This document shows, one piece after another, positions 1 to 64,000 of a stretch of 64,000 nt of DNA. Position 1 is the first letter of the stretch; each line of letters begins with the position of its first letter. A program made the position numbers and the translations under genes. A model generated the notes under the pieces. It searched no databases and was not told where the DNA came from. It saw only the letters and a program-made list of their open reading frames with translations. The stretch lies in contig NZ_CP060394.1 of assembly GCF_014274465.1 (NCBI RefSeq), positions 682,001 through 746,000 on the forward strand, in the 5' to 3' direction. The stretch is from Alloacidobacterium dinghuense. GTDB taxonomy: Bacteria; Acidobacteriota; Terriglobia; Terriglobales; Acidobacteriaceae.

Positions 1-33
1 TTAGTGATTCACAAGGTCCGATTGGTAAAACGT

Positions 34-53
34 TGTACCGGATCGCGGTATAA
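34..53. promoter_or_regulatory. Candidate operator, TACCG-N5-CGGTA (site 1)
   Basis: An inverted repeat has half sites TACCG (36-40) and CGGTA (46-50) around a 5-base spacer, and the arms extend to 8 bases with one mismatch. It lies about 70 bases before the KDG kinase start. The same core and spacing recur at 1877-1907 and 10062-10090, each time in a promoter region of the uronate locus. An odd-centred site of about 15 bases is compatible with an IclR-family protein, so the IclR gene at 4278-5135 is the obvious candidate binder. That assignment is inference. Confidence 0.6.
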
Positions 54-119
54 CTGGATTTATCGATCAATGAATGTAGCCGTCTAAAATTAAACAATTC
101 CTTACGTTGAGGACGTTGA

Positions 120-1217
120 ATGCAGCCGATTGTTTTGAAGACTGAAGGATTTCGATGGGATAGTGTGAGCCTGGGCGAAGTGATGTTGCGGCTCGATCCG
201 GGAGAAGGACGTATACACACAGCAAGACAGTTCACCGCATGGGAAGGTGGCGGGGAATACAACGTGGCGCGCGGGCTTCGGCGGTGCTTCGGGCTGAAGA
301 CGGCGGTAGCCACAGCGTTCGCAGACAATCCAGTTGGCCGTCTGGTTGAGGATTTCATTCTCCAGGGTGGTGTGGACACGTCACTCATTCGCTGGGCTAA
401 GTACGACGGAGTGGGTCGTACGGTTCGCAATGGTCTGAATTTTACTGAGCGCGGTTACGGCGTGCGCGCCGCCGTTGGCTGTTCCGATCGTGGACATACA
501 GCCATTTCGCAGGTGAAGCATGGGGACTTCGATTGGGAGGCCATCTTCGGTGCGCAGAATGGATCGAGATGGTTTCACACGGGCGGGATTTTTGCGGCGC
601 TATCAGAGACGACGCCTGACGTCGCCTCCGAATCGATGGATGCGGCAAGGAAGTTCGGTACGATCGTTTCCTATGATTTGAACTATCGCGACTCGCTATG
701 GAAAGCGATCGGCGGCAAGGCCAAGGCGCAGGAAGTGAATCGCGAATTAGTTCGCAAGGTCGATCTTCTTCTCGGCAACGAAGAGGATTTTTCGGCGATG
801 CTGGGGATTGCCCTCGAGGGTGTTACCGAGGACTTCGACGAGTTGCCCATCGCCAGCTACGAGAAGATGCTGCGTGATGTGGCAGCAGCTTATCCAAACC
901 TGAAAATGATTGCCACTACGTTGCGCACTGCGCACACGGCAAGCCGCAACGCATGGGGAGCCATCGCGCTGTATCAGGACGAGATTGTTCACGTTCCGCA
1001 GCGTGAGGTCGATATTCTGGATCGGGTAGGAGGCGGCGACTCTTTCGCGTCGGGATTGATTTACGGAATTCTCGCCGGAAAACCGACGGACTGGGCAGTG
1101 CGTTGTGGCGTGGCTCACGGCGCTCTCGCTATGACGACTCCGGGCGACACCAGCATGGCAACTTTTGCCGAAGTGGAGCGTGTGATGAAGGGCGGCTCCG
1201 CTCGCATAGCGCGATAA
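120..1217 (+). CDS. kdgK: 2-keto-3-deoxygluconate kinase (PfkB family)
   Basis: Ribokinase/PfkB-family sugar kinase of 365 residues. It is predicted to phosphorylate 2-keto-3-deoxygluconate (KDG) with ATP to give KDPG in the cytoplasm. An N-terminal glycine-rich substrate region (GGGEYNVARGL, near residue 43) and the C-terminal PfkB signature GGGDSFASG (near residue 303, with the catalytic Asp) are both visible. The next gene, 12 bases downstream, is a KDPG aldolase, which is the enzyme that uses the product. That neighbour and the KduD/KduI genes nearby support KDG over other sugars as substrate. A candidate operator lies upstream at 34-53. Another PfkB specificity, such as fructose, cannot be excluded from motifs alone. 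Confidence 0.85.
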   Translation: MQPIVLKTEGFRWDSVSLGEVMLRLDPGEGRIHTARQFTAWEGGGEYNVARGLRRCFGLKTAVATAFADNPVGRLVEDFILQGGVDTSLIRWAKYDGVGRTVRNGLNFTERGYGVRAAVGCSDRGHTAISQVKHGDFDWEAIFGAQNGSRWFHTGGIFAALSETTPDVASESMDAARKFGTIVSYDLNYRDSLWKAIGGKAKAQEVNRELVRKVDLLLGNEEDFSAMLGIALEGVTEDFDELPIASYEKMLRDVAAAYPNLKMIATTLRTAHTASRNAWGAIALYQDEIVHVPQREVDILDRVGGGDSFASGLIYGILAGKPTDWAVRCGVAHGALAMTTPGDTSMATFAEVERVMKGGSARIAR

Positions 1218-1229
1218 AACAGGAGAAAA

Positions 1230-1874
1230 ATGTCAGCAGAAATCAAAGCAGAGATAGAACGTTTATGCCTTGTGCCTGTTTTGCGGGCGCAATCAGAAGA
1301 AATTGGACACGCACTTGTAGAGGCAATGATTGCCGGTGGCGTCACTGTTGTTGAAGTTACCATGACAGTTCCCGGAGCGATCGATTTACTGCGAGCGCTG
1401 AAAGCGAAATATGGCAGTCAATTGCTGCTCGGGTCGGGAACCGTTACCACAGCGGCGCAGGCGGCGGCGACGATCGAGGCTGGTGCTGAGTTCGTTGTCA
1501 GTCCAAGCTTGCATCCAGAGGTGATTGCCAAGACGAAAGAACTCGGCAAAGTCTCGATTCCCGGCGCATTGACTCCTACGGAAGTCATCACAGCCTGGAA
1601 TGCGGGTGCGGACTATGTCAAAGTCTTTCCGTGTTCTGCCGTGGGTGGCGCCAGCTATCTTAAGGCGCTACTCGCTCCGTTTCCAGAATTGCAATTGATC
1701 CCTACAGGCGGAGTAACGCAACAGACTGCGCCGGAATTTCTTAAAGCAGGTGCGCGTGCTTTGGGAGTGGGAGCCGATCTGGTCAATGCGAAAGCGATTA
1801 CGGATGGCCGGCCTGGGTTGGTGACGAACGTTGCGCGGGCTTACCTCGAAATCATTCGTCAGACGCGCGCATAG
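1230..1874 (+). CDS. eda: KDPG aldolase (2-dehydro-3-deoxyphosphogluconate aldolase)
   Basis: Class I aldolase of 214 residues that splits KDPG into pyruvate and glyceraldehyde-3-phosphate. The family landmarks are present: VVEVTMTVPGA with the conserved Glu, LGSGTV, VSPSLHPEV, the Schiff-base Lys in DYVKVFPCSAVGG, and the phosphate-binding PTGGV. Length matches the Eda family. An AGGAG-like ribosome-binding site precedes the ATG, and the gene follows the KDG kinase by 12 bases, so the two are probably one transcript. The stop codon is followed almost at once by a 14-bp perfect inverted repeat (1877-1907), which may end this transcript, act as operator for the next unit, or both. Confidence 0.93.
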   Translation: MSAEIKAEIERLCLVPVLRAQSEEIGHALVEAMIAGGVTVVEVTMTVPGAIDLLRALKAKYGSQLLLGSGTVTTAAQAAATIEAGAEFVVSPSLHPEVIAKTKELGKVSIPGALTPTEVITAWNAGADYVKVFPCSAVGGASYLKALLAPFPELQLIPTGGVTQQTAPEFLKAGARALGVGADLVNAKAITDGRPGLVTNVARAYLEIIRQTRA

Positions 1875-1876
1875 AG

Positions 1877-1907
1877 AGATCTTGTACCGGATGCCGGTAC
1901 AAGATCT
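1877..1907. promoter_or_regulatory. Candidate operator / stem-loop (site 2)
   Basis: A perfect inverted repeat has 14-base arms (1877-1890 and 1894-1907) and a 3-base centre. Its core TACCG-N5-CGGTA matches the sites at 34-53 and 10062-10090. It sits between the eda stop and the kduD start, 122 bases before the latter. No T-run follows it on the plus strand, so an operator reading is favoured over an intrinsic terminator. The long arms could still form a stable hairpin in RNA. Confidence 0.65.
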
Positions 1908-2028
1908 TCCAAAATGAGTCGCCAACCGGCTCGGAGAATTGACAACCGTTTTTCCAATAAAAAACAATGCGTAACGTTGAGTGCGCGTAACGGGACAGCG
2001 TACCGTGATTCGAACTGTCGATTTTTCC

Positions 2029-2793
2029 ATGGGAATATTGGATCGGTTTAGGCTGGACGGAAAAACAGCTCTGGTAACGGGGTCGGCGAGCGGGTTAGGC
2101 GCGGCAATTGCGATTGCTTTGGCTGAGGCAGGAGCGACTGTCGCTTGTCACGGTAACCGGCGGCCCGCAGATGCAATCACGGAACATATTCGGAAGGCTG
2201 GAAAGCGTTCGGAGAGTTTTTCGGCCGATCTGAGCGCAGCGGATGGTGCCGAGAAGCTGTTTGGCTCTGTTGTGGAGGCCATGGGCGCTCCTGACATTCT
2301 GGTGAACAACGCTGGAATGATTCACCGCAATTCTGCCGAAGCGTTTGAACCTGAGGCATGGAGCATCGTTCTGCAGGTCAACCTGACAAGTGTCTTTCGT
2401 CTGACGCAGCTTGCGGGAACTGAGATGTTGAAGCGCGGCCGCGGAAAGATCATCAACATCGCTTCGCTCCTGTCGTTTCAGGGAGGCATTCGCGTTCCGG
2501 CCTATGCCGCTTCCAAAGGTGGCGTGGCGCAGCTTACGAAAGCCCTGGCGAATGAGTGGGCTCGCCGTGGAGTGCAGGTGAATGCAATTGCTCCCGGCTA
2601 CTTTCGCACTGAAAACACAACCGCGTTGCAGAAGGACGAAACGCGTAACCGACAAATTCTGGAACGCATACCTGCACAACGGTGGGGCGAGCCTGAAGAT
2701 CTGGCCGGAGCTGCGGTTTTTCTGGCTTCGTCGGCCAGCGACTATGTGAATGGAGAAGTCCTGGTCGTCGATGGCGGATGGATGGCGCGCTGA
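2029..2793 (+). CDS. kduD: 2-dehydro-3-deoxy-D-gluconate 5-dehydrogenase (SDR)
   Basis: Short-chain dehydrogenase/reductase of 254 residues from the ATG at 2029. It is predicted to reduce 5-keto-4-deoxyuronate-derived 2,5-diketo-3-deoxygluconate (DKII) to KDG using NAD(P)H. The nucleotide-binding TGSASGLG, the NNAG motif and the catalytic Ser-Tyr-x3-Lys region are present. The stretches LSFQGGIRVP, NAIAPGYF and the C-terminal SASDYVNGE...VDGGW are characteristic of KduD rather than generic SDRs. An in-frame GTG at 1981 would add 16 residues that do not resemble the family, so 2029 is preferred. In alginate users a related SDR reduces the same kind of intermediate (DEH), so the enzyme may serve both alginate- and pectin-derived uronates. 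Confidence 0.88.
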   Translation: MGILDRFRLDGKTALVTGSASGLGAAIAIALAEAGATVACHGNRRPADAITEHIRKAGKRSESFSADLSAADGAEKLFGSVVEAMGAPDILVNNAGMIHRNSAEAFEPEAWSIVLQVNLTSVFRLTQLAGTEMLKRGRGKIINIASLLSFQGGIRVPAYAASKGGVAQLTKALANEWARRGVQVNAIAPGYFRTENTTALQKDETRNRQILERIPAQRWGEPEDLAGAAVFLASSASDYVNGEVLVVDGGWMAR

Positions 2794-2801
2794 GGACAAG
2801 C

Positions 2802-3152
2802 ATGAGTGAGATTGAAGTGTGCCATCAGGCGACGGTGAAGATGAGCGACCCTGAGCCGGGTTTGAAACGGCAGGTTCTGGCTTACAATGCAAACCTGATG
2901 CTGGTAAGGCACCTGATGGAAAAGGGATGGCAAGGCGTTCTTCACAGTCATTCCCACGACCAATTGGTCTACGTGATTCGAGGGCGTCTCCGCTTCACCG
3001 GAGGCGCTTCTTCTTTTGAAGCGGCAGCCGGAGATAGTTTCGTCGTTCCGGGCAACATAGGACACCAGGCAGCTGCCCTTGAGGAATCTGAGGTACTCGA
3101 CGTTTTCAATCCGTATCGCGAAGAATATGCGCCGGTGCATGGTCTGGAGTAG
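2802..3152 (+). CDS. kdgF: KdgF-like cupin (unsaturated uronate ketonisation)
   Basis: Single-domain cupin of 116 residues from the ATG at 2802, 8 bases after kduD. The metal-binding motif HSHSHDQ (near residue 48), the second cupin motif GDSFVVPGNIGH and the C-terminal LDVFNPYREEY resemble KdgF. KdgF proteins convert unsaturated monouronates from alginate and pectin into the linear 5-keto-4-deoxyuronate. Its position between KduD and a PL5 lyase fits this role exactly. An alternative upstream start at 2778 would overlap kduD. Assignment rests on motif similarity and context; other small cupins share the fold. Confidence 0.72.
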   Translation: MSEIEVCHQATVKMSDPEPGLKRQVLAYNANLMLVRHLMEKGWQGVLHSHSHDQLVYVIRGRLRFTGGASSFEAAAGDSFVVPGNIGHQAAALEESEVLDVFNPYREEYAPVHGLE

Positions 3153-3159
3153 TTCTGCA

Positions 3160-4281
3160 ATGAGATTCGCAGCCAAATGCCGGGTGAAGCAAAGTGGAGC
3201 GGGGTTAGTTCTCGGCGTTCTTTCGCTCCTCCTGATTCTCCCGATTCAGGCTGAAAGCAAGCTGCGCTCTCCTTGGGACGGTCACGCGATCAAGCTCACC
3301 GATTTGCCTTACGCCTGCCCTGCTATCGTTCATCTCTCCGCAGATTTGACGACAAGCGGTTTTTACTCTGACAGCAAGTCTTCCGTCATCGATCCGGAAA
3401 AGTGGAAAGCCTACGCTGCGACTTCCGGGCCGTACAAGGATCTGGGGAATCGCATTGTGGATGCTGCTGATGCGTATCAAACAACAGGAAGCCGCAACGC
3501 TGTTGACTGCGCATTGCAGCACATGGATGCGGCTGCGAAAGACGGCGTCTTTACCGGGAAGATGTCGTCGAATCAAGCCTACTATGTTCAGGGCTGGGTG
3601 ATTGGAGCGGTAGCTATCGCTTATCTCAAGGTGCGTGAAAGCGGACTCGTCAGCGTGGATGAGCAAAAGACAATCCTGGCTTGGATTGAGAACGTAGTGG
3701 CACAAAGCGAGGCTTATTTTGAAGACCACCGGAAGAAGTCTTCTGGTGATGCGCAGAACAATCATCTTTATTGGGCGGGTGTCGAAGTCGCGGCAGCGGG
3801 CATAGCGGCAAACGATCGCAAGCTCTTCGACTGGGGCATGGAAACGTATCAAGCGGGCATATCTCAGATACAGCCGGATGGTTCGTTGCCACAGGAAATG
3901 CGCCGTGGCCAGCGAGCGCTGCACTATCACCTATACGCTCTGGCGCCGTTGGTTTACCTTGCGGAATTCGGCGAAGAGAATGGGTTCCGCTCCTATGCTG
4001 ATCGCGATTACGCGATTAAGAAATTGGCGAAGCTATGTATCGATGGGCTTGGAGACAACAGCTTCTTCGTAAAGGCAACGGGTATTCCGCAAGACACACC
4101 GAATGGGCCTCCAGCTGCAGAGCAGATAAGCTGGGCAAGAATCTATCTTGGGCGATTTCCCGATCTGCAGTTAGCAAAGTTACTGGATGAGGCGAAGTCC
4201 ATGAGCTATATGTATCTGGGCGGTCTGCCTCCCGCTCATCTCTCGCAGGCTGAAACGAAAGCATCTGGAGGAACGTTATGA
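3160..4281 (+). CDS. Alginate lyase family protein, polysaccharide lyase 5-like
   Basis: A secreted or periplasmic protein of 373 residues from the ATG at 3160, which follows the cupin stop by 7 bases. The N-terminus has a basic start, a hydrophobic stretch (LVLGVLSLLLILP) and an AES-type cleavage region. It resembles AlgL, the poly(beta-D-mannuronate) lyase: LRSPWDG at the start of the mature part, QNNHLYW (compare the active-site NNHSYW of AlgL), and the long match LPQEMRRGQRAL followed by HYHLYAL. PL5 enzymes cut alginate by beta-elimination and leave unsaturated uronate ends, which feed the KdgF/KduI/KduD steps encoded beside it. The stop overlaps the next start (ATGA). It could act on another 1,4-linked uronan; an in-frame start at 3079 is less likely because it overlaps the cupin. 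Confidence 0.8.
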   Translation: MRFAAKCRVKQSGAGLVLGVLSLLLILPIQAESKLRSPWDGHAIKLTDLPYACPAIVHLSADLTTSGFYSDSKSSVIDPEKWKAYAATSGPYKDLGNRIVDAADAYQTTGSRNAVDCALQHMDAAAKDGVFTGKMSSNQAYYVQGWVIGAVAIAYLKVRESGLVSVDEQKTILAWIENVVAQSEAYFEDHRKKSSGDAQNNHLYWAGVEVAAAGIAANDRKLFDWGMETYQAGISQIQPDGSLPQEMRRGQRALHYHLYALAPLVYLAEFGEENGFRSYADRDYAIKKLAKLCIDGLGDNSFFVKATGIPQDTPNGPPAAEQISWARIYLGRFPDLQLAKLLDEAKSMSYMYLGGLPPAHLSQAETKASGGTL

Positions 4282-5135
4282 GTACCATGTTGATGCCGCC
4301 ATCTGAAATCGAAGCCGGTAAACATGCCGATCCATATCAATTGCAGAGTATCGACCGTGTTGTTGCCCTGTTGGATATGTTGAGCGAGAGCGATGTCCCA
4401 CTCAGCCTTGCAGAGATTTGCACTCAGATGGGCCTGCATAAGAGCACCGCGCACCGGTCTCTTATCGTGCTTGAACGCACGTCGATGATTGAACGGACGC
4501 CGGAGGGACGTTTTCGTCTTGGACTGAAGCTGTACGAACTGGGCAACCGTGCTGTCGAGCAGATCGACTTGCGCGATCGAGTGCAGCCATTCTTCCGGCG
4601 CCTTGCGACGGAAGTGGGCGAAACGGTGCACCTGAGCGTTCTGCAGAGAACGAAGGTTGTCTATCTGGATAAAGTAGAGCCTAATCGCAGGGTATGCATG
4701 ACTTCCAAATCCGGCACTTCCAACCCCGTCTATTGCACATCGATGGGCAAAGCGATGCTGGCGTTCCTGCCGGATGAACTGCGTGAAGACGTCATCAGCA
4801 AGATCAAGTTCAACCGATTCACTCCGAAGACTCTCTGTACGCGCGAGGCCCTGATGAAATCGCTGGAGCGTGTCAAGAAACGCGGCTTTGCCATCGACGA
4901 CGAGGAGATCGAGGTTGGCGTTCGTTGTGTCGGCGCGCCGATATTCGATGAGAACCGGTATCCGATCGCGGCAGTCAGCGTCTCAGGGCCAGCCTCGCGC
5001 ATTACTGTGCAGAGTGTGCCGGGGATTGCGGAAAAATTGATTCGCTGCTGCAACGAGATTTCCCGTACGTTGGGCATTCACGACAAACGGCGTTCCAGAT
5101 ACAGTTCGCCGCTCTTTCATCATTACGGAAGCTAA
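4278..5135 (+). CDS. IclR-family transcriptional regulator
   Basis: A 285-residue regulator with an N-terminal winged helix-turn-helix (about 20-85, LAEICTQMGLHKSTAHRSL) and a C-terminal IclR effector domain (from VGETVHLSVL to the end). It overlaps the lyase stop by four bases (ATGA), so it is probably translationally coupled to the uronate genes. KdgR, the classical regulator of pectin catabolism, belongs to this family and responds to KDG. This gene is therefore the natural candidate for binding the three TACCG-N5-CGGTA repeats in the locus; that link is inference. The effector domain looks complete. Confidence 0.92.
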   Translation: MSTMLMPPSEIEAGKHADPYQLQSIDRVVALLDMLSESDVPLSLAEICTQMGLHKSTAHRSLIVLERTSMIERTPEGRFRLGLKLYELGNRAVEQIDLRDRVQPFFRRLATEVGETVHLSVLQRTKVVYLDKVEPNRRVCMTSKSGTSNPVYCTSMGKAMLAFLPDELREDVISKIKFNRFTPKTLCTREALMKSLERVKKRGFAIDDEEIEVGVRCVGAPIFDENRYPIAAVSVSGPASRITVQSVPGIAEKLIRCCNEISRTLGIHDKRRSRYSSPLFHHYGS

Positions 5136-5159
5136 TCTCTACAACTGAGGATCTGAAAA

Positions 5160-6512
5160 ATGGGCCATTCGATCTCGCGGCGTGACGTGCTGAAGGGCAC
5201 CGGAGCGTCGCTCGCCGCCCTTGGCGTTGGCAGCACGCTCGTTCGTCCAGTTATCGCGCAGGAAGCAGCCTTCACAGAAGCAACGGACAAGAGCCAGGAG
5301 GCCACGCGTGCGCAACGCATGCAATGGTGGCATGCTGCGAAATTCGGCATGTTTATACACTTTGGCGTGTACAGCACTATCGGCCGTCATGAATGGGTTA
5401 TGGAAGATGAGGCATGGCCCATTGGTCCCTACACGGAGCATGCGGCCAAGTTCAAGCCGGCGCTGAATTGCCCTCGCGCATGGGCGAAGCTCGCGATGCA
5501 GGCGGGTATGAAGTACATGGTGCTCACGACCAAGCACCATGAAGGCTTCTGCAACTTTGATACGAAGCTCACTGACTACTGCGCGCCGAAGCAAGGCCCC
5601 GGACGCGATATCGTGCGCGAATATGTGGAAGCGGCGCGTGGCGAAGGCCTGCATGTAGGCTTCTACTATTCGCTGATGGACTGGCACCATCCAGATGGCG
5701 CACGATGCGCGACCGATGAGGCAGCGCGGCGCAGGTTCGTCGACTATACGCATGGCCTCATCCGCGAGATCTTGACCAATTACGGAAAGATCGACGTGCT
5801 CTGGTATGACGTGGCATGGCCGCTCGATGCGGCAGGCTGGGAATCCGAAAAGATGAATCAGATGGTCTTTCAACTTCAGCCTGAGATCATTGTGAACAAC
5901 CGCAATAAGCTGCAAGGTGATTTCTCCACGCCGGAGCAGCATATCGTTGCTGAAACAAACGGCCGTGCCTGGGAATCCTGCATGACCTTGAACGATAGCT
6001 GGGGATATCAGCGTGCAGACGATAACTGGAAGTCATCCCGCACAATTGTACGTAACCTGATTCAATGCGTGCGCGACGGTGGTAACTATCTGTTGAACAT
6101 CGGCCCAAAGCCCGATGGCTCTGTTCCTGAAGAATCGGTGAGGGTATTGACCGAAGTTGGCCGCTGGATGGAAGTGAACGGCGACACGATCTATAAATCT
6201 GACCTATGCCAGGTACGGCGTTCCAATTACGCCAGCTTTACGCGAACGGGAGACACGCTGTATATGCACGTTCATTTTTGGCCGGGCGATTATGTTGCGA
6301 TCAGCGGATTGAAAGCGAAAGTGAACTCGGCTCGCCTGCTGAAGACTGGAGCGGAAATCCGGTTCACTCAGGATGAATTCCAGACGAAGTTTACCGGTCT
6401 GCCTGAGAAGGCGCCCGATTATCCGATTACGACAATCGCGGTTGAATGCGATTCTGAGCCCACGCAGGACACAGACTTCGTGCGTAAGAACAAACCGAGA
6501 GCCAGCGTTTGA
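5160..6512 (+). CDS. Alpha-L-fucosidase, GH29, Tat-exported
   Basis: Glycoside hydrolase family 29 protein of 450 residues. The N-terminus carries a twin-arginine signal (SRRDVLKG followed by a hydrophobic segment to VIAQEA), so it is predicted to be exported folded. GH29 motifs follow: WWHAAKFGMFIHFGVYS near residue 57, TTKHHEGFCNFDT, GFYYSLMDWHHP, and IDVLWYDVAWP, whose Asp is the expected nucleophile; SWGY and NYLLNIGPKPDG come later. It starts 24 bases after the IclR gene and may share its transcript. Fucose is not part of alginate or KDG metabolism. The combination suggests a diet of brown-algal or plant cell-wall type polysaccharides, or activity on another deoxy-sugar. Confidence 0.9.
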   Translation: MGHSISRRDVLKGTGASLAALGVGSTLVRPVIAQEAAFTEATDKSQEATRAQRMQWWHAAKFGMFIHFGVYSTIGRHEWVMEDEAWPIGPYTEHAAKFKPALNCPRAWAKLAMQAGMKYMVLTTKHHEGFCNFDTKLTDYCAPKQGPGRDIVREYVEAARGEGLHVGFYYSLMDWHHPDGARCATDEAARRRFVDYTHGLIREILTNYGKIDVLWYDVAWPLDAAGWESEKMNQMVFQLQPEIIVNNRNKLQGDFSTPEQHIVAETNGRAWESCMTLNDSWGYQRADDNWKSSRTIVRNLIQCVRDGGNYLLNIGPKPDGSVPEESVRVLTEVGRWMEVNGDTIYKSDLCQVRRSNYASFTRTGDTLYMHVHFWPGDYVAISGLKAKVNSARLLKTGAEIRFTQDEFQTKFTGLPEKAPDYPITTIAVECDSEPTQDTDFVRKNKPRASV

Positions 6513-6538
6513 TCTAAGTCGATGCAAAATGTGTAACG

Positions 6539-7012
6539 CTACTCCCGCACTTTTACAACGATGGTGCTGAATAGCGTCCCCTGGACAATTTTCAATTGAT
6601 GAGGGGTACCGGCGGGGATGTTTACAACATCGCCGACGGAAATTGTTTGGGAGTTTCCGTTACGAATGCTGATTCCTTTCGTTTCTCCATCGTCACCAGT
6701 CTTTGGATCGTCGATGACGCCGCCGGTGAGTAAAGTCGCTTGCCCCTGCGTAACGACAAATACATCATCATAGTGCGCGTGACTCTCAGCGCCTCCACTG
6801 GCTGTTCGCACGGAGAGCTTCAGCTGATGGCTCGTGTAGTCTCCCAGGGTTGATCCGCTGGTGCCTGAGGGCTGCGCTTTCGGAGCCAGGTCGGCAAGTT
6901 GCTTTTGAATATCCTGTGCTGAGAAATAGTCGGCCTTTTTCGAGTTGCTTTGTGCGTGTGCAGCGATGCACAGCAGCGTCAGCACAGATAAAACCACGAA
7001 TTGTCTCTTCAT
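6539..7012 (-). CDS. Secreted small cupin protein
   Basis: A 157-residue protein with a clear Sec signal peptide (MKRQFVVLSVLTLLCIAAHAQS). A single cupin domain covers the C-terminal two thirds: SHAHYDDVFVVTQG as the first metal-binding motif, and GDVVNIPAGTPHQLKI as the second. It ends 27 bases from the fucosidase stop (convergent) and starts 12 bases after the kduI stop, so it reads as the last gene of the GH105-kduI-cupin unit. The substrate is unknown. An exported sugar-binding or isomerising cupin acting before uptake is possible but not shown. Confidence 0.75.
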   Translation of the reverse strand: MKRQFVVLSVLTLLCIAAHAQSNSKKADYFSAQDIQKQLADLAPKAQPSGTSGSTLGDYTSHQLKLSVRTASGGAESHAHYDDVFVVTQGQATLLTGGVIDDPKTGDDGETKGISIRNGNSQTISVGDVVNIPAGTPHQLKIVQGTLFSTIVVKVRE

Positions 7013-7024
7013 CGCCTCTCCTGA

Positions 7025-7855
7025 CTACTGCAATCCAACAATCGGAACAGGATCCATGTCGGCGTAATCCTGGTTCTCACCGCCCATGCCCCAGCAAAAG
7101 CTATAGGCGCACGTTCCAGCACCGGCATGAATCGACCAGCCGGGCGAAACGGCAACATCATAGTTTTGCATTACGATATGTCGCGTCTCTTCACCGGGTC
7201 CCATCAGGTGAAAGACGCGTGCTTCTGGAGCGAGGTTGAAGTACATGTAGATTTCGGAGCGTCGCATGTGGGTATGCGGGGGCATCGTATTCCAGACGCT
7301 GCCGGGATGAAGATGGGTGACACCCATCACAAGTTGGCAGCTTTTTGCCCCGTCAAGAAAAACATACTTGTAGATCGTCCGTTTATTGCTTGTTTCAGCG
7401 GAGCCAAGCTCAGTGGGGTTCGCTCGTCCCTTTTGGACGAGTGTTGTCTGAAAGGTGGTGTGGGCTGGGTAACTTAGAAGATAGAAAATTGCGGGCGAGT
7501 GTGCGCTCTCCGAAGTGAATACGATCTTTGGACTACCGCGGCCGATGTATAGGCAGTCCAGATTATCCAGCGCGTAGGTGTCGTCTCCGACAGTTGTGCG
7601 GCCTCTTCCACCTATGTTGAGAACTCCTAGTTCACGGCGCTCTGTGAAGTAATCGGACTTCAATGCGCCGTCAGTTGGGAGCACGAGTGGCTGGACTGTG
7701 GGGGTAGCCATGCCGACGATTGCGCGATCAAGGTCAACATAGGCCAATTGGACAGATCCAGGTTGACAAAGAGAGCCAATCAGGAAGGCATCCCGTAATT
7801 CCGATGTTGTCATGCGCAAATATCGAACCGGATCGGCAAGTAAGTACGTCTTCAT
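7025..7855 (-). CDS. kduI: 5-keto-4-deoxyuronate isomerase
   Basis: KduI homologue of 276 residues, the usual length. It converts 5-keto-4-deoxyuronate (DKI) into 2,5-diketo-3-deoxygluconate (DKII), the substrate of KduD. The C-terminal cupin signature WNTMPPHTHMRRSEIYMYFNL (metal-binding His, His and Glu) is followed by EETRHIVMQNYDVAVSPGWSIHAGAGT with the fourth ligand, all typical of KduI. The N-terminal half (YLLADPVRYLRMTTSELRDAFLI) also matches. It is cytoplasmic, with no signal. It lies 39 bases downstream of the GH105 gene and is probably co-transcribed with it. Confidence 0.95.
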   Translation of the reverse strand: MKTYLLADPVRYLRMTTSELRDAFLIGSLCQPGSVQLAYVDLDRAIVGMATPTVQPLVLPTDGALKSDYFTERRELGVLNIGGRGRTTVGDDTYALDNLDCLYIGRGSPKIVFTSESAHSPAIFYLLSYPAHTTFQTTLVQKGRANPTELGSAETSNKRTIYKYVFLDGAKSCQLVMGVTHLHPGSVWNTMPPHTHMRRSEIYMYFNLAPEARVFHLMGPGEETRHIVMQNYDVAVSPGWSIHAGAGTCAYSFCWGMGGENQDYADMDPVPIVGLQ

Positions 7856-7894
7856 AACGTTTTTCGCTTCCCTTCAAGTACCGCAGACGGTGCA

Positions 7895-9841
7895 TTAATG
7901 CTTTCCCGGAAGTTGCTCCAGCAGCCAGCGAACGTATTCTTTGCCGCCTCCAAGATTGTCATAAGGTTGCGGCAGCTTTCTTCCGTCGGTGTATTCGTTG
8001 TAAAGCCAGGGATCGACGAAGGCAATCACCTTGCCCTTGCCGAACTGCGCTTCGGCCATCATCACATCGCCTTTGTTGTGCCAGATTGCAGTGGCAGGCT
8101 GGTTGAGCGTCAGCGTGCAAATCTCCTTCATAAAAAGGATATGAGGAGCGCGGAAGATAGGACCATCGCCATTAACGTCAACTCTTCCCATTTCATAATG
8201 ATCGCCGTCGACAGCATTGCGCAGCACGCTGTTAAAGTGCATGCCGAAGTGTTCCGCAAGAGTATTCAGATGCTCAATGTCCGCATGACTCGGATCGTTC
8301 TCCATGATGACCAGCAGGCCGCCCTGTTTGACCCACTCGGCGATTCTCGCGGCTGAGTCGGCGTCCATGTAATGTGGGTTTTTATTCCAGTTCAGGTTGT
8401 CGGGAGAGACGATGAGATAGATCTGAGCCTTACTCAGGTTCTGTACAGTCGGAGCCTCGTAGAGCGTGTCCGTCTTTAAGCCGTACTCCCGCAGCAGATG
8501 ACCGAAGAGGGAATAGCCGCTGTTGCTAAAGTCATTCCATTTGTAGTGGTAGGAGACCATCTGCCCGGTTGCATCTTTGCGCATCTGGCTGTTGAACCAT
8601 GCGTCGAGGAGAATCGTTTTGCCGTGGCCCAGCGCGGCCGTCTGTGCTGCCTCCATCTCAGTACTGGCCATCAGAAAGGCGCCGATGCCCTTTGGGTCAT
8701 TGCTGATAACTTCCTGACTTACATAGTAGGAGTAACTTCCATCATGAACCTTGTCAGTGCCCAGACCTATAGCTTTCACCGTTTCGGTGAGTGTAACTTC
8801 TCCCGTCGAATCTACTCTTGCGAATTGCTTCAGTATTCCCTGATAGGCGCGTGCTGCGGTCGATGAGTAGTTTGTAGAGAGATATCCGAGCCTGACACCT
8901 TTGGCGAACGCATAGGTGAACATGCAGGCAGCGGAGGATTCGAAGTAATTGTCTTTCGAGCCCGCCTTATCGACTACCTCATACCAAAGACCACTGTTCT
9001 TGTCTTGATATTTCGCAACGGCGGTGGCAAGCCGCTGCAATATGCCCAGCAGTTGTTCCCGGCCTGGGTCGTTGTCAGGGTAGTAGGGAAGTGTGTCGAC
9101 AAGGGCCATCATGTACCACCCCATGCCGCGCGCCCAGAAGTTCGGAGAAATTCCCGTCGTCTTATCTGCCCATATTTGCGTCTTGGTTTCGTCCCATCCG
9201 TGATGCAAAAGCCCGGTCTTTGGGTCGCGCGAATGTTTCTCCATCAGGACGAACTGCTGCGTAATATCTTCAAAGTCCTGCGGTTCATGAAAGGTGGCAG
9301 CATATTCCGCATAGAAGGGCTCCGCCATGTAGAGACCGTCGAGCCACATCTGCTGCGGATAGCGCTGTTTATGCCAGAATCCGCCATCCGAAGTGCGCGG
9401 ATGCTCCTTCAACTGCTGCCGAAGGAGCATTGCAGCCTTGTAGTATTTCGCATCCTGCGTTACTTCGTAGAGAAGGAGCAGCTCGCGGCCGAGCACGAGA
9501 TCGTCGAGCGCATTGTTCTCCGGTTTGTAAGTCGAGATCGAGCCGTCTTCATTGATAAACGGATCGATGGATTCCTTGATGTAGGTATAGTAGGCGCCGT
9601 TTGCTGAGTGATACCACGCGTCATTCATGCCCTGTAGTAGAACGCCTAACTCGTAATTCCAGACCCAGGGCTTGTCGTCTGAAACGAACTTTCCTTTCGG
9701 CCAGCGCTTGATGGTCGAGTCAGCCATCCGCTGTGACCACGGCAGTTCGTCCGCTCTTGCTTGCTGTAGGAGTCCTGTCCACAGCAAGAGAGACAGAATG
9801 AAGAATACAACCCAGCCGCGAGTGCCCCGTCGAAGAGGCAT
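7895..9841 (-). CDS. GH105 unsaturated uronyl hydrolase with extra C-terminal domain
   Basis: A secreted protein of about 648 residues from the ATG at 9841, whose product begins with a good signal peptide (RGWVVFFILSLLLWTGLL to QARA). A GTG at 9913 would add 24 residues. The first 400 mature residues are an alpha6/alpha6-barrel of the GH105/GH88 type: ALDDLVLGRELL, QQMWLDGLYMAEPF (expected catalytic Asp), FWARGMGWYMMALVD and YFESSAACMFTYA. GH105 enzymes release unsaturated galacturonate from lyase products, giving KduI substrate. The last 230 residues (from about GKTILLDAWFNSQ) look like a GATase/ThuA-type Rossmann domain with VSPDNLNWNKNP, ARIAEWVKQGGLLVIMEND and GKGKVIAFVDPWLYNEY. This makes it nearly twice the length of a plain GH105. 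Confidence 0.85.
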   Translation of the reverse strand: MPLRRGTRGWVVFFILSLLLWTGLLQQARADELPWSQRMADSTIKRWPKGKFVSDDKPWVWNYELGVLLQGMNDAWYHSANGAYYTYIKESIDPFINEDGSISTYKPENNALDDLVLGRELLLLYEVTQDAKYYKAAMLLRQQLKEHPRTSDGGFWHKQRYPQQMWLDGLYMAEPFYAEYAATFHEPQDFEDITQQFVLMEKHSRDPKTGLLHHGWDETKTQIWADKTTGISPNFWARGMGWYMMALVDTLPYYPDNDPGREQLLGILQRLATAVAKYQDKNSGLWYEVVDKAGSKDNYFESSAACMFTYAFAKGVRLGYLSTNYSSTAARAYQGILKQFARVDSTGEVTLTETVKAIGLGTDKVHDGSYSYYVSQEVISNDPKGIGAFLMASTEMEAAQTAALGHGKTILLDAWFNSQMRKDATGQMVSYHYKWNDFSNSGYSLFGHLLREYGLKTDTLYEAPTVQNLSKAQIYLIVSPDNLNWNKNPHYMDADSAARIAEWVKQGGLLVIMENDPSHADIEHLNTLAEHFGMHFNSVLRNAVDGDHYEMGRVDVNGDGPIFRAPHILFMKEICTLTLNQPATAIWHNKGDVMMAEAQFGKGKVIAFVDPWLYNEYTDGRKLPQPYDNLGGGKEYVRWLLEQLPGKH

Positions 9842-10061
9842 ATTTCTCTGAGACAAGAAGATCAATATGGATGAGTTCATCAGCGGCGATTCAGCAAAGA
9901 GCGCTGTAGTCACAAGAATGATGTATCAAATGCGAATAGCTTGTGTCTGCAAGGCTCTGCGATTCTGTCTCGCTGACGGAGACACCACAAGAAACACGTA
10001 GAAATCTAGGCACCTGCGACGCCAAAAGTGACGGGCAGATCACGGAAAAGGATTTAGTCTG

Positions 10062-10090
10062 GGCTTCATACCGTTGATCGGTATGAAGCC
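10062..10090. promoter_or_regulatory. Candidate operator, TACCG-N5-CGGTA (site 3)
   Basis: A perfect inverted repeat has 12-base arms (10062-10073 and 10079-10090) around TTGAT. It lies in the divergent promoter region between the GH105-kduI unit and the TIM-barrel gene, so one protein bound here could control both. The core is identical in half site and spacing to sites 1 and 2. Confidence 0.65.
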
Positions 10091-10192
10091 TGACTTCTGT
10101 TCAACTATGATTTTGAAGTAATCCATTTTCGCCTGGAGTCATTTTGATGAACCTTACTGAAGTTGATTCAGCTCGTTTTGGAGGTGCGGTCG

Positions 10193-11152
10193 ATGTCCGC
10201 ATCGCGTCGTGAATTTCTTCTCGGCCTGGCCGCAACCGGTGTGCTGGCAAATTCGTCTGCCTGGGCAAGTATGAGCTGTCCATTTCGCCTGGCTGTCATT
10301 AACGATGAGCTGACGGAAGACTTCGACCGCGCGTGCCAGATCGCTTCTCAGGATTTTGGGCTTAGTTGGATCGAACTTCGCGGCATGTGGAAGAAGAACA
10401 TCACCGAACTCAACGCTAAAGAGATCGCCGACGCGCAGCAGATTCTGGAAAAGTACAAACTGCGCGTTACCGACATCGCCAGCCCGCTGTTTAAAGTGGA
10501 TTGGCCGGGAGCGCCGCTTTCGAAGAACAGCCCCAAGCGCGATCAGTTTCATGCTGACTATGATTTCAAGCAGCAGGATACGCTGCTCGACCATTGCATC
10601 GAACTGGCGAAGGCCTTTCATACCGATCGGATCCGGTGCTTTGACTTTTGGCGCCTTGACGATCCGAAACCATATCGCGCAGCCATGAATGACAAGCTGC
10701 GGGAAGCGGCGGAGAAGTGTGCGAAGCACGATCTCATCCTTCTGCTTGAAAACGAAATGGCCTGCAACACGGGAACAGCGGAAGAGGCCGTCGGCGTTCT
10801 GAATGCGGTTCCGAACAAGAATTTCATGTTGAACTGGGATCCCGGCAATGCGGCAACGTTCCCGGACAACACGCCGTATCCGAATGGCTACAATCTACTG
10901 CCGATGGAACGCATCGGTCATTGCCATTGCAAAGACGTAAAGCGAAAGCCAGATGGAAAGTATGAGTGGGCCGCTGTCGGTTCAGGTGTCGTGGACTGGG
11001 TTGGACAGTTCCGAGCCTTGCAGCATGACGGCTACCACTATGCGGTGAGTCTGGAGACGCATTGGCGCGGAGCAGGTACGCCGGAAGCGTCGACGCGCAT
11101 CAGCATGCAGGGATTGAAAGACTCTCTGAAGAAGGCCGATATATCCTGCTGA
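10193..11152 (+). CDS. Tat-exported TIM-barrel sugar isomerase/epimerase-like protein
   Basis: Xylose isomerase-like TIM barrel (AP endonuclease 2 fold) of 319 residues, starting at the ATG at 10193 behind a GGAGG-type ribosome-binding site. A twin-arginine signal (SASRREFLLGLAATGVL) precedes the barrel. Likely metal ligands are spread as in this superfamily: LLENE (Glu), LNWDPGN (Asp), GHCHCKD (His) and VSLETHW (Glu). Barrels of this kind act as hydroxypyruvate isomerases, sugar epimerases or inosose dehydratases; the actual reaction cannot be read here. It is divergent from the GH105 gene and shares the operator at 10062-10090, so a role on uronic acids or linked sugars outside the cytoplasm is plausible. 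Confidence 0.8.
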   Translation: MSASRREFLLGLAATGVLANSSAWASMSCPFRLAVINDELTEDFDRACQIASQDFGLSWIELRGMWKKNITELNAKEIADAQQILEKYKLRVTDIASPLFKVDWPGAPLSKNSPKRDQFHADYDFKQQDTLLDHCIELAKAFHTDRIRCFDFWRLDDPKPYRAAMNDKLREAAEKCAKHDLILLLENEMACNTGTAEEAVGVLNAVPNKNFMLNWDPGNAATFPDNTPYPNGYNLLPMERIGHCHCKDVKRKPDGKYEWAAVGSGVVDWVGQFRALQHDGYHYAVSLETHWRGAGTPEASTRISMQGLKDSLKKADISC

Positions 11153-11175
11153 ACGAAGATCGAAAATAGCTTCGT

Positions 11176-12555
11176 TTAAGAACCAGCCGCAACAGCATTC
11201 AGTTCTTTGACGATGCCGGAGACAAAGCTCTTGGCATCGCCAAAGAGCATGAGCGTTTTATCCAGATAGTAAAGATCGTTATCGATACCCGCAAAGCCCG
11301 GGTTCATGCTGCGCTTGATCACCATGATAGTCTGCGCCTCAAAGACATTGAGAATCGGCATGCCGGCGATAGGGCTGTTCTTCTCAAATCGCGCCGCAGG
11401 ATTGACAACGTCATTCGCGCCGATCACTAGCGCGACATCCGTGCGCGGAAACTCAGGATTGATGTCCTCCATCTCGATGAGCCTGTCGTAGGGCACATCG
11501 GCTTCCGCGAGCAGGACATTCATATGACCGGGCATGCGTCCTGCGACAGGATGGATTGCGAAAGTCACTTCGATACCGCGTTTCGTGAGGATATCGGACA
11601 ATTCACGCAGTTTGTGCTGCGCCTGCGCAACAGCCATGCCGTATCCGGGAACGATGACGACCTTGCGAGCTGAATGAAGAATCTCCGCCGCCTCTTCAGC
11701 GGAAGCCGAGCGCACTGGGCGTGCCACGGCCTGTTTTGTAGTGGTCTGAATCGTACCGAACGCGCCAAATAGAACGTTGCTGAAAGACCGGTTCATCGCT
11801 TTGCACATAATCACAGCGAGGATGAACCCGGAAGATCCATCGAGCGCACCCGCAACGATCAGCAATTTGTTATCGAAGGCGAAGCCCATCGCACTGGCGG
11901 AGAGTCCTGCATAAGAATTGAGCAAGGCGATGACTGTTGGCATATCCGCGCCCCCAATGGGAATGATGAGCAGGACACCAAAGACGAGAGACAGAACAGC
12001 AAAGATGGGAAACAGCCACGTGCGCTCAGGCGAAAGAATCAGCGCAATACCGACTATGACAGCCAGAATAAAGATGCCGAGGTTGACGAAATTCTGCCCA
12101 CGGTACGTGATTGGGCGCTGGGGCAGCACTTCCTGCAGCTTGCCGAAGGCCATCATGCTGGCCGTGAATGTGAGAAAGCCGAGCAGCATTTCGACAATCA
12201 GCGCGATCATCACGACGCCGTGCGGCATCTGCCGATAGTATTCAGCGGCCCCGATGAGTGCCGCAGCCAGAGCGCCGCAGGCGTGCGAGAAGGCAGTTCG
12301 CTGTGGCACAGCGGTCATCGGCATGTAATAGGCAATGGGAACGCCGATTGCCGAGCCGATGAGGAAGGCGATAAATATCCACTGGTAGGAGACTACCTCT
12401 GCCCGCAAGAGAGTTCCCACAACTGCGAGCAGCATTCCGATTTCACCGATAATCACGCCTCGGCGGGCGGTAGATGGCGAACTCATCCACTTGATGGCAA
12501 GAATGAAACTGGCCGCAGCGAGGATATATAAAGCGGGAAAGATGCTTTCCATCAT
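11176..12555 (-). CDS. pntB: NAD(P) transhydrogenase subunit beta
   Basis: Beta subunit of the proton-translocating transhydrogenase, 459 residues. The N-terminal half is a bundle of membrane helices (for example ALYILAAASFILAIKWM and GVVMIALIVEMLLGFLTF). The C-terminal half is the NADP-binding domain III, starting near SAEEAAEILHSARKVVIVPGYGMAVAQAQ and containing the conserved HPVAGRMPGHMNVLLAEA, the IGANDVVNPAA region and the KRSMNPGFAGIDN loop. With the alpha subunits it couples hydride transfer from NADH to NADP+ to proton entry, supplying NADPH. The start overlaps the pntAB stop by four bases. Confidence 0.95.
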   Translation of the reverse strand: MMESIFPALYILAAASFILAIKWMSSPSTARRGVIIGEIGMLLAVVGTLLRAEVVSYQWIFIAFLIGSAIGVPIAYYMPMTAVPQRTAFSHACGALAAALIGAAEYYRQMPHGVVMIALIVEMLLGFLTFTASMMAFGKLQEVLPQRPITYRGQNFVNLGIFILAVIVGIALILSPERTWLFPIFAVLSLVFGVLLIIPIGGADMPTVIALLNSYAGLSASAMGFAFDNKLLIVAGALDGSSGFILAVIMCKAMNRSFSNVLFGAFGTIQTTTKQAVARPVRSASAEEAAEILHSARKVVIVPGYGMAVAQAQHKLRELSDILTKRGIEVTFAIHPVAGRMPGHMNVLLAEADVPYDRLIEMEDINPEFPRTDVALVIGANDVVNPAARFEKNSPIAGMPILNVFEAQTIMVIKRSMNPGFAGIDNDLYYLDKTLMLFGDAKSFVSGIVKELNAVAAGS

Positions 12556-12848
12556 TTCTTTTCAGCACCCCGCTTCTTGAACATTTTCAACATGCGGTCC
12601 GTAATGAGGTATCCGCTGACCACGTTGATGGTAGAGAGCACGACCGCGGTGAATCCCAGTACGCGCGTGAGCAAGGTCGCCTCTTTTGCGCCCGTGATGA
12701 GGATTGCTCCAACCACTGCGATCGCCGATATCGCATTTGTCAGGGACATAAGCGGTGTATGCAGTAAAGGCGATACCCGGCGGATCAATTCGAATCCGAG
12801 AAACGCCGCCAGCATGAACACCCAGAGGGCGATTTCATATGAACTCAT
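12552..12848 (-). CDS. pntAB: NAD(P) transhydrogenase subunit alpha, membrane part
   Basis: A 98-residue membrane protein with three or more hydrophobic helices (ALWVFMLAAFLGFELI, TNAISAIAVVGAILITGA and GFTAVVLSTINVVSGYLI). It corresponds to the membrane domain of the alpha subunit, encoded separately as in Rhodospirillum-type three-subunit transhydrogenases. It overlaps both neighbours by four bases, which indicates translational coupling. Confidence 0.92.
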   Translation of the reverse strand: MSSYEIALWVFMLAAFLGFELIRRVSPLLHTPLMSLTNAISAIAVVGAILITGAKEATLLTRVLGFTAVVLSTINVVSGYLITDRMLKMFKKRGAEKK

Positions 12849-14053
12849 GGTTTGACCTCGCCGGTAAGTTGAGCCGCGCCCAGCAATTCGGCAACGCGGG
12901 GATGCACGATCTTTCCCTGATGCGTGACCAGTGACTCACGAATGATCTCGTCATCGAGATTGACCGAAATATTCCCATCGCGTACGAGCAGCTTGGCAAC
13001 CGCAGCGATGTTTGCCGAAAGCATCTGGCTCGCATGATTCGGAACCAGCGAGGGAAGATTGAGCGGTCCGAGAATGGTTACATCATTGTCCACGACAGTT
13101 TCACCGGGCCTAGTGAGTTCGCAATTGCCGCCGCGTTCTGCTGCAATATCAACAATCACTGAACCTGCGGGCATCGCCGAAACCATTTCGGCCGTGATCA
13201 GGATGGGTGACTTACGTCCCGGCACGGCAGCGGTCGTAATCACAACATCCTGCTCGCGCAGTACCTCAGTCAGCAATTCGCGCTGGCGACGGTAAAAATC
13301 TTCGTCCATCGCCTTGGCGTATCCGCCCTTGTCTTCTGAGGTCTTCGCGTCTACATCGAGCATGACAAACTTGGCGCCCACGCTTTCCACCTGCTCCTTT
13401 ACCGCAGGACGGACATCATATGCGCAAACCACTGCTCCCAGTCGCCTCGCTGTTGCAATCGCCTGAAGGCCGGCAACGCCTGCTCCCAGCACAAAGACTT
13501 TTGCCGGAGTAAGAGTGCCCGCAGCCGTCATCAATAGAGGGAACATTTTTGGCAACTGACTTGCAGCCATCAGGACGGCACGATAGCCGGAGATTGTCGC
13601 CATGGACGAGAGGGCGTCCATGCTCTGTGCGCGGGTGATGCGAGGGATAAGTTCAAGCGCAATCAGAGATGCACGAGCCGATGCCAGTTGCGAACATTCC
13701 TGGAAGGACGTAAGCGGCTCGCCAAAGCCGATTAAGACTTGACCAGGCCGTAGCAGTTCCAGATCCGCGCGCCCCCCCTCAGGATTTGCGCCGAGGCAGC
13801 GAACCTGGGCGACGATGTCCGATTCGCCAAATACGTTTTCGCGAGTGCCAATGCGGGCTCCTCGCGCGACATACATCTCGTCGGGAAATCCGGCTGCTAC
13901 GCCTGCCGATTGTTCAATAATGACCTCAAGTCCGGCTTTCTTCAGCACCTCACAATGGCGGGGGATGAGGGCAACGCGCCGCTCCTGAGGAAAAGTCTCT
14001 CGTGGAGTTCCTAGGGTCCCGGGCAATCCAACCTCCGGAGCCAAGGTAGTCAT
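12845..14053 (-). CDS. pntAA: NAD(P) transhydrogenase subunit alpha, NAD-binding part
   Basis: Soluble alpha subunit (domain I), about 402 residues if started at the ATG at 14053. The family-type opening (PRETFPQERRVALIPRH) begins soon after that point. The frame is open up to 14161, but the extra 36 residues look non-homologous. The NAD-binding motif VFVLGAGVAGLQAIATARRLGA is followed by the YDVRPAVKEQVESVGA segment and by TAAVPGRKSPILIT, all standard for PntAA and related to alanine dehydrogenase. It is first in the pntAA-pntAB-pntB operon and is transcribed divergently from the efflux operon. Confidence 0.92.
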   Translation of the reverse strand: MTTLAPEVGLPGTLGTPRETFPQERRVALIPRHCEVLKKAGLEVIIEQSAGVAAGFPDEMYVARGARIGTRENVFGESDIVAQVRCLGANPEGGRADLELLRPGQVLIGFGEPLTSFQECSQLASARASLIALELIPRITRAQSMDALSSMATISGYRAVLMAASQLPKMFPLLMTAAGTLTPAKVFVLGAGVAGLQAIATARRLGAVVCAYDVRPAVKEQVESVGAKFVMLDVDAKTSEDKGGYAKAMDEDFYRRQRELLTEVLREQDVVITTAAVPGRKSPILITAEMVSAMPAGSVIVDIAAERGGNCELTRPGETVVDNDVTILGPLNLPSLVPNHASQMLSANIAAVAKLLVRDGNISVNLDDEIIRESLVTHQGKIVHPRVAELLGAAQLTGEVKP

Positions 14054-14201
14054 TTTCGACGCCCATTGGCAAGTCTTTCTTACTCTTTGACGTGTTACCT
14101 TCGCGGAAAGGTTTGTAGTCGCAGTATCTGGCATGCTCAAGAGTGGCGCACTACATCTCATTCATGCGAACTTAAGGTTTTAACCATACGCTGAGGTTGT
14201 A

Positions 14202-15572
14202 ATGGGCTTTCGAACCAAAAAGATACAGGCCGTCATGTTAATGTTGTTGACCCTGTCAACTTTCGGTATTACAACATGCTGGTCTCAACAGGCGGACGCG
14301 AATGCATCCCCGACGGCTGGCCCGATTGCCATCACTCTGGATGCGGCAATTCATCGCGCGCAGGCCAACGAACCCGCATTTGCGGCGAGTGCGGCCGAAA
14401 GCAAGGCCGCAAGCCTTGATCGCTCGATTGCGCGAGCTGCCTTGTTACCCACTGCCACGTACCACAACCAGATTCTGTACACTCAGCCCAACGGACAACA
14501 GAATCAAGCAGGTCAGGGGGTCGGATCGCAGCCATCTCCCCGCTTTATCGCCAACAACGCAGTGCGCGAATACGCGAGCCAGGGCATCGTGAATGAGACA
14601 GTCGGGTTTGCCCAGTTCGCAGAGGTGAAGCGCGCCAGCGCAGCCGCGGCATTTGCTGATGCGCAATTTGAGGTGGCGCGTCGAGGTCTGGTCGAGACAG
14701 TGGTGAATCTTTACTACAGTTCGATTGCAGCCGATCAAAAAGTCGTAGTTGCCAAACGGGCCGCGGCCGAAGCGGACTCGTTTGCTGATCTGACTGGAAA
14801 AAGGGAGGCCGCACGCGAGGCAGCCCATGCCGACGTCGTCAAGGCGCAACTGGAGCAGCAGCAACGGCACCGGGATCTGGCAGATGCAAACGTCGTCGCA
14901 GAAAGAGCAAAGCTGGAGCTGGCAGTTCTCCTTTTCCCTGATCCGCGTACTCCTTACACGTTAGCAACGGATCAAAACGTACCTGAAGTTCCGACCCGTG
15001 CTGCGGTCGAGGCCGCGGCGACCAGCAATAATCCCGACCTGAGGAGCGCCTTGGCCGCTCTGAAACAAAGCGACGCTGAGGTGCAAGCGGCGCGTGCTGC
15101 TTATCTTCCCGACCTGGGGCTCAACTTTACTTACGGAATTGATGCTCCACAGTTTGCCGTGAATGGGCCGGACGGGGTGAGGAATCTTGGTTATTCCGGT
15201 AGTGTGACGCTCGATATCCCCGTCTGGGACTGGCTCTCAACACAGCACAAGGTGAAGCAGAGTGAAATCCGCCGCGATGCTACTCGCGTAGCTCTTAACG
15301 CGACGCAGAAGCGACTGATTGCCAATCTGGAAGAAGCCTACAGTGAGGCGACCGCCGCTCACGATCAACTGGCGTCCCTCGATCAAAGTGCGCAGACGGC
15401 CGCCGAAAGTCTGCGCCTTACCAAGCTTAGATACACCGGCGGGGAAGCGACGGTGCTGGAAGTTGTGGATACGCAAAATGCTCTCACAACTGCCGAGAAT
15501 GCGCGTGAGGATGGAGTTGTTCGCTATCGAGCCGCGCTGGCCAATCTTCAGACATTGACAGGAACATTGTGA
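14202..15572 (+). CDS. TolC-like outer membrane efflux protein
   Basis: Outer membrane channel of 456 residues. A signal peptide (VMLMLLTLSTFGITTCWSQ) precedes two OEP repeats rich in Ala, Gln and Glu, predicted to form long alpha-helical hairpins (about 50-240 and 260-450). The ends of the repeats (ANLEEAYSEA and LEVVDTQNALTTAENARED) are typical of the family. It forms the outer exit duct of a tripartite pump with the adaptor and RND protein encoded next. Its stop overlaps the GTG start of the adaptor gene, so the three genes form a tightly coupled operon. Confidence 0.92.
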   Translation: MGFRTKKIQAVMLMLLTLSTFGITTCWSQQADANASPTAGPIAITLDAAIHRAQANEPAFAASAAESKAASLDRSIARAALLPTATYHNQILYTQPNGQQNQAGQGVGSQPSPRFIANNAVREYASQGIVNETVGFAQFAEVKRASAAAAFADAQFEVARRGLVETVVNLYYSSIAADQKVVVAKRAAAEADSFADLTGKREAAREAAHADVVKAQLEQQQRHRDLADANVVAERAKLELAVLLFPDPRTPYTLATDQNVPEVPTRAAVEAAATSNNPDLRSALAALKQSDAEVQAARAAYLPDLGLNFTYGIDAPQFAVNGPDGVRNLGYSGSVTLDIPVWDWLSTQHKVKQSEIRRDATRVALNATQKRLIANLEEAYSEATAAHDQLASLDQSAQTAAESLRLTKLRYTGGEATVLEVVDTQNALTTAENAREDGVVRYRAALANLQTLTGTL

Positions 15573-16885
15573 GACGCATGAGGGAACTGATAGACAAGAA
15601 ACGGGCACTACGCTACGAGCGAGAGTTGTTGATTGGTATTTTGCTCGCTCTGATACTTGCAAGTGCCGGATGCTCGAAGAAAGAGACTGCACCTGAAGTT
15701 CAGGTAGACGTGCAGGCAGCGCACCCGACGCAGGGCCCCATTTCCGCCCATGTCACAGCGGATGCTGTGCTTGCACCGCTGGCGCAAGCCGCCATTGCGC
15801 CAAAGATCAGTGCCCCGGTCACCAAGTTTTATGTGCAGCGCGGCTCGCATGTGAAAGAAGGTCAACTGCTGGCGACTCTTGAAAACCGCGATTTGACGGC
15901 CGCAGCTCTTGATAATGAAGGAAGCTTCACCGCGGCAACGGCCGCATATGATGCGTCCACCAAGGCACAGGTTCCCGAGGACTATCAAAAAGCAGAATTG
16001 GACTTCACACAGGCAAAGGCGAATCTCGAGCTAAACCAGAGCATCGTGAATAGTCGCAAACAACTCTTTGCCGAAGGCGCAATCCCCGGACGCGATCTGG
16101 ATACAGCCGTGGCCGCGTTAGTACAGGCCCAGGCCGCATATGACACCACGAAAAAGCATCTTGAATCGATGACAACCGTCAGCCACGAGGCAGCTCTCAA
16201 AGAGGCGCAAGGGCAATTGGCATCTGCCAAGGGCAAGTACATGGGTGCCGAGGCGCAGGTAAGCTACTCGGAAATTCACAGTCCTATCAACGGAGTCGTT
16301 ACCGATCGTCCACTCTTCGCCGGTGAAACAGCAACTACCGGCGCGCCGCTCCTGACAGTGATGGACACATCGGCATTGGTGGCCAAGATTCACATCTCCC
16401 AGCTACTGGCGCAGCGCCTGCAGATAGGGGATTCCGCATCGATCACCGTTCCGGGATTCGATGAACCCGTGCCTGCGAAAGTCTCGCTCATCAGCCCCGC
16501 GCTCGATCCCGGCAGTACAACCGTTGAAGTATGGCTGCGGATAGACAACAAGGACGGCAAGATCAAAGTGGGAACCCCCGTTCACGCAGCGATTGCAAGC
16601 AAGGCCATTCAGAACGCACTGAAGGTCCCAACCGCCGCCATCCTTACGGCTCAGGACGGCAGCAAATCTGTAATGATTGTCGGCGCAGACGGAGCGGCTC
16701 ACAAGAAGACCGTAGACGTTGGTGTTCAGGACGCGGGTGAGGTGCAAATCACGACCGGCCTATCGACGAACGATCTCGTCATCAACGAGGGCGCATACGG
16801 TCTCGATGACGGGACGAAAGTGAAATTGGCCACAGCCTCCGGTGAAGACAAGCCATCTGCGGCAAAAAGCGGAGACGACCAGTGA
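15569..16885 (+). CDS. RND efflux periplasmic adaptor (membrane fusion protein)
   Basis: HlyD/AcrA-type adaptor of 438 residues. The N-terminus has a membrane-anchoring stretch (LIGILLALILASAGCSKK) that ends in an ASAGC lipobox, so a lipoprotein is likely. A biotinyl-lipoyl-like half motif (KFYVQRGSHVKEGQLLATLEN), an alpha-helical hairpin (about 110-210), a beta-barrel (INGVVTDRPLFAGETATTGAPL) and a C-terminal membrane-proximal domain follow in the usual order. It links the TolC-like channel to the RND transporter. The start is either GTG at 15569, overlapping the previous stop, or ATG at 15578. Confidence 0.92.
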   Translation: MRRMRELIDKKRALRYERELLIGILLALILASAGCSKKETAPEVQVDVQAAHPTQGPISAHVTADAVLAPLAQAAIAPKISAPVTKFYVQRGSHVKEGQLLATLENRDLTAAALDNEGSFTAATAAYDASTKAQVPEDYQKAELDFTQAKANLELNQSIVNSRKQLFAEGAIPGRDLDTAVAALVQAQAAYDTTKKHLESMTTVSHEAALKEAQGQLASAKGKYMGAEAQVSYSEIHSPINGVVTDRPLFAGETATTGAPLLTVMDTSALVAKIHISQLLAQRLQIGDSASITVPGFDEPVPAKVSLISPALDPGSTTVEVWLRIDNKDGKIKVGTPVHAAIASKAIQNALKVPTAAILTAQDGSKSVMIVGADGAAHKKTVDVGVQDAGEVQITTGLSTNDLVINEGAYGLDDGTKVKLATASGEDKPSAAKSGDDQ

Positions 16886-19800
16886 TCACGGGTGCTTCCA
16901 TCCAACGCACTGAAGTCGCAGAGACCTTCTGGTTGAAGCGTGCGATTCGGACGATCTTTTTCTTCGTAGTCATTCTGACAGTCGCGGGAATCTACCTGGC
17001 TTTCAAGGTTCCGATCTCTGTCTTTCCCGAGACAAATTTTCCGCGCGTAGTTATTGGCGTCGATAACGGGGTAATGCCGGTCGAGCAGATGCAGGTCACG
17101 ATCACCAAGCCGATCGAAGACGCGATCAATAGTGTGCCCGGCCTGGCGACCGTCCGCTCCACTACAAGCCGAGGATCAGCAGAAATCAGTCTTTTCTTCG
17201 ACTGGAATGTGGACATGTTCCAGACGCTGCAGTTAGTTGACGCGGCATTGGCCAAGGTCGAGCAGACGCTGCCTTCAACGGCGCGCATCACTACAAGGCG
17301 ACTAACCTTTGCGACATTTCCCATCCTCGGATACAGTCTCACATCGGATACCGTTTCTCAGACGCAGCTCTGGGAGCTGGCAACGTATGAGCTTAAGCCG
17401 CCGCTGAATCGGGTTACAGGGGTCAGCACCGTTACGGTGCAGGGTGGCAAGGTGCCCGAGTATCACGTTGTTCCCGATCTTGCGCGCTTGCAATCTTCCG
17501 GAGTCACAATCTCCGACTTGGTGAGTGCGATTCAAGCATCCAACATCATCGATTCTCCCGGTCTCTATGAGGAAAACCATCAGCTGATTCTTGGTCTGGT
17601 TGGTGCCCAGGTACACGATGTTGCGAGTCTCGGTCAGCTCGTCATAAAAACGACTCCAGGTGGCGCGCCCGTACGAGTTACAGATGTCGCTACGGTGCAG
17701 CCAGCAACGATGCCGGTGTATACCGTCGTGAGGGCTAACGGCAAACCCGCTGTGTTGCTCAACATCACGCGTCAGCCCGCGAGCAACACCGTTGCCGTTG
17801 CAAATGCTGTTGCAGACGAAGTGCAGCAGCTGCGGAAAACCTTGCCTGCAGGAGTCAGGCTTGAGCCTTATTACGATCAATCGCAGCTGGTACGAGAGAG
17901 CATTTCCAGCGTGCGCGATGCGATTCTTATCGGGCTTATTCTCGCCTGCGTGATCCTTTTCCTCTTCCTGCGCGATTGGACATCCTCTGTTGTTGCGGGC
18001 CTCGTGATTCCCGTCACCGTAGCAGTTACAATTCTCTTTCTATGGCTGATTGGCGAGAGCTTCAACTTGATGACCCTCGGCGGTTTGGCCGCAGCTATCG
18101 GCCTCGTCATCGACGACGCGATCGTCGTCGTTGAGAATATCGTTCTCCATCGGGATTCTGGAGAGAGTCGTGTTGAAGCCGTGCGCAAGGCATTGCGGGA
18201 AATCACCGTGCCACTCGTCGGGTCGACGATCACGCCTGTAGTTGTTTTTCTGCCGTTGATTTCTGTGACTGGAGTAACCGGCAGCTTCTTCCGTGCGTTG
18301 GCCGTTACGATGACCGCAGCGCTGCTCACCTCGCTTTTTCTTGCACTGACCTGGACGCCTGGGCTCAGCCTTGCTTTGCTGCGCGAGCGGAACGACACAA
18401 GAGCGTCGTCGCGTCATGAGGAACCGGGACGCATCCTGGGTCGTATTCTTACCTGGCATAGTCGCGCACTGAACTGGTCGCTCTCCAATCCGCTGCTTCT
18501 CGCCGCAGGATGTGCCATCCTCGTATTAGCGACATGGTTCGCCTATCAGGGACTTGGCTCCGATCTGCTGCCTGAGATGGATGAAGGCGGCTTCGTTCTC
18601 GACTACATTATGCCTGCCGGCAGTTCCTTGACGGAAACAAACCGCGTGCTTGAGCATGTCGAGCGAATCCTTCGCGCGACGCCTGAGGTCGAGAGCACTT
18701 CCCGCCGCACAGGTCTGGAAATGGGTTTTGCTGCAGTGACAGAGGCCAACACAGGCGACATTACCGTAAAACTGAAGAGCAAGCGCGACCGTGGCATTGA
18801 TGAAGTCATGGCAGACGTACGCGATCAGATCAAAAAGACCGAACCTGAACTCGACATTGAGTTCACACAGGTGTTGCAGGACATGATTGGCGACTTGTCC
18901 AACGCGCCCGAGCCGATTCAGATCAAGTTATTCGCAAATGATCAGGCCCTACTGAATCAGTTGGGCCCGCGGGTAGGCGAAGCCATCGGCAAAATCAAAG
19001 GCGTCGTCGATGTTCAGGATGGTATTGAGAACACCATCAGTGGCCCCGCGACAAATTTCCGGGTAAATCCCACGATTGCTGCGCGGCTTGGCTTCACGCC
19101 GACGGAAGTGTCTGAAGACGCGACGAGCATCCTCGACGGAGTCACTCCTACCGAGCCTCTCATCGCGAATGGCCGTCCCTACACCATCCGTGTGCGCCTC
19201 GACGATGAGAAGCGCTCCTCACTGGATGCCATTCAAAATACCGTCTTCAACAGCAGCACAGGGCATACTGCGACTCTGGGCTCGTTGGCAGACATCGAAC
19301 AGTTGCCACCACAAAACGAGATTCGTCGCGAAAACCTGCAGCAGCAGATCGTAGTTACAGGACGGCTGGAGGGTTCTGACCTCGGAAGCGCAATGGCAGA
19401 GGTTCGTCGCACCGTCGCTAATTTACATTTGCCACCCAACGTGCGCGTCGAGTACGGAGGGACATACGAAGAACAGCAGAAGTCCTTTCACGACCTGATG
19501 CGTGTTCTGCTCCTTGCTCTCGCTCTCGTCTTCGGTGTGCTGCTCACCGAGTTCCGTAATTTTTCTGCGCCGGTCGCGATTCTCACGTCGTCGATTCTCT
19601 CCATTTCAGGTGTTGTCATCGCACTGCTCATTACTGGAACCACCTTCAGCGTCGCATCCTTCATGGGAGTGATCATGGTTATTGGCATCGTAGCCAAGAA
19701 CGGAATCCTGCTGCTCGATGCAGACGAGAAATTCCGCGCCGAGGGAGCAAGCCCGAGAGAAGCGATGATGCACGCCGCACAGCGCCGATTCCGCCCCATC

Positions 19801-19992
19801 CTGATGACGGCGATTGCGGCGGTCTGTGGAATGCTGCCGCTTGCGTTTGCGTTGGGCTCTGGATCGCAGATGCTTCAGCCGCTGGCCATCGCGGTCATTG
19901 GCGGCCTTTGCATTTCCATGGTGCTCAGCCTGATTGTTACGCCGGTTGTCTATTATCTGCTGACGAGGAACCGTACGCGGGAGCTGATTTAG
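16882..19992 (+). CDS. RND-family efflux transporter, inner membrane
   Basis: AcrB/CusA superfamily permease of 1036 residues, the full usual length. The first helix (IRTIFFFVVILTVAGIYLAF) is followed by a large periplasmic loop. The second helix block contains the signature GGLAAAIGLVIDDAIVVVENI with the proton-relay aspartates, then a second loop and a second helix block ending in MLQPLAIAVIGGLCISM. The GTG start overlaps the adaptor stop by four bases. The substrate is not evident: no methionine-rich metal-export signature was recognised, and the sequence looks closer to HAE1-type drug or organic pumps. A convergent two-component system follows. Confidence 0.93.
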   Translation: MITGASIQRTEVAETFWLKRAIRTIFFFVVILTVAGIYLAFKVPISVFPETNFPRVVIGVDNGVMPVEQMQVTITKPIEDAINSVPGLATVRSTTSRGSAEISLFFDWNVDMFQTLQLVDAALAKVEQTLPSTARITTRRLTFATFPILGYSLTSDTVSQTQLWELATYELKPPLNRVTGVSTVTVQGGKVPEYHVVPDLARLQSSGVTISDLVSAIQASNIIDSPGLYEENHQLILGLVGAQVHDVASLGQLVIKTTPGGAPVRVTDVATVQPATMPVYTVVRANGKPAVLLNITRQPASNTVAVANAVADEVQQLRKTLPAGVRLEPYYDQSQLVRESISSVRDAILIGLILACVILFLFLRDWTSSVVAGLVIPVTVAVTILFLWLIGESFNLMTLGGLAAAIGLVIDDAIVVVENIVLHRDSGESRVEAVRKALREITVPLVGSTITPVVVFLPLISVTGVTGSFFRALAVTMTAALLTSLFLALTWTPGLSLALLRERNDTRASSRHEEPGRILGRILTWHSRALNWSLSNPLLLAAGCAILVLATWFAYQGLGSDLLPEMDEGGFVLDYIMPAGSSLTETNRVLEHVERILRATPEVESTSRRTGLEMGFAAVTEANTGDITVKLKSKRDRGIDEVMADVRDQIKKTEPELDIEFTQVLQDMIGDLSNAPEPIQIKLFANDQALLNQLGPRVGEAIGKIKGVVDVQDGIENTISGPATNFRVNPTIAARLGFTPTEVSEDATSILDGVTPTEPLIANGRPYTIRVRLDDEKRSSLDAIQNTVFNSSTGHTATLGSLADIEQLPPQNEIRRENLQQQIVVTGRLEGSDLGSAMAEVRRTVANLHLPPNVRVEYGGTYEEQQKSFHDLMRVLLLALALVFGVLLTEFRNFSAPVAILTSSILSISGVVIALLITGTTFSVASFMGVIMVIGIVAKNGILLLDADEKFRAEGASPREAMMHAAQRRFRPILMTAIAAVCGMLPLAFALGSGSQMLQPLAIAVIGGLCISMVLSLIVTPVVYYLLTRNRTRELI

Positions 19993-20001
19993 AACAGGCT
20001 G

Positions 20002-21459
20002 CTAACTTCTGGGAACGGATTCGTACTGGCTCTCAGCGGGAGCCGAAGCTTTCATCTTCGCCGACGGAAGGAAAAGGTTTACGGTTGTTCCCAAGCCCGG
20101 CGTGCTGTCGATTGTGATCTCACCGCCTGCGGCGTCCACAATAGCCTTGCAGATGGAAAGGCCAAGACCAGTCCCACCAGTGTTGCGGTTGCGCGATGGG
20201 TCGCCACGATAGAAGCGCTCAAAGACATGTGGCAACACCTCGGAAGGAATGCCGTCGCCCTGATCTTGCAAACGAACTTCAACCAGGTGGTTCTTTTCTT
20301 CGGCCAATATCCTGACCCGCGTATCGCGGGTGCTGTGCTGAAGGGCATTCAACAATAGGTTGGAAAGCAGTAGCGAGCACTCCTCGGTTGTAAGTGCGAT
20401 ATGAAAAGCTCGAGGAGCCGATAATTCTACTCTTACGCCGCGCAGATCAGCCATGGAGCTGAATTGGTCTACCGACTTGTGCAAGACCTCAGAAACATCG
20501 GTCGAAAGGCCGATCCGACTCGGTCCAGTCTCCGTATTTTCAGCTCGGGCCAAGGCTAGCATTTTGGCAACGATTTCCTCCATGCGACCACAGTCTGCTT
20601 CGCATCGTTCCAGCCCTGCCTGATATTCGGCGGCGCTTCGTTGCTTAATACCAAGAAGCTGCAGTGAAGATTTGACGACTGCCACGCCGGTCTTCAACTC
20701 ATGAGCCGCATCACTGACAAATCGCCGCTGCTGGAAAAATGAGTGCTGCAGCCTTTGCAGCGTAGCCTCAAGCGCTTTTACCAGCGGCGCAAGCTCTCTC
20801 GTCGCGCGAGCGTCTTCTGGCGGGGTGAAGTGCCATGCATTGACCGAAACTCCTGCCGCCTCGTTAGCCAGCGCCCGCAGAGGAGCCAGGCTTCGGTGCA
20901 AAAGCCACGCCATGACAAGGCCGGTGACCAGCATGAGAATGAGGCTCGCGATCGCGTAAAATTTCACCGCCCCAAAGATGGCGTGCCACACTCGCTCGAC
21001 AGGAGCGCCGTAGACGATCGTTACATGGTGTGGGACTCCGCCGCCTTTGTCGCCCGGATCAACGACCCGCAAACCGTGAAGCAACAGGGAGCGATAGTGC
21101 CTTCCATTGATATTTAACTTGGAGTAGCCATCGACGTGGGTAGAAAGGGTCTCTCGGGTTGTGCCGTCCCAGTTCGGCGAGCGCCCCAGCAACCTGCCCT
21201 TTTCATCCCAAACTTCGTAGATATCTTCGGAGGGTACGTTGACATCGCTCTTGCTGAGCATGACGTTGTCCTCCGGATCTTCTGCATCCTGAACAGAACC
21301 AAGAAGCGAGTCCGCGCGCCCGCGCAGCAGAATGTCGAAGGACCGGAAATGGCTGTGTCGCTCGTACAACCAGGCGAGTCCTGTGACGCACACAGCAGAA
21401 ATCAGCTCAACTAATAAGACCGTAGTGATGAGCCGCCGCGCTATGGAATATGGCTTCAT
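20002..21459 (-). CDS. Sensor histidine kinase
   Basis: Membrane-bound histidine kinase of 485 residues. It has an N-terminal helix (LITTVLLVELISAVCVTGLAWLY), a periplasmic sensor of about 130 residues, a second helix (FYAIASLILMLVTGLVMAWLL), a HAMP-like linker, and a dimerisation/phosphoacceptor domain (FVSDAAHELKTGVAVV with the phospho-His). The ATPase motifs follow: N box LLNALQHS, G1 DQGDGIPSE and G2 GGTGLGLSICKAIVDAAGG. Its start overlaps the stop of the response regulator. It ends 10 bases from the RND gene and converges on it, so control of the pump is plausible but unproven. Confidence 0.95.
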   Translation of the reverse strand: MKPYSIARRLITTVLLVELISAVCVTGLAWLYERHSHFRSFDILLRGRADSLLGSVQDAEDPEDNVMLSKSDVNVPSEDIYEVWDEKGRLLGRSPNWDGTTRETLSTHVDGYSKLNINGRHYRSLLLHGLRVVDPGDKGGGVPHHVTIVYGAPVERVWHAIFGAVKFYAIASLILMLVTGLVMAWLLHRSLAPLRALANEAAGVSVNAWHFTPPEDARATRELAPLVKALEATLQRLQHSFFQQRRFVSDAAHELKTGVAVVKSSLQLLGIKQRSAAEYQAGLERCEADCGRMEEIVAKMLALARAENTETGPSRIGLSTDVSEVLHKSVDQFSSMADLRGVRVELSAPRAFHIALTTEECSLLLSNLLLNALQHSTRDTRVRILAEEKNHLVEVRLQDQGDGIPSEVLPHVFERFYRGDPSRNRNTGGTGLGLSICKAIVDAAGGEITIDSTPGLGTTVNLFLPSAKMKASAPAESQYESVPRS

Positions 21460-22145
21460 GCGAGACCTTTGCGTTGCCCGATCAGGCGGTATCCGCGCCC
21501 GCGCAGCGTTTCGATGCTTGGCTCGTCGGATGCGGCATCCAACTTTTTGCGCAGGTTCGATACGTGCGCCTCAATCACATTGGAATGATGTTCCCAGTTG
21601 TAGTCGTAGAGGTGTTCGAGAAGTTCCCGCTTCGAGACTACAACCCTGGGACGATGCATAAGGTATTCGAGAATCCGATATTCCATCGGAGACAGATCAA
21701 TCATGAGGCCGGATCGGCGCACCGACTGTTCCAGAGTATTCACTTCAATATCGGAGGAATGCAGCGTCGGATGTGCAGCACCCTTTCCGCGTCGAATCAG
21801 GGCTTTGACCCGCGCAATAAGCTCTCCGAGATCGAATGGCTTACTCAGGTAGTCGTCGGCGCCGGCGTTCAGCAATTCAATGACGGATCGAGTCTCGCCT
21901 TGCGCCGTCAAAATAAGGACAGGAGTGCGATCGCCCGCTGCGCGTACTTTCTGAAGGAGACTAAGTCCATCGAGCTTGGGGAGCATCAGATCAAGAATGA
22001 TCAGGTCGTAACAGCTGTCCTTTGCCAGATACAGTCCAATCTGGCCATCCTCTGCAAGATCGACAGCAAAACCAGGACCTTCTCGCAGCGCGGCAGCCAC
22101 ATTTTCTGCCAACCGGCTTTCATCCTCAATCAGGAGTACACGCAT
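21456..22145 (-). CDS. Response regulator, OmpR/PhoB family
   Basis: A 229-residue DNA-binding response regulator. The receiver domain (1-115) has the acidic pocket near IEDE, the phospho-acceptor Asp in DLIILDLMLPKLDGL, the Thr of LILTAQ and the Lys of LSKPFDLGEL. The C-terminal winged helix (about 130-225) ends with HVSNLRKKLDA and RGRGYRL. It is the first gene of the pair with the histidine kinase (four-base overlap). Confidence 0.96.
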   Translation of the reverse strand: MRVLLIEDESRLAENVAAALREGPGFAVDLAEDGQIGLYLAKDSCYDLIILDLMLPKLDGLSLLQKVRAAGDRTPVLILTAQGETRSVIELLNAGADDYLSKPFDLGELIARVKALIRRGKGAAHPTLHSSDIEVNTLEQSVRRSGLMIDLSPMEYRILEYLMHRPRVVVSKRELLEHLYDYNWEHHSNVIEAHVSNLRKKLDAASDEPSIETLRGRGYRLIGQRKGLA

Positions 22146-22273
22146 TTGACCCGGCTTCAGTGTCCCACCCTTTAGATTAAGAGCACCTGAAGACCAAGTC
22201 GATAGCCCTCAGAAATTCGGTTCGATTTGCCAAGGAGGCCGCTCAGGTCCAATCTTTATGCCTGAGGATTTAT

Positions 22274-22942
22274 ATGTTCCAGGACAGAAGTGAGGCTGGA
22301 CGGCTCCTGGCAAAGAAATTAGCTTCTTATGCGGACCGGAGTGACGCAGTCGTCCTCGGACTGCCGCGAGGCGGCGTCCCCGTTGCCTTTGAGATTGCTC
22401 GAGAGTTTCATCTGCCGCTGGATATTTTGCTGGTACGCAAGCTGGGCGTTCCAGGCCAATCCGAATTGGCAATGGGCGCGATCGGCACAGGCGGAATAAG
22501 AATTCTGGATCACGTCATGATCCGGCAACTAGGCATCACCGAAAACGAGGTCACGTCCACGATCCGGGAAGAAGAGGAGGAGCTGCAACGCCGCGAGCAA
22601 ATCTACAAGAACTATCGGGGCGGGTTAGCGATGAAAGACCTGAGTGTAATCGTCGTCGATGACGGCATTGCGACCGGTTCCAGCATGCTTGCAGCCATCC
22701 AGGTATTGCGCTCGCAGCAACCTGCGGGAATCATCGTCGCTGTGCCTGTGGCGCCGCCTCACGCGCGCACGGAGATCGAGGCGATGACACAAGAGTTCGT
22801 GTGTTTGCGAGTGTCGGAGTATTTCCCGGCAGTGGGTTCCTTCTACCGCGATTTCTCGCAGGTCGATGATCAGGAGGTCTGTCGGCTCCTGGCTTCTTCG
22901 GCCCAGTCCTTCGCAAATCGCACTGTTGGCCCATCATCGTAG
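22274..22942 (+). CDS. Phosphoribosyltransferase-family protein
   Basis: A type I phosphoribosyltransferase-like protein of 222 residues. The PRPP-binding loop signature VIVVDDGIATGSSMLAAI (near residue 120) and an N-terminal GLPRGGVPVAFEIA segment are clear. This larger subclass, with LDILLVRKLGVPGQSELAMGAI, is widespread as a stand-alone protein; its substrate is generally not known, and it is not a recognised purine or pyrimidine salvage enzyme. It lies 128 bases from the response regulator gene in divergent orientation. Confidence 0.85.
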   Translation: MFQDRSEAGRLLAKKLASYADRSDAVVLGLPRGGVPVAFEIAREFHLPLDILLVRKLGVPGQSELAMGAIGTGGIRILDHVMIRQLGITENEVTSTIREEEEELQRREQIYKNYRGGLAMKDLSVIVVDDGIATGSSMLAAIQVLRSQQPAGIIVAVPVAPPHARTEIEAMTQEFVCLRVSEYFPAVGSFYRDFSQVDDQEVCRLLASSAQSFANRTVGPSS

Positions 22943-22992
22943 GGTCTGCGGAGATCCGCTGCTATACTGGCGACTTCGGAGGAGCATCCTGA

Positions 22993-24087
22993 TTGGCCCA
23001 GCAAAAGATCAAGCGGCTCTACCTTATCCCAATCCTCTCCAAAGCGCTCGACATCCTGGAATTGCTGGAAGGCGAAAGACGCCCGATCACGCTTGAGGCC
23101 ATCTACCAGCGCTCGCACATTTCAAAAACCAGTGTCTATCGCATCCTGAAGACTTTTGTGCATCGTGGCTACGTTGCTCAATCGCCGGATGGCTCATATC
23201 GCCTGGTTTCACGGCCTAAGAAGATGCGATTCGGTTTCGCGGGCCAGAGTGCCGAAATGCCTTTTTCTGAAGCTGTCACCAGCAGTCTCCGTGCTGCTGC
23301 AGCGGCCTCAGGCGTAGAGTTGATGGTCCGCGACAATCGCTACGACGCCGATACTGCTGTTAAGAACGCGAAGGAATTTGTCACCGAAGGCGTCGATCTT
23401 GTCATCGAATTCCAGATTGAGGAGCATGTTGCGCCTTATCTTGCGCACATCATTTCGCGTGCGGGAATTCCGTTGATAGCGATTGACATTCCGCACCCGC
23501 ACGCCAGTTATTTCGGTGTCGATAACTTCCAGGTCGGCTTTGAGGCGGGTGAACTGCTGGCGCAGCACGCTATTTCCAAGTGGAAGAAGAAAGTGGACTG
23601 GGTGCTCGGCCTCGACGTGGCCGAAGCTGGATCGTTAGTGCAAAGCCGCATTACCGGTGCATTTGAAGGCCTTCGCTCACTGTTGCCGGAAATCGCGGAA
23701 GAGTTGCTTATCCGGCTTGACGGTCGCGGGATGCGCGAGACCAGCGCTCGCGTTGTCTCGGAGTTTCTCAGGAGACATGCGCGCAGTGACCGCATCCTGA
23801 TTGCCGCAGCCACCGATACCAGCGCGTTGGGAGCCCTGCAGGCCACCGTGGACGCACAGCGCGAAAAGACCATCGCCATCGTTGGGCAGGATTGTATTCC
23901 CGAGGTGCTCGAAGAAATGAAAAAGCCTCAAAGCCCGATCGTCGGTTCCATCTCGCATGAGGCGCATACTTATGGGCCACGGTTAATCCAACTCGGGGTC
24001 ACAATCCTCAGAGGACACACCGTGCCTCCATACAACTATGTTCAGCACCGCGTCGTCACTGCGAGCATGATGCAGGAGAGCGAGTAG
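22993..24087 (+). CDS. IclR-type HTH fused to a periplasmic-binding-protein domain
   Basis: A 364-residue regulator with a TTG start behind a strong GGAGGAG site. Residues 10-75 are a winged HTH of IclR type (SKALDILELLEGE, then ISKTSVYRILKTFVHRGYV). In place of the IclR effector domain, residues 85-355 look like a type 1 periplasmic-binding fold as in ribose-binding protein and LacI. This part has an opening MPFSEAVTSSLRAAAAASGVELMVRDN, the GVDLVIEFQ hinge region, PLIAIDIPHPHASYFGVDNFQVG, and a C-terminal lobe with GQDCIPEVLEEM and GSISHEAHTYG. No signal peptide precedes it, so the binding domain is intracellular and presumably senses a sugar-like ligand. Its targets are unknown. Confidence 0.82.
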   Translation: MAQQKIKRLYLIPILSKALDILELLEGERRPITLEAIYQRSHISKTSVYRILKTFVHRGYVAQSPDGSYRLVSRPKKMRFGFAGQSAEMPFSEAVTSSLRAAAAASGVELMVRDNRYDADTAVKNAKEFVTEGVDLVIEFQIEEHVAPYLAHIISRAGIPLIAIDIPHPHASYFGVDNFQVGFEAGELLAQHAISKWKKKVDWVLGLDVAEAGSLVQSRITGAFEGLRSLLPEIAEELLIRLDGRGMRETSARVVSEFLRRHARSDRILIAAATDTSALGALQATVDAQREKTIAIVGQDCIPEVLEEMKKPQSPIVGSISHEAHTYGPRLIQLGVTILRGHTVPPYNYVQHRVVTASMMQESE

Positions 24088-24122
24088 CTTCTTTCTGTCA
24101 TCAGAGCGCATACACTCAATCC

Positions 24123-24389
24123 ATGCGGGTCTTTCTTTCCGGCGGCCCTGGTATGGTGGGGCAGGGTATGTTACCGGAGTGCCTGCTCGACCCCTGAGTA
24201 GAGATCAAGTCCGGAACAAAGATGTATCATCTACTTTACGACATCACGGCGCCGGTTCTGCCTTTGCTCTCGGGGCATTTTCCCAAATATGTAACAACAA
24301 CAGAACAATTAGGGCGCGCAATGATCAAAGCCGCCAGGGAAGGCGCACCGAAGCGCGTGCTGGAGAGTCTCGATATCAATCAGCTTTGA
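24123..24389 (+). pseudogene. Deleted remnant of an NAD-dependent epimerase/SDR-like gene
   Basis: The reading frame from the ATG at 24123 gives MRVFLSGGPGMVGQG, which is the N-terminal Rossmann nucleotide-binding motif of extended SDR epimerases, then CLLDP and a TGA stop (24195-24197). The same frame continues after the stop with a C-terminal epimerase-like segment (MYHLLYDITAPVLPLL, YVTTTEQLGRAMIKAA, APKRVLES) to a TGA at 24387-24389. About 80 residues survive of a protein that is normally well over 200. An internal deletion with an in-frame stop therefore explains it better than two small genes. Confidence 0.7.
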
Positions 24390-24842
24390 AGACATGCACA
24401 AAGCCACGGTCCTCAATATGCCGACATGCTCAGCGATAAAGATGTCCGTGGCTTAAAGCCTATTGGATATTTATCCAGATAGTCGAGGATATGTTCGACC
24501 AGCGAGTCGTCTTTGGCTCCCCCAGTGTGTTCTTTGGTTGTGTTGCAATCCTCAGTTGACTTCAGCAAATCCCGGGAAGAAGGCTGGCTCGTATGGCGGG
24601 GATTGTTTTCTTGACAGCGATGTACGGCACTGGGCGACATTTCTCCTCCTGCAAATCCAACGATAAGAGACTAAAACTGCGTCGAAACAGTGATGGGTTC
24701 AAAGAGAACCATGCAGAAAGCTTCGTACTGTATCAAAAAGCAACACACTGCCTCAGTATTTTCACCAAGGTTTTGGTTTCTGCTTACATGGAAATTGTGA
24801 CGATCGTAACGCGAACGTTACATCAAATATGTATTGGAGGTC
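24390..24842. other. Intergenic region, no gene recognised
   Basis: About 450 bases separate the epimerase remnant from the CHAT gene end. The region is visibly richer in A and T than its surroundings. A minus-strand ORF (24413-24640, 75 residues) contains DSLVEHILDYLDKYP, which could be a fragment of a small gene, but there is no convincing start or family. A short inverted repeat, GTAACG-CGAA-CGTTAC (24806-24821), lies 22 bases before the CHAT stop and could shape the 3' end of that transcript. With the pseudogene next to it, the stretch looks like decaying DNA. Confidence 0.5.
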
Positions 24843-27569
24843 CTATGCTCCGCCATAGAGCTGAAAAGTTGCCCAGTAGAGCGGCTTGCGGAAGACATTT
24901 TGCGTGTGGAGCATGGCGAGTTTCGCGTCTCGCAAAGCGGCGTCCGGCCGGCGCCCGCCCGCGATCTCGCCATACATGTGGTCCATGATCTCGGGCGCCG
25001 CCGAATCGCTCACTTCCCACAGTGACCCGATGACGTAGTGCGAACCCGCCCGAAGAAATGCCCAGGAGAGCCCGACCAGCCCCTCTCCACCATAGATGCG
25101 CGATCCAGAACCATAGCAGGCGGAAATGGCAACAAGATCGGCATGCAGCGGATGCTGGATCACGTCGCGCGCGTAGAGCTTGAACGAATCGGGATTCGCA
25201 GGATTGCGCGTCAGTACAATCGCCGAGTCTAGAGGGCTGGCGCTGCTGCTGGTTCCGTGTGCGACAAAGTGAATCAGAGAGTATTCGCCCGGAGAACTGT
25301 CAGCATAAGCGGACGGGAGGGCCTGCTTTTGAACAATGACGCTTTCCTCGGTTGATGGAAAATGCCGGGCTACATTGGAAACTTCAGCAGAAGCATTCGG
25401 CAGGTCGGGAAACTTCTGGTCAGGTGAGACTGGGTTGCCGATCAAGAGAAGTTCTTTTTGGTTGTGCGCGTGCCTCTCCGGGTGAAATGAGTCGAGCAGT
25501 TTCAATGAACTGACGTTGGTAATGGTTGCGTCTTCGATCCAGTAATGGATTCCGCCGCCCGGAGCGAGCAGTGTTTCAAAGTTCAGGGTTGAGATGCTTC
25601 CATCAGGGATGATGAAAACTGGCGATCCTTTGGGAATCAGCGAAGCAGCAGGCTCGACCAGGATTCTGTACAAAGCCATGCCGTCGACATAGGCATCCGT
25701 GAGTGGGTCTCGCGAACCGAGGATGGCTCTCTGATACTTTTTCACGTGCGCATCGATCTCTTCTTGTGGTGGGAGCTTGAAGAAGTGTGTTCCAGATGAA
25801 TTCACTGCCCAAAGATATGATTCCTGTGCCGCCAAAGTGTAGACCAGAATCGTCCCGTGGAGTCTGCGGGCAGTTCCTCGTACATCTAGAGATTTCTTGA
25901 TCGCGAGGTTGAAGTCCGGAGAGGCTACTCCCAAGCCTTCCTCCAACGTGCGCGCACGGCCAAGGTCAAGCCACTGCAACGCCTCGTCGGTTTTGTTGTG
26001 ATTGACCAGGAAGCGTATGTAGTCGTCATACAGTTGATCGGCGTGAGTGGAGAAGGGCAGTTTTGATTCTTCTTTTGTGATGGTCTTCCTTTGCGTCTCG
26101 AATGTAGTAATCGAACTGCGATACCAGGAATCAGCCATCGCGGAATTATTGGCTTCCGCGTAGAGGTTTGCCAGCGCACCCTCGACCTGCCATTGCAGAG
26201 ACGGCTTAATTGCTGGGTCTTTGTTTAAATTCATCAGAATTGAGACTGAGTCGGCGGGTTTCTGTTGGCGTTCGGCAATGAGCCCCTTAAGGAACGTGGC
26301 ATCCATAGCATCGGAGGTTCTTCCTGAAGCACGTGCAATCGATAGTGCCTTTTCCGTGTGTTCTATGGATAAATCAAGGTTATTCAATTGCAAGAAAAGT
26401 TCTGCGAGAGCAATATGGGCTGCCGCTTGTATTTCGGCATCCTGGACCGTATCTGCAATATGCAAAGAGTTGCTGTAATTGGTTTCTGCGTCCGTTAAAT
26501 GTCCAAGGCGGTAGAGTGACAGTCCCATGTTTTCTAGCCATAGCATTCTGTCGTGCGCTTCCCCAATGGAAACTGCCTCTTGCTCTGCTTTGCCAAATCC
26601 GGCAAGTGCCTGTTCAAAATTTCCCAGCATGTAGTCAGCCCAGGCAACATTCCCCTGGGCTTTTTCGAGGATGCTGCGCGCATTGATGCTTTGGGCGGTT
26701 TTAGACGCATCATCCGACCAGTCGAGCGCTTCATCGAAGCGCTCTCGTTGGAGAGCAAGCCAACCAAGGTTCAGAAGAGTTACGGTCTGTTGATACGTAT
26801 CGTTCTGTTTGCGGGCGAAATCAAGGCTTTGACGAAACATTTCTTCGGCGTGACCGAGGTTGCCGCGCTGAATGTCAACAAAGCCCCAGCTGTTAAGTAT
26901 TCTGCTGATGAGTGGCGAGCGGTTGAGATCAGAAGAAGCTTTAAGGCTATTGAGCAGGGTGTCTGCTTTATTCAGAGCGACGCGGGCTTCATGGTCTTGG
27001 CCGAGTGATGCATAGACTCTAGCCTGCAGCAGAATGCGCTCAAGTGCGATGTCGGATATGGCTAGGTGGGTGGGCAGGTCTCCGGAGAGGAGTGAGATAA
27101 CCTCCTTACCCTTGCCCTCCCGCACTAAGATCGCAGCGTCAAGAAGCCGAAACTTCCATGCCCAGTCGGGATTCTGGTCCTGCAGACCGGCAGTGGCTCG
27201 GATTGCTTCCTCGTGCGCCTTGTCAAGGTCACCTTGGATTGCGAGCTTTTCCACTTTGGCGTAGACGGTCTCAGGATGTGAAACAACAGCGGGTTTACAG
27301 CCAACGAGACCGCTCAGCCCAATTAAGGAAGCTATTCCTAAGGAAGCCCACCGTCTCCCGATCCATTGGAGCGCACTGTAGCGGCAGAAATGGCGCCTCC
27401 GACCGGCGATCCCAGCTGTGCGCGAACCATTGACACCGTGAAGGTCTTCTGATGAACAATGACCTCTCCGAAAAAGACCTTGCCAAATCCCGGAATGTAA
27501 ATGGCATTCCCGCAGATCACGCCGGGAAATCCTTCCGGCATCTCGGGGAGTTGGTCGATCAGGGAGCAT
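24843..27569 (-). CDS. TPR-CHAT caspase-like protein, probable lipoprotein
   Basis: A long protein (908 residues in the longest frame). The N-terminal part to about residue 90 is unlike a protein and overlaps the preceding 299-residue gene. The real product probably begins near 27340, where a lipoprotein signal is seen (RRWASLGIASLIGLSGLVGC, lipobox LVGC). About 450 residues of TPR-type helical repeats follow (for example ILNSWGFVDIQRGNLGHAEEMFRQSL). The C-terminal CHAT domain has the HHH-type strand SLIHFVAHGTSS (His 772) and AISACYGSG (Cys 819), the caspase-like catalytic pair, and the closing YGGEGLVGLSWAFLRAGS. CHAT proteins are predicted or proven cysteine proteases in signalling. It is last in a cassette with an ECF sigma factor and anti-sigma factor. 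No ATG, GTG or TTG lies between 27569 and a GTG at 27254. Confidence 0.82.
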   Translation of the reverse strand: MLPDRPTPRDAGRISRRDLRECHLHSGIWQGLFRRGHCSSEDLHGVNGSRTAGIAGRRRHFCRYSALQWIGRRWASLGIASLIGLSGLVGCKPAVVSHPETVYAKVEKLAIQGDLDKAHEEAIRATAGLQDQNPDWAWKFRLLDAAILVREGKGKEVISLLSGDLPTHLAISDIALERILLQARVYASLGQDHEARVALNKADTLLNSLKASSDLNRSPLISRILNSWGFVDIQRGNLGHAEEMFRQSLDFARKQNDTYQQTVTLLNLGWLALQRERFDEALDWSDDASKTAQSINARSILEKAQGNVAWADYMLGNFEQALAGFGKAEQEAVSIGEAHDRMLWLENMGLSLYRLGHLTDAETNYSNSLHIADTVQDAEIQAAAHIALAELFLQLNNLDLSIEHTEKALSIARASGRTSDAMDATFLKGLIAERQQKPADSVSILMNLNKDPAIKPSLQWQVEGALANLYAEANNSAMADSWYRSSITTFETQRKTITKEESKLPFSTHADQLYDDYIRFLVNHNKTDEALQWLDLGRARTLEEGLGVASPDFNLAIKKSLDVRGTARRLHGTILVYTLAAQESYLWAVNSSGTHFFKLPPQEEIDAHVKKYQRAILGSRDPLTDAYVDGMALYRILVEPAASLIPKGSPVFIIPDGSISTLNFETLLAPGGGIHYWIEDATITNVSSLKLLDSFHPERHAHNQKELLLIGNPVSPDQKFPDLPNASAEVSNVARHFPSTEESVIVQKQALPSAYADSSPGEYSLIHFVAHGTSSSASPLDSAIVLTRNPANPDSFKLYARDVIQHPLHADLVAISACYGSGSRIYGGEGLVGLSWAFLRAGSHYVIGSLWEVSDSAAPEIMDHMYGEIAGGRRPDAALRDAKLAMLHTQNVFRKPLYWATFQLYGGA

Positions 27570-28237
27570 TGAATATAGTCTCTACCATTCAGCCCCTGTT
27601 CTGAGTCAATCCAATGAAAATGATGCCGAATCCAGCCGGGGAGCGAGGCTCCTTCATACTTCTCGGAGTATTTGTCCTTGGCCTGTTTCTTTTGCGCCGT
27701 CACCTTTTCCAGGAACTTCTCCTGTCGGGGCCAGGTCTTTTTGGGATACTGCTTTTTCGGGTCGGATTCGCCTGAGCTGTCGTGATCTGCAAAAAGATCG
27801 TAACGAATGACTGGCGTGATCTTTGTACCGCTGATGCGCAGGTTATCGAACTGCGAGCCGATCACTGAGATTGTGGGTTCGCCCCCATCCACTGGGTGAG
27901 CGACGGACAGCTGCCCTACTACCTTATCCGCTGTGATCACTTCAAGGATGTTCAGTCCTTCGATCGTGGCGGTAACTTGGGTGGTAAACGGACCCTCATC
28001 CCCATCCTTCTTGGCCCCGGAGACATGCGTGCTCTCGGATATATAGCTAACAATGTTTTTCCACTTGCGGCCCTTCCGTTGTCTCTCTAAAAATCCTCCA
28101 ACGATCGGAAGGGAAATAGACGTTTGTGAAGGGATGAAGCCGTTGAATGGGCGATTGATTGTGCCGCCGATCGGATTGGCATCGGCATGGTAAAGAAAAT
28201 TCCGTTGGATCGGGTCATCTGTGGGGTTTTCAGGCAT
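27338..28237 (-). CDS. Unrecognised 299-residue protein in the sigma/CHAT cassette
   Basis: No family is recognised. The protein is soluble, has no signal peptide or membrane helix, and is rich in beta-type and polar segments. The middle (about 165-205) is highly charged and Lys-rich (KKQYPKKTWPRQEKFLEKV, KKQAKDKYSEKYEG). Near the C-terminus are GWIRHHFHWIDSE and a Gly-rich stretch (YIPGFGKVFFGEVIVHQK) that could be a domain edge. Its 3' end runs into the open frame of the CHAT gene, and it starts 32 bases after the anti-sigma gene. Position between an anti-sigma factor and a caspase-like protease makes it a candidate substrate or adaptor of that protease; this is inference from gene order only. 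Confidence 0.65.
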   Translation of the reverse strand: MPENPTDDPIQRNFLYHADANPIGGTINRPFNGFIPSQTSISLPIVGGFLERQRKGRKWKNIVSYISESTHVSGAKKDGDEGPFTTQVTATIEGLNILEVITADKVVGQLSVAHPVDGGEPTISVIGSQFDNLRISGTKITPVIRYDLFADHDSSGESDPKKQYPKKTWPRQEKFLEKVTAQKKQAKDKYSEKYEGASLPGWIRHHFHWIDSEQGLNGRDYIQCSLIDQLPEMPEGFPGVICGNAIYIPGFGKVFFGEVIVHQKTFTVSMVRAQLGSPVGGAISAATVRSNGSGDGGLP

Positions 28238-28269
28238 AACCTTTCCGTTTCTCGGTTTGAATTCGTGAG

Positions 28270-28962
28270 TTAATGAATCTGCAAAAGGAAGCGATAGCGC
28301 ACGATATCAACTGGCGCGCTTTTCTGCGGGTCTGACGTCACGCCCTGGATCAGGAGCGTATTCTGGCCCGCATCTGTGGTGTCCGCAGGTACTTGAATCG
28401 GAACGCTGTCGGCAACCTGCGAAGGGGGAATCTGCAGCTGCCAGACCATCTTTCCAGATGGAGAATACAGCGAGCAGAGATATCCCGAATAGCGATTATC
28501 TCCCGGCACATCGACAGACAGCAGGAATGATTCGTGTGCTTTGGCGACGACTGTGCGTATTTCCGCGCCGCGGCTTTGTCCGTCAACAAGCGTGATCGAC
28601 GGCAGGATGCGCGGCTGCGCTACCTGAGCGACCTGCTGCTCCAGGTGTGGAAACGTAACAATGTTCTGGAATCCGATTATGAGCAGCATGGCTGCCATTG
28701 CCGGAACGGCAAACATGGGTTGTAAGAGCGACGGGAAGCTGAAGAGCTTGCCTTTCGACTTCGGCTCCGCAACTGTGACGAATGTTGGGCGAGCAAGTTC
28801 CTTACGAGCTTGAGCGATAAAGACGGCAGCCGCACGCAAGTCGGTTGCACATTCTTCGCAGCCGAAGTAGTGCTCTTCGAATGCTGCGCGTGCCTCCGGG
28901 CTCAACTCCTCGAGTAGATACTTTTCTACTGCGTACTGATCTACAGCTTCAGTGTGGTCCAT
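28270..28962 (-). CDS. Zinc-finger anti-sigma factor, membrane-anchored
   Basis: A 230-residue protein with the anti-sigma zinc-finger signature at residues 26-40 (EEHYFGCEECATDLR: His-x3-Cys-x2-Cys). A single transmembrane helix lies at about 80-102 (PMFAVPAMAAMLLIIGFQNIV). A periplasmic part of about 125 residues has beta-rich, immunoglobulin-like character (ESFLLSVDVPGDNRYSGYLCSLYSPSGKMVW). It follows the sigma factor by 12 bases, as anti-sigma genes usually do. It is expected to hold the sigma factor at the membrane until a signal releases it. Confidence 0.85.
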   Translation of the reverse strand: MDHTEAVDQYAVEKYLLEELSPEARAAFEEHYFGCEECATDLRAAAVFIAQARKELARPTFVTVAEPKSKGKLFSFPSLLQPMFAVPAMAAMLLIIGFQNIVTFPHLEQQVAQVAQPRILPSITLVDGQSRGAEIRTVVAKAHESFLLSVDVPGDNRYSGYLCSLYSPSGKMVWQLQIPPSQVADSVPIQVPADTTDAGQNTLLIQGVTSDPQKSAPVDIVRYRFLLQIH

Positions 28963-28974
28963 GGATTTCGAGCC

Positions 28975-29607
28975 TCAACAGAATAGTGCAGAGAAAAGCC
29001 AAACGTATCGCGGGAAATTCCCGCCCGAACCCCCCGAAGGTCCCGATGAAGCCATGTGTTTGACATAAAACGATTTAAATGAGAGTTTCGCGCGGTGTAG
29101 AAGCACTCTTAGATACTCGCGATCCACTCCGAATTCGGCGCAGACCTCATCCTTGTCGCGCTCTTCGAGGAAAATGCTCTTCAGCAATTGCCGATCCCGG
29201 TCGCTCAGCTTGCCCAGAATTTCACGGACAGTCTTCTGCGTGTCCTTTGAAACAAGGGTATCCAGCACGTCCGTGTCTTCTGATTGGATATCCATCTCTG
29301 AGGCGTCTTCCATTGCCTCGCTTTTCGAATGCGAGCGGTAGTATTCAAGCAACACGTGGTTGCAGATGGAATTAACCAGCGCCCCCAGCGCAGAGGCGTT
29401 GCGAACACCCTCCTTGCCGCGCAGGAGCACAAAAATACGGGCAAATGTCTCCTGCCGGACGTCTTCTATCGCATCTCTGGAGTTTAGCCGGGAACGTAGC
29501 TTCAGATGAATCAGCTCACTGAAGTAATGAACAAAGTGCTCCTCAGTGCGGCGATCGCCCGTGCGCAGACTATCGAGGTAAGCGTCATCGAACTTTTGGA
29601 ACTGCAA
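28975..29607 (-). CDS. ECF-type RNA polymerase sigma factor
   Basis: A 210-residue sigma-70 family protein with region 2 (DDAYLDSLRTGDRRTEEHFVHYF to EDVRQETFARIFVLL, including the polymerase-binding core) and region 4 (ILGKLSDRDRQLLKSIFLEERDKDEVCAEFGVDREYLRVLLHRAKLSFKSFY) with its helix-turn-helix. The tail is odd: after region 4 comes a Gly/Ser-rich linker (SSGPSGGSGGN) and a hydrophobic end (RYVWLFSALFC), which most ECF factors lack. It is the first gene of the four-gene cassette and presumably directs its own operon. The promoter in 29608-29768 was not identified. Confidence 0.9.
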   Translation of the reverse strand: MQFQKFDDAYLDSLRTGDRRTEEHFVHYFSELIHLKLRSRLNSRDAIEDVRQETFARIFVLLRGKEGVRNASALGALVNSICNHVLLEYYRSHSKSEAMEDASEMDIQSEDTDVLDTLVSKDTQKTVREILGKLSDRDRQLLKSIFLEERDKDEVCAEFGVDREYLRVLLHRAKLSFKSFYVKHMASSGPSGGSGGNFPRYVWLFSALFC

Positions 29608-29768
29608 GCCATAACCCTCAAAATAAAGTGCTTTTCTGGCCGTGACAGCAAATGCCCAATGGCAAAACTATACATTGCTGCAGCATAACCGCAGTCAATT
29701 AAGTGGAAATCCGGTCGTTTTGAGGATAGAGGGAGAGCGGCCCGAAGGTCGCTCTCAATGTGGAATGG

Positions 29769-30806
29769 CTATTTGCTTACGACGATTACAGCAAAACTGC
29801 CCGGCAAAACTGGAGGGCGCGCGCGAGGATTCTCAGGAGTAGCCGCGGGTCGTGGTCCGAACTCTGCTGCCACCAGATAAATCTTTCCAGTTTTGGGATC
29901 GAGCGCCATCGTGCGGGCGCTCCGCTGCGTGGGAAGATCCTGCAGCACAGAGTAGGAATTGGGTGAGTCCTGATGCACGACTGTCAACGTGCCTTCCCCG
30001 TTTGAGCTGAACGCGTTGTGAGTGGACGGATCGAAGGCGGCTGCATCCGGACCTTCGCCGATCGCTGGCGAGGCTACAACTTTGCCGGTGCTTGCGTCGA
30101 TGACAGCCATCTTCTTACCATCGCAAACAGCAAAGAGCCGGTTGTTGGCAACGTCAATTGCGTGACCGGAAGGAGATTCGCAGCCGATCGGCCATTCTGC
30201 AAGCAGCGTATGCGACTTCGCATCCAGGTGAGCAATCTCGTTCTTGTCTTCAATGTTTACAAAGACAGAACCCTTGCCATCGGCGACAGGAAACTCAGGC
30301 TTACCCGAAAGCGCCACCGTCGCGACAACCTGCTTGGAAGCTGAATCGATCACTGTGGCATTCTTGCTGCGCCCGTTAAAGGCCCACACCGTGTGAGTGG
30401 TCGGCTCAAACAGGATGCCATCGGGATTCGTGCCGGCTGGAATCGTCTGCGTAATCTTGTTGCTCGCGCGATCGAAGACAGCGACATCGTTACTCGCGCC
30501 ATCGCTGATGTATCCGGTCTTGCCGTCTGTATCAAAGGCAACACCGTGCGTGCCTTTGAGGCCGGTAATGTCTGCCACGGCTTTTCCCGAAGTTGTATCG
30601 ACGACCAGGACATGGTTGCCGCGCGTGATGTAGAGCAAGCCCGACTGCGGATCAACCGCAAGATAATCCCATCCGCCGTCGCCGCCCAGTTTCCACTTGT
30701 CTTGAACGTGATAGGAGCCTTGAGCCAAAAGCCCCGGACAACAGGCCAAGGGCAAAGCTGCACTAAAGAGAAAACCAGCCAGTCGGCGCCACATATTGCT
30801 TCGCAT
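29769..30806 (-). CDS. YncE-like beta-propeller, secreted
   Basis: A 345-residue protein with a signal peptide (LAGFLFSAALPLACCPGLLAQ). Repeats of about 40 residues in the YVTN/YncE style follow (LLYITRGNHVLVVDTTSGKAVADI, KTGYISDGASNDVAVFDRASNKITQTI, HTVWAFNGRSKNATVIDSASKQVVATV), forming a predicted seven-bladed propeller. Such proteins act as periplasmic or surface scaffolds and sometimes bind DNA or metal; no specific role can be read here. It is divergent from the molybdopterin oxidoreductase gene across 155 bases. Confidence 0.88.
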   Translation of the reverse strand: MRSNMWRRLAGFLFSAALPLACCPGLLAQGSYHVQDKWKLGGDGGWDYLAVDPQSGLLYITRGNHVLVVDTTSGKAVADITGLKGTHGVAFDTDGKTGYISDGASNDVAVFDRASNKITQTIPAGTNPDGILFEPTTHTVWAFNGRSKNATVIDSASKQVVATVALSGKPEFPVADGKGSVFVNIEDKNEIAHLDAKSHTLLAEWPIGCESPSGHAIDVANNRLFAVCDGKKMAVIDASTGKVVASPAIGEGPDAAAFDPSTHNAFSSNGEGTLTVVHQDSPNSYSVLQDLPTQRSARTMALDPKTGKIYLVAAEFGPRPAATPENPRARPPVLPGSFAVIVVSK

Positions 30807-30961
30807 TCAAATCCCTTTCCACTGCTTTTTCACCACGCGACCTACGCAGAGATAGTAATCCTCTATGCTGAAATTAGTCTGAAGGTGCAGGCGCGTCTGT
30901 ATGCGCTATCATCAGCCATACAGCAGACAGTAGGAGGCCGCTTCACCCGAGAAGACAGTCT

Positions 30962-33186
30962 ATGGCTACCCAAGATGTCGCGACCCTATCCATTATCGGC
31001 ACAGCGGTGCCCCGTGTTGATGGCCACCTCAAGACCAGCGGCGCAGCCATGTATTCCTCCGACTACAACTTTCCGGGGATGGTCTATCTCGTCCCGGTCA
31101 GCGCTTCGATTGCCAAGGGAAAGATCACGAAACTCGACGCCTCTGAAGCTGAGATGATGCCGGGAGTACTTCGGGTCATGTACCACGGTAACGCTCCCAG
31201 GCTCTACTGTCCGATTCCCGGAGACGAAAGCGCCATTGTCGATGAAAGCCGTCCTCCGTTTGACGATGAAATCATCTATTACAGCGGACAATATGTAGCC
31301 GCCGTCGTTGCGCAAACGATGGAGCAGGCCAGAGCCGCAGCCGATGCCGTCCATGTTGAGTATGCCGCCGAGACGCCAAACGTCGCGAATGATCTAAGCG
31401 ACGGATGGAAGAACCTGAATGTAGAGAGTCACCGCGGCGATGCGGAAAAAGCATTCGCCGGCGCGCCGGTGCAGGTCGACGAGACCTATGTCACTCCCGT
31501 CGAAACGCATAATCCCATCGAACTGCACGCATCTGTAGCCGTATGGGATGGCAAGAAATTCACTCTCTATGAAACGACACAATCCCTGCTGAACCATCAA
31601 GCCGTCATGGCGCAGTTTCTCGGTGTTCCCAACGAAAACGTCCAGGTCGTGATGAAGTATCTCGGTTCCGGCTTCGGCGGAAAGCTGTGGCCGTGGACAC
31701 ATGCACCGCTCGCCGCTGCAGCAGCCCGCGAACTGAACCGCCCGGTGAAGGCGGTCGTCTCGCGCAGAATGATGTTCAGCAACGTGGGGCACCGTCCGCG
31801 CACGCAGCAGCGCATCCGCCTTGCCGCAACCCCGGATGGCAAGCTCGTCTCACTGCACCATGACTATACAAACCACACTTCCATGATCAGCGACTATAGC
31901 GAAGGCTGCGGCGAGGCCACTCCTTATATCTATAGTTGTCCGAACCTCCTGCTCAGGGGCTCGAAGGTACAGCGTAACGTGGGACCGCCCACGGCGATGC
32001 GGGGTCCGGGTGCTGTTCCAGGGCTCTACGCGCTTGAATCGGCGATGGACGAACTCGCGATCAAGCTCAAGGTGGATCCAGTTGAGCTGCGCCTCTCCAA
32101 CGAACCAGAGAAAGATGAGGGTAACGGCAAGCCCTTCTCTTCGCGCCATCTAAAAGAGTGCCTCACCAAAGGCGCAGAGAAATTCGGATGGTCGAAGCGC
32201 AATCCTGCCATTGGTTCGATGCGAAAGGGCGACCTGATTCTAGGATGGGGCATGGCTTGCGCGTCATGGGGAGCGTTTCGCATGTCCGCCGAGGTCTCTG
32301 TTTCACTGAACAACGACGGAACCGCGCGCGTCAGCTGTGCCACGCAAGATATCGGCACCGGCACCTACACGATCTTCGCGCAGGTGGTCAGCGATAAAAC
32401 AGGTATTCCCGTCGACAAGGTACAAGTGGTGCTCGGAGACACTTCGTTACCTGCCGGCCCCCTCTCCGGTGGTTCTTGGGTAACGGCGTCCGTGGTGCCG
32501 GCCATCGCCGCAGCCTCGAATGCTGCCGTGAAATCAATGCTCGGCATTGCAGCCAATACTCCCGAGTCTCCTTTCCACGGCAAGAAAGCAGAAGACCTGG
32601 TCCTCACATCGGCTTGTATCCATGCCAAAGACCAGCCGGGGCAGGGGGTATCCTTTGAAGAAATTCTCGGCAGGCGAATATTCGCAGCGCAATGGGAAGC
32701 GGAAAATCATCCTCCTCGTTTGAAGATCCTACCGCCCAGAAATATTCGCAGCACTCCTACGGCGCGCAGTTCGTTGAAGTGACGTGGGATCCGGGCATAG
32801 CCCGTCTGCGCGTGAGCCGTGTTGTTTCTGTCATTGACGTTGGACGTGTCCTGAACCTCGGCCCGGCGCGAAATCAGGTGCAGGGAGCGATTGTGATGGG
32901 CGTCGGAATGGGAATCTTCGAAGAGACCCACTATGACCCGCGAAACGGCAATCCTATCAACAACAACCTTGCTGACCACGTGGTATCTACATGCGCTGAC
33001 TCGCCCGAGATCGACGTGACCTTCCTCAACTATCCTGACCTGACGCTGAATGAATATGGAGCACGTGGCGTAGGCGAGATCGGACTTGCGGGTGTCGCCC
33101 CAGCCATCACCGCCGCGGTCTATCACGCTACGGGGATCCGCGTGCGCGAGCTACCGGTGAAGATCGAGACCCTTCTGCGCGCCTGA
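30962..33186 (+). pseudogene. Molybdopterin-binding aldehyde/xanthine dehydrogenase subunit, frameshifted
   Basis: This resembles the large molybdopterin subunit of xanthine dehydrogenase-family enzymes (YagR/PaoC-like). The first frame (30962-32782) has the small-domain start (GTAVPRVDGHLKTSGAAMYSSDY), the YLGSGFGGKLWPWTH motif, the MRGPGAVPGLYALESAMDELA segment and the QDIGTGTYTIFAQV motif. It stops after shifting near 32690. The continuation, with YGAQFVEVTWDPG, IDVGRVLNLGPARNQVQGA and the C-terminal catalytic GARGVGEIGLAGVAPAI, runs in the -1 frame to 33186. One missing base, or a sequencing error, would explain this. No FAD or 2Fe-2S subunit gene is adjacent, so even a repaired gene would be an orphan. 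Confidence 0.8.
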
Positions 33187-33522
33187 GATTGCAGCTAAGC
33201 GGGAAATTGAATAAAAGGTCATGGTTCTGAAGGATTTAGGACATCGATACCAGGAGCCCTCGCCGACTCAGTGGCCCCAGAGTCACCGGCTGATGGCATC
33301 GATACCACCGCCCTGTTATCAGCAACGTAACGAGTTACGGCTCACACAAAATTCCGCTTGACAGTTCTCCTACCGACTCCCTATAGTTTGCGATTATTTG
33401 GAAACGATACCACGTAACGATGGTATCGTTTCCAGATCAAGAGCCAATGGACCGGGCACATATTGAAGCCGCCGCCCTGTCTTATTCAGCGGTTGTACGA
33501 ACTTTTTTCAGGAGGAGTTGTG
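33187..33522. promoter_or_regulatory. Regulatory region of the TonB-dependent receptor gene
   Basis: This 336-base non-coding region carries a dense set of control elements. A consensus promoter has TTGACA (33358-33363), an 18-base spacer and TATAGT (33382-33387). Just downstream is a perfect 14-base inverted repeat (33399-33412 and 33421-33434), described separately. Upstream are two more copies of the pattern ATCGATACCA (33243-33252 and 33298-33307, the latter within TGGCATCGATACCA) and an inverted repeat CGTAAC-GA-GTTACG (33326-33339). Operators on both sides of a strong promoter suggest repression through looping. Confidence 0.6.
33399..33434. promoter_or_regulatory. Tandem LacI-type operators downstream of the promoter
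   Basis: The arms TGGAAACGATACCA (33399-33412) and TGGTATCGTTTCCA (33421-33434) are exact reverse complements separated by CGTAACGA. Each arm is itself close to the TGGWAWCGWTWCCA palindrome bound by many LacI-family repressors, so this may be two operators spaced 22 bases apart (two helical turns). They begin about 12 bases past the -10 box, where a bound repressor would block transcription. No LacI gene lies in this window. Confidence 0.65.
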
Positions 33523-36500
33523 ATGCGACGATTCACAGAATGGGGCAGGCGTCTATTCACAGCGCAGGCCGCACTTATCGTCTTTGTGTTGTCTCTCGCG
33601 CTTTTGTCATCCGGATATCTTTACGCACAAGCGAACGCTGGTATCACCGGAACCGTTACGGACCCTAGCGGCGCTGTTGTAGCTGGTGCGTCCGTCACCA
33701 TCACCAATCAGGGTACAGGCGTCGAAAATCATGCAACGACAGGTAGCGCGGGTACCTACGCAGTTACTGGCCTTACGCCAGGCGTCTATTCGGTTGCCGT
33801 AGAAGCTAGCGGGTTCAAGAAGAACGTCCAGAACTCCGTGAACGTCGAAGTCACGGTCACCGCGACGATCAACATCACCCTTTCCACCGGCTCGACCGCT
33901 GAGACCGTGGAAGTCACCGCGAGCTCGATCGCTCTGAACACTACGGCTCCGCAACTTGGCAGCACCATTGAACCCACCGTCGTTGCCGCATTGCCAACCG
34001 AAGTCTCAGGCCGCGGACGTCAGGTCGATTCACTGCAGCTTCTCGCTCCCGGCACCACTGGCAGCGCGTTCTCGCACCGCATCAGCGGTGGCGTCGACTT
34101 CGAGCAGGAGATTCTCTATAACGGCGTCCCAGCGCCTCAGCCGGAAACGGAAGGCTACACAACCAATTTCAATCCACCTTTCGAGATGGTCAACGAATTC
34201 CACGTCGAGCGCACTACCTTTTCTGCGCAGTTCGGGCTTGGCCAGGGTGCTCTGACCTACCAGATGGCCTCCGGCACGAACAAATACCACGGCGATTTGT
34301 TTGAAATTAACCGCAACAGCTTCTTTGATTCGGTCGGCTTCTTCAACGGACCTGCCTGGGGTGGCACCAATACTCCTCCAACCGATCGTGAAAACAACTA
34401 TGGTTTCTCGGTCGGCGGTCCCATTTCAATACCGAAGCTTTACGATGGCCGTAACCGTACTTTTGGCCACTATAGCCAGGAGTGGTACAAGGAGAACAGC
34501 GAAAGCACAGACCCAAATACTGTACCGACCGCGCTGCAGAAGACGGGCGATTTCAGCGACTTCGTCGACGGCAGCACCGGCAAGCTGATTCCGATCTATG
34601 ACAACATTCCAGGCACTCCGGAATACGGGCAGCAGTTCTCATACAACGGCAAACTCAACGTCATTCCGCCGAACATGATCAGCCCGACTTCGGCCAGCCT
34701 GCTTCAGTACCTGCCTAATCCGGATCGCCCGGGCAGCGGTATCGGCGGCCTGGATAGCAACAAGAGCTTCGCGCCTTTCATCAATCCTCATATTCAGCAC
34801 GTCTGGGGATTCACCGTTGATCAGGTCCTGACCCCGAAACAGGGCGTCCATTACAGCATGTGGCGTAACACTTTCAGCAACTATAGTTTTGACGGCAGCC
34901 CGAACAGAGATTTTGTAATTGCGCCAAATCCGTTAAACAGTCAGAAGTTTGAGCCGGCGAAGGGTCTCGGCATCATCCTCACCTATGACAATACGATCAC
35001 GCCGAATCTGGTGATGACCGCCGGTTTTGGCTGGATCGGTGAAATCAACAACCAGTTCAACCAGACGAAATACAGCTTCCCCGCCGTGGCGCAAGGCGTG
35101 ATTCCCGCCAACATTACGTTCGACGGAACCCATGCTCCGACCAACTTTGGAACTGATGGTGCATGGCTGCAATCCATCAACCGCAAGCTTGGCATTGCGA
35201 TCGTGAACAACTGGCTTTGGACGAAGGGGCGCCACACTTTCAATATTGGTGGTGATTTCCGTCGCTCTTACCAGGATGACAACGAAGAGCAGACTGCAGG
35301 TGGCCAGTTCGCTTTCAGCCAGAGGTCAACTGCAAGCGCGAGTGCCTTGGCCACCACAGGCAGCTCGTTTGCCAGCTACCTCTTGGGCACCCCGGATTCT
35401 GCAGCTCGCCAGAACTCGCAGGAGCTGCAGTTGCGTAACTTTGCCCTCTCGCCCTATATCCAGGACGACATCAAGCTCACCCCCAAGCTCACCGTCAATT
35501 TAGGCATGCGCTGGGACATCACGGTGCCGTTCACCGAGAACCACAACAACATCGTTTTCTTCACTCCCAACGCGACGAATCCGGACTCGGGACTTCCTGG
35601 CGCGGCGACCAAGTTCGGCAGCTGCACCGGTTGCGCCGGGTATGAGCGAGCGGACATTCACTGGGGTCACATTGGGCCGCGCCTTGGCTTTGCCTACCAG
35701 GTGAACAATAAAACCGTTGTTCAGGGTGGATTTTCCATTGCCTTCCTGAACGGGGGCGCCTATGAGTACGGCACAAGTAAGGTCGCCGTGAATTATGGCA
35801 ACCTGCTCGTCGGCTCATTCAACCGTGGCACTTCGAATGGTGTCAATTCCTCATATGGAAGCTGGGACACGAACATCATGCCCAACCCGGGGGCAACAGC
35901 CTTCAATCCCGGCCTTGGCGTGGGCACGCAGATCAACGATTTCAGCAAGAATGACGGTTACGCTCCTTACAGCCAGCAGTGGAACGTGAACGTGCAACGC
36001 CAGATTCCGTATGACATCTTTGTGACGGCTGCCTGGGTTGGGAACCGTGTGATCCACCTCCCCAGCCAGCTGAATACCCCTAACCAGCTTGATCCAAAAT
36101 ACTTCGCCCTGGGGAACGATCTTCAATTGAGCTTTGCCAACGGCTCGGCTCAAGCGAAGGGTTATCAGTTGCCCTATCCTAACTTTGTCAACGATTTCGC
36201 GGGAGCGGCCACCGTCGGCCAATCGCTAACCCCTTACCCGCAGTACTCCTACATCTTCAACAACTTTGAAGCTTTCGGAACTACCTACTATGAAGGCCTG
36301 CAACTCCAGGTGGAGAAGCGCTTTACCAACGGTCTTGCATTTCTCGCCGGTTATACCCTCTCAAAGTTGATGGATAACACCAGCAGCGGATTTAGCAGCT
36401 TTACCGCTGCCGCTCTCAACAAATACAACCAGAAACCTGAGTGGGCAGTCTCTGGCGCCAACGAAACGAACACGTTCAAGATGAATGGCACCTATGAATT

Positions 36501-37089
36501 GCCGATCGGGCCGGGCAAGGCTCATTTCAACAATCGTGGCTGGACCGGTCAGCTTCTTGGTGGTTGGCAGGTAGCCTGGATTCTGGACTATGAAGCTGGC
36601 CAGCCGTTGTGCGGATGCAATAACGGCGGAATTCAGGAAAATGGCAATCCTTATCCAGGAAAGTCCATATCCGGACCAAACGTAACCCTGCGTCCGAACC
36701 GCAATCCGGGTGTCGGCCTCAGCACTGCGTCGTACAACCGCGCCAAGGATTACTTTGTGGGCAAGGGAAATGCTGCCCAGATGTTTAATCCTGCCGCGTT
36801 CTCCTCAACATCTTCGCAGTATGTCCTGGGTAACGCCATCCGGAACTACGGCGAACTCAAAGGGCCCGCGCTGTACAACGAAGATGCCAATATCAGCAAG
36901 AGGTTCTTTTTCGGGGAACGCTTCTCCGCTGTCCTTCGAATGGACTATTTCAACTTCTTCAACCGCACTCAGTTCCAGACTCCTGATCCGAATATCAGCA
37001 ACGGTACATTCGGACAGGTCATCAAGCAGGGTGCGCAGAACGGTCCTTCAAATCGACAAGGACAGATCAGCGCCCGATTCGAGTTCTAG
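33523..37089 (+). CDS. TonB-dependent receptor, Oar-like, with carboxypeptidase-like plug extension
   Basis: Outer membrane receptor of 1188 residues from the ATG at 33523, which has an AGGAGGAG ribosome-binding site; the frame opens at 33463. The signal peptide (FTAQAALIVFVLSLALLSSGYLYA) is followed by a carboxypeptidase-regulatory-like Ig domain (NAGITGTVTDPSGAVVAGASVTITN to SVNVEVTVTATINITL). Then come a TonB plug-like segment and a very large beta-barrel ending in an aromatic C-terminal strand (RQGQISARFEF). This architecture is the expanded Oar-type family of Acidobacteria. The ligand is unknown; the sugar-type operators upstream hint at a carbohydrate or oligosaccharide. A terminator follows at 37170-37200. 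Confidence 0.92.
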   Translation: MRRFTEWGRRLFTAQAALIVFVLSLALLSSGYLYAQANAGITGTVTDPSGAVVAGASVTITNQGTGVENHATTGSAGTYAVTGLTPGVYSVAVEASGFKKNVQNSVNVEVTVTATINITLSTGSTAETVEVTASSIALNTTAPQLGSTIEPTVVAALPTEVSGRGRQVDSLQLLAPGTTGSAFSHRISGGVDFEQEILYNGVPAPQPETEGYTTNFNPPFEMVNEFHVERTTFSAQFGLGQGALTYQMASGTNKYHGDLFEINRNSFFDSVGFFNGPAWGGTNTPPTDRENNYGFSVGGPISIPKLYDGRNRTFGHYSQEWYKENSESTDPNTVPTALQKTGDFSDFVDGSTGKLIPIYDNIPGTPEYGQQFSYNGKLNVIPPNMISPTSASLLQYLPNPDRPGSGIGGLDSNKSFAPFINPHIQHVWGFTVDQVLTPKQGVHYSMWRNTFSNYSFDGSPNRDFVIAPNPLNSQKFEPAKGLGIILTYDNTITPNLVMTAGFGWIGEINNQFNQTKYSFPAVAQGVIPANITFDGTHAPTNFGTDGAWLQSINRKLGIAIVNNWLWTKGRHTFNIGGDFRRSYQDDNEEQTAGGQFAFSQRSTASASALATTGSSFASYLLGTPDSAARQNSQELQLRNFALSPYIQDDIKLTPKLTVNLGMRWDITVPFTENHNNIVFFTPNATNPDSGLPGAATKFGSCTGCAGYERADIHWGHIGPRLGFAYQVNNKTVVQGGFSIAFLNGGAYEYGTSKVAVNYGNLLVGSFNRGTSNGVNSSYGSWDTNIMPNPGATAFNPGLGVGTQINDFSKNDGYAPYSQQWNVNVQRQIPYDIFVTAAWVGNRVIHLPSQLNTPNQLDPKYFALGNDLQLSFANGSAQAKGYQLPYPNFVNDFAGAATVGQSLTPYPQYSYIFNNFEAFGTTYYEGLQLQVEKRFTNGLAFLAGYTLSKLMDNTSSGFSSFTAAALNKYNQKPEWAVSGANETNTFKMNGTYELPIGPGKAHFNNRGWTGQLLGGWQVAWILDYEAGQPLCGCNNGGIQENGNPYPGKSISGPNVTLRPNRNPGVGLSTASYNRAKDYFVGKGNAAQMFNPAAFSSTSSQYVLGNAIRNYGELKGPALYNEDANISKRFFFGERFSAVLRMDYFNFFNRTQFQTPDPNISNGTFGQVIKQGAQNGPSNRQGQISARFEF

Positions 37090-37169
37090 GCCAAAGCCGT
37101 GGGGGCCTGTCGCAAACGAACATTTACGGCAGGCTTCAGATATTGACTCAAATGAACAAATGCCTCCCA

Positions 37170-37200
37170 GCCGGATCGCTCATACGGTCCGGCCTTTTTC
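37170..37200 (+). terminator. Intrinsic terminator after the TonB-dependent receptor gene
   Basis: Stem of nine pairs including one G-T (37170-37178 with 37185-37193), a six-base loop and a run of five T (37195-37199). It lies 80 bases after the receptor stop and before the TPR gene, so the receptor is probably a separate transcript, although read-through is possible. Confidence 0.8.
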
Positions 37201-37254
37201 TTGATTGCCATCTTTTATTCGCTCCGAAATAATGAGTTTGTTGTGATTGCAGGT

Positions 37255-38436
37255 ATGCCGATTTTTCCCCCGCGCAGAAACAGGTTTCCCTTCGCCCTCG
37301 TCTTGCTTTCGATGGCTTTGACGCTAGGTGTCTCAGCGCAATCAGCTGACGATGAAGTCACGCCACAGGTGCAGGAACTTTACGCACAGGCAAAGGCTGC
37401 TCAACAGCACGGCGACAACGCCACTGCGATCCAGAAATATCGAGCCATGCTGAAGCTCGCTCCTCACCTGGCGCCCGCATACAACAATCTGGGAATGCTC
37501 TACTTCGGTCAGCATGATTACACTCAGGCGGCCCAGGTATTGGAACAAGGGTTGAAGCTGAATCCGGACATGCCAACCGCATCGGCGATGCTTGGCCTCA
37601 GCTATTCACAGCTCGGCGAAAATGAGAAGGCGGAACCGCTTCTCGAAGCCGCAGTACGCGCGAATCCAAACGATGACAACGCACAGATGGCGCTGGCGCA
37701 CACTCTCATCAATTTGAAGCGATACGACGAAGCAACGCCCTATCTAAAAACTTATCTCGATCGCAATCCAAAAGATCAGCAGGCGTGGTACCTGCTTGGC
37801 AAGACATACCTGCAGCTCTCCCAGGATGCCCTGGGGAAAATCAATCAGATTGATCCGAACTCGGTGACAGCACACATCATCGCTGGCGAGATCGACGAGA
37901 GCATGCACAATTACGATGGTGCGCTCGTCGAATACAAGAAGGCCATAGACGCCGCTCCGCAGCAACCCGGCACACACGAACATATGGGAAATGCATTCTG
38001 GGTCACCGGTAAATGGGATTCAGCGCAAACCGAATTCAAAGCCGAACTAGCGAATGATCCGAGCAATTGCGGAGCCCGCTGGAAACTCGCCAACGCCATG
38101 CTCGAAGCCAATGCTCCGGCTCAAGACGCACTCGCAGAACTGAACCGCGTGGTCGAGCAGTGTCCGACGTTGATGCAGGCTCGTGTCGACCGTGCTCGAG
38201 CCCTCGTAAAGTTGGGCAAGCAGGACGACGCACTGCCCGATCTTCTCCTGGCGGAAAAAGACAGTCCGGACGAGCCATCCATTCATTTCCTGTTGTCCAA
38301 TGTTTATCGCGCTCAGGGTAAGACCTCCGACGCGCAGCAGGAAATGCGCACTTACGGAAAGCTGCAGCGCGAAGCGAGTGAAGCCGTCGCAGGGCAAGCG
38401 AGCGATGCCATCAACATCAAGAGCAATTCTCATTAA
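37255..38436 (+). CDS. Secreted TPR protein
   Basis: A 393-residue protein from the ATG at 37255, which gives a normal signal peptide (RFPFALVLLSMALTLGVSAQ). The frame opens at 37201. At least eight TPR-like repeats follow (ATAIQKYRAMLKLAPHLAPAYNNLGMLYF, YTQAAQVLEQGLKLNPDMPTASAMLGL, and so on). TPR domains bind partner proteins; this one is exported and encoded directly before an exported FG-GAP/ASPIC protein, whose start lies inside its 3' end. It is probably a scaffold for the same complex. Confidence 0.85.
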   Translation: MPIFPPRRNRFPFALVLLSMALTLGVSAQSADDEVTPQVQELYAQAKAAQQHGDNATAIQKYRAMLKLAPHLAPAYNNLGMLYFGQHDYTQAAQVLEQGLKLNPDMPTASAMLGLSYSQLGENEKAEPLLEAAVRANPNDDNAQMALAHTLINLKRYDEATPYLKTYLDRNPKDQQAWYLLGKTYLQLSQDALGKINQIDPNSVTAHIIAGEIDESMHNYDGALVEYKKAIDAAPQQPGTHEHMGNAFWVTGKWDSAQTEFKAELANDPSNCGARWKLANAMLEANAPAQDALAELNRVVEQCPTLMQARVDRARALVKLGKQDDALPDLLLAEKDSPDEPSIHFLLSNVYRAQGKTSDAQQEMRTYGKLQREASEAVAGQASDAINIKSNSH

Positions 38437-40297
38437 AACTACAGGCTGTTTCATTCTTCGGACATCGGCCTTGCCTCTGGCGCTCCTGTTTCTTGCGGCA
38501 GCCTTACCAACGCTTGCACACTCGCAGGAGCAGATGTCGTCCCAGCAAGGTGGCGTGAGCACTGGCGGCGCGCACGCCCCTGTGCACGATGCGGAGCATC
38601 GCCCCATCACCGCCGGTGGGTTTGTCGATCAGGGTCCGGTCGTCTTCAAAGACATCTCACAATCATCCGGCCTCGCTAGCTGGCGCTACGCCGGTGGAAC
38701 TCCAGCTAAAGCCTACATCGTCGAGTCACTTGGAAGCGGCGTGGCTCTGTTCGATTACGACAATGACGGCTGGCTCGATATCTACCTCGTCAACGGCATG
38801 ACCTACGATGCGATGAGCGGCAAGGCTCCTGCGCCGCATGCAGCGCTCTTTCACAACAATCACGATGGAACCTTCACCAACGTCGCAGAAAAAGCCGGCG
38901 TGACCAACGACCGCTGGGGTGTTGGAGTGGCTGTCGGCGACTACGATAACGATGGCTGGCCCGATCTGTACGTCACGAACGTCGGCAAGAATCGCCTCTA
39001 TCACAACAACCATGATGGGACATTCACCGATGTAGCCGAGAAGGCCGGCGTTGCACTCGGCACATGGTCCACAGGCGCAACCTTTGGCGATTACGACGGA
39101 GACGGCAAACTTGATCTCTTCGTTCCCGGATATACGCAATACGACTTCAACGATCCGCCTACCGTGGGTTCAAAATCAGTCGTCTCGAATACCTGCCTGT
39201 ATCGCGGCGTCAGCGTATTCTGCGGCCCGCGTGGCTTGAAAGGCGAGCACGATCATCTCTTCCACAACAATGGCGACGGCACCTTTGCTGACGTCAGCGC
39301 CAAAGCAGGTGTCTCCGACCCACCAGGCTATTACGGTCTTGTCTCGCTCTTTGTCGATCTCAACGACGACGGTAAGCCGGAACTGCTCGTAGCCAACGAC
39401 TCAACGCCGAACTACCTCTATCGAAATAAGGGTGACGGCACCTTCGAAGATTTAAGCTTCGAATCAGGTTATGCCGTCAATCACGATGGCCGCGAAACCG
39501 CGAGCATGGGCATTGCTGTGGGCGATTCTCAAAACAAAGGCCGCCTTGACATTCTCAACACAACCTTTTCCGACGATTACAAAGTCCTCTATCGCAACAA
39601 CGGTGATCTCGATTTCACCGACATAAGCTACGACGCGGGCATAGCCACGGCCACCATCCCGTTTCTGAGTTGGGGTGACGCCTTCATCGATTACGACAAC
39701 GATGGCTGGAAGGACATCTTCATCGCCAGTGGCCACGTTTACCCGCAGGTAGACAAGAATGATTGGGGCACAAGCATGGCCGAGCGCCCACTGCTTTTCA
39801 GAAATGTTCACGGCGAGAAATTTGAGTTGGTGCCGCCAGTGAAGGGAACTGGCCTTGCGGACGTCATCTCAGCGCGCGGCGCAGCTTTTGGCGATCTCTT
39901 CAACGACGGCAAGATCGACGTTGTCATGAACAATCTCGATGCGCCCCCCACCCTGTTACGCAACGTGAACAACGACCTCCATCACTGGATCGAATTCAGG
40001 CTAATCGGGGGCCCGAAGAGTCCTCGCGACGCCGTAGGCGCTGCCACCTTTCTCACCGCGGGAAACCTAAAACAGCGCGGAGATGTTCTCAGTGGAGGCA
40101 GCTTCGCTTCATCCAGCGATCCCCGCGTCCACTTTGGTCTTGGCGACGCCGACGCGGTCGATGCCGTGGAAATTCGCTGGCCTAGCGGCGTCCAACAGAA
40201 AATCAGCATTCCCGCGGTCGATTGCATCTACACGATTGAAGAAGGCAAGGGCATTGTCGGGTCGCTTAATCTGCGAAAAGGCCCAGAAGCGAAATGA
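38405..40297 (+). CDS. CRTAC1-family FG-GAP repeat protein with ASPIC/UnbV domain
   Basis: A 630-residue exported protein if started at the ATG at 38405, which overlaps the TPR gene by 32 bases and gives a signal peptide (LPLALLFLAAALPTLAHSQ); the frame is open from 38300. Six or more calcium-binding FG-GAP/VCBS-like repeats are visible (LFDYDNDGWLDIYLVNG, VGDYDNDGWPDLYVTNVG, FGDYDGDGKLDLFVPG, FIDYDNDGWKDIFIASG) and should form a beta-propeller. The C-terminal ASPIC/UnbV domain has GAATFLTAG, SGGSFASSSDPRVHFGLG and EIRWPSG. The family is common in Acidobacteria and Planctomycetes without an assigned function. It overlaps the multiheme cytochrome start by four bases. Confidence 0.9.
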   Translation: MPSTSRAILIKTTGCFILRTSALPLALLFLAAALPTLAHSQEQMSSQQGGVSTGGAHAPVHDAEHRPITAGGFVDQGPVVFKDISQSSGLASWRYAGGTPAKAYIVESLGSGVALFDYDNDGWLDIYLVNGMTYDAMSGKAPAPHAALFHNNHDGTFTNVAEKAGVTNDRWGVGVAVGDYDNDGWPDLYVTNVGKNRLYHNNHDGTFTDVAEKAGVALGTWSTGATFGDYDGDGKLDLFVPGYTQYDFNDPPTVGSKSVVSNTCLYRGVSVFCGPRGLKGEHDHLFHNNGDGTFADVSAKAGVSDPPGYYGLVSLFVDLNDDGKPELLVANDSTPNYLYRNKGDGTFEDLSFESGYAVNHDGRETASMGIAVGDSQNKGRLDILNTTFSDDYKVLYRNNGDLDFTDISYDAGIATATIPFLSWGDAFIDYDNDGWKDIFIASGHVYPQVDKNDWGTSMAERPLLFRNVHGEKFELVPPVKGTGLADVISARGAAFGDLFNDGKIDVVMNNLDAPPTLLRNVNNDLHHWIEFRLIGGPKSPRDAVGAATFLTAGNLKQRGDVLSGGSFASSSDPRVHFGLGDADAVDAVEIRWPSGVQQKISIPAVDCIYTIEEGKGIVGSLNLRKGPEAK

Positions 40298-41943
40298 TGC
40301 GAGCAATCTCCTGTTCCCCAGTTCTGATTTTCGCATGGTTAGCACTTTGCTTCACAGTGGCAGAGGCGCAACCTGCGACTGCGTCACCCGTTCGAAATGC
40401 TGATGCTCCTTGCGCCAACTGCCATCGCGAAATCTTCGAGAAATACCTGGATACACCCATGGCGAACGCCAGCGGTGAGGCTCTTGACAAATTTGAGCCG
40501 GGAACGCTGGACCATAAATCATCGGGTACCACCTACCGGTTGTTCTTTCGCGACAAGCAGGCGATACTCAGCTTTCAGAGTGATCGCGAGCCTCAGGTGA
40601 GCGGCGAGCGGCAACTCGACTACTTTCTCGGCTCCGGACATCTCGGCATCACCTATCTGTATTCCATCCATGGCTATCTCTTCGAGTCGCCGGTCGCCTA
40701 CTACTCCGCGTCGCATTCCTACGACATGAAGCCCGGCCTCGAGTCGATAACCGAAATGCCGCCGGCGCTACACATGCAGGCAAGCTGCATGCGCTGCCAC
40801 ATGAGCGCCGTACAGCAGAGCGATCCGGGCACCATCAATCATTACAATGGGCTACCTTTTCTGCACGCAGGCATCACATGCGAAGCCTGCCACGGAGACA
40901 CCCAGCGCCACCTTGCCACCGGAGGCAAGGCAGCCGTCATCAATCCGGCAAAGCTTGACGCGGACCGTCGCGACTCCATCTGCATCAGTTGTCATCTCGA
41001 AGGCGACGTCTCGGTCGAGCGTCCAGGTCGCTCCGCTATTGATTACAAGCCGGGCGAATCCATCTCCGACTATCTCTCCTTCTATGTCTATGAAGGAAAG
41101 GATGCAACGAGGCGCGGCGTCAGCGAAGTGGAACAACTGAGCATGAGTAAATGTAAGCGCACGAGTGGCGACAAGATGTCCTGCACCAGTTGCCACGATC
41201 CGCATTACACGCCGGCATCGCAGCAACGCGCGGCCTTCTATCGAAGCAAGTGCCTGGCCTGCCACACGGATGCCACATTTGCCGCTTCGCATCATCCTGA
41301 GAACCCCGACTGCACGAGCTGCCACATGCCACGCAGTGGTGCAGAAAACATTCCGCATGTCGCATGGACGGATCACCGTATCCGAAAAATTACAGATAAC
41401 GCCGCGGAAGCGATCAAAGACCTTGGCGAAGGCGACACGCTTACCCCGATCTTTTCGCCACATGCAACCAGGCGCGACTTGGCCCTTGCCTATTACAAGG
41501 GCCTCCTCGAAGGAAACCTCGCGTTGCAGCCAAAAGTTTTTCAAGCACTGGATGAGCTCCGGCCGGAGATTTCCACCGACACGGAAGCGCTGAACGCACT
41601 AGCGATCAGCAGCGAAAAACACGGAGATCACAAACAAGCAACAGAGTTGTTCGAACAAGTGCTGAAAGTCGATCCGCAAAATCTGACGGCGCTGTCAGAC
41701 CTCGGCATACTTCGAGCGAAATCCGGAGACCTGCAGGAAGCCATCGCTCTCCTGCGTCCAGCTTTTGAACGGAATCAGGATGTCATCGGCCTGGCGAAGA
41801 ATCTGGCGCAAGTGCAATGCATGTTGGGCGATGCAGTATCTGCGCGGATGACGCTTGAAAAGACACTTCAATTCAGCCCCGGTCTCGAAGACGTGCAGCA
41901 GATGCTGACCCAGATGGCATCTTGCAGCAGCGTTAAACAATAA
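40294..41943 (+). CDS. Seven-heme cytochrome c with C-terminal TPR repeats
   Basis: A 549-residue exported protein with a signal peptide (SCSPVLIFAWLALCFTVAEAQ). Seven CxxCH heme-binding motifs are present: CANCH, CMRCH, CEACH, CISCH, CTSCH, CLACH and CTSCH, the last near residue 348. The arrangement resembles the cytochrome c554 / doubled-CXXCH group. From about residue 430, TPR repeats follow (ALNALAISSEKHGDHKQATELFEQVLKVDPQ). It shares an ATGA overlap with the FG-GAP protein and is followed 19 bases later by another TPR gene, so all four are likely made together. The electron donor and acceptor are unknown. Confidence 0.92.
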   Translation: MMRAISCSPVLIFAWLALCFTVAEAQPATASPVRNADAPCANCHREIFEKYLDTPMANASGEALDKFEPGTLDHKSSGTTYRLFFRDKQAILSFQSDREPQVSGERQLDYFLGSGHLGITYLYSIHGYLFESPVAYYSASHSYDMKPGLESITEMPPALHMQASCMRCHMSAVQQSDPGTINHYNGLPFLHAGITCEACHGDTQRHLATGGKAAVINPAKLDADRRDSICISCHLEGDVSVERPGRSAIDYKPGESISDYLSFYVYEGKDATRRGVSEVEQLSMSKCKRTSGDKMSCTSCHDPHYTPASQQRAAFYRSKCLACHTDATFAASHHPENPDCTSCHMPRSGAENIPHVAWTDHRIRKITDNAAEAIKDLGEGDTLTPIFSPHATRRDLALAYYKGLLEGNLALQPKVFQALDELRPEISTDTEALNALAISSEKHGDHKQATELFEQVLKVDPQNLTALSDLGILRAKSGDLQEAIALLRPAFERNQDVIGLAKNLAQVQCMLGDAVSARMTLEKTLQFSPGLEDVQQMLTQMASCSSVKQ

Positions 41944-41962
41944 AATAGGAACATACGGCGAG

Positions 41963-42940
41963 ATGACGAAGCGGTTCCATCGCGACAAAGTTCAGCGGCG
42001 CATTTCCGTGCTCATCCTCTGCGCAATCACTTCGTCACCGCTTTTCGCATTGCAGCAGCAGCACACACTGGACACATCGGACACCCTCCAATCCGTGCAT
42101 CATCTTCTCGATACCGCTCAATTTGCTCAGGCAGAGAGCGCACTGCGCGCATACCTTGAGAAGAATCCGTCATCGGCAGACGGTCACTTCCTGTTGGGCT
42201 ACGCGCTGTTCCGAGAGAAACGCCCCAAAGATTCGCTCGCGGAGTTCACCGAGGGCTCTAAATTCGAGCACCCACAGGCATCAGATCTGAAGATTGTTGC
42301 CGCCGACTATGTGGTTCTTGGAGACTTCACAGACGCAGACAAATGGCTGACCGTTGTCACGGAAGAAGCGCCCGGCGATGCTGACGCATGGTACTTGCTG
42401 GGCCGCACCAAGTACAACGAGAATCGCTTCGAAGAAGCCATTCAGGCCTTTCAGCGAGTTCTCACGCTGCGTCCCAATGACATCAAAGCCGAAGACAACC
42501 TTGGCTTGTCATATCAGGGCCTCAATCGCCTCGACGAAGCGAAGAAGTCCTTCGAGAGTGCCATTCTGTGGCAGAAGGATTTCCCTATGAAAGATGCGCA
42601 GCCCTATCTCAACATGGGCATTCTCCTTATGGATCAGGACCAGGCCGCCCAGGCGCAACCTTATCTGCAACAGGCTGTGGATCTGGCCCCGCACAATCCC
42701 AAGGTGCGCGAGCAGCTGGGCCGCGTCTATGACCTGCTAAAGATGCCCGACAAAGCCGAACAGCAACTGGAACAAGCAGTCGCGCTTGCGCCGGACGTTT
42801 CAGCGCTGCACTTCAAGCTCGGGCAAATCTACCGGCGGCAGGGCAAGCAACAACTCGCGCAGCAGCAATTCGACATCTGCGCCAAGCTAAACAGCGCACA
42901 CTCGTCCACTGAGACCCCAAATCCCGCCGAACAAAATTGA
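41963..42940 (+). CDS. Secreted TPR protein, end of the cytochrome cassette
   Basis: A 325-residue protein with a weak signal peptide (RRISVLILCAITSSPLFALQQ) and about seven TPR repeats (ADAWYLLGRTKYNENRFEEAIQAFQRVLTLRPN, KAEDNLGLSYQGLNRLDEAKKSFESAI and others). It is the last gene of the TPR/CRTAC1/cytochrome/TPR set. The two TPR proteins at either end may serve as binding platforms for the exported cytochrome and propeller; no enzymatic motif is present. Confidence 0.85.
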   Translation: MTKRFHRDKVQRRISVLILCAITSSPLFALQQQHTLDTSDTLQSVHHLLDTAQFAQAESALRAYLEKNPSSADGHFLLGYALFREKRPKDSLAEFTEGSKFEHPQASDLKIVAADYVVLGDFTDADKWLTVVTEEAPGDADAWYLLGRTKYNENRFEEAIQAFQRVLTLRPNDIKAEDNLGLSYQGLNRLDEAKKSFESAILWQKDFPMKDAQPYLNMGILLMDQDQAAQAQPYLQQAVDLAPHNPKVREQLGRVYDLLKMPDKAEQQLEQAVALAPDVSALHFKLGQIYRRQGKQQLAQQQFDICAKLNSAHSSTETPNPAEQN

Positions 42941-43019
42941 TTCGCAGAACAGCATTGTATAGTGAAACAAATTCGGAATTGTATCCGTCACCTGTTGCAC
43001 ATACGAGGAGGAAAGAGCA

Positions 43020-44594
43020 TTGAACAGGCTCCCACGAAAGCTTGCGATGCTGTCGTTTGCGGCGTTGCTGCTCGGCACGCAAGCCATTGCATTCGCACAG
43101 GACAAGAAGCCGGATGAAGCAGCAAAGGGCGAAACCAAGCACGACGGCGATAAAGATCAGCAGAGCATTCCACCTGAAAAAAGTTCGGTGACGCATCACG
43201 ACCTGGCGCTGGACGGCAAAACCATCCATTACACCGCAACCGCTGGAACGCTGCTGATTCGCGACGATGAAGAGAAGCCTTATGGCAGCATCTTCTATAT
43301 TGCCTATACGCAGGATGGGGTCGATTCCAAAACGCGTCCAGTAACGTTTCTCTACAATGGCGGACCCGGGTCGGCAACGCTGTGGCTGCATATGGGCTCC
43401 GTTGGTCCCGTGCGTGTTGCTACATCGAGCCCTGCTGCCACGGGCTCCGCGCCGTATCAGATCGTTCCGAATCAGTACAGCCTTCTCGACAAAACCGACC
43501 TCGTCTTCATCGACGCACCGCTCACTGGCTATTCACGCGCCGTTGGCAAGGCTACAGCCAAAGACTTTGCCGGAGTTGATCAGGACCTCAAGGCATTCAA
43601 CAAATTCATCGCGCGCTACGTTACCGTGAACGAGCGCTGGAACTCACCCAAAGTCCTGTTCGGTGAATCCTATGGAACTACGCGTTCCGCCGGTCTTTCT
43701 GCTGTGCTGCAGGAAAATGGCATCGCGCTCAACGGGATCGTTCTTCTTTCCTCGATCCTGAATTATGGCGAGCTCGCGCCCGGAACCGACACGCAGTATG
43801 TCGTCAACTTGCCGAGCTACGCTGCCATCGCCTGGTATCACAGCAAGCTGCAGAACAAGCCAGCCGACCTGAAGGTTTTTCTGGATGAAGTCCGCGGCTT
43901 CGCTCGCGGCGACTATTCTGCGGCCTTGGCCGAAGGAGACCAGATCTCTTCCGCAAGGCTCGATGCCGCTGCTGCGAAGGTCAGCCAGTACACCGGCCTC
44001 AGTGTGCAGTTTGTCAAAGAAGCGAAGTTGCGTGTTTCTCCCACGCGTTTTCGCAAAGAACTGCTGCGCGACGAAGGCGACATTCTCGGTCGCTACGACG
44101 CGCGCTTTGAAGGCACAGACGTCGACAGCGCCGGTGAGAATCCCGGCTATGATCCATCCGATACAGGCATCTCTGGAGCCTTTGTCGCCGCCGAACACGA
44201 CTATCTCTCGCGCGAGTTGAAATATGACACTACCGACGAATATCGCCCCACCGTCTACGGGAACATCGGTGATTGGGACTGGAAGCATCGGGGAGCGGGC
44301 GCAGGGCGAGCCTTTGGCGGCCAGCAGGCCATGCCCTACGTGGCAGGCGATCTGGCCGACACAATCCGCAAGAATCCAAAGCTGAAAGTGCTGTCAGCCA
44401 ACGGCTATTTTGACTTGGCGACACCATTCTTTGCTACCGAGTACGATCTTTCGCACATGATGCTCACGCCCGACCTGGCCAAGAATGTGGAGTTCACCTA
44501 CTACCCGTCCGGTCATATGGTGTATCTGAACGTGGATGCCTTGAAAGATTTCAAGCGCGACCTCGACACCTTTTACTCGAACCTCACCAGATAG
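43020..44594 (+). CDS. Serine carboxypeptidase, peptidase S10 family
   Basis: An exported alpha/beta-hydrolase peptidase of 524 residues, with a TTG start preceded by a strong GAGGAGG site. A signal peptide (LAMLSFAALLLGTQAIAFAQ) is followed by an oxyanion-region motif TFLYNGGPGSATLW, the nucleophile elbow FGESYGTTR (Ser), NGYFDLATPF (Asp) and YYPSGHMVYL (His), a complete S10 catalytic triad. S10 enzymes remove C-terminal residues from peptides at acid pH, which suits an acidophilic soil bacterium. A stem-loop follows the gene. Confidence 0.92.
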   Translation: MNRLPRKLAMLSFAALLLGTQAIAFAQDKKPDEAAKGETKHDGDKDQQSIPPEKSSVTHHDLALDGKTIHYTATAGTLLIRDDEEKPYGSIFYIAYTQDGVDSKTRPVTFLYNGGPGSATLWLHMGSVGPVRVATSSPAATGSAPYQIVPNQYSLLDKTDLVFIDAPLTGYSRAVGKATAKDFAGVDQDLKAFNKFIARYVTVNERWNSPKVLFGESYGTTRSAGLSAVLQENGIALNGIVLLSSILNYGELAPGTDTQYVVNLPSYAAIAWYHSKLQNKPADLKVFLDEVRGFARGDYSAALAEGDQISSARLDAAAAKVSQYTGLSVQFVKEAKLRVSPTRFRKELLRDEGDILGRYDARFEGTDVDSAGENPGYDPSDTGISGAFVAAEHDYLSRELKYDTTDEYRPTVYGNIGDWDWKHRGAGAGRAFGGQQAMPYVAGDLADTIRKNPKLKVLSANGYFDLATPFFATEYDLSHMMLTPDLAKNVEFTYYPSGHMVYLNVDALKDFKRDLDTFYSNLTR

Positions 44595-44616
44595 CACAAA
44601 AACTAGATAACACAAA

Positions 44617-44640
44617 GAAGGAGCTGTGATCAGCTCCTTC
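44617..44640 (+). terminator. Stem-loop after the S10 peptidase gene
   Basis: A perfect 10-bp stem (44617-44626 with 44631-44640) closes a four-base loop, 22 bases after the stop codon. No T-run follows, so it may be a protective 3' hairpin or a weak terminator. Confidence 0.5.
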
Positions 44641-44723
44641 TAGCACCCTCCCATGTTCGCGCTTAACCAGAGATAAATGCGATGATAGTTCTTAAAGGCT
44701 GAACGCCTGAAGGGATTCTATAC

Positions 44724-46070
44724 ATGGCAAATGTTGTCGCACGCGAAGCAGCACAATTCACTCAGAAGGTCGAAAACCGCTCCGCACGCATCGGCATTAT
44801 TGGAATGGGTTATGTCGGCTTGCCGCTGTCGCTTCTCTTAAGTGAGGAGCGCTTCGCCGTCACCGGCTTCGATATCGATACCAGGAAAGTCTCCACGCTC
44901 AACGAGGGAGGCTCCTACATCGTCCGCATTCCCGGCACGGAGATTCAAGCCGCCCAGAAGCACGGTTTTCGCGCCACCTTCGACTACTCAGAAATTGCGA
45001 ATATTGACGCGGTCATCATCTGCGTTCCCACGCCGCTCAACGAGAATCACGAGCCGGACCTGAGCTATATCCGCGACACAGCGAAGGCTATCGCCCCGCA
45101 TCTGCGAGAGGGTCAGCTGATCATTCTTGAAAGCACAACCTATCCCGGCACGACCGAAGAAGTGCTGATCCCAATTCTCGAAGAGGGAAACAGCCAACAG
45201 CTTCGCGTCAGCCGCGATGCGTCGACTAAGGGGTTCTATGTGGCTTTTTCGCCCGAGCGTGAAGACCCCGGCAACGACACTGTTGCACGTCGCGATATCC
45301 CGAAGGTTATTGGCGGAGTCGGTCCTGTCGCCTTGGAGCTGGCATCTGCTGTATACGGAAGCATATTCAATCGCACGGTCCCCGTCTCAACCCCGGCTGC
45401 CGCCGAGATGACCAAGCTTCTCGAAAATATCTACCGTTGTGTAAACATCGCGTTGGTGAACGAGCTGAAGCAACTCTGCGATCGCATGAACATCGACATT
45501 TTCGAAGTTATCGATGCGGCCAAAACCAAACCCTTTGGCTTTCAGGCCTTCTATCCGGGCCCCGGCCTCGGAGGCCACTGCATTCCCATCGATCCCTTCT
45601 ATCTTTCATGGAAGGCAAAGCAATACGACTTCCGGACAAAATTCATTGAGCTAGCCGGCGAAGTGAACGTGGCGATGCCGTATTACGTTGTGGATCAAAC
45701 AATCGCCGGCCTCAACGAGCAATCGAAAGCGCTCAAAGGTGCGAAGGTGCTTGTGCTCGGGCTTGCTTACAAAAGAGACATAGACGATCTCCGCGAGTCG
45801 CCTTCGCTCACCATCATTGAGCTTCTCAAACAGCGCGGCGCCGTCGTCTCCTACAACGACCCATTTTTCCCGTATGTAGGACGCGGCCGCCACTACGATC
45901 TCGACATGCACGGAGTGCCTCTCGACAATCTCGACCAATACGATTGCGTCCTTATCGTGACCGATCACTCCGATTACGACTACGCCCGCATCGTTAAGGA
46001 ATCAAAGCTGGTAGTCGATACAAGGAATGCAACCAAGGGCATTCGGTCGGAAAAAATCGTACGATGCTGA
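44724..46070 (+). CDS. UDP-N-acetylglucosamine 6-dehydrogenase-type nucleotide sugar dehydrogenase
   Basis: UDP-glucose/UDP-GlcNAc dehydrogenase family, 448 residues. The N-terminal NAD-binding motif GIIGMGYVGLPLSLLL, the ESTTYPGTTEEV segment, AFSPEREDPGN, the central EMTKLLENIYRCVNIALVNEL helix and the catalytic Cys in GGHCIPIDPFYL are all present. The SPEREDPGN and PIDPFYLSWKAKQ forms fit the WbpA-like group better than UDP-glucose dehydrogenase. It makes a UDP-uronic acid for surface polysaccharide. It stands alone here, with no glycosyltransferase next to it. Confidence 0.9.
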   Translation: MANVVAREAAQFTQKVENRSARIGIIGMGYVGLPLSLLLSEERFAVTGFDIDTRKVSTLNEGGSYIVRIPGTEIQAAQKHGFRATFDYSEIANIDAVIICVPTPLNENHEPDLSYIRDTAKAIAPHLREGQLIILESTTYPGTTEEVLIPILEEGNSQQLRVSRDASTKGFYVAFSPEREDPGNDTVARRDIPKVIGGVGPVALELASAVYGSIFNRTVPVSTPAAAEMTKLLENIYRCVNIALVNELKQLCDRMNIDIFEVIDAAKTKPFGFQAFYPGPGLGGHCIPIDPFYLSWKAKQYDFRTKFIELAGEVNVAMPYYVVDQTIAGLNEQSKALKGAKVLVLGLAYKRDIDDLRESPSLTIIELLKQRGAVVSYNDPFFPYVGRGRHYDLDMHGVPLDNLDQYDCVLIVTDHSDYDYARIVKESKLVVDTRNATKGIRSEKIVRC

Positions 46071-46405
46071 CGGCCGTGGGCTGCTGGGGGCAATGATCAG
46101 TCGCCGTCAGCAGGCGTCTGCCCGCATGACCGCTAACCGGCGTTTATTCGTGCTGACCGCTGTGTTCCCCTACCCGTCCCGGCTCGGGAAAGTCGGTATC
46201 GTTGTCATGGTCCAGGTCTTTGATCATCGGGTCCGCGAGCCTATGCGGCAGCTGATCCGCAAGATTGCTTCGCAGGTCAGGTCGCGGTGTAGAGTCGGTA
46301 GGGGATTGGCTTTCCACCGCACCCTTGCAGGAGTCGCTATCGTGACGAGTTGGCATAAGTCCTCTTCGATGGCCGTTCTGCGAAGCTAGTTGCCAATGAG
46401 CCTGT
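46071..46405. other. Intergenic region, no gene recognised
   Basis: This 335-base stretch lies between the convergent dehydrogenase and cpoB genes. A plus-strand ORF (46027-46389) overlaps the dehydrogenase and looks random. A minus-strand ORF (46144-46356, 70 residues, ending DFPEPGRVGEHSGQHE) is acidic and hydrophilic and could be a small real gene, but it has no recognisable family. No hairpin with a T-run was seen. Confidence 0.4.
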
Positions 46406-47326
46406 TTACTGCGGCTTATATGCCGAAGGGGATGGCTTGGGTGCCATAACTCTAACTCCCATGCCGTTCAATCGGCTGCGTGCCTGCGCTGCCTCCGGGG
46501 ATTGTGGATATCGTTGAATCAGATTGCGCAGGTCGCGAATGCCCGCATCGCGCTGGTTCGTGGCCAGCTCGGCTTCGCCCTTGCGCAATTGCGCTGCCGG
46601 AACCTTGGGATTGCCCGAAAACTGCTCCAGCACCGCGTCATAGCTTTGGATTGCCGTCTTATAGTCGCCCTGGCGATAAGCAATCTCGCCAAGATAGAAC
46701 TGCGCATTACCAGCAAGGTTGTCCTGAGGATAATACTTCAAAACATCGCCGAATTCACCGGCGGCCACGTCATATTTTGCGCTGTTGTAGTCGCGCAGGC
46801 CTCCCTGGTAGAGCTGGTCTACCGGAGGCGCAGGGGGCTGTGCCGGTGTGGCATTGCCGTCTGCTCCTCCGGGTGCCTGTTGCCCACCGGGCACTCCGCC
46901 CATCTGTCCACCGGCTGCCTGCTGGGTGTTCACATTTTGCAGCTGTCCCTGAATATCGTGCAGGGTCTTATCCAGCCGGGCAATGCGCGATTTCAGCTCG
47001 TCGACGGAATCGTTCAGGCTCTGCATCTGGCCTGAGAGCTGGTCCACCTTGCCGCCGCTACCTTCATTTTGTGCTTGAACTTGCTGCTGCAGAGTATTCA
47101 TCGCCTGTGACATGCGGTTCACGCTGTCCGCTGTCTGCTCCACCAGGTGCTGCAGTACTCCCATGCGCTCATCGTTCGATTGCTGCAGCCGTTGCAGCGT
47201 ATCCTGCAATGTTTGCACCTGCTGCTGCAGCTGAATCATTTCCTTTGAAGCGGCATGCGCCCTGGGGGCAGGGCAGAGAAGTGCAAGCGACGCAATCGCT
47301 GTGAGCTGAACTAAAATCTTTCGCAT
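46406..47326 (-). CDS. cpoB: Tol-Pal system protein CpoB/YbgF-like
   Basis: A 306-residue periplasmic protein with a signal peptide (LTAIASLALLCPAPRAHA). It has an N-terminal coiled coil of about 110 residues rich in Gln (IQLQQQVQTLQDTLQRLQQ) that should trimerise. A Gly/Pro-rich linker follows, then three C-terminal TPR-like repeats (QLYQGGLRDYNSAKYDVAAGEFGDVLKYYPQDNLAGNAQFYLGEIAYRQGDYKTAIQSYDAVL), the classic CpoB order. CpoB links Tol-Pal driven constriction to peptidoglycan synthesis. It is the last gene of the tol-pal cluster. Confidence 0.9.
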   Translation of the reverse strand: MRKILVQLTAIASLALLCPAPRAHAASKEMIQLQQQVQTLQDTLQRLQQSNDERMGVLQHLVEQTADSVNRMSQAMNTLQQQVQAQNEGSGGKVDQLSGQMQSLNDSVDELKSRIARLDKTLHDIQGQLQNVNTQQAAGGQMGGVPGGQQAPGGADGNATPAQPPAPPVDQLYQGGLRDYNSAKYDVAAGEFGDVLKYYPQDNLAGNAQFYLGEIAYRQGDYKTAIQSYDAVLEQFSGNPKVPAAQLRKGEAELATNQRDAGIRDLRNLIQRYPQSPEAAQARSRLNGMGVRVMAPKPSPSAYKPQ

Positions 47327-47379
47327 AGAAATTCCCCGGCGTTGTGCATGTCCTTACATTGAGTGTAGTCCAAAAGCAA

Positions 47380-47410
47380 ACGGCAGCACTGCGTGCTGCA
47401 ATGCTGCCGT
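47380..47410 (-). terminator. Stem-loop between pal and cpoB
   Basis: Inverted repeat ACGGCAGCA / TGCTGCCGT (47380-47388 and 47402-47410) in the 98-base gap. On the minus strand it is followed by TTGCTTTTGG, a moderately T-rich tail. It may partly terminate transcription after pal or buffer cpoB expression. Confidence 0.45.
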
Positions 47411-47424
47411 CGCACGGGTAGGAT

Positions 47425-48168
47425 TTAGCGGTCCACGCCGAACTGGGCTCGGCGGTTCTGCTGCCAGCACTCTTCCGTGTGCTCGGTGCAGAACTGCTTT
47501 TCCTTACCGTAGCTCACGGTGCGCAGACGGTCCGGACTTACGCCGGCATTTACCAGCGCCTGCTTGGCCGCATTGGCGCGGTTTTCGCCGAGGCTCAGGT
47601 TGTATTCCGTCGATCCACGCTCGTCGCAGTAGCCGCCAATCACGACCTTGATCCCCTGATGCTGATTCAGGAACGCGGCATCTTTGGAAATAATCGGCTG
47701 CGCATCGGGACGGATCTCATACGCGTCATAGTCGTAGAAAATGTCCTGCACGTTCTGGTGGAAGAGGGTGTCATCCATGTCGCTCTCATTCAGGTTGCTC
47801 GCAGGAGCCTGCGGCGCATTCACCGTCAGGCGTGCTGTCGCATCCGTCGAGCCGCCATCTCCGCGCGCGATCAGGTGATAGTTGGTCGATGCGGTCGGCT
47901 TCACATTCATCGTGCCTGCTGTCGCAACCTGACCCACGCCTTCAATCGAAGTATCCGTAGCATTCGTTGTTTTCCATGTCAGCACGGCGCTGTCACCAGG
48001 GTTGATCGCCTGCGGTGTCACGGTGATATCAGCGGTCGGAGCGGGCGCGGTAACCGTTGGCGGGGGCGGCGGGGGCGGCGGGGCCGCTTTCTTGTGGCAG
48101 CCTGCCATGATTACCAGCGCTGCGAGACTGACTACAGAAGCAAGATACTTGCGGTGAAGGTGTTGCAC
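47425..48168 (-). CDS. pal: Peptidoglycan-associated lipoprotein Pal
   Basis: A 247-residue outer membrane lipoprotein, with a GTG start behind AAGGAGGAG. The signal peptide (SVVSLAALVIMAGC) ends in a lipobox. A run of eight prolines and an Ig-like insert (PTADITVTPQAINPGDSAVLTWKTTNA) follow. The C-terminal OmpA-like domain (from about 140, YFDYDAYEIRPDAQPIISKDAAFL, GYCDERGSTEYNLSLGENRA and VSYGKE) binds peptidoglycan. The Ig-like insert between lipid anchor and OmpA domain is absent from the enterobacterial Pal. It works with TolB just upstream. Confidence 0.93.
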   Translation of the reverse strand: MQHLHRKYLASVVSLAALVIMAGCHKKAAPPPPPPPPTVTAPAPTADITVTPQAINPGDSAVLTWKTTNATDTSIEGVGQVATAGTMNVKPTASTNYHLIARGDGGSTDATARLTVNAPQAPASNLNESDMDDTLFHQNVQDIFYDYDAYEIRPDAQPIISKDAAFLNQHQGIKVVIGGYCDERGSTEYNLSLGENRANAAKQALVNAGVSPDRLRTVSYGKEKQFCTEHTEECWQQNRRAQFGVDR

Positions 48169-48281
48169 GATCTCCTCCTTTGGGAGCGAATTGTAAAGGC
48201 TCTCGAACGAGCGTTATTGCTAGCCAGGACAGGGCAGGCGCATCGAACTCCGTCTGCCAGGCAAATGAAAAAACTGCAAAC

Positions 48282-49685
48282 TTACTTCCAACTCCAATTC
48301 GGCATGGTGTTGGCGCTGCCATGTGTCAATGCGTGTTGTTCAGAACCGTCAGCCAGCATGGTCCAGATCTGCGTAGCGCCGCCGTCTTCCCGTTGAAAGA
48401 CAATGTGGCGCGAGTCTGGAGACCATGAGGGAAAATCGTTATGCCCGGAATCATGGGTCAGCTGCGTCCAGCGCTTGCTGGCAACGTCCATGATGTAGAT
48501 ATCCTGTCCGCCTGGCGCGCCCGGGCCGTACTTGCGGTTCCACGCAAAGGCCAGGAATTGCCCGTTGGGCGACCACGAAGGCGAAGTGGCATAGCCGCCG
48601 TCGGTCATGCGCTGCACATTTGCGCCATCCGAATCCATGATGTAGATCTGCGGCAGTCCCGTGCGCCCGCTCACCCACGCAATCTGCGCATTCGTCTTGG
48701 GATTCCACACCGGCGAAACATCCGGTCCGCGGAAGGCAGTCACGCGATGCAGACCGCCACCACTCGCGTCCGACGTAAAGATTTCCGAATCGCCATCATG
48801 CGACGAGGAGAATGCCAGCTTCGATCCGTCACTCGACCACGCCGGAGAGATCGTCGTCCCGCCCGGTGAATTGAAATTCACGGCACGGTTCAGCAACAGT
48901 GAGTACATGCGGATAGACCAGCCGTTCTTGCCGAGACTCGAAAACGCAACCCGCGAATTATCCGGAGCCACGCGCGGCGAGAGCGAGATCGAGCCCAGAT
49001 GCGTAATCTGGTGTTCGTTCTCGCCGTCGTAATCCATCACCCAGATTTCTTTGTTGCCCGACCTGAAAGAGACGAAATAAATCTTCGTCTCGCAGATACC
49101 GGCAACGCCGCCCAGCCGCGTAATAATCTCATCGGCAAAGCGGTGAGCAATCGCGCGCGCATTGTCGACGCTGGCATTGTCCGAATACTGCTTGCCCAGA
49201 ATCTGCGGCGTCTGCTGGTTCTTCGCGTCGAATAAGTAACCGTAAACGGACACTTTTCCATCCGCGACTCCAAGGGACCCAAAAACCACCATGTCGGCAT
49301 TGGAAGGAGCAGCCGCCCAGTCAGGCAGATTGATCTCCTGCGGCGAACCCGGCATCAGCGGCGGAGCCATGCTCTTCGACACCATGTCGAAGATGCCCGC
49401 ATTTTGCAGATCGTTAAAGAGCGTCGTGTCGAACGCGCCCTTCAGCGAGCCAGACTGAGGATCATTCGATGTTTGCTTGAAATTTGCAGCCGCCAGGCGA
49501 ATCTTCTGTGCGCCGAGATTCGTGCCAGTGCGCACCCAGTCCTGTGCATGCGCGATCTCTAGGCCGCTCAGGATAAAAATTGCTGCAAATAGAAGGGAAT
49601 AACGTGAGAGCAAAATTCCTGATTTCTTACCAATAATCATTCTTCCGTCCGGCAGAGAAATTTGCGGAAACTGGATCAACATCAT
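48282..49685 (-). CDS. tolB: Tol-Pal system protein TolB
   Basis: Periplasmic TolB of up to 467 residues, with an N-terminal alpha/beta domain (about 50-190) and a six-bladed PD40/WD40-like propeller: GNKEIWVMDYDGENEHQITHLG, NPKTNAQIAWVSGRTGLPQIYIMDSDG, SPNGQFLAFAWNR. The reading frame overlaps the tolA stop at 49682-49685. A second ATG at 49640 gives a shorter and more typical signal peptide (SLLFAAIFILSGLEIAHA). TolB binds Pal and Lpp-type proteins and links the inner membrane motor to the outer membrane. Confidence 0.93.
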   Translation of the reverse strand: MMLIQFPQISLPDGRMIIGKKSGILLSRYSLLFAAIFILSGLEIAHAQDWVRTGTNLGAQKIRLAAANFKQTSNDPQSGSLKGAFDTTLFNDLQNAGIFDMVSKSMAPPLMPGSPQEINLPDWAAAPSNADMVVFGSLGVADGKVSVYGYLFDAKNQQTPQILGKQYSDNASVDNARAIAHRFADEIITRLGGVAGICETKIYFVSFRSGNKEIWVMDYDGENEHQITHLGSISLSPRVAPDNSRVAFSSLGKNGWSIRMYSLLLNRAVNFNSPGGTTISPAWSSDGSKLAFSSSHDGDSEIFTSDASGGGLHRVTAFRGPDVSPVWNPKTNAQIAWVSGRTGLPQIYIMDSDGANVQRMTDGGYATSPSWSPNGQFLAFAWNRKYGPGAPGGQDIYIMDVASKRWTQLTHDSGHNDFPSWSPDSRHIVFQREDGGATQIWTMLADGSEQHALTHGSANTMPNWSWK

Positions 49686-50536
49686 CGCCCGGGCTCTTCA
49701 CAATAGTACGACACCGAAAGCGAGCTTCCGTTGTATCCTCCAGGCAATGGACCATAGGAATCAACCCTCTGGACCGCTCTGAGGCACGAAGTGTCCAGAC
49801 TAGGCGAGCCGCTCGACTGCGCAATCCGTATCTGGCTTGGAGAACCATCCCGGGAGACCACAAAAGACAAATACACCCTGGCTCCCGCCGGGGTGCTCGG
49901 AGAGACTTCCTGTGTCAGCCAGTTTTGCGCCGTTCGTCTGCGAATCAATTCCACGTACCAGGGGAAGCGCGAACCAAAGTCTCCCCCATTGACTGCGACG
50001 GGATTATTCCCATTTGGGTTGCTTGCCATCGATCGCGGAATATTACTTTGGGTAGCTTCGCCGTAATTCGCGCGGTTCTGCTGGTTCGGAACCGGCTGCG
50101 CATGCTTCGTCGAAGTGGGCGTGACATTCTTCTGTGGCTTCGGCTTCACCGGAGCTTCAGCCTTCTGCGGAGCCTGCTTTACCTTGGGAGGAATCTTCTG
50201 CTTTTCAGGAATCGGAATTGCATCCGGCGGAGGCGCCTGCACTGTCTTTTCCGGAGCAGGCGGCGCAGGTGCCGGACTGGGTGTCTGCGTTGCCAGAACA
50301 TTCTCCGTCGGCTTGTTTTCACTCGGCAGCGGAATCGTCGGAGCCGAACTCACCAGCGTGGCCTGAATCGCACCCGGCGCAGACTCGCTGTTACCCCAGA
50401 TGCCGCCATGAAACCGCCCGACGAGAAAGATATACACCACAACCAGCGCCACCACTCCAGCGTGGAGCATGAGCGAACCCACAGCCGGGCCACCAAGACG
50501 GTTCCCTTCAACTTCGATTCTTGCGCTGGTCCTCAT
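49682..50536 (-). CDS. tolA: TolA/TonB-like energy-coupling protein
   Basis: A 284-residue protein with one N-terminal membrane anchor (MLHAGVVALVVVYIFLVGRF). A long Pro/Lys-rich periplasmic spacer follows (about 75-165, PAPPAPEKTVQAPPPD, KVKQAPQKAEAPVKPKPQK). The C-terminal TonB-like domain (about 190-284) has WYVELIRRRTAQNWL, GARVYLSFVVSRDGSP and SCLRAVQRVDSYGPLP. It sits between the motor genes and tolB, so it serves as the TolA of this system, although its C-terminal domain is TonB-like. Confidence 0.88.
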   Translation of the reverse strand: MRTSARIEVEGNRLGGPAVGSLMLHAGVVALVVVYIFLVGRFHGGIWGNSESAPGAIQATLVSSAPTIPLPSENKPTENVLATQTPSPAPAPPAPEKTVQAPPPDAIPIPEKQKIPPKVKQAPQKAEAPVKPKPQKNVTPTSTKHAQPVPNQQNRANYGEATQSNIPRSMASNPNGNNPVAVNGGDFGSRFPWYVELIRRRTAQNWLTQEVSPSTPAGARVYLSFVVSRDGSPSQIRIAQSSGSPSLDTSCLRAVQRVDSYGPLPGGYNGSSLSVSYYCEEPGR

Positions 50537-50540
50537 CCTG

Positions 50541-50969
50541 CTACTTCACCGCAGAGCCGTTATTCAGTGGCTGCGTCACAATGCTGATATTGGTAATTCC
50601 GGCCTGCTTCACGGCATCCATTACCGAAGCGAACGCGCCAAACGGCACACGCTCATCGGCGCGCAGATAAATAATCCGGTGCGCAGGATCAGTATTCGAT
50701 TCGTGCAGGCGCGAAGCGAGATCGGCAAGATTGATCGGCTGATCGCCAAGAAATACGCGCTGATCTTTATCGATCGTCAACACCGTGCGCTGCTCGGTAA
50801 TTTCCTTTACCGTCTTCGTCTTCGGCACGGCTACGTCAATGCCTGACTGCAGAACCGGAGCCGTCAACATAAAGATCACCAGCAGCACCAGCACCACGTC
50901 CACCAGAGGAGTGATGTTGATTTCCGCCAGAGCGGTCTGCGTATGACCGGATCTACTTGTGAACGCCAC
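50541..50969 (-). CDS. tolR: TolR/ExbD biopolymer transport protein
   Basis: A 142-residue protein with a short cytoplasmic start, one transmembrane helix carrying the proton-channel Asp (INITPLVDVVLVLLVIFMLTAP) and a periplasmic domain (YLRADERVPFGAFASVMDAVKQAGI). It pairs with TolQ to form the proton-driven motor. The frame overlaps the tolQ end by 17 bases. Confidence 0.95.
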   Translation of the reverse strand: MAFTSRSGHTQTALAEINITPLVDVVLVLLVIFMLTAPVLQSGIDVAVPKTKTVKEITEQRTVLTIDKDQRVFLGDQPINLADLASRLHESNTDPAHRIIYLRADERVPFGAFASVMDAVKQAGITNISIVTQPLNNGSAVK

Positions 50970-51735
50970 GCGCGGCTTGCCTTTCCAGCGGATCCTCGTT
51001 CGCTCCTACCGTAAACTCTTCCATGCTGTTCAGCAGTTCGCGCGAGAAGTCATCCATGCGCGCCCCAAATTCGCGGCAGCGCGCCGTGAACTGGTTGTAA
51101 GCGATCACAGCCGGTACCGCGACGACAAGGCCAGCCGCAGTCGTGATCAGCGCCTCAGAAACACCCGGCGCCACTGCGCGCAGCGTCGCCGCGCCCGCAG
51201 TTCCCAATCCATGGAAGGCATCGACAATACCCATGATCGTGCCGAACAAGCCAATAAAAGGCGAAATCGCGCCAATGGTTGCCAGCCAGGTGAGCCGCTG
51301 CTCCAGAACTGTCAGTGCTTCACTCGAAGCCGTCTGTGCTGCCCGTTCAAGAGCTGTAATGTTCTTCGGAGGTCCATATCCACCTGTCTGTCTCCGATAC
51401 GTCTCGTAAACCTCGTCAAATACATTCACCAGCGGACTGGGCTTGAATTGCTCACTGACGGCGGCAATCTCCTGCAGACGGTTCGCCTTGCGAAAAGCAC
51501 GCAGGAAGCGATTGCTCTGCGCGCGCGCACGCTTGAACGTGCCCCACTTGCCGAGAATGATCGCCCACGAATAAAGACTGGCAATCAGCAGCAGCCCGAG
51601 AACAGCCAGCGCAATCGGTCCGCTGTTTTGCAGCATCTCCACAATCGCGCTACCGCTCGGAGGAGCAGGCGGCGCGGCTGCGTCGGGCTCCGCCTGAAAT
51701 AAAACTAAAGCAATTGCAAGAAAAATGTGTGTCAT
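50953..51735 (-). CDS. tolQ: TolQ/ExbB proton channel protein
   Basis: A 260-residue MotA/TolQ/ExbB protein. It has an N-terminal hydrophobic segment, then a first channel helix (GPIALAVLGLLLIASLYSWAIIL), a cytoplasmic loop and the conserved pair LATIGAISPFIGLFGTIMGIVDAF and [26 protein letters not shown]. It is the first gene of the tolQRAB-pal-cpoB unit. The N-terminus (IFLAIALVLFQAEPDAAAPPAPPSG) looks like a signal-peptide-type extension, an addition relative to the enterobacterial protein. Confidence 0.95.
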   Translation of the reverse strand: MTHIFLAIALVLFQAEPDAAAPPAPPSGSAIVEMLQNSGPIALAVLGLLLIASLYSWAIILGKWGTFKRARAQSNRFLRAFRKANRLQEIAAVSEQFKPSPLVNVFDEVYETYRRQTGGYGPPKNITALERAAQTASSEALTVLEQRLTWLATIGAISPFIGLFGTIMGIVDAFHGLGTAGAATLRAVAPGVSEALITTAAGLVVAVPAVIAYNQFTARCREFGARMDDFSRELLNSMEEFTVGANEDPLERQAARGVHK

Positions 51736-52019
51736 CGCCTTGTATTAACGTTAGCAGACGCAAATTAGAGCAACCAAGTTGCCAGAAGGTGACGAAGGAA
51801 AATCTTTGTCTGAAGAACCTCTCGTAAGAAGGGTTCTCTCTTTATTCTCTCAGCCGCCACTCTCCACAAGGAGTTTGGGCGCACACTTGCTGCCAAGCGT
51901 GATCATCCGACGAACTGTTTGCTGTAACAAGACTTTTAAAACAACACTCAGCGGCAGATTCGTGTCCGAGTACAAGGACGATGGAGTATCATGGCATCCA
52001 ACCTGGAAAGGAGCCTTCT

Positions 52020-52229
52020 ATGATCGCACTGCATTCAGGCCAATGTGGACTGTGTGCCCACTTCGGTGAGCCGCACCCGGCCACCCCCACGCTCATCCGG
52101 ATCCACAGCTCCAAGGATGCCTCGGAGACGTTTTTGGACGACTGCGGCCATCCTAAGCACGCTCCGCTTCACTTGAAAGTGAGCGCAATGAGCGGCTGCG
52201 ACGGCTTCACGCCTGCTGCTTCCGCATAA
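52020..52229 (+). CDS. Small Cys/His-rich protein, possible metal-binding
   Basis: A 69-residue protein behind an AAGGAG ribosome-binding site. Four cysteines, one His-rich segment and a conserved-looking ending are visible: GQCGLCAHFGE, DDCGHPKHAPLHL and SGCDGFTPA. The paired CxxC and the C-G-H-P-x-H arrangement suggest zinc or another metal. No family name can be given. It is transcribed in the same direction as recN, which starts 65 bases later, and divergently from tolQ. Confidence 0.7.
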   Translation: MIALHSGQCGLCAHFGEPHPATPTLIRIHSSKDASETFLDDCGHPKHAPLHLKVSAMSGCDGFTPAASA

Positions 52230-52293
52230 CGAAACATTCAGGTTCCTCTGTTACGTATCGCCGAACGCTCTTCCTTGATATGCTGCGTTCGAG

Positions 52294-53982
52294 ATGCTGC
52301 TCGAGCTGCGCGCAGAAAATTACGCGGTCATTGATCACGCCATCGCAGTCTTCGGCGCCGGCCTCAATCTCCTTACCGGAGAAACCGGAGCAGGCAAGTC
52401 GATTCTCGTCGATGCGCTCGCCCTGCTGATGGGCGATAAAGCCTCGTCTGAAGTGGTGCGCCACGGAGCAGACAAGGCTGTCGTCGCTTGCGTCTTTGAA
52501 GCTACGCAAGGAGCCGAGGCCATCCTCGAGACCAACGGCATCGATAGCGAAGGCCATGAAATCATCTTGCGACGCGAAATCCTGTCGAATGGAAAAGGTC
52601 GCGTTTTCATTAACAATCAGCCGGCAACGGTAGCCGTTCTCCGCCAGCTTGCGCCCGAACTCGCCCTCGTCCACGCACAGAGTGAAACGCTGGGAGCCTT
52701 CGATCAGCCACAGCAGCGCAGCCTCCTCGACCGCTTCGGCAACATCTCCGAAGAATTCACCACCGCCGCTCACGAGCGCTGGCGAGCCATTCAGCAGAAG
52801 CTCAACGACCTCGAACGCGACGAGCAGGACCGTCTCCGCATGGTCGACCTCTGGAGCTTCCAGCGCAACGAGATCGACAGCGTCAAGCCTGCCGAAGGCG
52901 AAGACGAGTCTCTCGAAATCGAGCGCCGCGTCTTATCCAACGCCGAAAAACTATACGCCGCCGCGATGAACACCCATGAGCTGCTCTACGAAGGAGCCAG
53001 TTCCGCGGAGACGGCTCTACGCGCAGCGCAAAAACAGATCGAGGAACTGGCGCACTACGATCCAAAATTCCAGGAAGCCGCGCAGCAGATCGCGTCTGCC
53101 CGCGCATCGGTCGAGGACGTAAGCGCCACCGTCCGCGATTATGCCGAGAACATTCAGGCTTCGCCAGAGCGGCTTGCCGAAATTGAAGACCGTCTCGCCG
53201 CTCTCAGCCGCCTGAAGCGCAAATACGGGCAGACTCTGGCCGAAGTCATCGCCTACGGCAAAGAAGTAGCAGGAAAGCTCAACGAAATCGAGAATCGCGA
53301 CGAAATTCTGAAAACCCTGCGTGGTGACCTGAAGATTGCAGCCGACGCCTATCGCAAAGCCGCACAGGCCCTTACCGCCGATCGCGCAGCGGCAGCAAAG
53401 AAGCTCGAAAAATTAGCCGAGACGCAGATCAATGACCTCGCCATGAAAGTCCGTTTCGCTGTGACTGTCGCTCCGAATGAAGACCCCGCGCATTGGACCA
53501 CCCACGGCTGGGACACGGTCGAATACCGCATCGCCACAAATGCGGGCGAACCGCTAAAGCCGCTCGATGAAATCGCCTCCGGCGGCGAAATGTCGCGCGT
53601 CCTGCTTGCGCTCAAAGTCAGCGTGGAAGAAGGCGCAAGCAAAGCGCAAAGCAAAAAGAAAACACAGGTCCCGCGCACTCTTGTCTTCGACGAAATCGAT
53701 ATCGGCATCGGAGGCCGTGCTGCCGAAGCCGTCGGTCAAAAACTCAAAGCGCTCTCCCGTGCGCAGCAGGTTTTGTGCGTAACGCATCTGCCGCAAATCG
53801 CTGCCTTTGCCGACCAGCATTTCCTCATCGAGAAAAAGGAACACAGCGGACGCACCAAAACCTCAGTCCGCCTGCTCGAAGCTTCAGATCGCACCGAAGA
53901 GGTTGCTCGCATGTTGAGCGGCGCCACTGTAACTGACACGTCGCTCAAACACGCCGAGCAAATGATTAAGACCAGCAGGTAA
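52294..53982 (+). CDS. recN: DNA repair protein RecN
   Basis: An SMC-like ATPase of 562 residues, the usual length. It has Walker A GETGAGKS near residue 30, a long central coiled coil (about 150-380), the ABC-type signature EIASGGEMSRVLLALK and Walker B TLVFDEIDIGIGG. RecN helps hold and process double-strand breaks with RecA. The N-terminal MLLELRAENYAVIDHA is typical. Confidence 0.96.
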   Translation: MLLELRAENYAVIDHAIAVFGAGLNLLTGETGAGKSILVDALALLMGDKASSEVVRHGADKAVVACVFEATQGAEAILETNGIDSEGHEIILRREILSNGKGRVFINNQPATVAVLRQLAPELALVHAQSETLGAFDQPQQRSLLDRFGNISEEFTTAAHERWRAIQQKLNDLERDEQDRLRMVDLWSFQRNEIDSVKPAEGEDESLEIERRVLSNAEKLYAAAMNTHELLYEGASSAETALRAAQKQIEELAHYDPKFQEAAQQIASARASVEDVSATVRDYAENIQASPERLAEIEDRLAALSRLKRKYGQTLAEVIAYGKEVAGKLNEIENRDEILKTLRGDLKIAADAYRKAAQALTADRAAAAKKLEKLAETQINDLAMKVRFAVTVAPNEDPAHWTTHGWDTVEYRIATNAGEPLKPLDEIASGGEMSRVLLALKVSVEEGASKAQSKKKTQVPRTLVFDEIDIGIGGRAAEAVGQKLKALSRAQQVLCVTHLPQIAAFADQHFLIEKKEHSGRTKTSVRLLEASDRTEEVARMLSGATVTDTSLKHAEQMIKTSR

Positions 53983-53987
53983 TAGCA

Positions 53988-54464
53988 TCATTTCCCTTTA
54001 GGATGGTTCTCCAACTTCGGGTTGTAAAAGAAGCCTTTTCGCAGATTGATCCCATACTCTAGATAGGCCTTCAGGCAACAGCTCATCTGCATCCAGCCGT
54101 AGCAATTCCCGTACGAGCTATCCAGCCCCTTTTGATTTTCCTTCCAGTTGCCTTCTGAAATGCTGACCAGCGTCTCTTCCGGGCCGAGCGGCTCAAACTT
54201 CATTTCGACATGCGTGTCATAGCCGCCTTCCATCGCCGTCCATTCAAAAACAATCAACGCATTGGGAACAACCTTCTTCACAGACAATGGAACATCGCCC
54301 GGATAATCCGCAAACCGCCAGATCACCTTCGCCCCATCATCCAGCGGCCCGCTCGCCGATTCGGTAGCAAAGTACTGTGTGATCTTCTTCGGGTTATAAA
54401 CCGCGTCAAAGACCTCCGCGACCGGTTTCTGAATCTTTGTCTGAATCTGAAACTTTAGATCCAT
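53988..54464 (-). CDS. AHSA1/SRPBCC domain protein
   Basis: A 158-residue START-like protein, with ATG at 54464 behind GGAGG. FQIQTKIQKPVAEVFDAVYNPKKITQYF, VIWRFADYPGDVPLSVKKVVPNALIVFEW and the C-terminal CLKAYLEYGINLRKGF are typical of the AHSA1-type family. The fold binds hydrophobic ligands; the role is unknown. It is divergent from an ArsR regulator, the classical arrangement for this family, and is probably controlled by it. Confidence 0.9.
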   Translation of the reverse strand: MDLKFQIQTKIQKPVAEVFDAVYNPKKITQYFATESASGPLDDGAKVIWRFADYPGDVPLSVKKVVPNALIVFEWTAMEGGYDTHVEMKFEPLGPEETLVSISEGNWKENQKGLDSSYGNCYGWMQMSCCLKAYLEYGINLRKGFFYNPKLENHPKGK

Positions 54465-54503
54465 GGTTCCTCCTGATCTCGTTTTCCAAGACAGCCAGAA
54501 TAT

Positions 54504-54523
54504 ATGTTATGTTTTTATAACAT
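54504..54523. promoter_or_regulatory. Palindrome over the ArsR-family gene start
   Basis: ATGTTAT-GTTTTT-ATAACAT is a perfect 7-base inverted repeat with a six-base centre. It lies in the 57-base gap between the divergent AHSA1-type and ArsR genes and reaches into the ATG at 54522. It is the likely operator for the ArsR protein, which would then regulate itself and the divergent gene. Confidence 0.65.
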
Positions 54524-54860
54524 GTCAACCACAAAGAAGGAGCGCGAACGGCAGGAGGCCATCTTCAAGGCATTAGCCGACTACCGCCGCCGTGAAATGC
54601 TCGACCTTCTCCGGGACAAACCGCAGACCACAGGAGACATCTGCAACACCTTCAAAGACCTCGACCGCTGCACCGTAATGCAACACCTCGGAGTACTCGA
54701 GAAAGCAGAGCTGATCATCGTAAAGCGCGAAGGCCGCCATCGCTGGAACTACATCAACCCGTTGCCGATCAAAGAAATCTACGACCGCTGGATCAGCCGC
54801 TACGCCACCTATGCCATCGACATCCTCGCCCGCATGAAACATGACCTGGAAACACACTAA
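54522..54860 (+). CDS. ArsR-family HTH transcriptional regulator
   Basis: A 112-residue winged-helix regulator from the ATG at 54522; the frame opens at 54504. It contains RQEAIFKALADYRRREMLDLLRD, the recognition region TTGDICNTFKDLDRCTVMQHLGVLEKAELI and the wing VKREGRHRWNYINPLPI. No metal-binding cysteine pair of the ArsR/SmtB kind is obvious, so it may sense something else. It pairs with the divergent AHSA1-type gene across the palindrome. Confidence 0.92.
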   Translation: MSTTKKERERQEAIFKALADYRRREMLDLLRDKPQTTGDICNTFKDLDRCTVMQHLGVLEKAELIIVKREGRHRWNYINPLPIKEIYDRWISRYATYAIDILARMKHDLETH

Positions 54861-54869
54861 CGGGGGTGC

Positions 54870-54894
54870 CCCAGGTTCGCGAAGCTAACCTGGG
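54870..54894. terminator. Hairpin after the ArsR-family gene
   Basis: Stem CCCAGGTT / AACCTGGG (54870-54877 and 54887-54894) followed by TTTGTT. It can serve as a terminator. The surrounding GTGCCCCAGGTTCGCG resembles a sequence commonly scattered in acidobacterial genomes, so it may be a copy of a dispersed repeat. Confidence 0.5.
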
Positions 54895-54957
54895 TTTGTT
54901 CACCTCCACCAAAAGCATGAGGACCCCTCACGACCGCACCTGTTACACTGCGACGCA

Positions 54958-56517
54958 ATGCGCGTCCGCAAGCCTTCTCTTCACTTCCTTGCCACTCTCC
55001 TATTCGCCGCAACCGCACTCGCCCAGCAATCGCAGCATCTTTTCTTCCGCGTCACTATAGGCCCGGAAATCAGCGCGCCCGCATCCGGCCGCCTGCTCGT
55101 CTTTCTCGCGCCTGGAACCGGCACGAAAGAAGTAGACATGAATCAGTTCCAGCCAAGCGAAGTCTACGTTGCGGCAAAGGAAATACTGTATCTCAAGCCG
55201 GGTGAGGCAGTAGACATCGACACTGACGACCTAGCCTTTCCTGCAGCCTTCTCCAGCCTCAAGCCCGGCGACTACCAGGCGCAGGCCGTGCTTGACGTGA
55301 ATCACACCTATACCTACGGAGGCCGTGGTGAAGGTGATCTCATCAGCGATGTCATCGCCTTGCAATCGTGGACGCCGGGTGAGGGAAGCCAACCATCCCT
55401 GGTCCTCAACAGCAAAGCCCCAGCCCGGCAAACCCCTAAGCTGCCGTTACCGCCGGAAGTCCAGAAAGCTGCAGACGACCACACGCAGCCCGCCGACTTC
55501 ATCAGTCCATCGCTAACAAAGTTTTCCGGTCGCGAAACTCGCATCCGCGCCTGGATTATTCTGCCGCCCGGCTACAGCGACAAAGCCGAGGAGAAATTTC
55601 CCACCGTTTACTGGACGCACGGTTTTGGTGGCAATCTCATTTCCGCGAAGGCCCAGGGCCAGATGATCTACGCGCGCATGGCGCAAGGCAAAATGCCACC
55701 CATGATCTGGGTCATGCTCGATGAGTCGCTCGCCACCGGCACTCACGAATTCGCCGACTCGGTTAACAACGGTCCATGGGGCGCCGCGCTCACAACGGAA
55801 TTCATCCCGTGGATTGAATCGAAATACCGCATGGATGCGAAGCCTAGCGGACGCTTCCTGCAGGGACACTCTTCCGGCGGCTGGGCGAGTCTTCAACTCC
55901 AGGTGAACTATCCGAAGATCTTCGGTGGCACCTGGTCCACATCACCCGATCCCAGCGACTTCCACAACTTCAGTCAGATCGATCTCTACGCGTCGCACGC
56001 CAATCTCTATCATCGGTCTGACGGCAGCGCGTTCCCCATCATTCGCGACCACGAAAAAATCATGGCAACCATGGAAGAGCTGGCAAAGCAGGAGCGTGTC
56101 TTAGGCGTTTACGGCGGCCAACTGGCTTCGTTCGAGTGGGTCTTCTCGCCTCGTGGGGCCGATGGTCGTCCACTCAAAATGTTCAATCGCGATACTGGCG
56201 ACGTTGACCCATCCGTCATTGCCTACTGGCACGATCACTACGACCTCGCCAACATCGTCTCGACCGACTGGGCCGCACGCGGCAAAGACCTGAAGGGAAA
56301 AATACACCTCATCGTCGGAACCGCGGACACCTTCTACCTCGACGGAGCTGCCCACAAATTCGAGGCCGTGCTCAAAGGTTTTGATGCCGACCCGCACTTC
56401 ACCTACCTCGACAACCGCACGCACTTCGACCTCTACAAAGAGGGCGATGACCGTATGGCGTTATTCGACAAAATAGCCGCCGAAATGTACGCAGTCGCCA
56501 GACCGGAGAAGAAATGA
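54958..56517 (+). CDS. Secreted esterase-like alpha/beta hydrolase
   Basis: A 519-residue protein with a signal peptide (LHFLATLLFAATALAQQ). An N-terminal domain of about 170 residues, of beta type, is followed by a catalytic domain of the putative-esterase (enterochelin esterase/esterase D) type. That domain has TVYWTHGFGGN, the nucleophile elbow LQGHSSGGWASLQ (Ser) and a C-terminal LIVGTADTFYLDGA (Asp region) with a His near TYLDNRTHFDLY. The substrate is unknown; feruloyl or acetyl ester hydrolysis on plant polysaccharides fits the organism's habits but is not shown. Its stop codon lies directly beside the possible GTG start of ispH. Confidence 0.85.
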   Translation: MRVRKPSLHFLATLLFAATALAQQSQHLFFRVTIGPEISAPASGRLLVFLAPGTGTKEVDMNQFQPSEVYVAAKEILYLKPGEAVDIDTDDLAFPAAFSSLKPGDYQAQAVLDVNHTYTYGGRGEGDLISDVIALQSWTPGEGSQPSLVLNSKAPARQTPKLPLPPEVQKAADDHTQPADFISPSLTKFSGRETRIRAWIILPPGYSDKAEEKFPTVYWTHGFGGNLISAKAQGQMIYARMAQGKMPPMIWVMLDESLATGTHEFADSVNNGPWGAALTTEFIPWIESKYRMDAKPSGRFLQGHSSGGWASLQLQVNYPKIFGGTWSTSPDPSDFHNFSQIDLYASHANLYHRSDGSAFPIIRDHEKIMATMEELAKQERVLGVYGGQLASFEWVFSPRGADGRPLKMFNRDTGDVDPSVIAYWHDHYDLANIVSTDWAARGKDLKGKIHLIVGTADTFYLDGAAHKFEAVLKGFDADPHFTYLDNRTHFDLYKEGDDRMALFDKIAAEMYAVARPEKK

Positions 56518-57627
56518 GTGCTGCCTGAGCGAACCCAGCCGGTCACTCCCGGGTTCGTTCAGGCCTATCCCCATACCCCCCGGCACGGTATACTGGTAGA
56601 TGTGACAGCAACGACAATTGACCCCCTTACGGTTGAGCCTCGCGATGGCTCCGAATCTTCTGAAAAGCGCGTTCTCCTCCTCAAGCCCCGCGGCTTCTGT
56701 GCAGGTGTCGTTCGCGCCATCGATATCGTAAAAATCGCCTTAGAAACCTTCGGCGCACCGATCTACGTGCGCAAAGAAATCGTTCACAACCGCTTTGTCG
56801 TGAATGAATTAGCGGAAAAGGGCGCGATTTTCGTCGACGAGATTGACCAGGTCCCCGAAGGCATGCGCGTTATCTATAGCGCCCATGGCGTTTCGCCCGC
56901 CGTCCGCCAGCACAGCAAAGACCTCAACCTCAAGGTCATTGACGCCACCTGCCCGCTCGTCACGAAGGTCCACGTCGAAGCCGTCAAGTTTGCCAAGCAG
57001 GGCTACTCGCTGGTCCTCGTCGGTCATCGCGACCACGATGAGATCGAGGGCACATTCGGCGAAGCACCCGACGTGACCCAGATTGTCTCCAGCGCTAAAG
57101 AAGTAGAGAACCTCAAGGTGCCCGATCCAAATCGGGTCGCTTACCTCACGCAGACCACGCTTTCTCTCGACGAGGCGCGTGACATTATCCACGCGCTCAA
57201 GGAGAAATTTCCCAACATCATCGGCCCGCACTCGCAGGACATCTGCTACGCCACAGAAAACCGCCAGACTGCGGTCAAGAACGTGGCGCATAACGCCGAC
57301 CTCGTCCTCGTCGTAGGCTCGAACAACAGCTCCAACTCGAATCGTCTGGTCGAGGTTTCGCGCAATCTGGGAACGAACGGCTACCTCATCGATAACTCTG
57401 AAGCTATCGACCCCGCGTGGCTCGAAACCGTTTCGACCGTTGCAATTACTGCGGGGGCATCTGCTCCCGAAATCCTCGTCGAAGACGTCGTAAATTATTT
57501 GCGTCAAAAAGGTTTTGGTAGCGTCGAAGAAGTAGAAGTCATGCCGGAAAACGTCAGATTTGGTTTACCACCGGAGATCGTTCAGGCAATCGCATCCGCT
57601 CCAGTGTCAGCACCTGCATCTGTTTAA
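56518..57627 (+). CDS. ispH: 4-hydroxy-3-methylbut-2-enyl diphosphate reductase IspH
   Basis: A 4Fe-4S enzyme of the MEP pathway that reduces HMBPP to IPP and DMAPP. The three cluster cysteines are in LKPRGFCAGVVRAID (Cys 61 from this start), VIDATCPLV and SQDICYATENRQ. YSAHGVSP and the SNNSSNSNRLVEV motif also fit. The frame opens with GTG at 56518, but a GTG at 56602 is closer to the family's usual start and may be the true one. It precedes the hopanoid genes, which use isoprenoid precursors. Confidence 0.95.
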   Translation: MLPERTQPVTPGFVQAYPHTPRHGILVDVTATTIDPLTVEPRDGSESSEKRVLLLKPRGFCAGVVRAIDIVKIALETFGAPIYVRKEIVHNRFVVNELAEKGAIFVDEIDQVPEGMRVIYSAHGVSPAVRQHSKDLNLKVIDATCPLVTKVHVEAVKFAKQGYSLVLVGHRDHDEIEGTFGEAPDVTQIVSSAKEVENLKVPDPNRVAYLTQTTLSLDEARDIIHALKEKFPNIIGPHSQDICYATENRQTAVKNVAHNADLVLVVGSNNSSNSNRLVEVSRNLGTNGYLIDNSEAIDPAWLETVSTVAITAGASAPEILVEDVVNYLRQKGFGSVEEVEVMPENVRFGLPPEIVQAIASAPVSAPASV

Positions 57628-57824
57628 GTAGGGCGCGGGTCTAAGTGTTCGACTCGTACAGGGTAAGAGTGGGTTCGGCGAGCGAGGATTTCAATCCCTC
57701 GCAGAACGTGAATATTACAAAGACGGGCTTGGTCCCGGATTGAGACTTTTTCGCAGGGCAGAATGATCGTTTTGTTGCAGAGGTAAAAACAGCTGCATAA
57801 ATGCCCCAGAGTTTTTAGCACAGA

Positions 57825-59834
57825 ATGAGTACAAGTACAGGAACAGCAAAACGCGGCACACCCAGATTCGGCAGAATCGATGCTGCCTTGGAGTCCGTAG
57901 AAGCCGCGATCAAGCGTTCCCGCGACTACATCTTTTCCATCCAGGATTCAGAGGGCTACTGGTGTGGCGAACTCGAAGCCGACGCCATGCTTGAAGCCGA
58001 TTACATCTTCGTCCACCGTTTCCTCGGTACCGGCGAGGAAGCCAAGCTGCGGCGCGCCCTCACCGAGATGCTGCGCTTCCAAAATGACGATGGCAGCTGG
58101 AGCATCTATCCCGGCGGCCCCGGTAATATCAGCCTCACCGTCAAGTGCTACTTCGCCTGCAAGCTGATGGGCTGGAGTGCCGACGAGCCGATCCTGGCAA
58201 AAGCCCGCGAATGGATCCTCGCGCACGGTGGCGTTGTTCGGTGCAATACCTTCACAAAGATCTACCTCTGCGCGCTTGGCCAGTACGAGTACGACGCAGT
58301 CCCGGCCGTCCCGCCGGAGATCGTGCTCTTTCCCAAGTGGTTCTACTTCAATATTTACGAAATTTCATCGTGGTCGCGCGCCATCCTGGTGCCGCTGTCG
58401 ATCGCGTACGCGAAAAAGCCATTTAGGAAAATTCCGCATGAGCAGGGAATTGACGAGCTTTTCGTAGGCGGCCGCGAGAATGCCAATCTGCACCTGAAAT
58501 GGGATAGCAAGAACAAGATCAGCTGGCGTAATTTCTTCCTCATGTGGGATCGCGTTGCGCACTGGGCCGAGCGCATCCACATTCGTCCGCTGCGCTCGAT
58601 AGCGCTTAAGAAGGCGGAAAAGTGGCTTCTTGAGCGCTTTGAGATGTCCGATGGCCTGGGCGCCATCTATCCAGCCATGCTCAACGCCATCGTCGCTCTG
58701 CGCTGCCTCGGTTATTCGCTCGACGATCCGCAAGTCATCCGCGCCATCGACGAATTCGAAAAGCTGGGCATCGACGAGCCTAACGGCTCCGCTGCTTGCT
58801 CCGAGCCGACCTTCCGCATGCAGCCCTGCATGTCCCCGGTGTGGGATACCGCACAGGCCGTCTATGCACTTGGCGAGGCCGGAGTGGATCGTAATGATCC
58901 GCGCATGCTCAAGGCCGCCGACTGGATGCTCTCAAAGGAAGTCCGTCACAAAGGCGACTGGGCAGTAAAGGTCCGCAACACTCAGCCAGGTGGCTGGTAC
59001 TTTGAGTTCAACAATGAGTTTTACCCGGATGTTGATGATACGGCACAAGTTCTGCTCGCACTGAATAAGGTCGATAATCCCCGCGAGCGATATCAGCACG
59101 ATGTCTGTCTCCGCGCCATCGACTGGGTCTTCGCCATGCAGTGCAGGAACGGCGGCTGGGCCAGCTTCGACAAAGACAACACGAAGATGATCTTCCAGCA
59201 CATCCCCTTTGCTGACCACAATGCGATGCTCGACCCGCCGACTGTCGACATCACAGGTCGCATCCTGGAGATGCTGGCGATCTACGGCTACACGCGCAAA
59301 GACAAGCGCGTCGAAAAAGCTATCAAGTTTATTTACGAGGAGCAGGAGCCTGACGGCAGCTGGTTCGGCCGCTGGGGCGTCAACTACCTCTACGGAACCT
59401 TCCTCGTTTTGCGCGGCCTGGAAGCCATCGGCGTGTGGAACCACGAGCCGCAGATTCAGCAGGCAGCCGAGTGGATTCGCATGGTGCAGAACTCCGACGG
59501 AGGCTGGGGCGAAAGCTGTGGCAGCTACGACGATCCGACGACGCGCGGCGTAGGCGTCAGCACCCCCTCGCAGACAGCATGGGCCATCCTTGGTTTGCTC
59601 GCAGCCGGCGACATCCGCAGCGATAGCGTAGCCAAGGGCGTGCGCTGGCTGATAGAGCACCAGCAGAAAGACGGGAACTGGGACGAGAGCGTGGGCAAGG
59701 GGGGTGCCCGTCAGGCGATCTACACCGGCACTGGCTTCCCGCGAGTCTTTTACCTCGCCTATCACGAGTACCGGAATTATTTCCCGCTGCTGGCCCTCAC
59801 AAATTACAAGCGCGCGATGGAACGCGCCGCATAG
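57825..59834 (+). CDS. shc: Squalene-hopene cyclase
   Basis: A 669-residue triterpene cyclase converting squalene to hopene and hopanol at the membrane. The catalytic DVDD (residues 402-405, the DxDD motif) and many QW repeats are present (QDSEGYWCGELEADAM, QNDDGSWSIYPGG, MQCRNGGWASFDKDN, QEPDGSWFGRWGV, QNSDGGWGESCGSYD, QQKDGNWDESVGKGG). Full length. It is separated from hpnH by 191 bases containing dispersed repeats. Confidence 0.97.
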   Translation: MSTSTGTAKRGTPRFGRIDAALESVEAAIKRSRDYIFSIQDSEGYWCGELEADAMLEADYIFVHRFLGTGEEAKLRRALTEMLRFQNDDGSWSIYPGGPGNISLTVKCYFACKLMGWSADEPILAKAREWILAHGGVVRCNTFTKIYLCALGQYEYDAVPAVPPEIVLFPKWFYFNIYEISSWSRAILVPLSIAYAKKPFRKIPHEQGIDELFVGGRENANLHLKWDSKNKISWRNFFLMWDRVAHWAERIHIRPLRSIALKKAEKWLLERFEMSDGLGAIYPAMLNAIVALRCLGYSLDDPQVIRAIDEFEKLGIDEPNGSAACSEPTFRMQPCMSPVWDTAQAVYALGEAGVDRNDPRMLKAADWMLSKEVRHKGDWAVKVRNTQPGGWYFEFNNEFYPDVDDTAQVLLALNKVDNPRERYQHDVCLRAIDWVFAMQCRNGGWASFDKDNTKMIFQHIPFADHNAMLDPPTVDITGRILEMLAIYGYTRKDKRVEKAIKFIYEEQEPDGSWFGRWGVNYLYGTFLVLRGLEAIGVWNHEPQIQQAAEWIRMVQNSDGGWGESCGSYDDPTTRGVGVSTPSQTAWAILGLLAAGDIRSDSVAKGVRWLIEHQQKDGNWDESVGKGGARQAIYTGTGFPRVFYLAYHEYRNYFPLLALTNYKRAMERAA

Positions 59835-59850
59835 TCTCTTAGTTTTATGC

Positions 59851-59995
59851 TGTCATCCTGACGTTGAACGAAGTGAAACGGAAGGATCTGCTTTTTTGGT
59901 TTGAAGACAGGCGCGGCAGCGCAGCACAGAATTAGGTAAAAGCTCCGGGCTTTAGCCCGGAGAAACAAAGATCAAGAAGAAGGGCCTTCAGGCCC
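59851..59995. repeat. Dispersed repeat elements between shc and hpnH
   Basis: Three elements occur in a row. One is TGTCATCCTGACGTTGAACG (59851-59870) with GGAAGGATCT (59880-59889), a variant of the gtcatcctg...ggatct sequence often seen scattered in acidobacterial genomes. The second is a perfect hairpin CTCCGGGC-TTTA-GCCCGGAG (59943-59962). The third is a hairpin GGGCC-TTCA-GGCCC (59982-59995). The hairpins may end the shc transcript; the first element looks like a dispersed intergenic repeat. Confidence 0.55.
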
Positions 59996-60025
59996 GGGCA
60001 TTCGCCGAGCCCCTCAAGGAGGAAA

Positions 60026-61155
<1,130 letters not shown>

Positions 61156-61159
<4 letters not shown>

Positions 61160-61578
61160 CAGCACAGCCTGCACACACCGCCAATCCCGACGAGCTCGAA
61201 GTAGCCGAAGGCGCTAAGCGCGAACAGCTCGAAGGCTGGATCCCGTCCCTCGCGACCGATGAAGAGATTCATCAGGCCTTCGAGAAAGCTTTCGATTACC
61301 GCGGCGACGTCACCCTCACCCTCAAAGACGGCCGCCAGATCAGCGGCTACGTCTTCGACCGCCGCAGCGGCAAAACCCTAGCCGACTCCGCCGTTCGGAT
61401 CATCCCGGCAACAGAGCGCACCAAGCTCACCATCCCGTACTCAGAGATCGCCGCATTGGCCTTCACTGGACGTGACACCGCAGCCGGGAAGAGCTTCGAA
61501 GCCTGGGTCAAAAAATACTGGGAAAAGAAAGCGGCCGGCGAAAAAGGCATCGCCATCGAACCGGAAAAGCTCGATTAA
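61156..61578 (+). CDS. Small protein translationally coupled to hpnH, Sm-like beta region
   Basis: A 140-residue soluble protein overlapping the hpnH stop by four bases. The core (about 50-95, FDYRGDVTLTLKDGRQISGYVFDRRSG then VRIIPATERTKLTIPYSEIAALAF) has the alternating beta pattern and internal Gly of an Sm/LSm-like or small beta-barrel domain. No catalytic motif is visible. The family cannot be named. Tight coupling suggests that it works with HpnH or in C35 hopanoid synthesis. Confidence 0.8.
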
Positions 61579-61590
61579 TTCCTTTGCGGT

Positions 61591-62061
61591 CTACTTGTCA
61601 ATCTTGTAAATGTTGACGACCACTGCGTGAAAAAAGATTGCAGTGACGAAATCCACGAGAGCTCTGGGCGGATCGGCAATATCGTACTTGCCACTATCGG
61701 GGTAATAGGTGAAGTGCGAGCCGTCATGAATCTGAGTGAAATGGACATTCAAAATTTGTTGCGAATTCTGATCCCAGTCCTCCCCCGAAACCGTGATGTG
61801 ATCAAAGCCTGAAACATTGTCGTCGGCCATTTCCTTTTTCGGGCATAGGACATATGAATAGGTTCGATGTTCCGAAAGCTTACTGGTTCGCCACCATACA
61901 CGGTCTCTGATCGTTACGTGGTCGGGCAGATTTGATAGATTTACTCCCGGCTTTTTCGCGAGTGTCGGGGCTGGTTCTGTTTTTTTCTTAACAGCAGCCG
62001 GCATCTTTCCCCAAACTCCACCTTCCATATACTTTTCTTTTCCTTCCAGAGTAGAGTCCAT
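61591..62061 (-). CDS. Unrecognised protein in a low-GC island
   Basis: A 156-residue ORF, no signal peptide, Lys-rich at the N-terminus ([21 protein letters not shown]). A central part (HVTIRDRVWWRTSKLSEHRTYSYVLCPKKE, VHFTQIHDGSHFTYYPDSG) looks like a genuine folded domain. The composition is clearly AT-richer than neighbouring genes. It overlaps the end of the ORF at 61941-62249 in another frame. It may be two genes, or one gene interrupted by a frameshift near 62000-62050; the MEGGVWGKM start at 62028 is another possible start. Confidence 0.45.
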   Translation of the reverse strand: MDSTLEGKEKYMEGGVWGKMPAAVKKKTEPAPTLAKKPGVNLSNLPDHVTIRDRVWWRTSKLSEHRTYSYVLCPKKEMADDNVSGFDHITVSGEDWDQNSQQILNVHFTQIHDGSHFTYYPDSGKYDIADPPRALVDFVTAIFFHAVVVNIYKIDK

Positions 62062-62249
62062 TTCGCAAGCGTCAAATTTTCCCGCAAAGCAATATAGGGT
62101 TCAAGGTTACGAAGGTTCAGTGTACCTGAGTAATCTGCACCAAGTGCCGTCCTTTCGTAACGGGTAAGCATAGCGAAGTAGGTCATCGGGGTGGGGTACC
62201 CATTCTTTGCAAAGCAAAGGATAGGATAACGTGGCTCTAAATCAGCCAA
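61941..62249 (-). CDS. Short ORF upstream of and overlapping the 156-residue ORF
   Basis: A 102-residue frame with a plausible N-terminal part ([49 protein letters not shown]). Its last third ([26 protein letters not shown]) looks like out-of-frame translation of the following gene. The best reading is that the true protein shifts frame near 62040 and continues as the 156-residue ORF, so both may be pieces of one broken gene. Confidence 0.4.
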
Positions 62250-62343
62250 AGTAACACGATCAGCTCGCCAACCAACCCTTTCCTATTGCCTTCCCATAGA
62301 GCGATATGCCACCATTCCTATGGCTAAACCAGAGGAGGGCAGC

Positions 62344-64000
62344 ATGCCAAAGTTGCGAGCACTATGGATTCGGCTCCGCGGACTCATCGGCCGCAAATCA
62401 GAGGATTTCAATGCCGAACTCGAAAGCCACCTCCAACTCCACATTGAGGACAATCTCCGCCGAGGCATGACGCCCGAACAAGCCCGCCGCGAAGCTCTGA
62501 TCAAACTCGGAGGCATAGAGCAGACAAGACAGGCTTACCGAGAGCGCCAAAGCCTGCCCCCGATCGAAAGCCTGTGGCAGGACATCCGCTTCGGCCTGCG
62601 CATGCTCTGGAAAAGTCCCGGCTTCACTGTCACAGCCGTTTTAACGCTCGCCCTCGGCATCGGCGCAAACACTGCCATCTTCTCCGTAGTCAAAGCCGTC
62701 CTGATGGCCCCGCTTCCGTACAAGGACCCGAGCCGCATCGTCGCCGTATGGACAGCGAGCCCTGCACGCGGAAATCAGCCTCTTCCCAACTCTCCAGGCG
62801 ACTTCGCCATTTGGAAAAAGAGCGGCATCTTCGAAGATCTCGCACCCTCCTATGACGACGAAAAAACGCTGACCGGGCAGGGTTCGCCGCAATTCCTCAT
62901 CGGCTACGCTGTCTCGGCAAACTACCTCCGCATCCTCGGCGTCCAGCCGCAGTTAGGCCGCCTCTACACCGACGAAGAAGACAAGCCCGGCGGCCCAAAA
63001 GTAGCGCTGCTCAGCAATCATCTCTGGCGCGCAACCTTTCATTCTGACCCCAACATCGTCGGCAAAGCCATCACTCTAGACGGCAAGCCCTGTACCGTTC
63101 TTGGTGTCATGCCGCCGACATTCGACTACCCGCCAACCGTCGATCTCTGGAACCCGGCCGCTATGGCCCCGTCCGACTTCGACGACTTCAACCGCACCTA
63201 CGTCCGCATTCTCGGACGCCTCCGCTCCGGAATCACTCTTGAAGCAGCGCAAAAAGAAATCAACGCGCTCGAAGCCCAGACTGCTCTCGCACATCCATCC
63301 ACTGACAATGGCAACCGCGTCGTCCTCGCCCCCATTCGCCAGCAGCTTGTGGGTGACATCCGCAAGCCGCTGCTGATTCTCCTCGGTGCTGTCGGTCTAG
63401 TGCTGCTGATCGCCTGCGCCAACACCGCAGGCCTCGCGCTCGCGCGCAATGCCGAGCGGCAAAAGGAAATCTCCGTGCGCCTCGCCCTAGGCGCAACTCG
63501 CTTGCGCCTGCTGCGACAGTTCGTTACCGAAAACCTGCTCCTCGCCATCATGGGCGGAGCCGCGGGCATACTGCTCGCGCTCGCCGGAACACGCCTCCTG
63601 CTTCCGCTTTTCCCCAACGACGTAGCGAACCTGCAAATCCCGAAAGTGACAGAGATCCCCATCGACGGCGGCGTCCTCCTCTTCGCATTAGTCATCACGA
63701 TGCTCTCGACATTTCTTTTCGGAGTGCTGCCGGTGCTCAAAGCCACACGCGCTGAAGCCAGTGACGCGATGAAGGAATCAGCGCGCAGCGCAACAGCCAG
63801 CCGCCGCTCGAATCGCTCCCGCAGCGCCATCGTCGTCTCGGAAGTTGCGATCTCGCTCATCCTGCTCACCGCCGCCGGACTCGTCGTGGCAAGCTTTCAG
63901 CGGGTCATGAACTCCGATCTCGGCTTTCAGTCCGATCACGTCCTCGCGCTCCAGGTCTTTCTACCGCTCGACCGCTATCCAAGCAACGATCAGGAAAAAA
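62344..64000 (+). CDS. ABC-type permease of the ADOP/MacB family, cut by the window edge
   Basis: The frame from the ATG at 62344 (GAGGAGG upstream) stays open to the end of the window. The cytoplasmic N-terminus ([45 protein letters not shown]) is the signature of acidobacterial duplicated orphan permeases. A MacB-like periplasmic domain follows ([28 protein letters not shown] to [13 protein letters not shown]). Then come FtsX-type helices ([51 protein letters not shown]). About 550 residues are seen; the full protein would have around 800. No ATPase gene is adjacent within the window. The role is unknown. Confidence 0.92.

Follow-up and report, generated by a model that had tools for sequence, protein, structure and literature searches.

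The window, the whole 64,000-nucleotide stretch of DNA analysed here, contains a cassette of four open reading frames, delimited from an ORF list and its coordinates, that lie on the minus strand between positions 24843 and 29607 (Table 1). A sequence-only reading of this DNA had described four packed minus-strand genes, and each ORF indeed lies where that reading placed it. In order of transcription the genes would encode a sigma factor, an anti-sigma factor, a 299-residue protein that we call X299, and a TPR-CHAT protein whose gene begins inside that of X299.

Table 1. Features of the four-gene cassette, in window positions.
Feature	Position	Strand	Description
ECF-type sigma factor	28975..29607	-	210 aa, putative TTG start; TIGR02937
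zf-HC2 (ZAS-type) membrane anti-sigma factor	28270..28962	-	230 aa; PF13490
X299, 299-aa beta-rich protein	27338..28237	-	AlphaFold2 model, partial NF040603 match
TPR-CHAT protein	24843..27569	-	908 aa, predicted ATG at 27569 inside X299 gene
Dual-coding overlap, 232 nt	27338..27569	-	X299 3' end (frame 0) and TPR-CHAT 5' end (frame -1)

The sigma ORF matches the profile TIGR02937 (50.1 bits, cut-off 42.9, E 2.4e-13), with Pfam sigma models matching below cut-off only. Its neighbor matches PF13490 (26.9 bits, cut-off 22.2) and has an H-x3-C-x2-C zinc finger in its N-terminal region, which places it among zf-HC2/ZAS proteins; H31, C35, and C38 are invariant in all 27 loci of a set made up of the window and 26 others. 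Hydropathy gives the window protein one hydrophobic/TM segment (residues 84-102), and assigns exactly one TM segment to 23 of the 27 homologues, two to 3, and none to 1; an outer domain of about 128 residues is predicted. By gene adjacency, this anti-sigma factor is the predicted partner and inhibitor of the sigma factor. No ECF-type autoregulated promoter stood out. Near the sigma gene, 38 of 84 loci carry a housekeeping-like -10 box, TGnTAn[AG][CG]T (50 base shuffles averaged 0.94 and never exceeded 4), and the window has TATAGT at 29667-29672 (minus strand) upstream of the sigma gene. Because a TG immediately precedes that hexamer, which misfits the counted pattern, we draw little from the box.

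The fourth ORF matches CHAT (PF12770) at 175.8 bits (cut-off 24, E 1.7e-51), as well as TPR in Pfam, and the His-Cys pair that the sequence-only reading had recognized is present as His771 in HFVAHG and Cys818 in SACYG; score and dyad together make it a CHAT family member. Both residues are invariant in 89 of 89 loci, a count that omits 3 of 92 (two cut by a contig end, and L031, with its CHAT gene in two frames). The chain consists of an Arg-rich N-terminal tail, a membrane segment, TPR, and CHAT. A crude hydropathy measure assigns 87 of 92 loci a membrane segment at the N-terminal end of this chain; in the window the segment ends in a lipobox-like LVGC (Cys91), and a loose pattern finds such a Cys in 67 of 92. 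Given these two features, the TPR-CHAT part should, unlike Csx29, face the periplasm, a placing outside the inner membrane that is predicted from hydropathy and motif, and the Arg-rich tail likewise points to an N-in, C-out orientation. A tail of 67-103 residues ahead of a signal sequence is unusual, however, and counts against periplasmic placing.

X299 is predicted by AlphaFold2 to be beta-rich (mean pLDDT 91). Its model found no match of weight in the PDB (best Foldseek E 0.03, VIA Z 4.0), poor matches that do not by themselves establish a new fold. The sequence-only reading had assigned the protein to no recognizable family, a label that needs some correction: residues 75-141 partially match NCBIfam NF040603 (choice-of-anchor P), scoring 31.1 bits where the cut-off is 27 and covering only positions 56-121 of the model's 185. 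Thirty-four of the 57 family members scanned, the window protein included, match the same model at E up to 0.001. Choice-of-anchor P proteins are exported and carry a C-terminal surface anchor; in X299 no C-terminal anchor was seen and, by eye, no signal peptide in 27 N-termini, and hydropathy finds no TM segment in 25 of 27. In a phmmer search with X299 of PDB sequences, which include a Csx30 entry (8eey), Csx30 was absent from the 15 rows at E up to 1. A role for X299 as an adaptor, an inner-side gate, or a partner of CHAT is a guess.

The gene order is kept in 27 of 27 loci found with X299 and in 70 of 80 found with TPR-CHAT, 7 of the remaining 10 being cut by a contig end; the two sets are not independent, as the 27-locus set already contains the contigs of at least 9 of the 80. 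Conservation in relatives, the neighborhood check that had been proposed for this locus, is thereby borne out. The sigma gene comes first in loci of both surveys, and of 7 genomes identified beyond the family to which the window belongs, 5 have the whole cassette. Judged by gene neighborhood, a conserved four-gene unit occurs in soil Acidobacteriota. Its parts can also occur apart, since L113 and L123 keep X299 and TPR-CHAT but lack sigma and anti-sigma genes, and L083 has CHAT alone. Among flanking genes no family recurred in more than 9 of 65 loci, and among defense-system models a generic TPR model was the sole match.

The sequence-only reading had proposed that the cassette is a CRISPR-free relative of type III-E systems (Craspase), in which Csx29 cuts Csx30, the inhibitor of an ECF-like sigma factor (PMC10028731). 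In both, a single locus combines an ECF-like sigma factor with a TPR-CHAT protein that has a His-Cys pair, and the TPR-CHAT model (mean pLDDT 87.7) resembles Csx29 in fold by both Foldseek and VIA-align. In Foldseek, however, ranks 1 and 2 in the PDB are DdvA entries (E 6e-15, with a low global fit of TMq 0.52-0.56 and rmsd 9-19), above Csx29 at E 4e-12, and a CHAT-only profile run against PDB sequences gives DdvA first, weakly (E 0.063), with no row for Csx29 at E up to 10. VIA-align pulls the other way: its 50 listed matches include Rap/NprR (Z 29-32), LGN-type TPR proteins, and Csx29 (Z 26.7, rmsd 8.4, 542 residues), and DdvA is absent among them. The cassette further differs from type III-E in the membrane segment on its TPR-CHAT protein, in its zf-HC2 anti-sigma factor, and in an X299 that gave no Csx30 match in the phmmer search; the limited search saw no CRISPR part in it. 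The earlier statement that cas genes are absent stands as far as the search extended, with no Cas1 match in the host genome and no Cas protein among four neighboring window proteins scanned with Pfam. Taken together, special kinship with type III-E is disfavored by the Foldseek ranking, the CHAT profile, the membrane segment, and the anti-sigma factor. The broader idea that CHAT is tied to ECF sigma control appears right, because the four genes stay together as a conserved unit whose CHAT dyad is intact. The anti-sigma factor may still be a cleavage target and, with a zf-HC2 anti-sigma factor present, no Csx30-like inhibitor is needed.

We compared DdvA of the Myxococcus xanthus DdvA/DdvS pair (PDB 8rot, 8rw5) through PDB titles, structure matches, and sequence alignment. 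Like the window cassette, it combines an ECF sigma partner (PMC4374960) with a zinc-finger-like H-x3-C-x2-C motif, TPR, and CHAT, and the dyad His and Cys are both present in the aligned DdvA sequence. DdvA is described as an anti-sigma factor whose inactivation activates DdvS, with the signal unknown (PMC4374960). Unlike DdvA, which is one chain, the window has anti-sigma factor and TPR-CHAT on separate chains, the former with an outer domain of its own, and adds X299; sequence similarity between DdvA and the window CHAT is very weak. An association of CHAT genes with ECF sigma factors has already been published for the ECF54 group, where CHAT, subtilase, or carboxypeptidase genes lie near the sigma gene, but ECF54 is said to work without one kind of partner, an anti-sigma factor (PMC8999054), whereas the cassette has one in 27 of 27 loci. 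No published account of this cassette was among the matches listed from the open-licence PMC literature.

The host genome also encodes what the window lacks, a single chain that joins an anti-sigma zinc finger, a TM segment, and TPR-CHAT. This paralogue, P0005, follows an ECF gene and consists of two H-x3-C-x2-C motifs, a TM segment, TPR, and CHAT; among PDB sequences DdvA is its sole match with an E value no higher than 1e-5 (6.6e-8, a sum over weak stretches). This chain has 9 matches in 100 genomes, its own included. Seven of the 9 have motif and TM segment, and all 7 adjoin a gene matching the ECF model, 3 of them below its cut-off. Our reading is that the cassette is a split relative of the one-chain/DdvA kind, with sigma factor and zinc finger inside and TPR-CHAT outside. 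Having one-chain and split forms in a single genome makes the link between CHAT and sigma factor testable by simple genetics.

We give about even weight to the view that the cassette is a DdvA-like switch for the sigma factor that spans the membrane and has its parts divided among several chains. The anti-sigma factor would use its zinc finger to hold the sigma factor at the membrane, and the anchored TPR-CHAT chain would place its TPR-CHAT part in the periplasm, where the TPR superhelix might sense an envelope or extracellular signal. Once triggered, CHAT would make the site-1 cut in the anti-sigma outer domain, and the sigma factor could then be freed by an intramembrane protease of the M50 type together with cytoplasmic proteases; M50 peptidases are present in the host genome, as in all 14 control genomes. 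The proposed logic of an outer followed by an intramembrane protease is that of DegS/RseP control of RseA/sigma E (PMC10028731), with the difference that the cassette's CHAT is a caspase-like cysteine peptidase and its steps are putative. Several observations count against a DdvA-kind switch, namely the weak sequence match (E 0.063), the low global fit, the VIA-align result without DdvA, the parts found apart in L113, L123, and L083, and the fact that no ECF-type autoregulated promoter stood out. In addition, with no export signal on X299, one partner seems placed in another compartment.

TPR-CHAT could act as a sensor only, its proteolytic role being predicted, as it is for the CHAT of DdvA. 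A somewhat unlikely alternative is that no regulator is proteolyzed: TPR-CHAT, as a sensor or scaffold in the envelope, would contact the anti-sigma outer domain and alter the grip of the anti-sigma factor on the sigma factor, the dyad serving another substrate. The activation of DdvS upon DdvA inactivation (PMC4374960) would fit this, as would the resemblance of the TPR part to peptide-sensing Rap/NprR, although such Z scores are common for helical repeats. It sits poorly with the invariance of both catalytic residues in a family as divergent as this one (mean column identity 42 and 45 percent).

Distinctly less likely is a cytoplasmic scheme in which TPR-CHAT, inside the cell but without CRISPR, frees the sigma factor by cutting either X299 or the anti-sigma factor's inner part, much as Csx29 cuts Csx30 (PMC10028731). 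No two parts of the cassette are linked more tightly than X299 and TPR-CHAT, which share coding DNA and persist together without a sigma gene in L113 and L123, and Csx29 is among the best structural matches. Against this stand the membrane segment, the N-in, C-out leaning of the Arg-rich tail, the anti-sigma factor already present in 27 of 27 loci, the Foldseek ranking of DdvA above Csx29, and a genome without a Cas1 match. Cleavage of X299 by an outward-facing CHAT would require one shared compartment, since X299 has neither signal peptide nor TM segment. L113 and L123 would also suit a view that we consider improbable, in which TPR-CHAT and X299 are an effector pair (e.g. a cell-surface or self-killing protease and its partner) standing at the output of the switch, which would drive their expression or release, and not at its input; the one-chain form ties CHAT to the anti-sigma side, and the housekeeping-like -10 box near the sigma gene argues against such an output, although the window's own box misfits the pattern.

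The TPR-CHAT gene starts within X299, in frame -1 and with 202-310 nt of the X299 gene still to come, an overlap that the sequence-only reading left unmentioned; in the window, the wobble base of X299 codon 223 and the TG of Cys224 form the start. Since 70 of the 92 non-redundant loci keep the overlapping frame open, we reject a frameshift or assembly error at the junction. We also reject a window TPR-CHAT that starts just past the X299 stop, as there is no start codon there: the first ATG, GTG, or TTG that follows this stop in the CHAT frame is a GTG at ORF residue 106, which falls beyond the membrane segment. A separate start of this kind does fit many of the 22 other loci, a number that is a slight overcount because L109 and L111, classed as non-overlapping, have a second, partial X299 match that overlaps CHAT.

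The dual-coding overlap is conserved and, judged by start-codon choice, Shine-Dalgarno strength, and stop avoidance (65-90 loci, overlapping and non-overlapping), shows signs of selection. The wobble base at the TPR-CHAT start is A in 46 of 65 loci against 12.3 expected, and Shine-Dalgarno pairing at the internal start equals in strength that at X299's own start. Part of that signal comes from X299's own codons, because the same site in 18 non-overlap loci also gives Shine-Dalgarno-like pairing of -3.87 kcal/mol. The case from stop avoidance is weakened by -1 stops that are below expectation upstream of the start too (588 versus 799) and downstream of it in 21 non-overlap loci (30 versus 65.4). 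Only weak constraint on the Arg-rich tail at the protein level is suggested by fourfold sites: 14 of 19 disjoint pairs show higher conservation in the overlap than upstream of it (pooled 0.61 versus 0.54), and all 94 overlap pairs give 0.50 versus 0.47; in non-overlap pairs the equivalent region is more conserved in 3 of 5 (0.49 versus 0.51 upstream).

It is highly improbable that -1 ribosomal frameshifting from X299 yields an X299-TPR-CHAT fusion without internal initiation: the missing start codon past the window's X299 stop would suit it, as would frame -1 in all 70 overlap loci, which is true by definition of that group, but a start codon is favored at the internal site, Shine-Dalgarno pairing there is as strong as at the start of X299, no slippery motif was seen by eye in 27 junctions, and in 28 of 70 loci the open -1 frame extends at most 30 nt upstream of the internal start.

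Long same-strand overlaps have a few precedents, among them rnpA/rpmH in Thermus and comS in srfA, and this one would thus not be the first of its sort; novel here is a TPR-CHAT gene beginning inside the X299 gene in a second frame. A survey of 338 prokaryotic genomes reported that 0 of 715 same-strand overlaps longer than 60 bp were real (PMC2478687), and an overlap of 202-310 nt kept across many genera is a natural test of that published claim.

Sharing of DNA between the 3' end of X299 and the 5' end of TPR-CHAT would couple synthesis of the two proteins. An unlikely but far-reaching combination is that CHAT is the caspase-like site-1 protease of a split DdvA-like switch, that the same-strand overlap is exceptionally long, and that the Arg-rich tail holds X299 at the membrane. 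If so, the two proteins of the overlap would pair physically across the membrane, with X299 on its inner and CHAT on its outer side, and about 67-103 codons would encode both the end of a folded beta-protein and an Arg-rich cytoplasmic tail. More generally, the cassette places a CHAT protein in apparently ordinary envelope signaling of a large, little-studied soil phylum, and offers a CRISPR-free setting for asking whether a caspase-like protein controls transcription.

The four genes of the cassette, encoding an ECF sigma factor, a zf-HC2 anti-sigma factor, the beta-rich protein X299 and a TPR-CHAT protein with a caspase-like His-Cys dyad, lie head to tail on one strand, and ORFs and family checks bore out the sequence-only reading of a four-gene unit. 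The window spans positions 682001-746000 of the host genome, a contig of 6.27 Mb on which X299 has a single match, the cassette copy. Upstream of the sigma gene, TATAGT stands at 29667-29672 on the minus strand. Of 84 loci (stretches around homologues), 38 have a TGnTAn[AG][CG]T box close to the sigma gene, which would suggest transcription by the housekeeping sigma factor; the TATAGT of the window falls outside this pattern. On the plus strand at 22993-24087, a single protein carries an IclR-type helix-turn-helix and a periplasmic-binding-protein-like domain, an apparently unusual pairing.

Coordinates of the cassette genes (window positions) and of the second ECF/CHAT unit of the same genome
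Feature	Position	Strand	Basis or remark
ECF sigma	28975-29607	minus	ORF and family check
zf-HC2 anti-sigma, one TM segment	28270-28962	minus	ORF and family check
X299, 299 aa	27338-28237	minus	ORF
TPR-CHAT	24843-27569	minus	ORF and family check
P0005 unit	L173 3356-7060 = G000:C1:5316355-5320056		second ECF/CHAT unit, own genome

A search of 150 genomes, the host's included, found X299 homologues in 27. The four-gene order is kept in the window and in all 26 stretches fetched around these homologues. A second set, the best 80 of 214 relatives found by a TPR-CHAT alignment scan of named genomes, shares at least nine contigs with the X299-based first set and retains the full order at 70 of its 80 loci; contig ends truncate seven of the other ten, L113 and L123 carry X299 and TPR-CHAT, still overlapping, with no sigma or anti-sigma gene nearby, and L083 has CHAT alone and no other cassette gene. 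By title, 79 of these best 80 are Acidobacteriota; the title of L113 names a gammaproteobacterial MAG, possibly a mis-binned one. In a phylum-wide draw, X299 was present in 23 of 396 genomes, seven of them outside the window's family; five of the seven have the full order, one (L169) has X299 and CHAT only at the thresholds used, and in one (L170) the contig ends past the anti-sigma gene. Because the order is kept across loci while flanking gene families each recur in at most 9 of 65 loci, the cassette is a real, discrete and old unit. At L031 6966-9652, in the relative G020, the TPR-CHAT gene lies in two frames, through either a true break or a sequencing error.

The most surprising feature of the cassette is a conserved dual-coding overlap, in which the 3' end of the X299 gene doubles as the 5' end of the TPR-CHAT gene. 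The TPR-CHAT frame, -1 relative to X299, is open through the end of the X299 gene; past the X299 stop codon of the window, this frame offers no usual start codon until the GTG at residue 106. Both genes are present at 103 loci (92 non-redundant at 90 percent), and at 70 of the 92 the -1 frame is open for at least 229 nt, extending in all 70 at least to the site of a conserved X299 Cys codon (Cys224 of the window protein, in a CSL motif), which lies 202-310 nt short of the gene's end. There, the wobble base of the codon ahead of the Cys, read with the TG of the Cys codon, makes a start codon, which is ATG at 46 loci, GTG at 12, TTG at 6 and CTG at one; the remaining five loci lack the Cys. At L109 4909-6989 and L111 5571-7034, the X299 match overlapping TPR-CHAT is a second, partial one.

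Three tests support this putative start at the X299 Cys codon as the one used for TPR-CHAT. Codon usage within these genes predicts an A at the wobble position in 12.3 (sd 2.9) of the 65 Cys-bearing overlap loci, and 46 have one; for 18 non-overlap loci the figures are 3.8 predicted and 7 observed. Anti-Shine-Dalgarno pairing upstream of the overlap start (mean -4.75 kcal/mol; X299's own start, -4.78) is stronger than at any of 86 control offsets (their mean being -2.96 and their strongest value -3.91); the equivalent site in the 18 non-overlap loci gives -3.87, and X299's codons therefore contribute part of the signal. Finally, the overlap and non-overlap loci taken together (90 of the 92, two being left out because of ambiguous bases or too short a region) have 30 stops in the -1 frame past the start site against 238.7 (sd 13.0) expected under synonymous shuffling, made up of 0 versus 173.4 in overlap loci, a zero that is partly by definition of the group, and 30 versus 65.4 in non-overlap loci. 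Upstream of the site the same shuffling predicts 799.2 such stops against 588 observed, a ratio of 0.74 that shows a background codon-pair effect; the ratio of 0.13 past the site is far below this background. Stops in the +1 frame number 319 versus 288.4 expected under synonymous shuffling. Judged by these sequence patterns, the overlap carries signs of selection. On a quick FastTree of 97 rows with long branches, with L165 and L166 (208 and 163 nt) scored as overlap by hand, the overlap state needs 15 changes against a shuffled mean of 23.2, and the clade holding the window comprises 29 rows, all overlap.

The overlap encodes a tail of 67-103 residues, its net charge having a median of +8.5 over 70 loci; Arg accounts for 17 percent of the first 60 residues. 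By crude hydropathy a membrane segment follows in 87 of 92 loci, and a lipobox-like Cys is found in 67 of 92; such features also occur in many loci whose TPR-CHAT starts on its own and carries a short signal sequence of the ordinary kind. We read this as a predicted topology with the N-terminus inside and TPR-CHAT outside.

The X299 model (mean pLDDT 91, 57 sequences) is beta-rich with a helical insert, and its fold found no match of weight in the PDB. The TPR-CHAT model without the tail (mean pLDDT 87.7) drew two entries of DdvA, a transmembrane anti-sigma factor of Myxococcus xanthus, to the top of a Foldseek search (E 6e-15, TMq 0.52-0.56), followed by Csx29, the type III-E CRISPR protease (E 4e-12 and weaker, TMq 0.34-0.42), and then separase. 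A CHAT-only profile against PDB sequences likewise placed DdvA first, weakly (E 0.063), and separase next, with no Csx29 match at E up to 10. In VIA-align, TPR-only proteins stood high, as did Csx29 (Z 26.7), and the 50 matches listed did not include DdvA. The kinship with type III-E systems suggested by the sequence-only reading gives way to a split DdvA-like sigma switch, to which we assign an even chance. DdvS, the ECF partner of DdvA, is reportedly linked to CRISPR-Cas expression in Myxococcus. PMC4374960 describes DdvS as activated on DdvA inactivation, its signal being unknown; in type III-E, Csx30 inhibits the ECF-like CASP-sigma and is cleaved by Csx29 (PMC10028731). An ECF54-CHAT gene association has been published (PMC8999054).

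The gene unit, the conserved CHAT dyad, the zinc finger and the membrane segments are apparent in the sequences. To judge by the families, the zf-HC2 domain of the anti-sigma factor would hold the sigma factor; more tentatively, TPR-CHAT outside could serve as a sensor and make the site-1 cut in the anti-sigma factor. On the inner side, X299 may pair with the Arg-rich tail. M50 peptidases could make the second cut; they are present in the host genome, but also in all 14 control genomes.

Besides the cassette protein, the host genome has a single CHAT match above the cut-off: P0005, a paralogue of 1234 aa in which one chain combines two H-x3-C-x2-C motifs, a TM segment, TPR and CHAT, and whose gene starts 54 nt after an ECF gene. 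Its zf-HC2 match lies just under the cut-off (21.6 vs 22.2 bits), and DdvA is its sole PDB sequence match at E up to 1e-5 (6.6e-8, summed over weak stretches). So far as this alignment shows, P0005 has the architecture of DdvA; it joins the zf-HC2 anti-sigma factor and TPR-CHAT on one chain, consistent with the zinc finger inside and CHAT outside. P0005 has nine matches in 100 genomes (eight genomes, own counted), seven of them with motif and TM segment, and the gene preceding each of these seven matches the ECF model, three under the cut-off. A Peptidase_C11 (clostripain-like) gene adjoins the P0005 unit on the other strand (L173 7282-8931).
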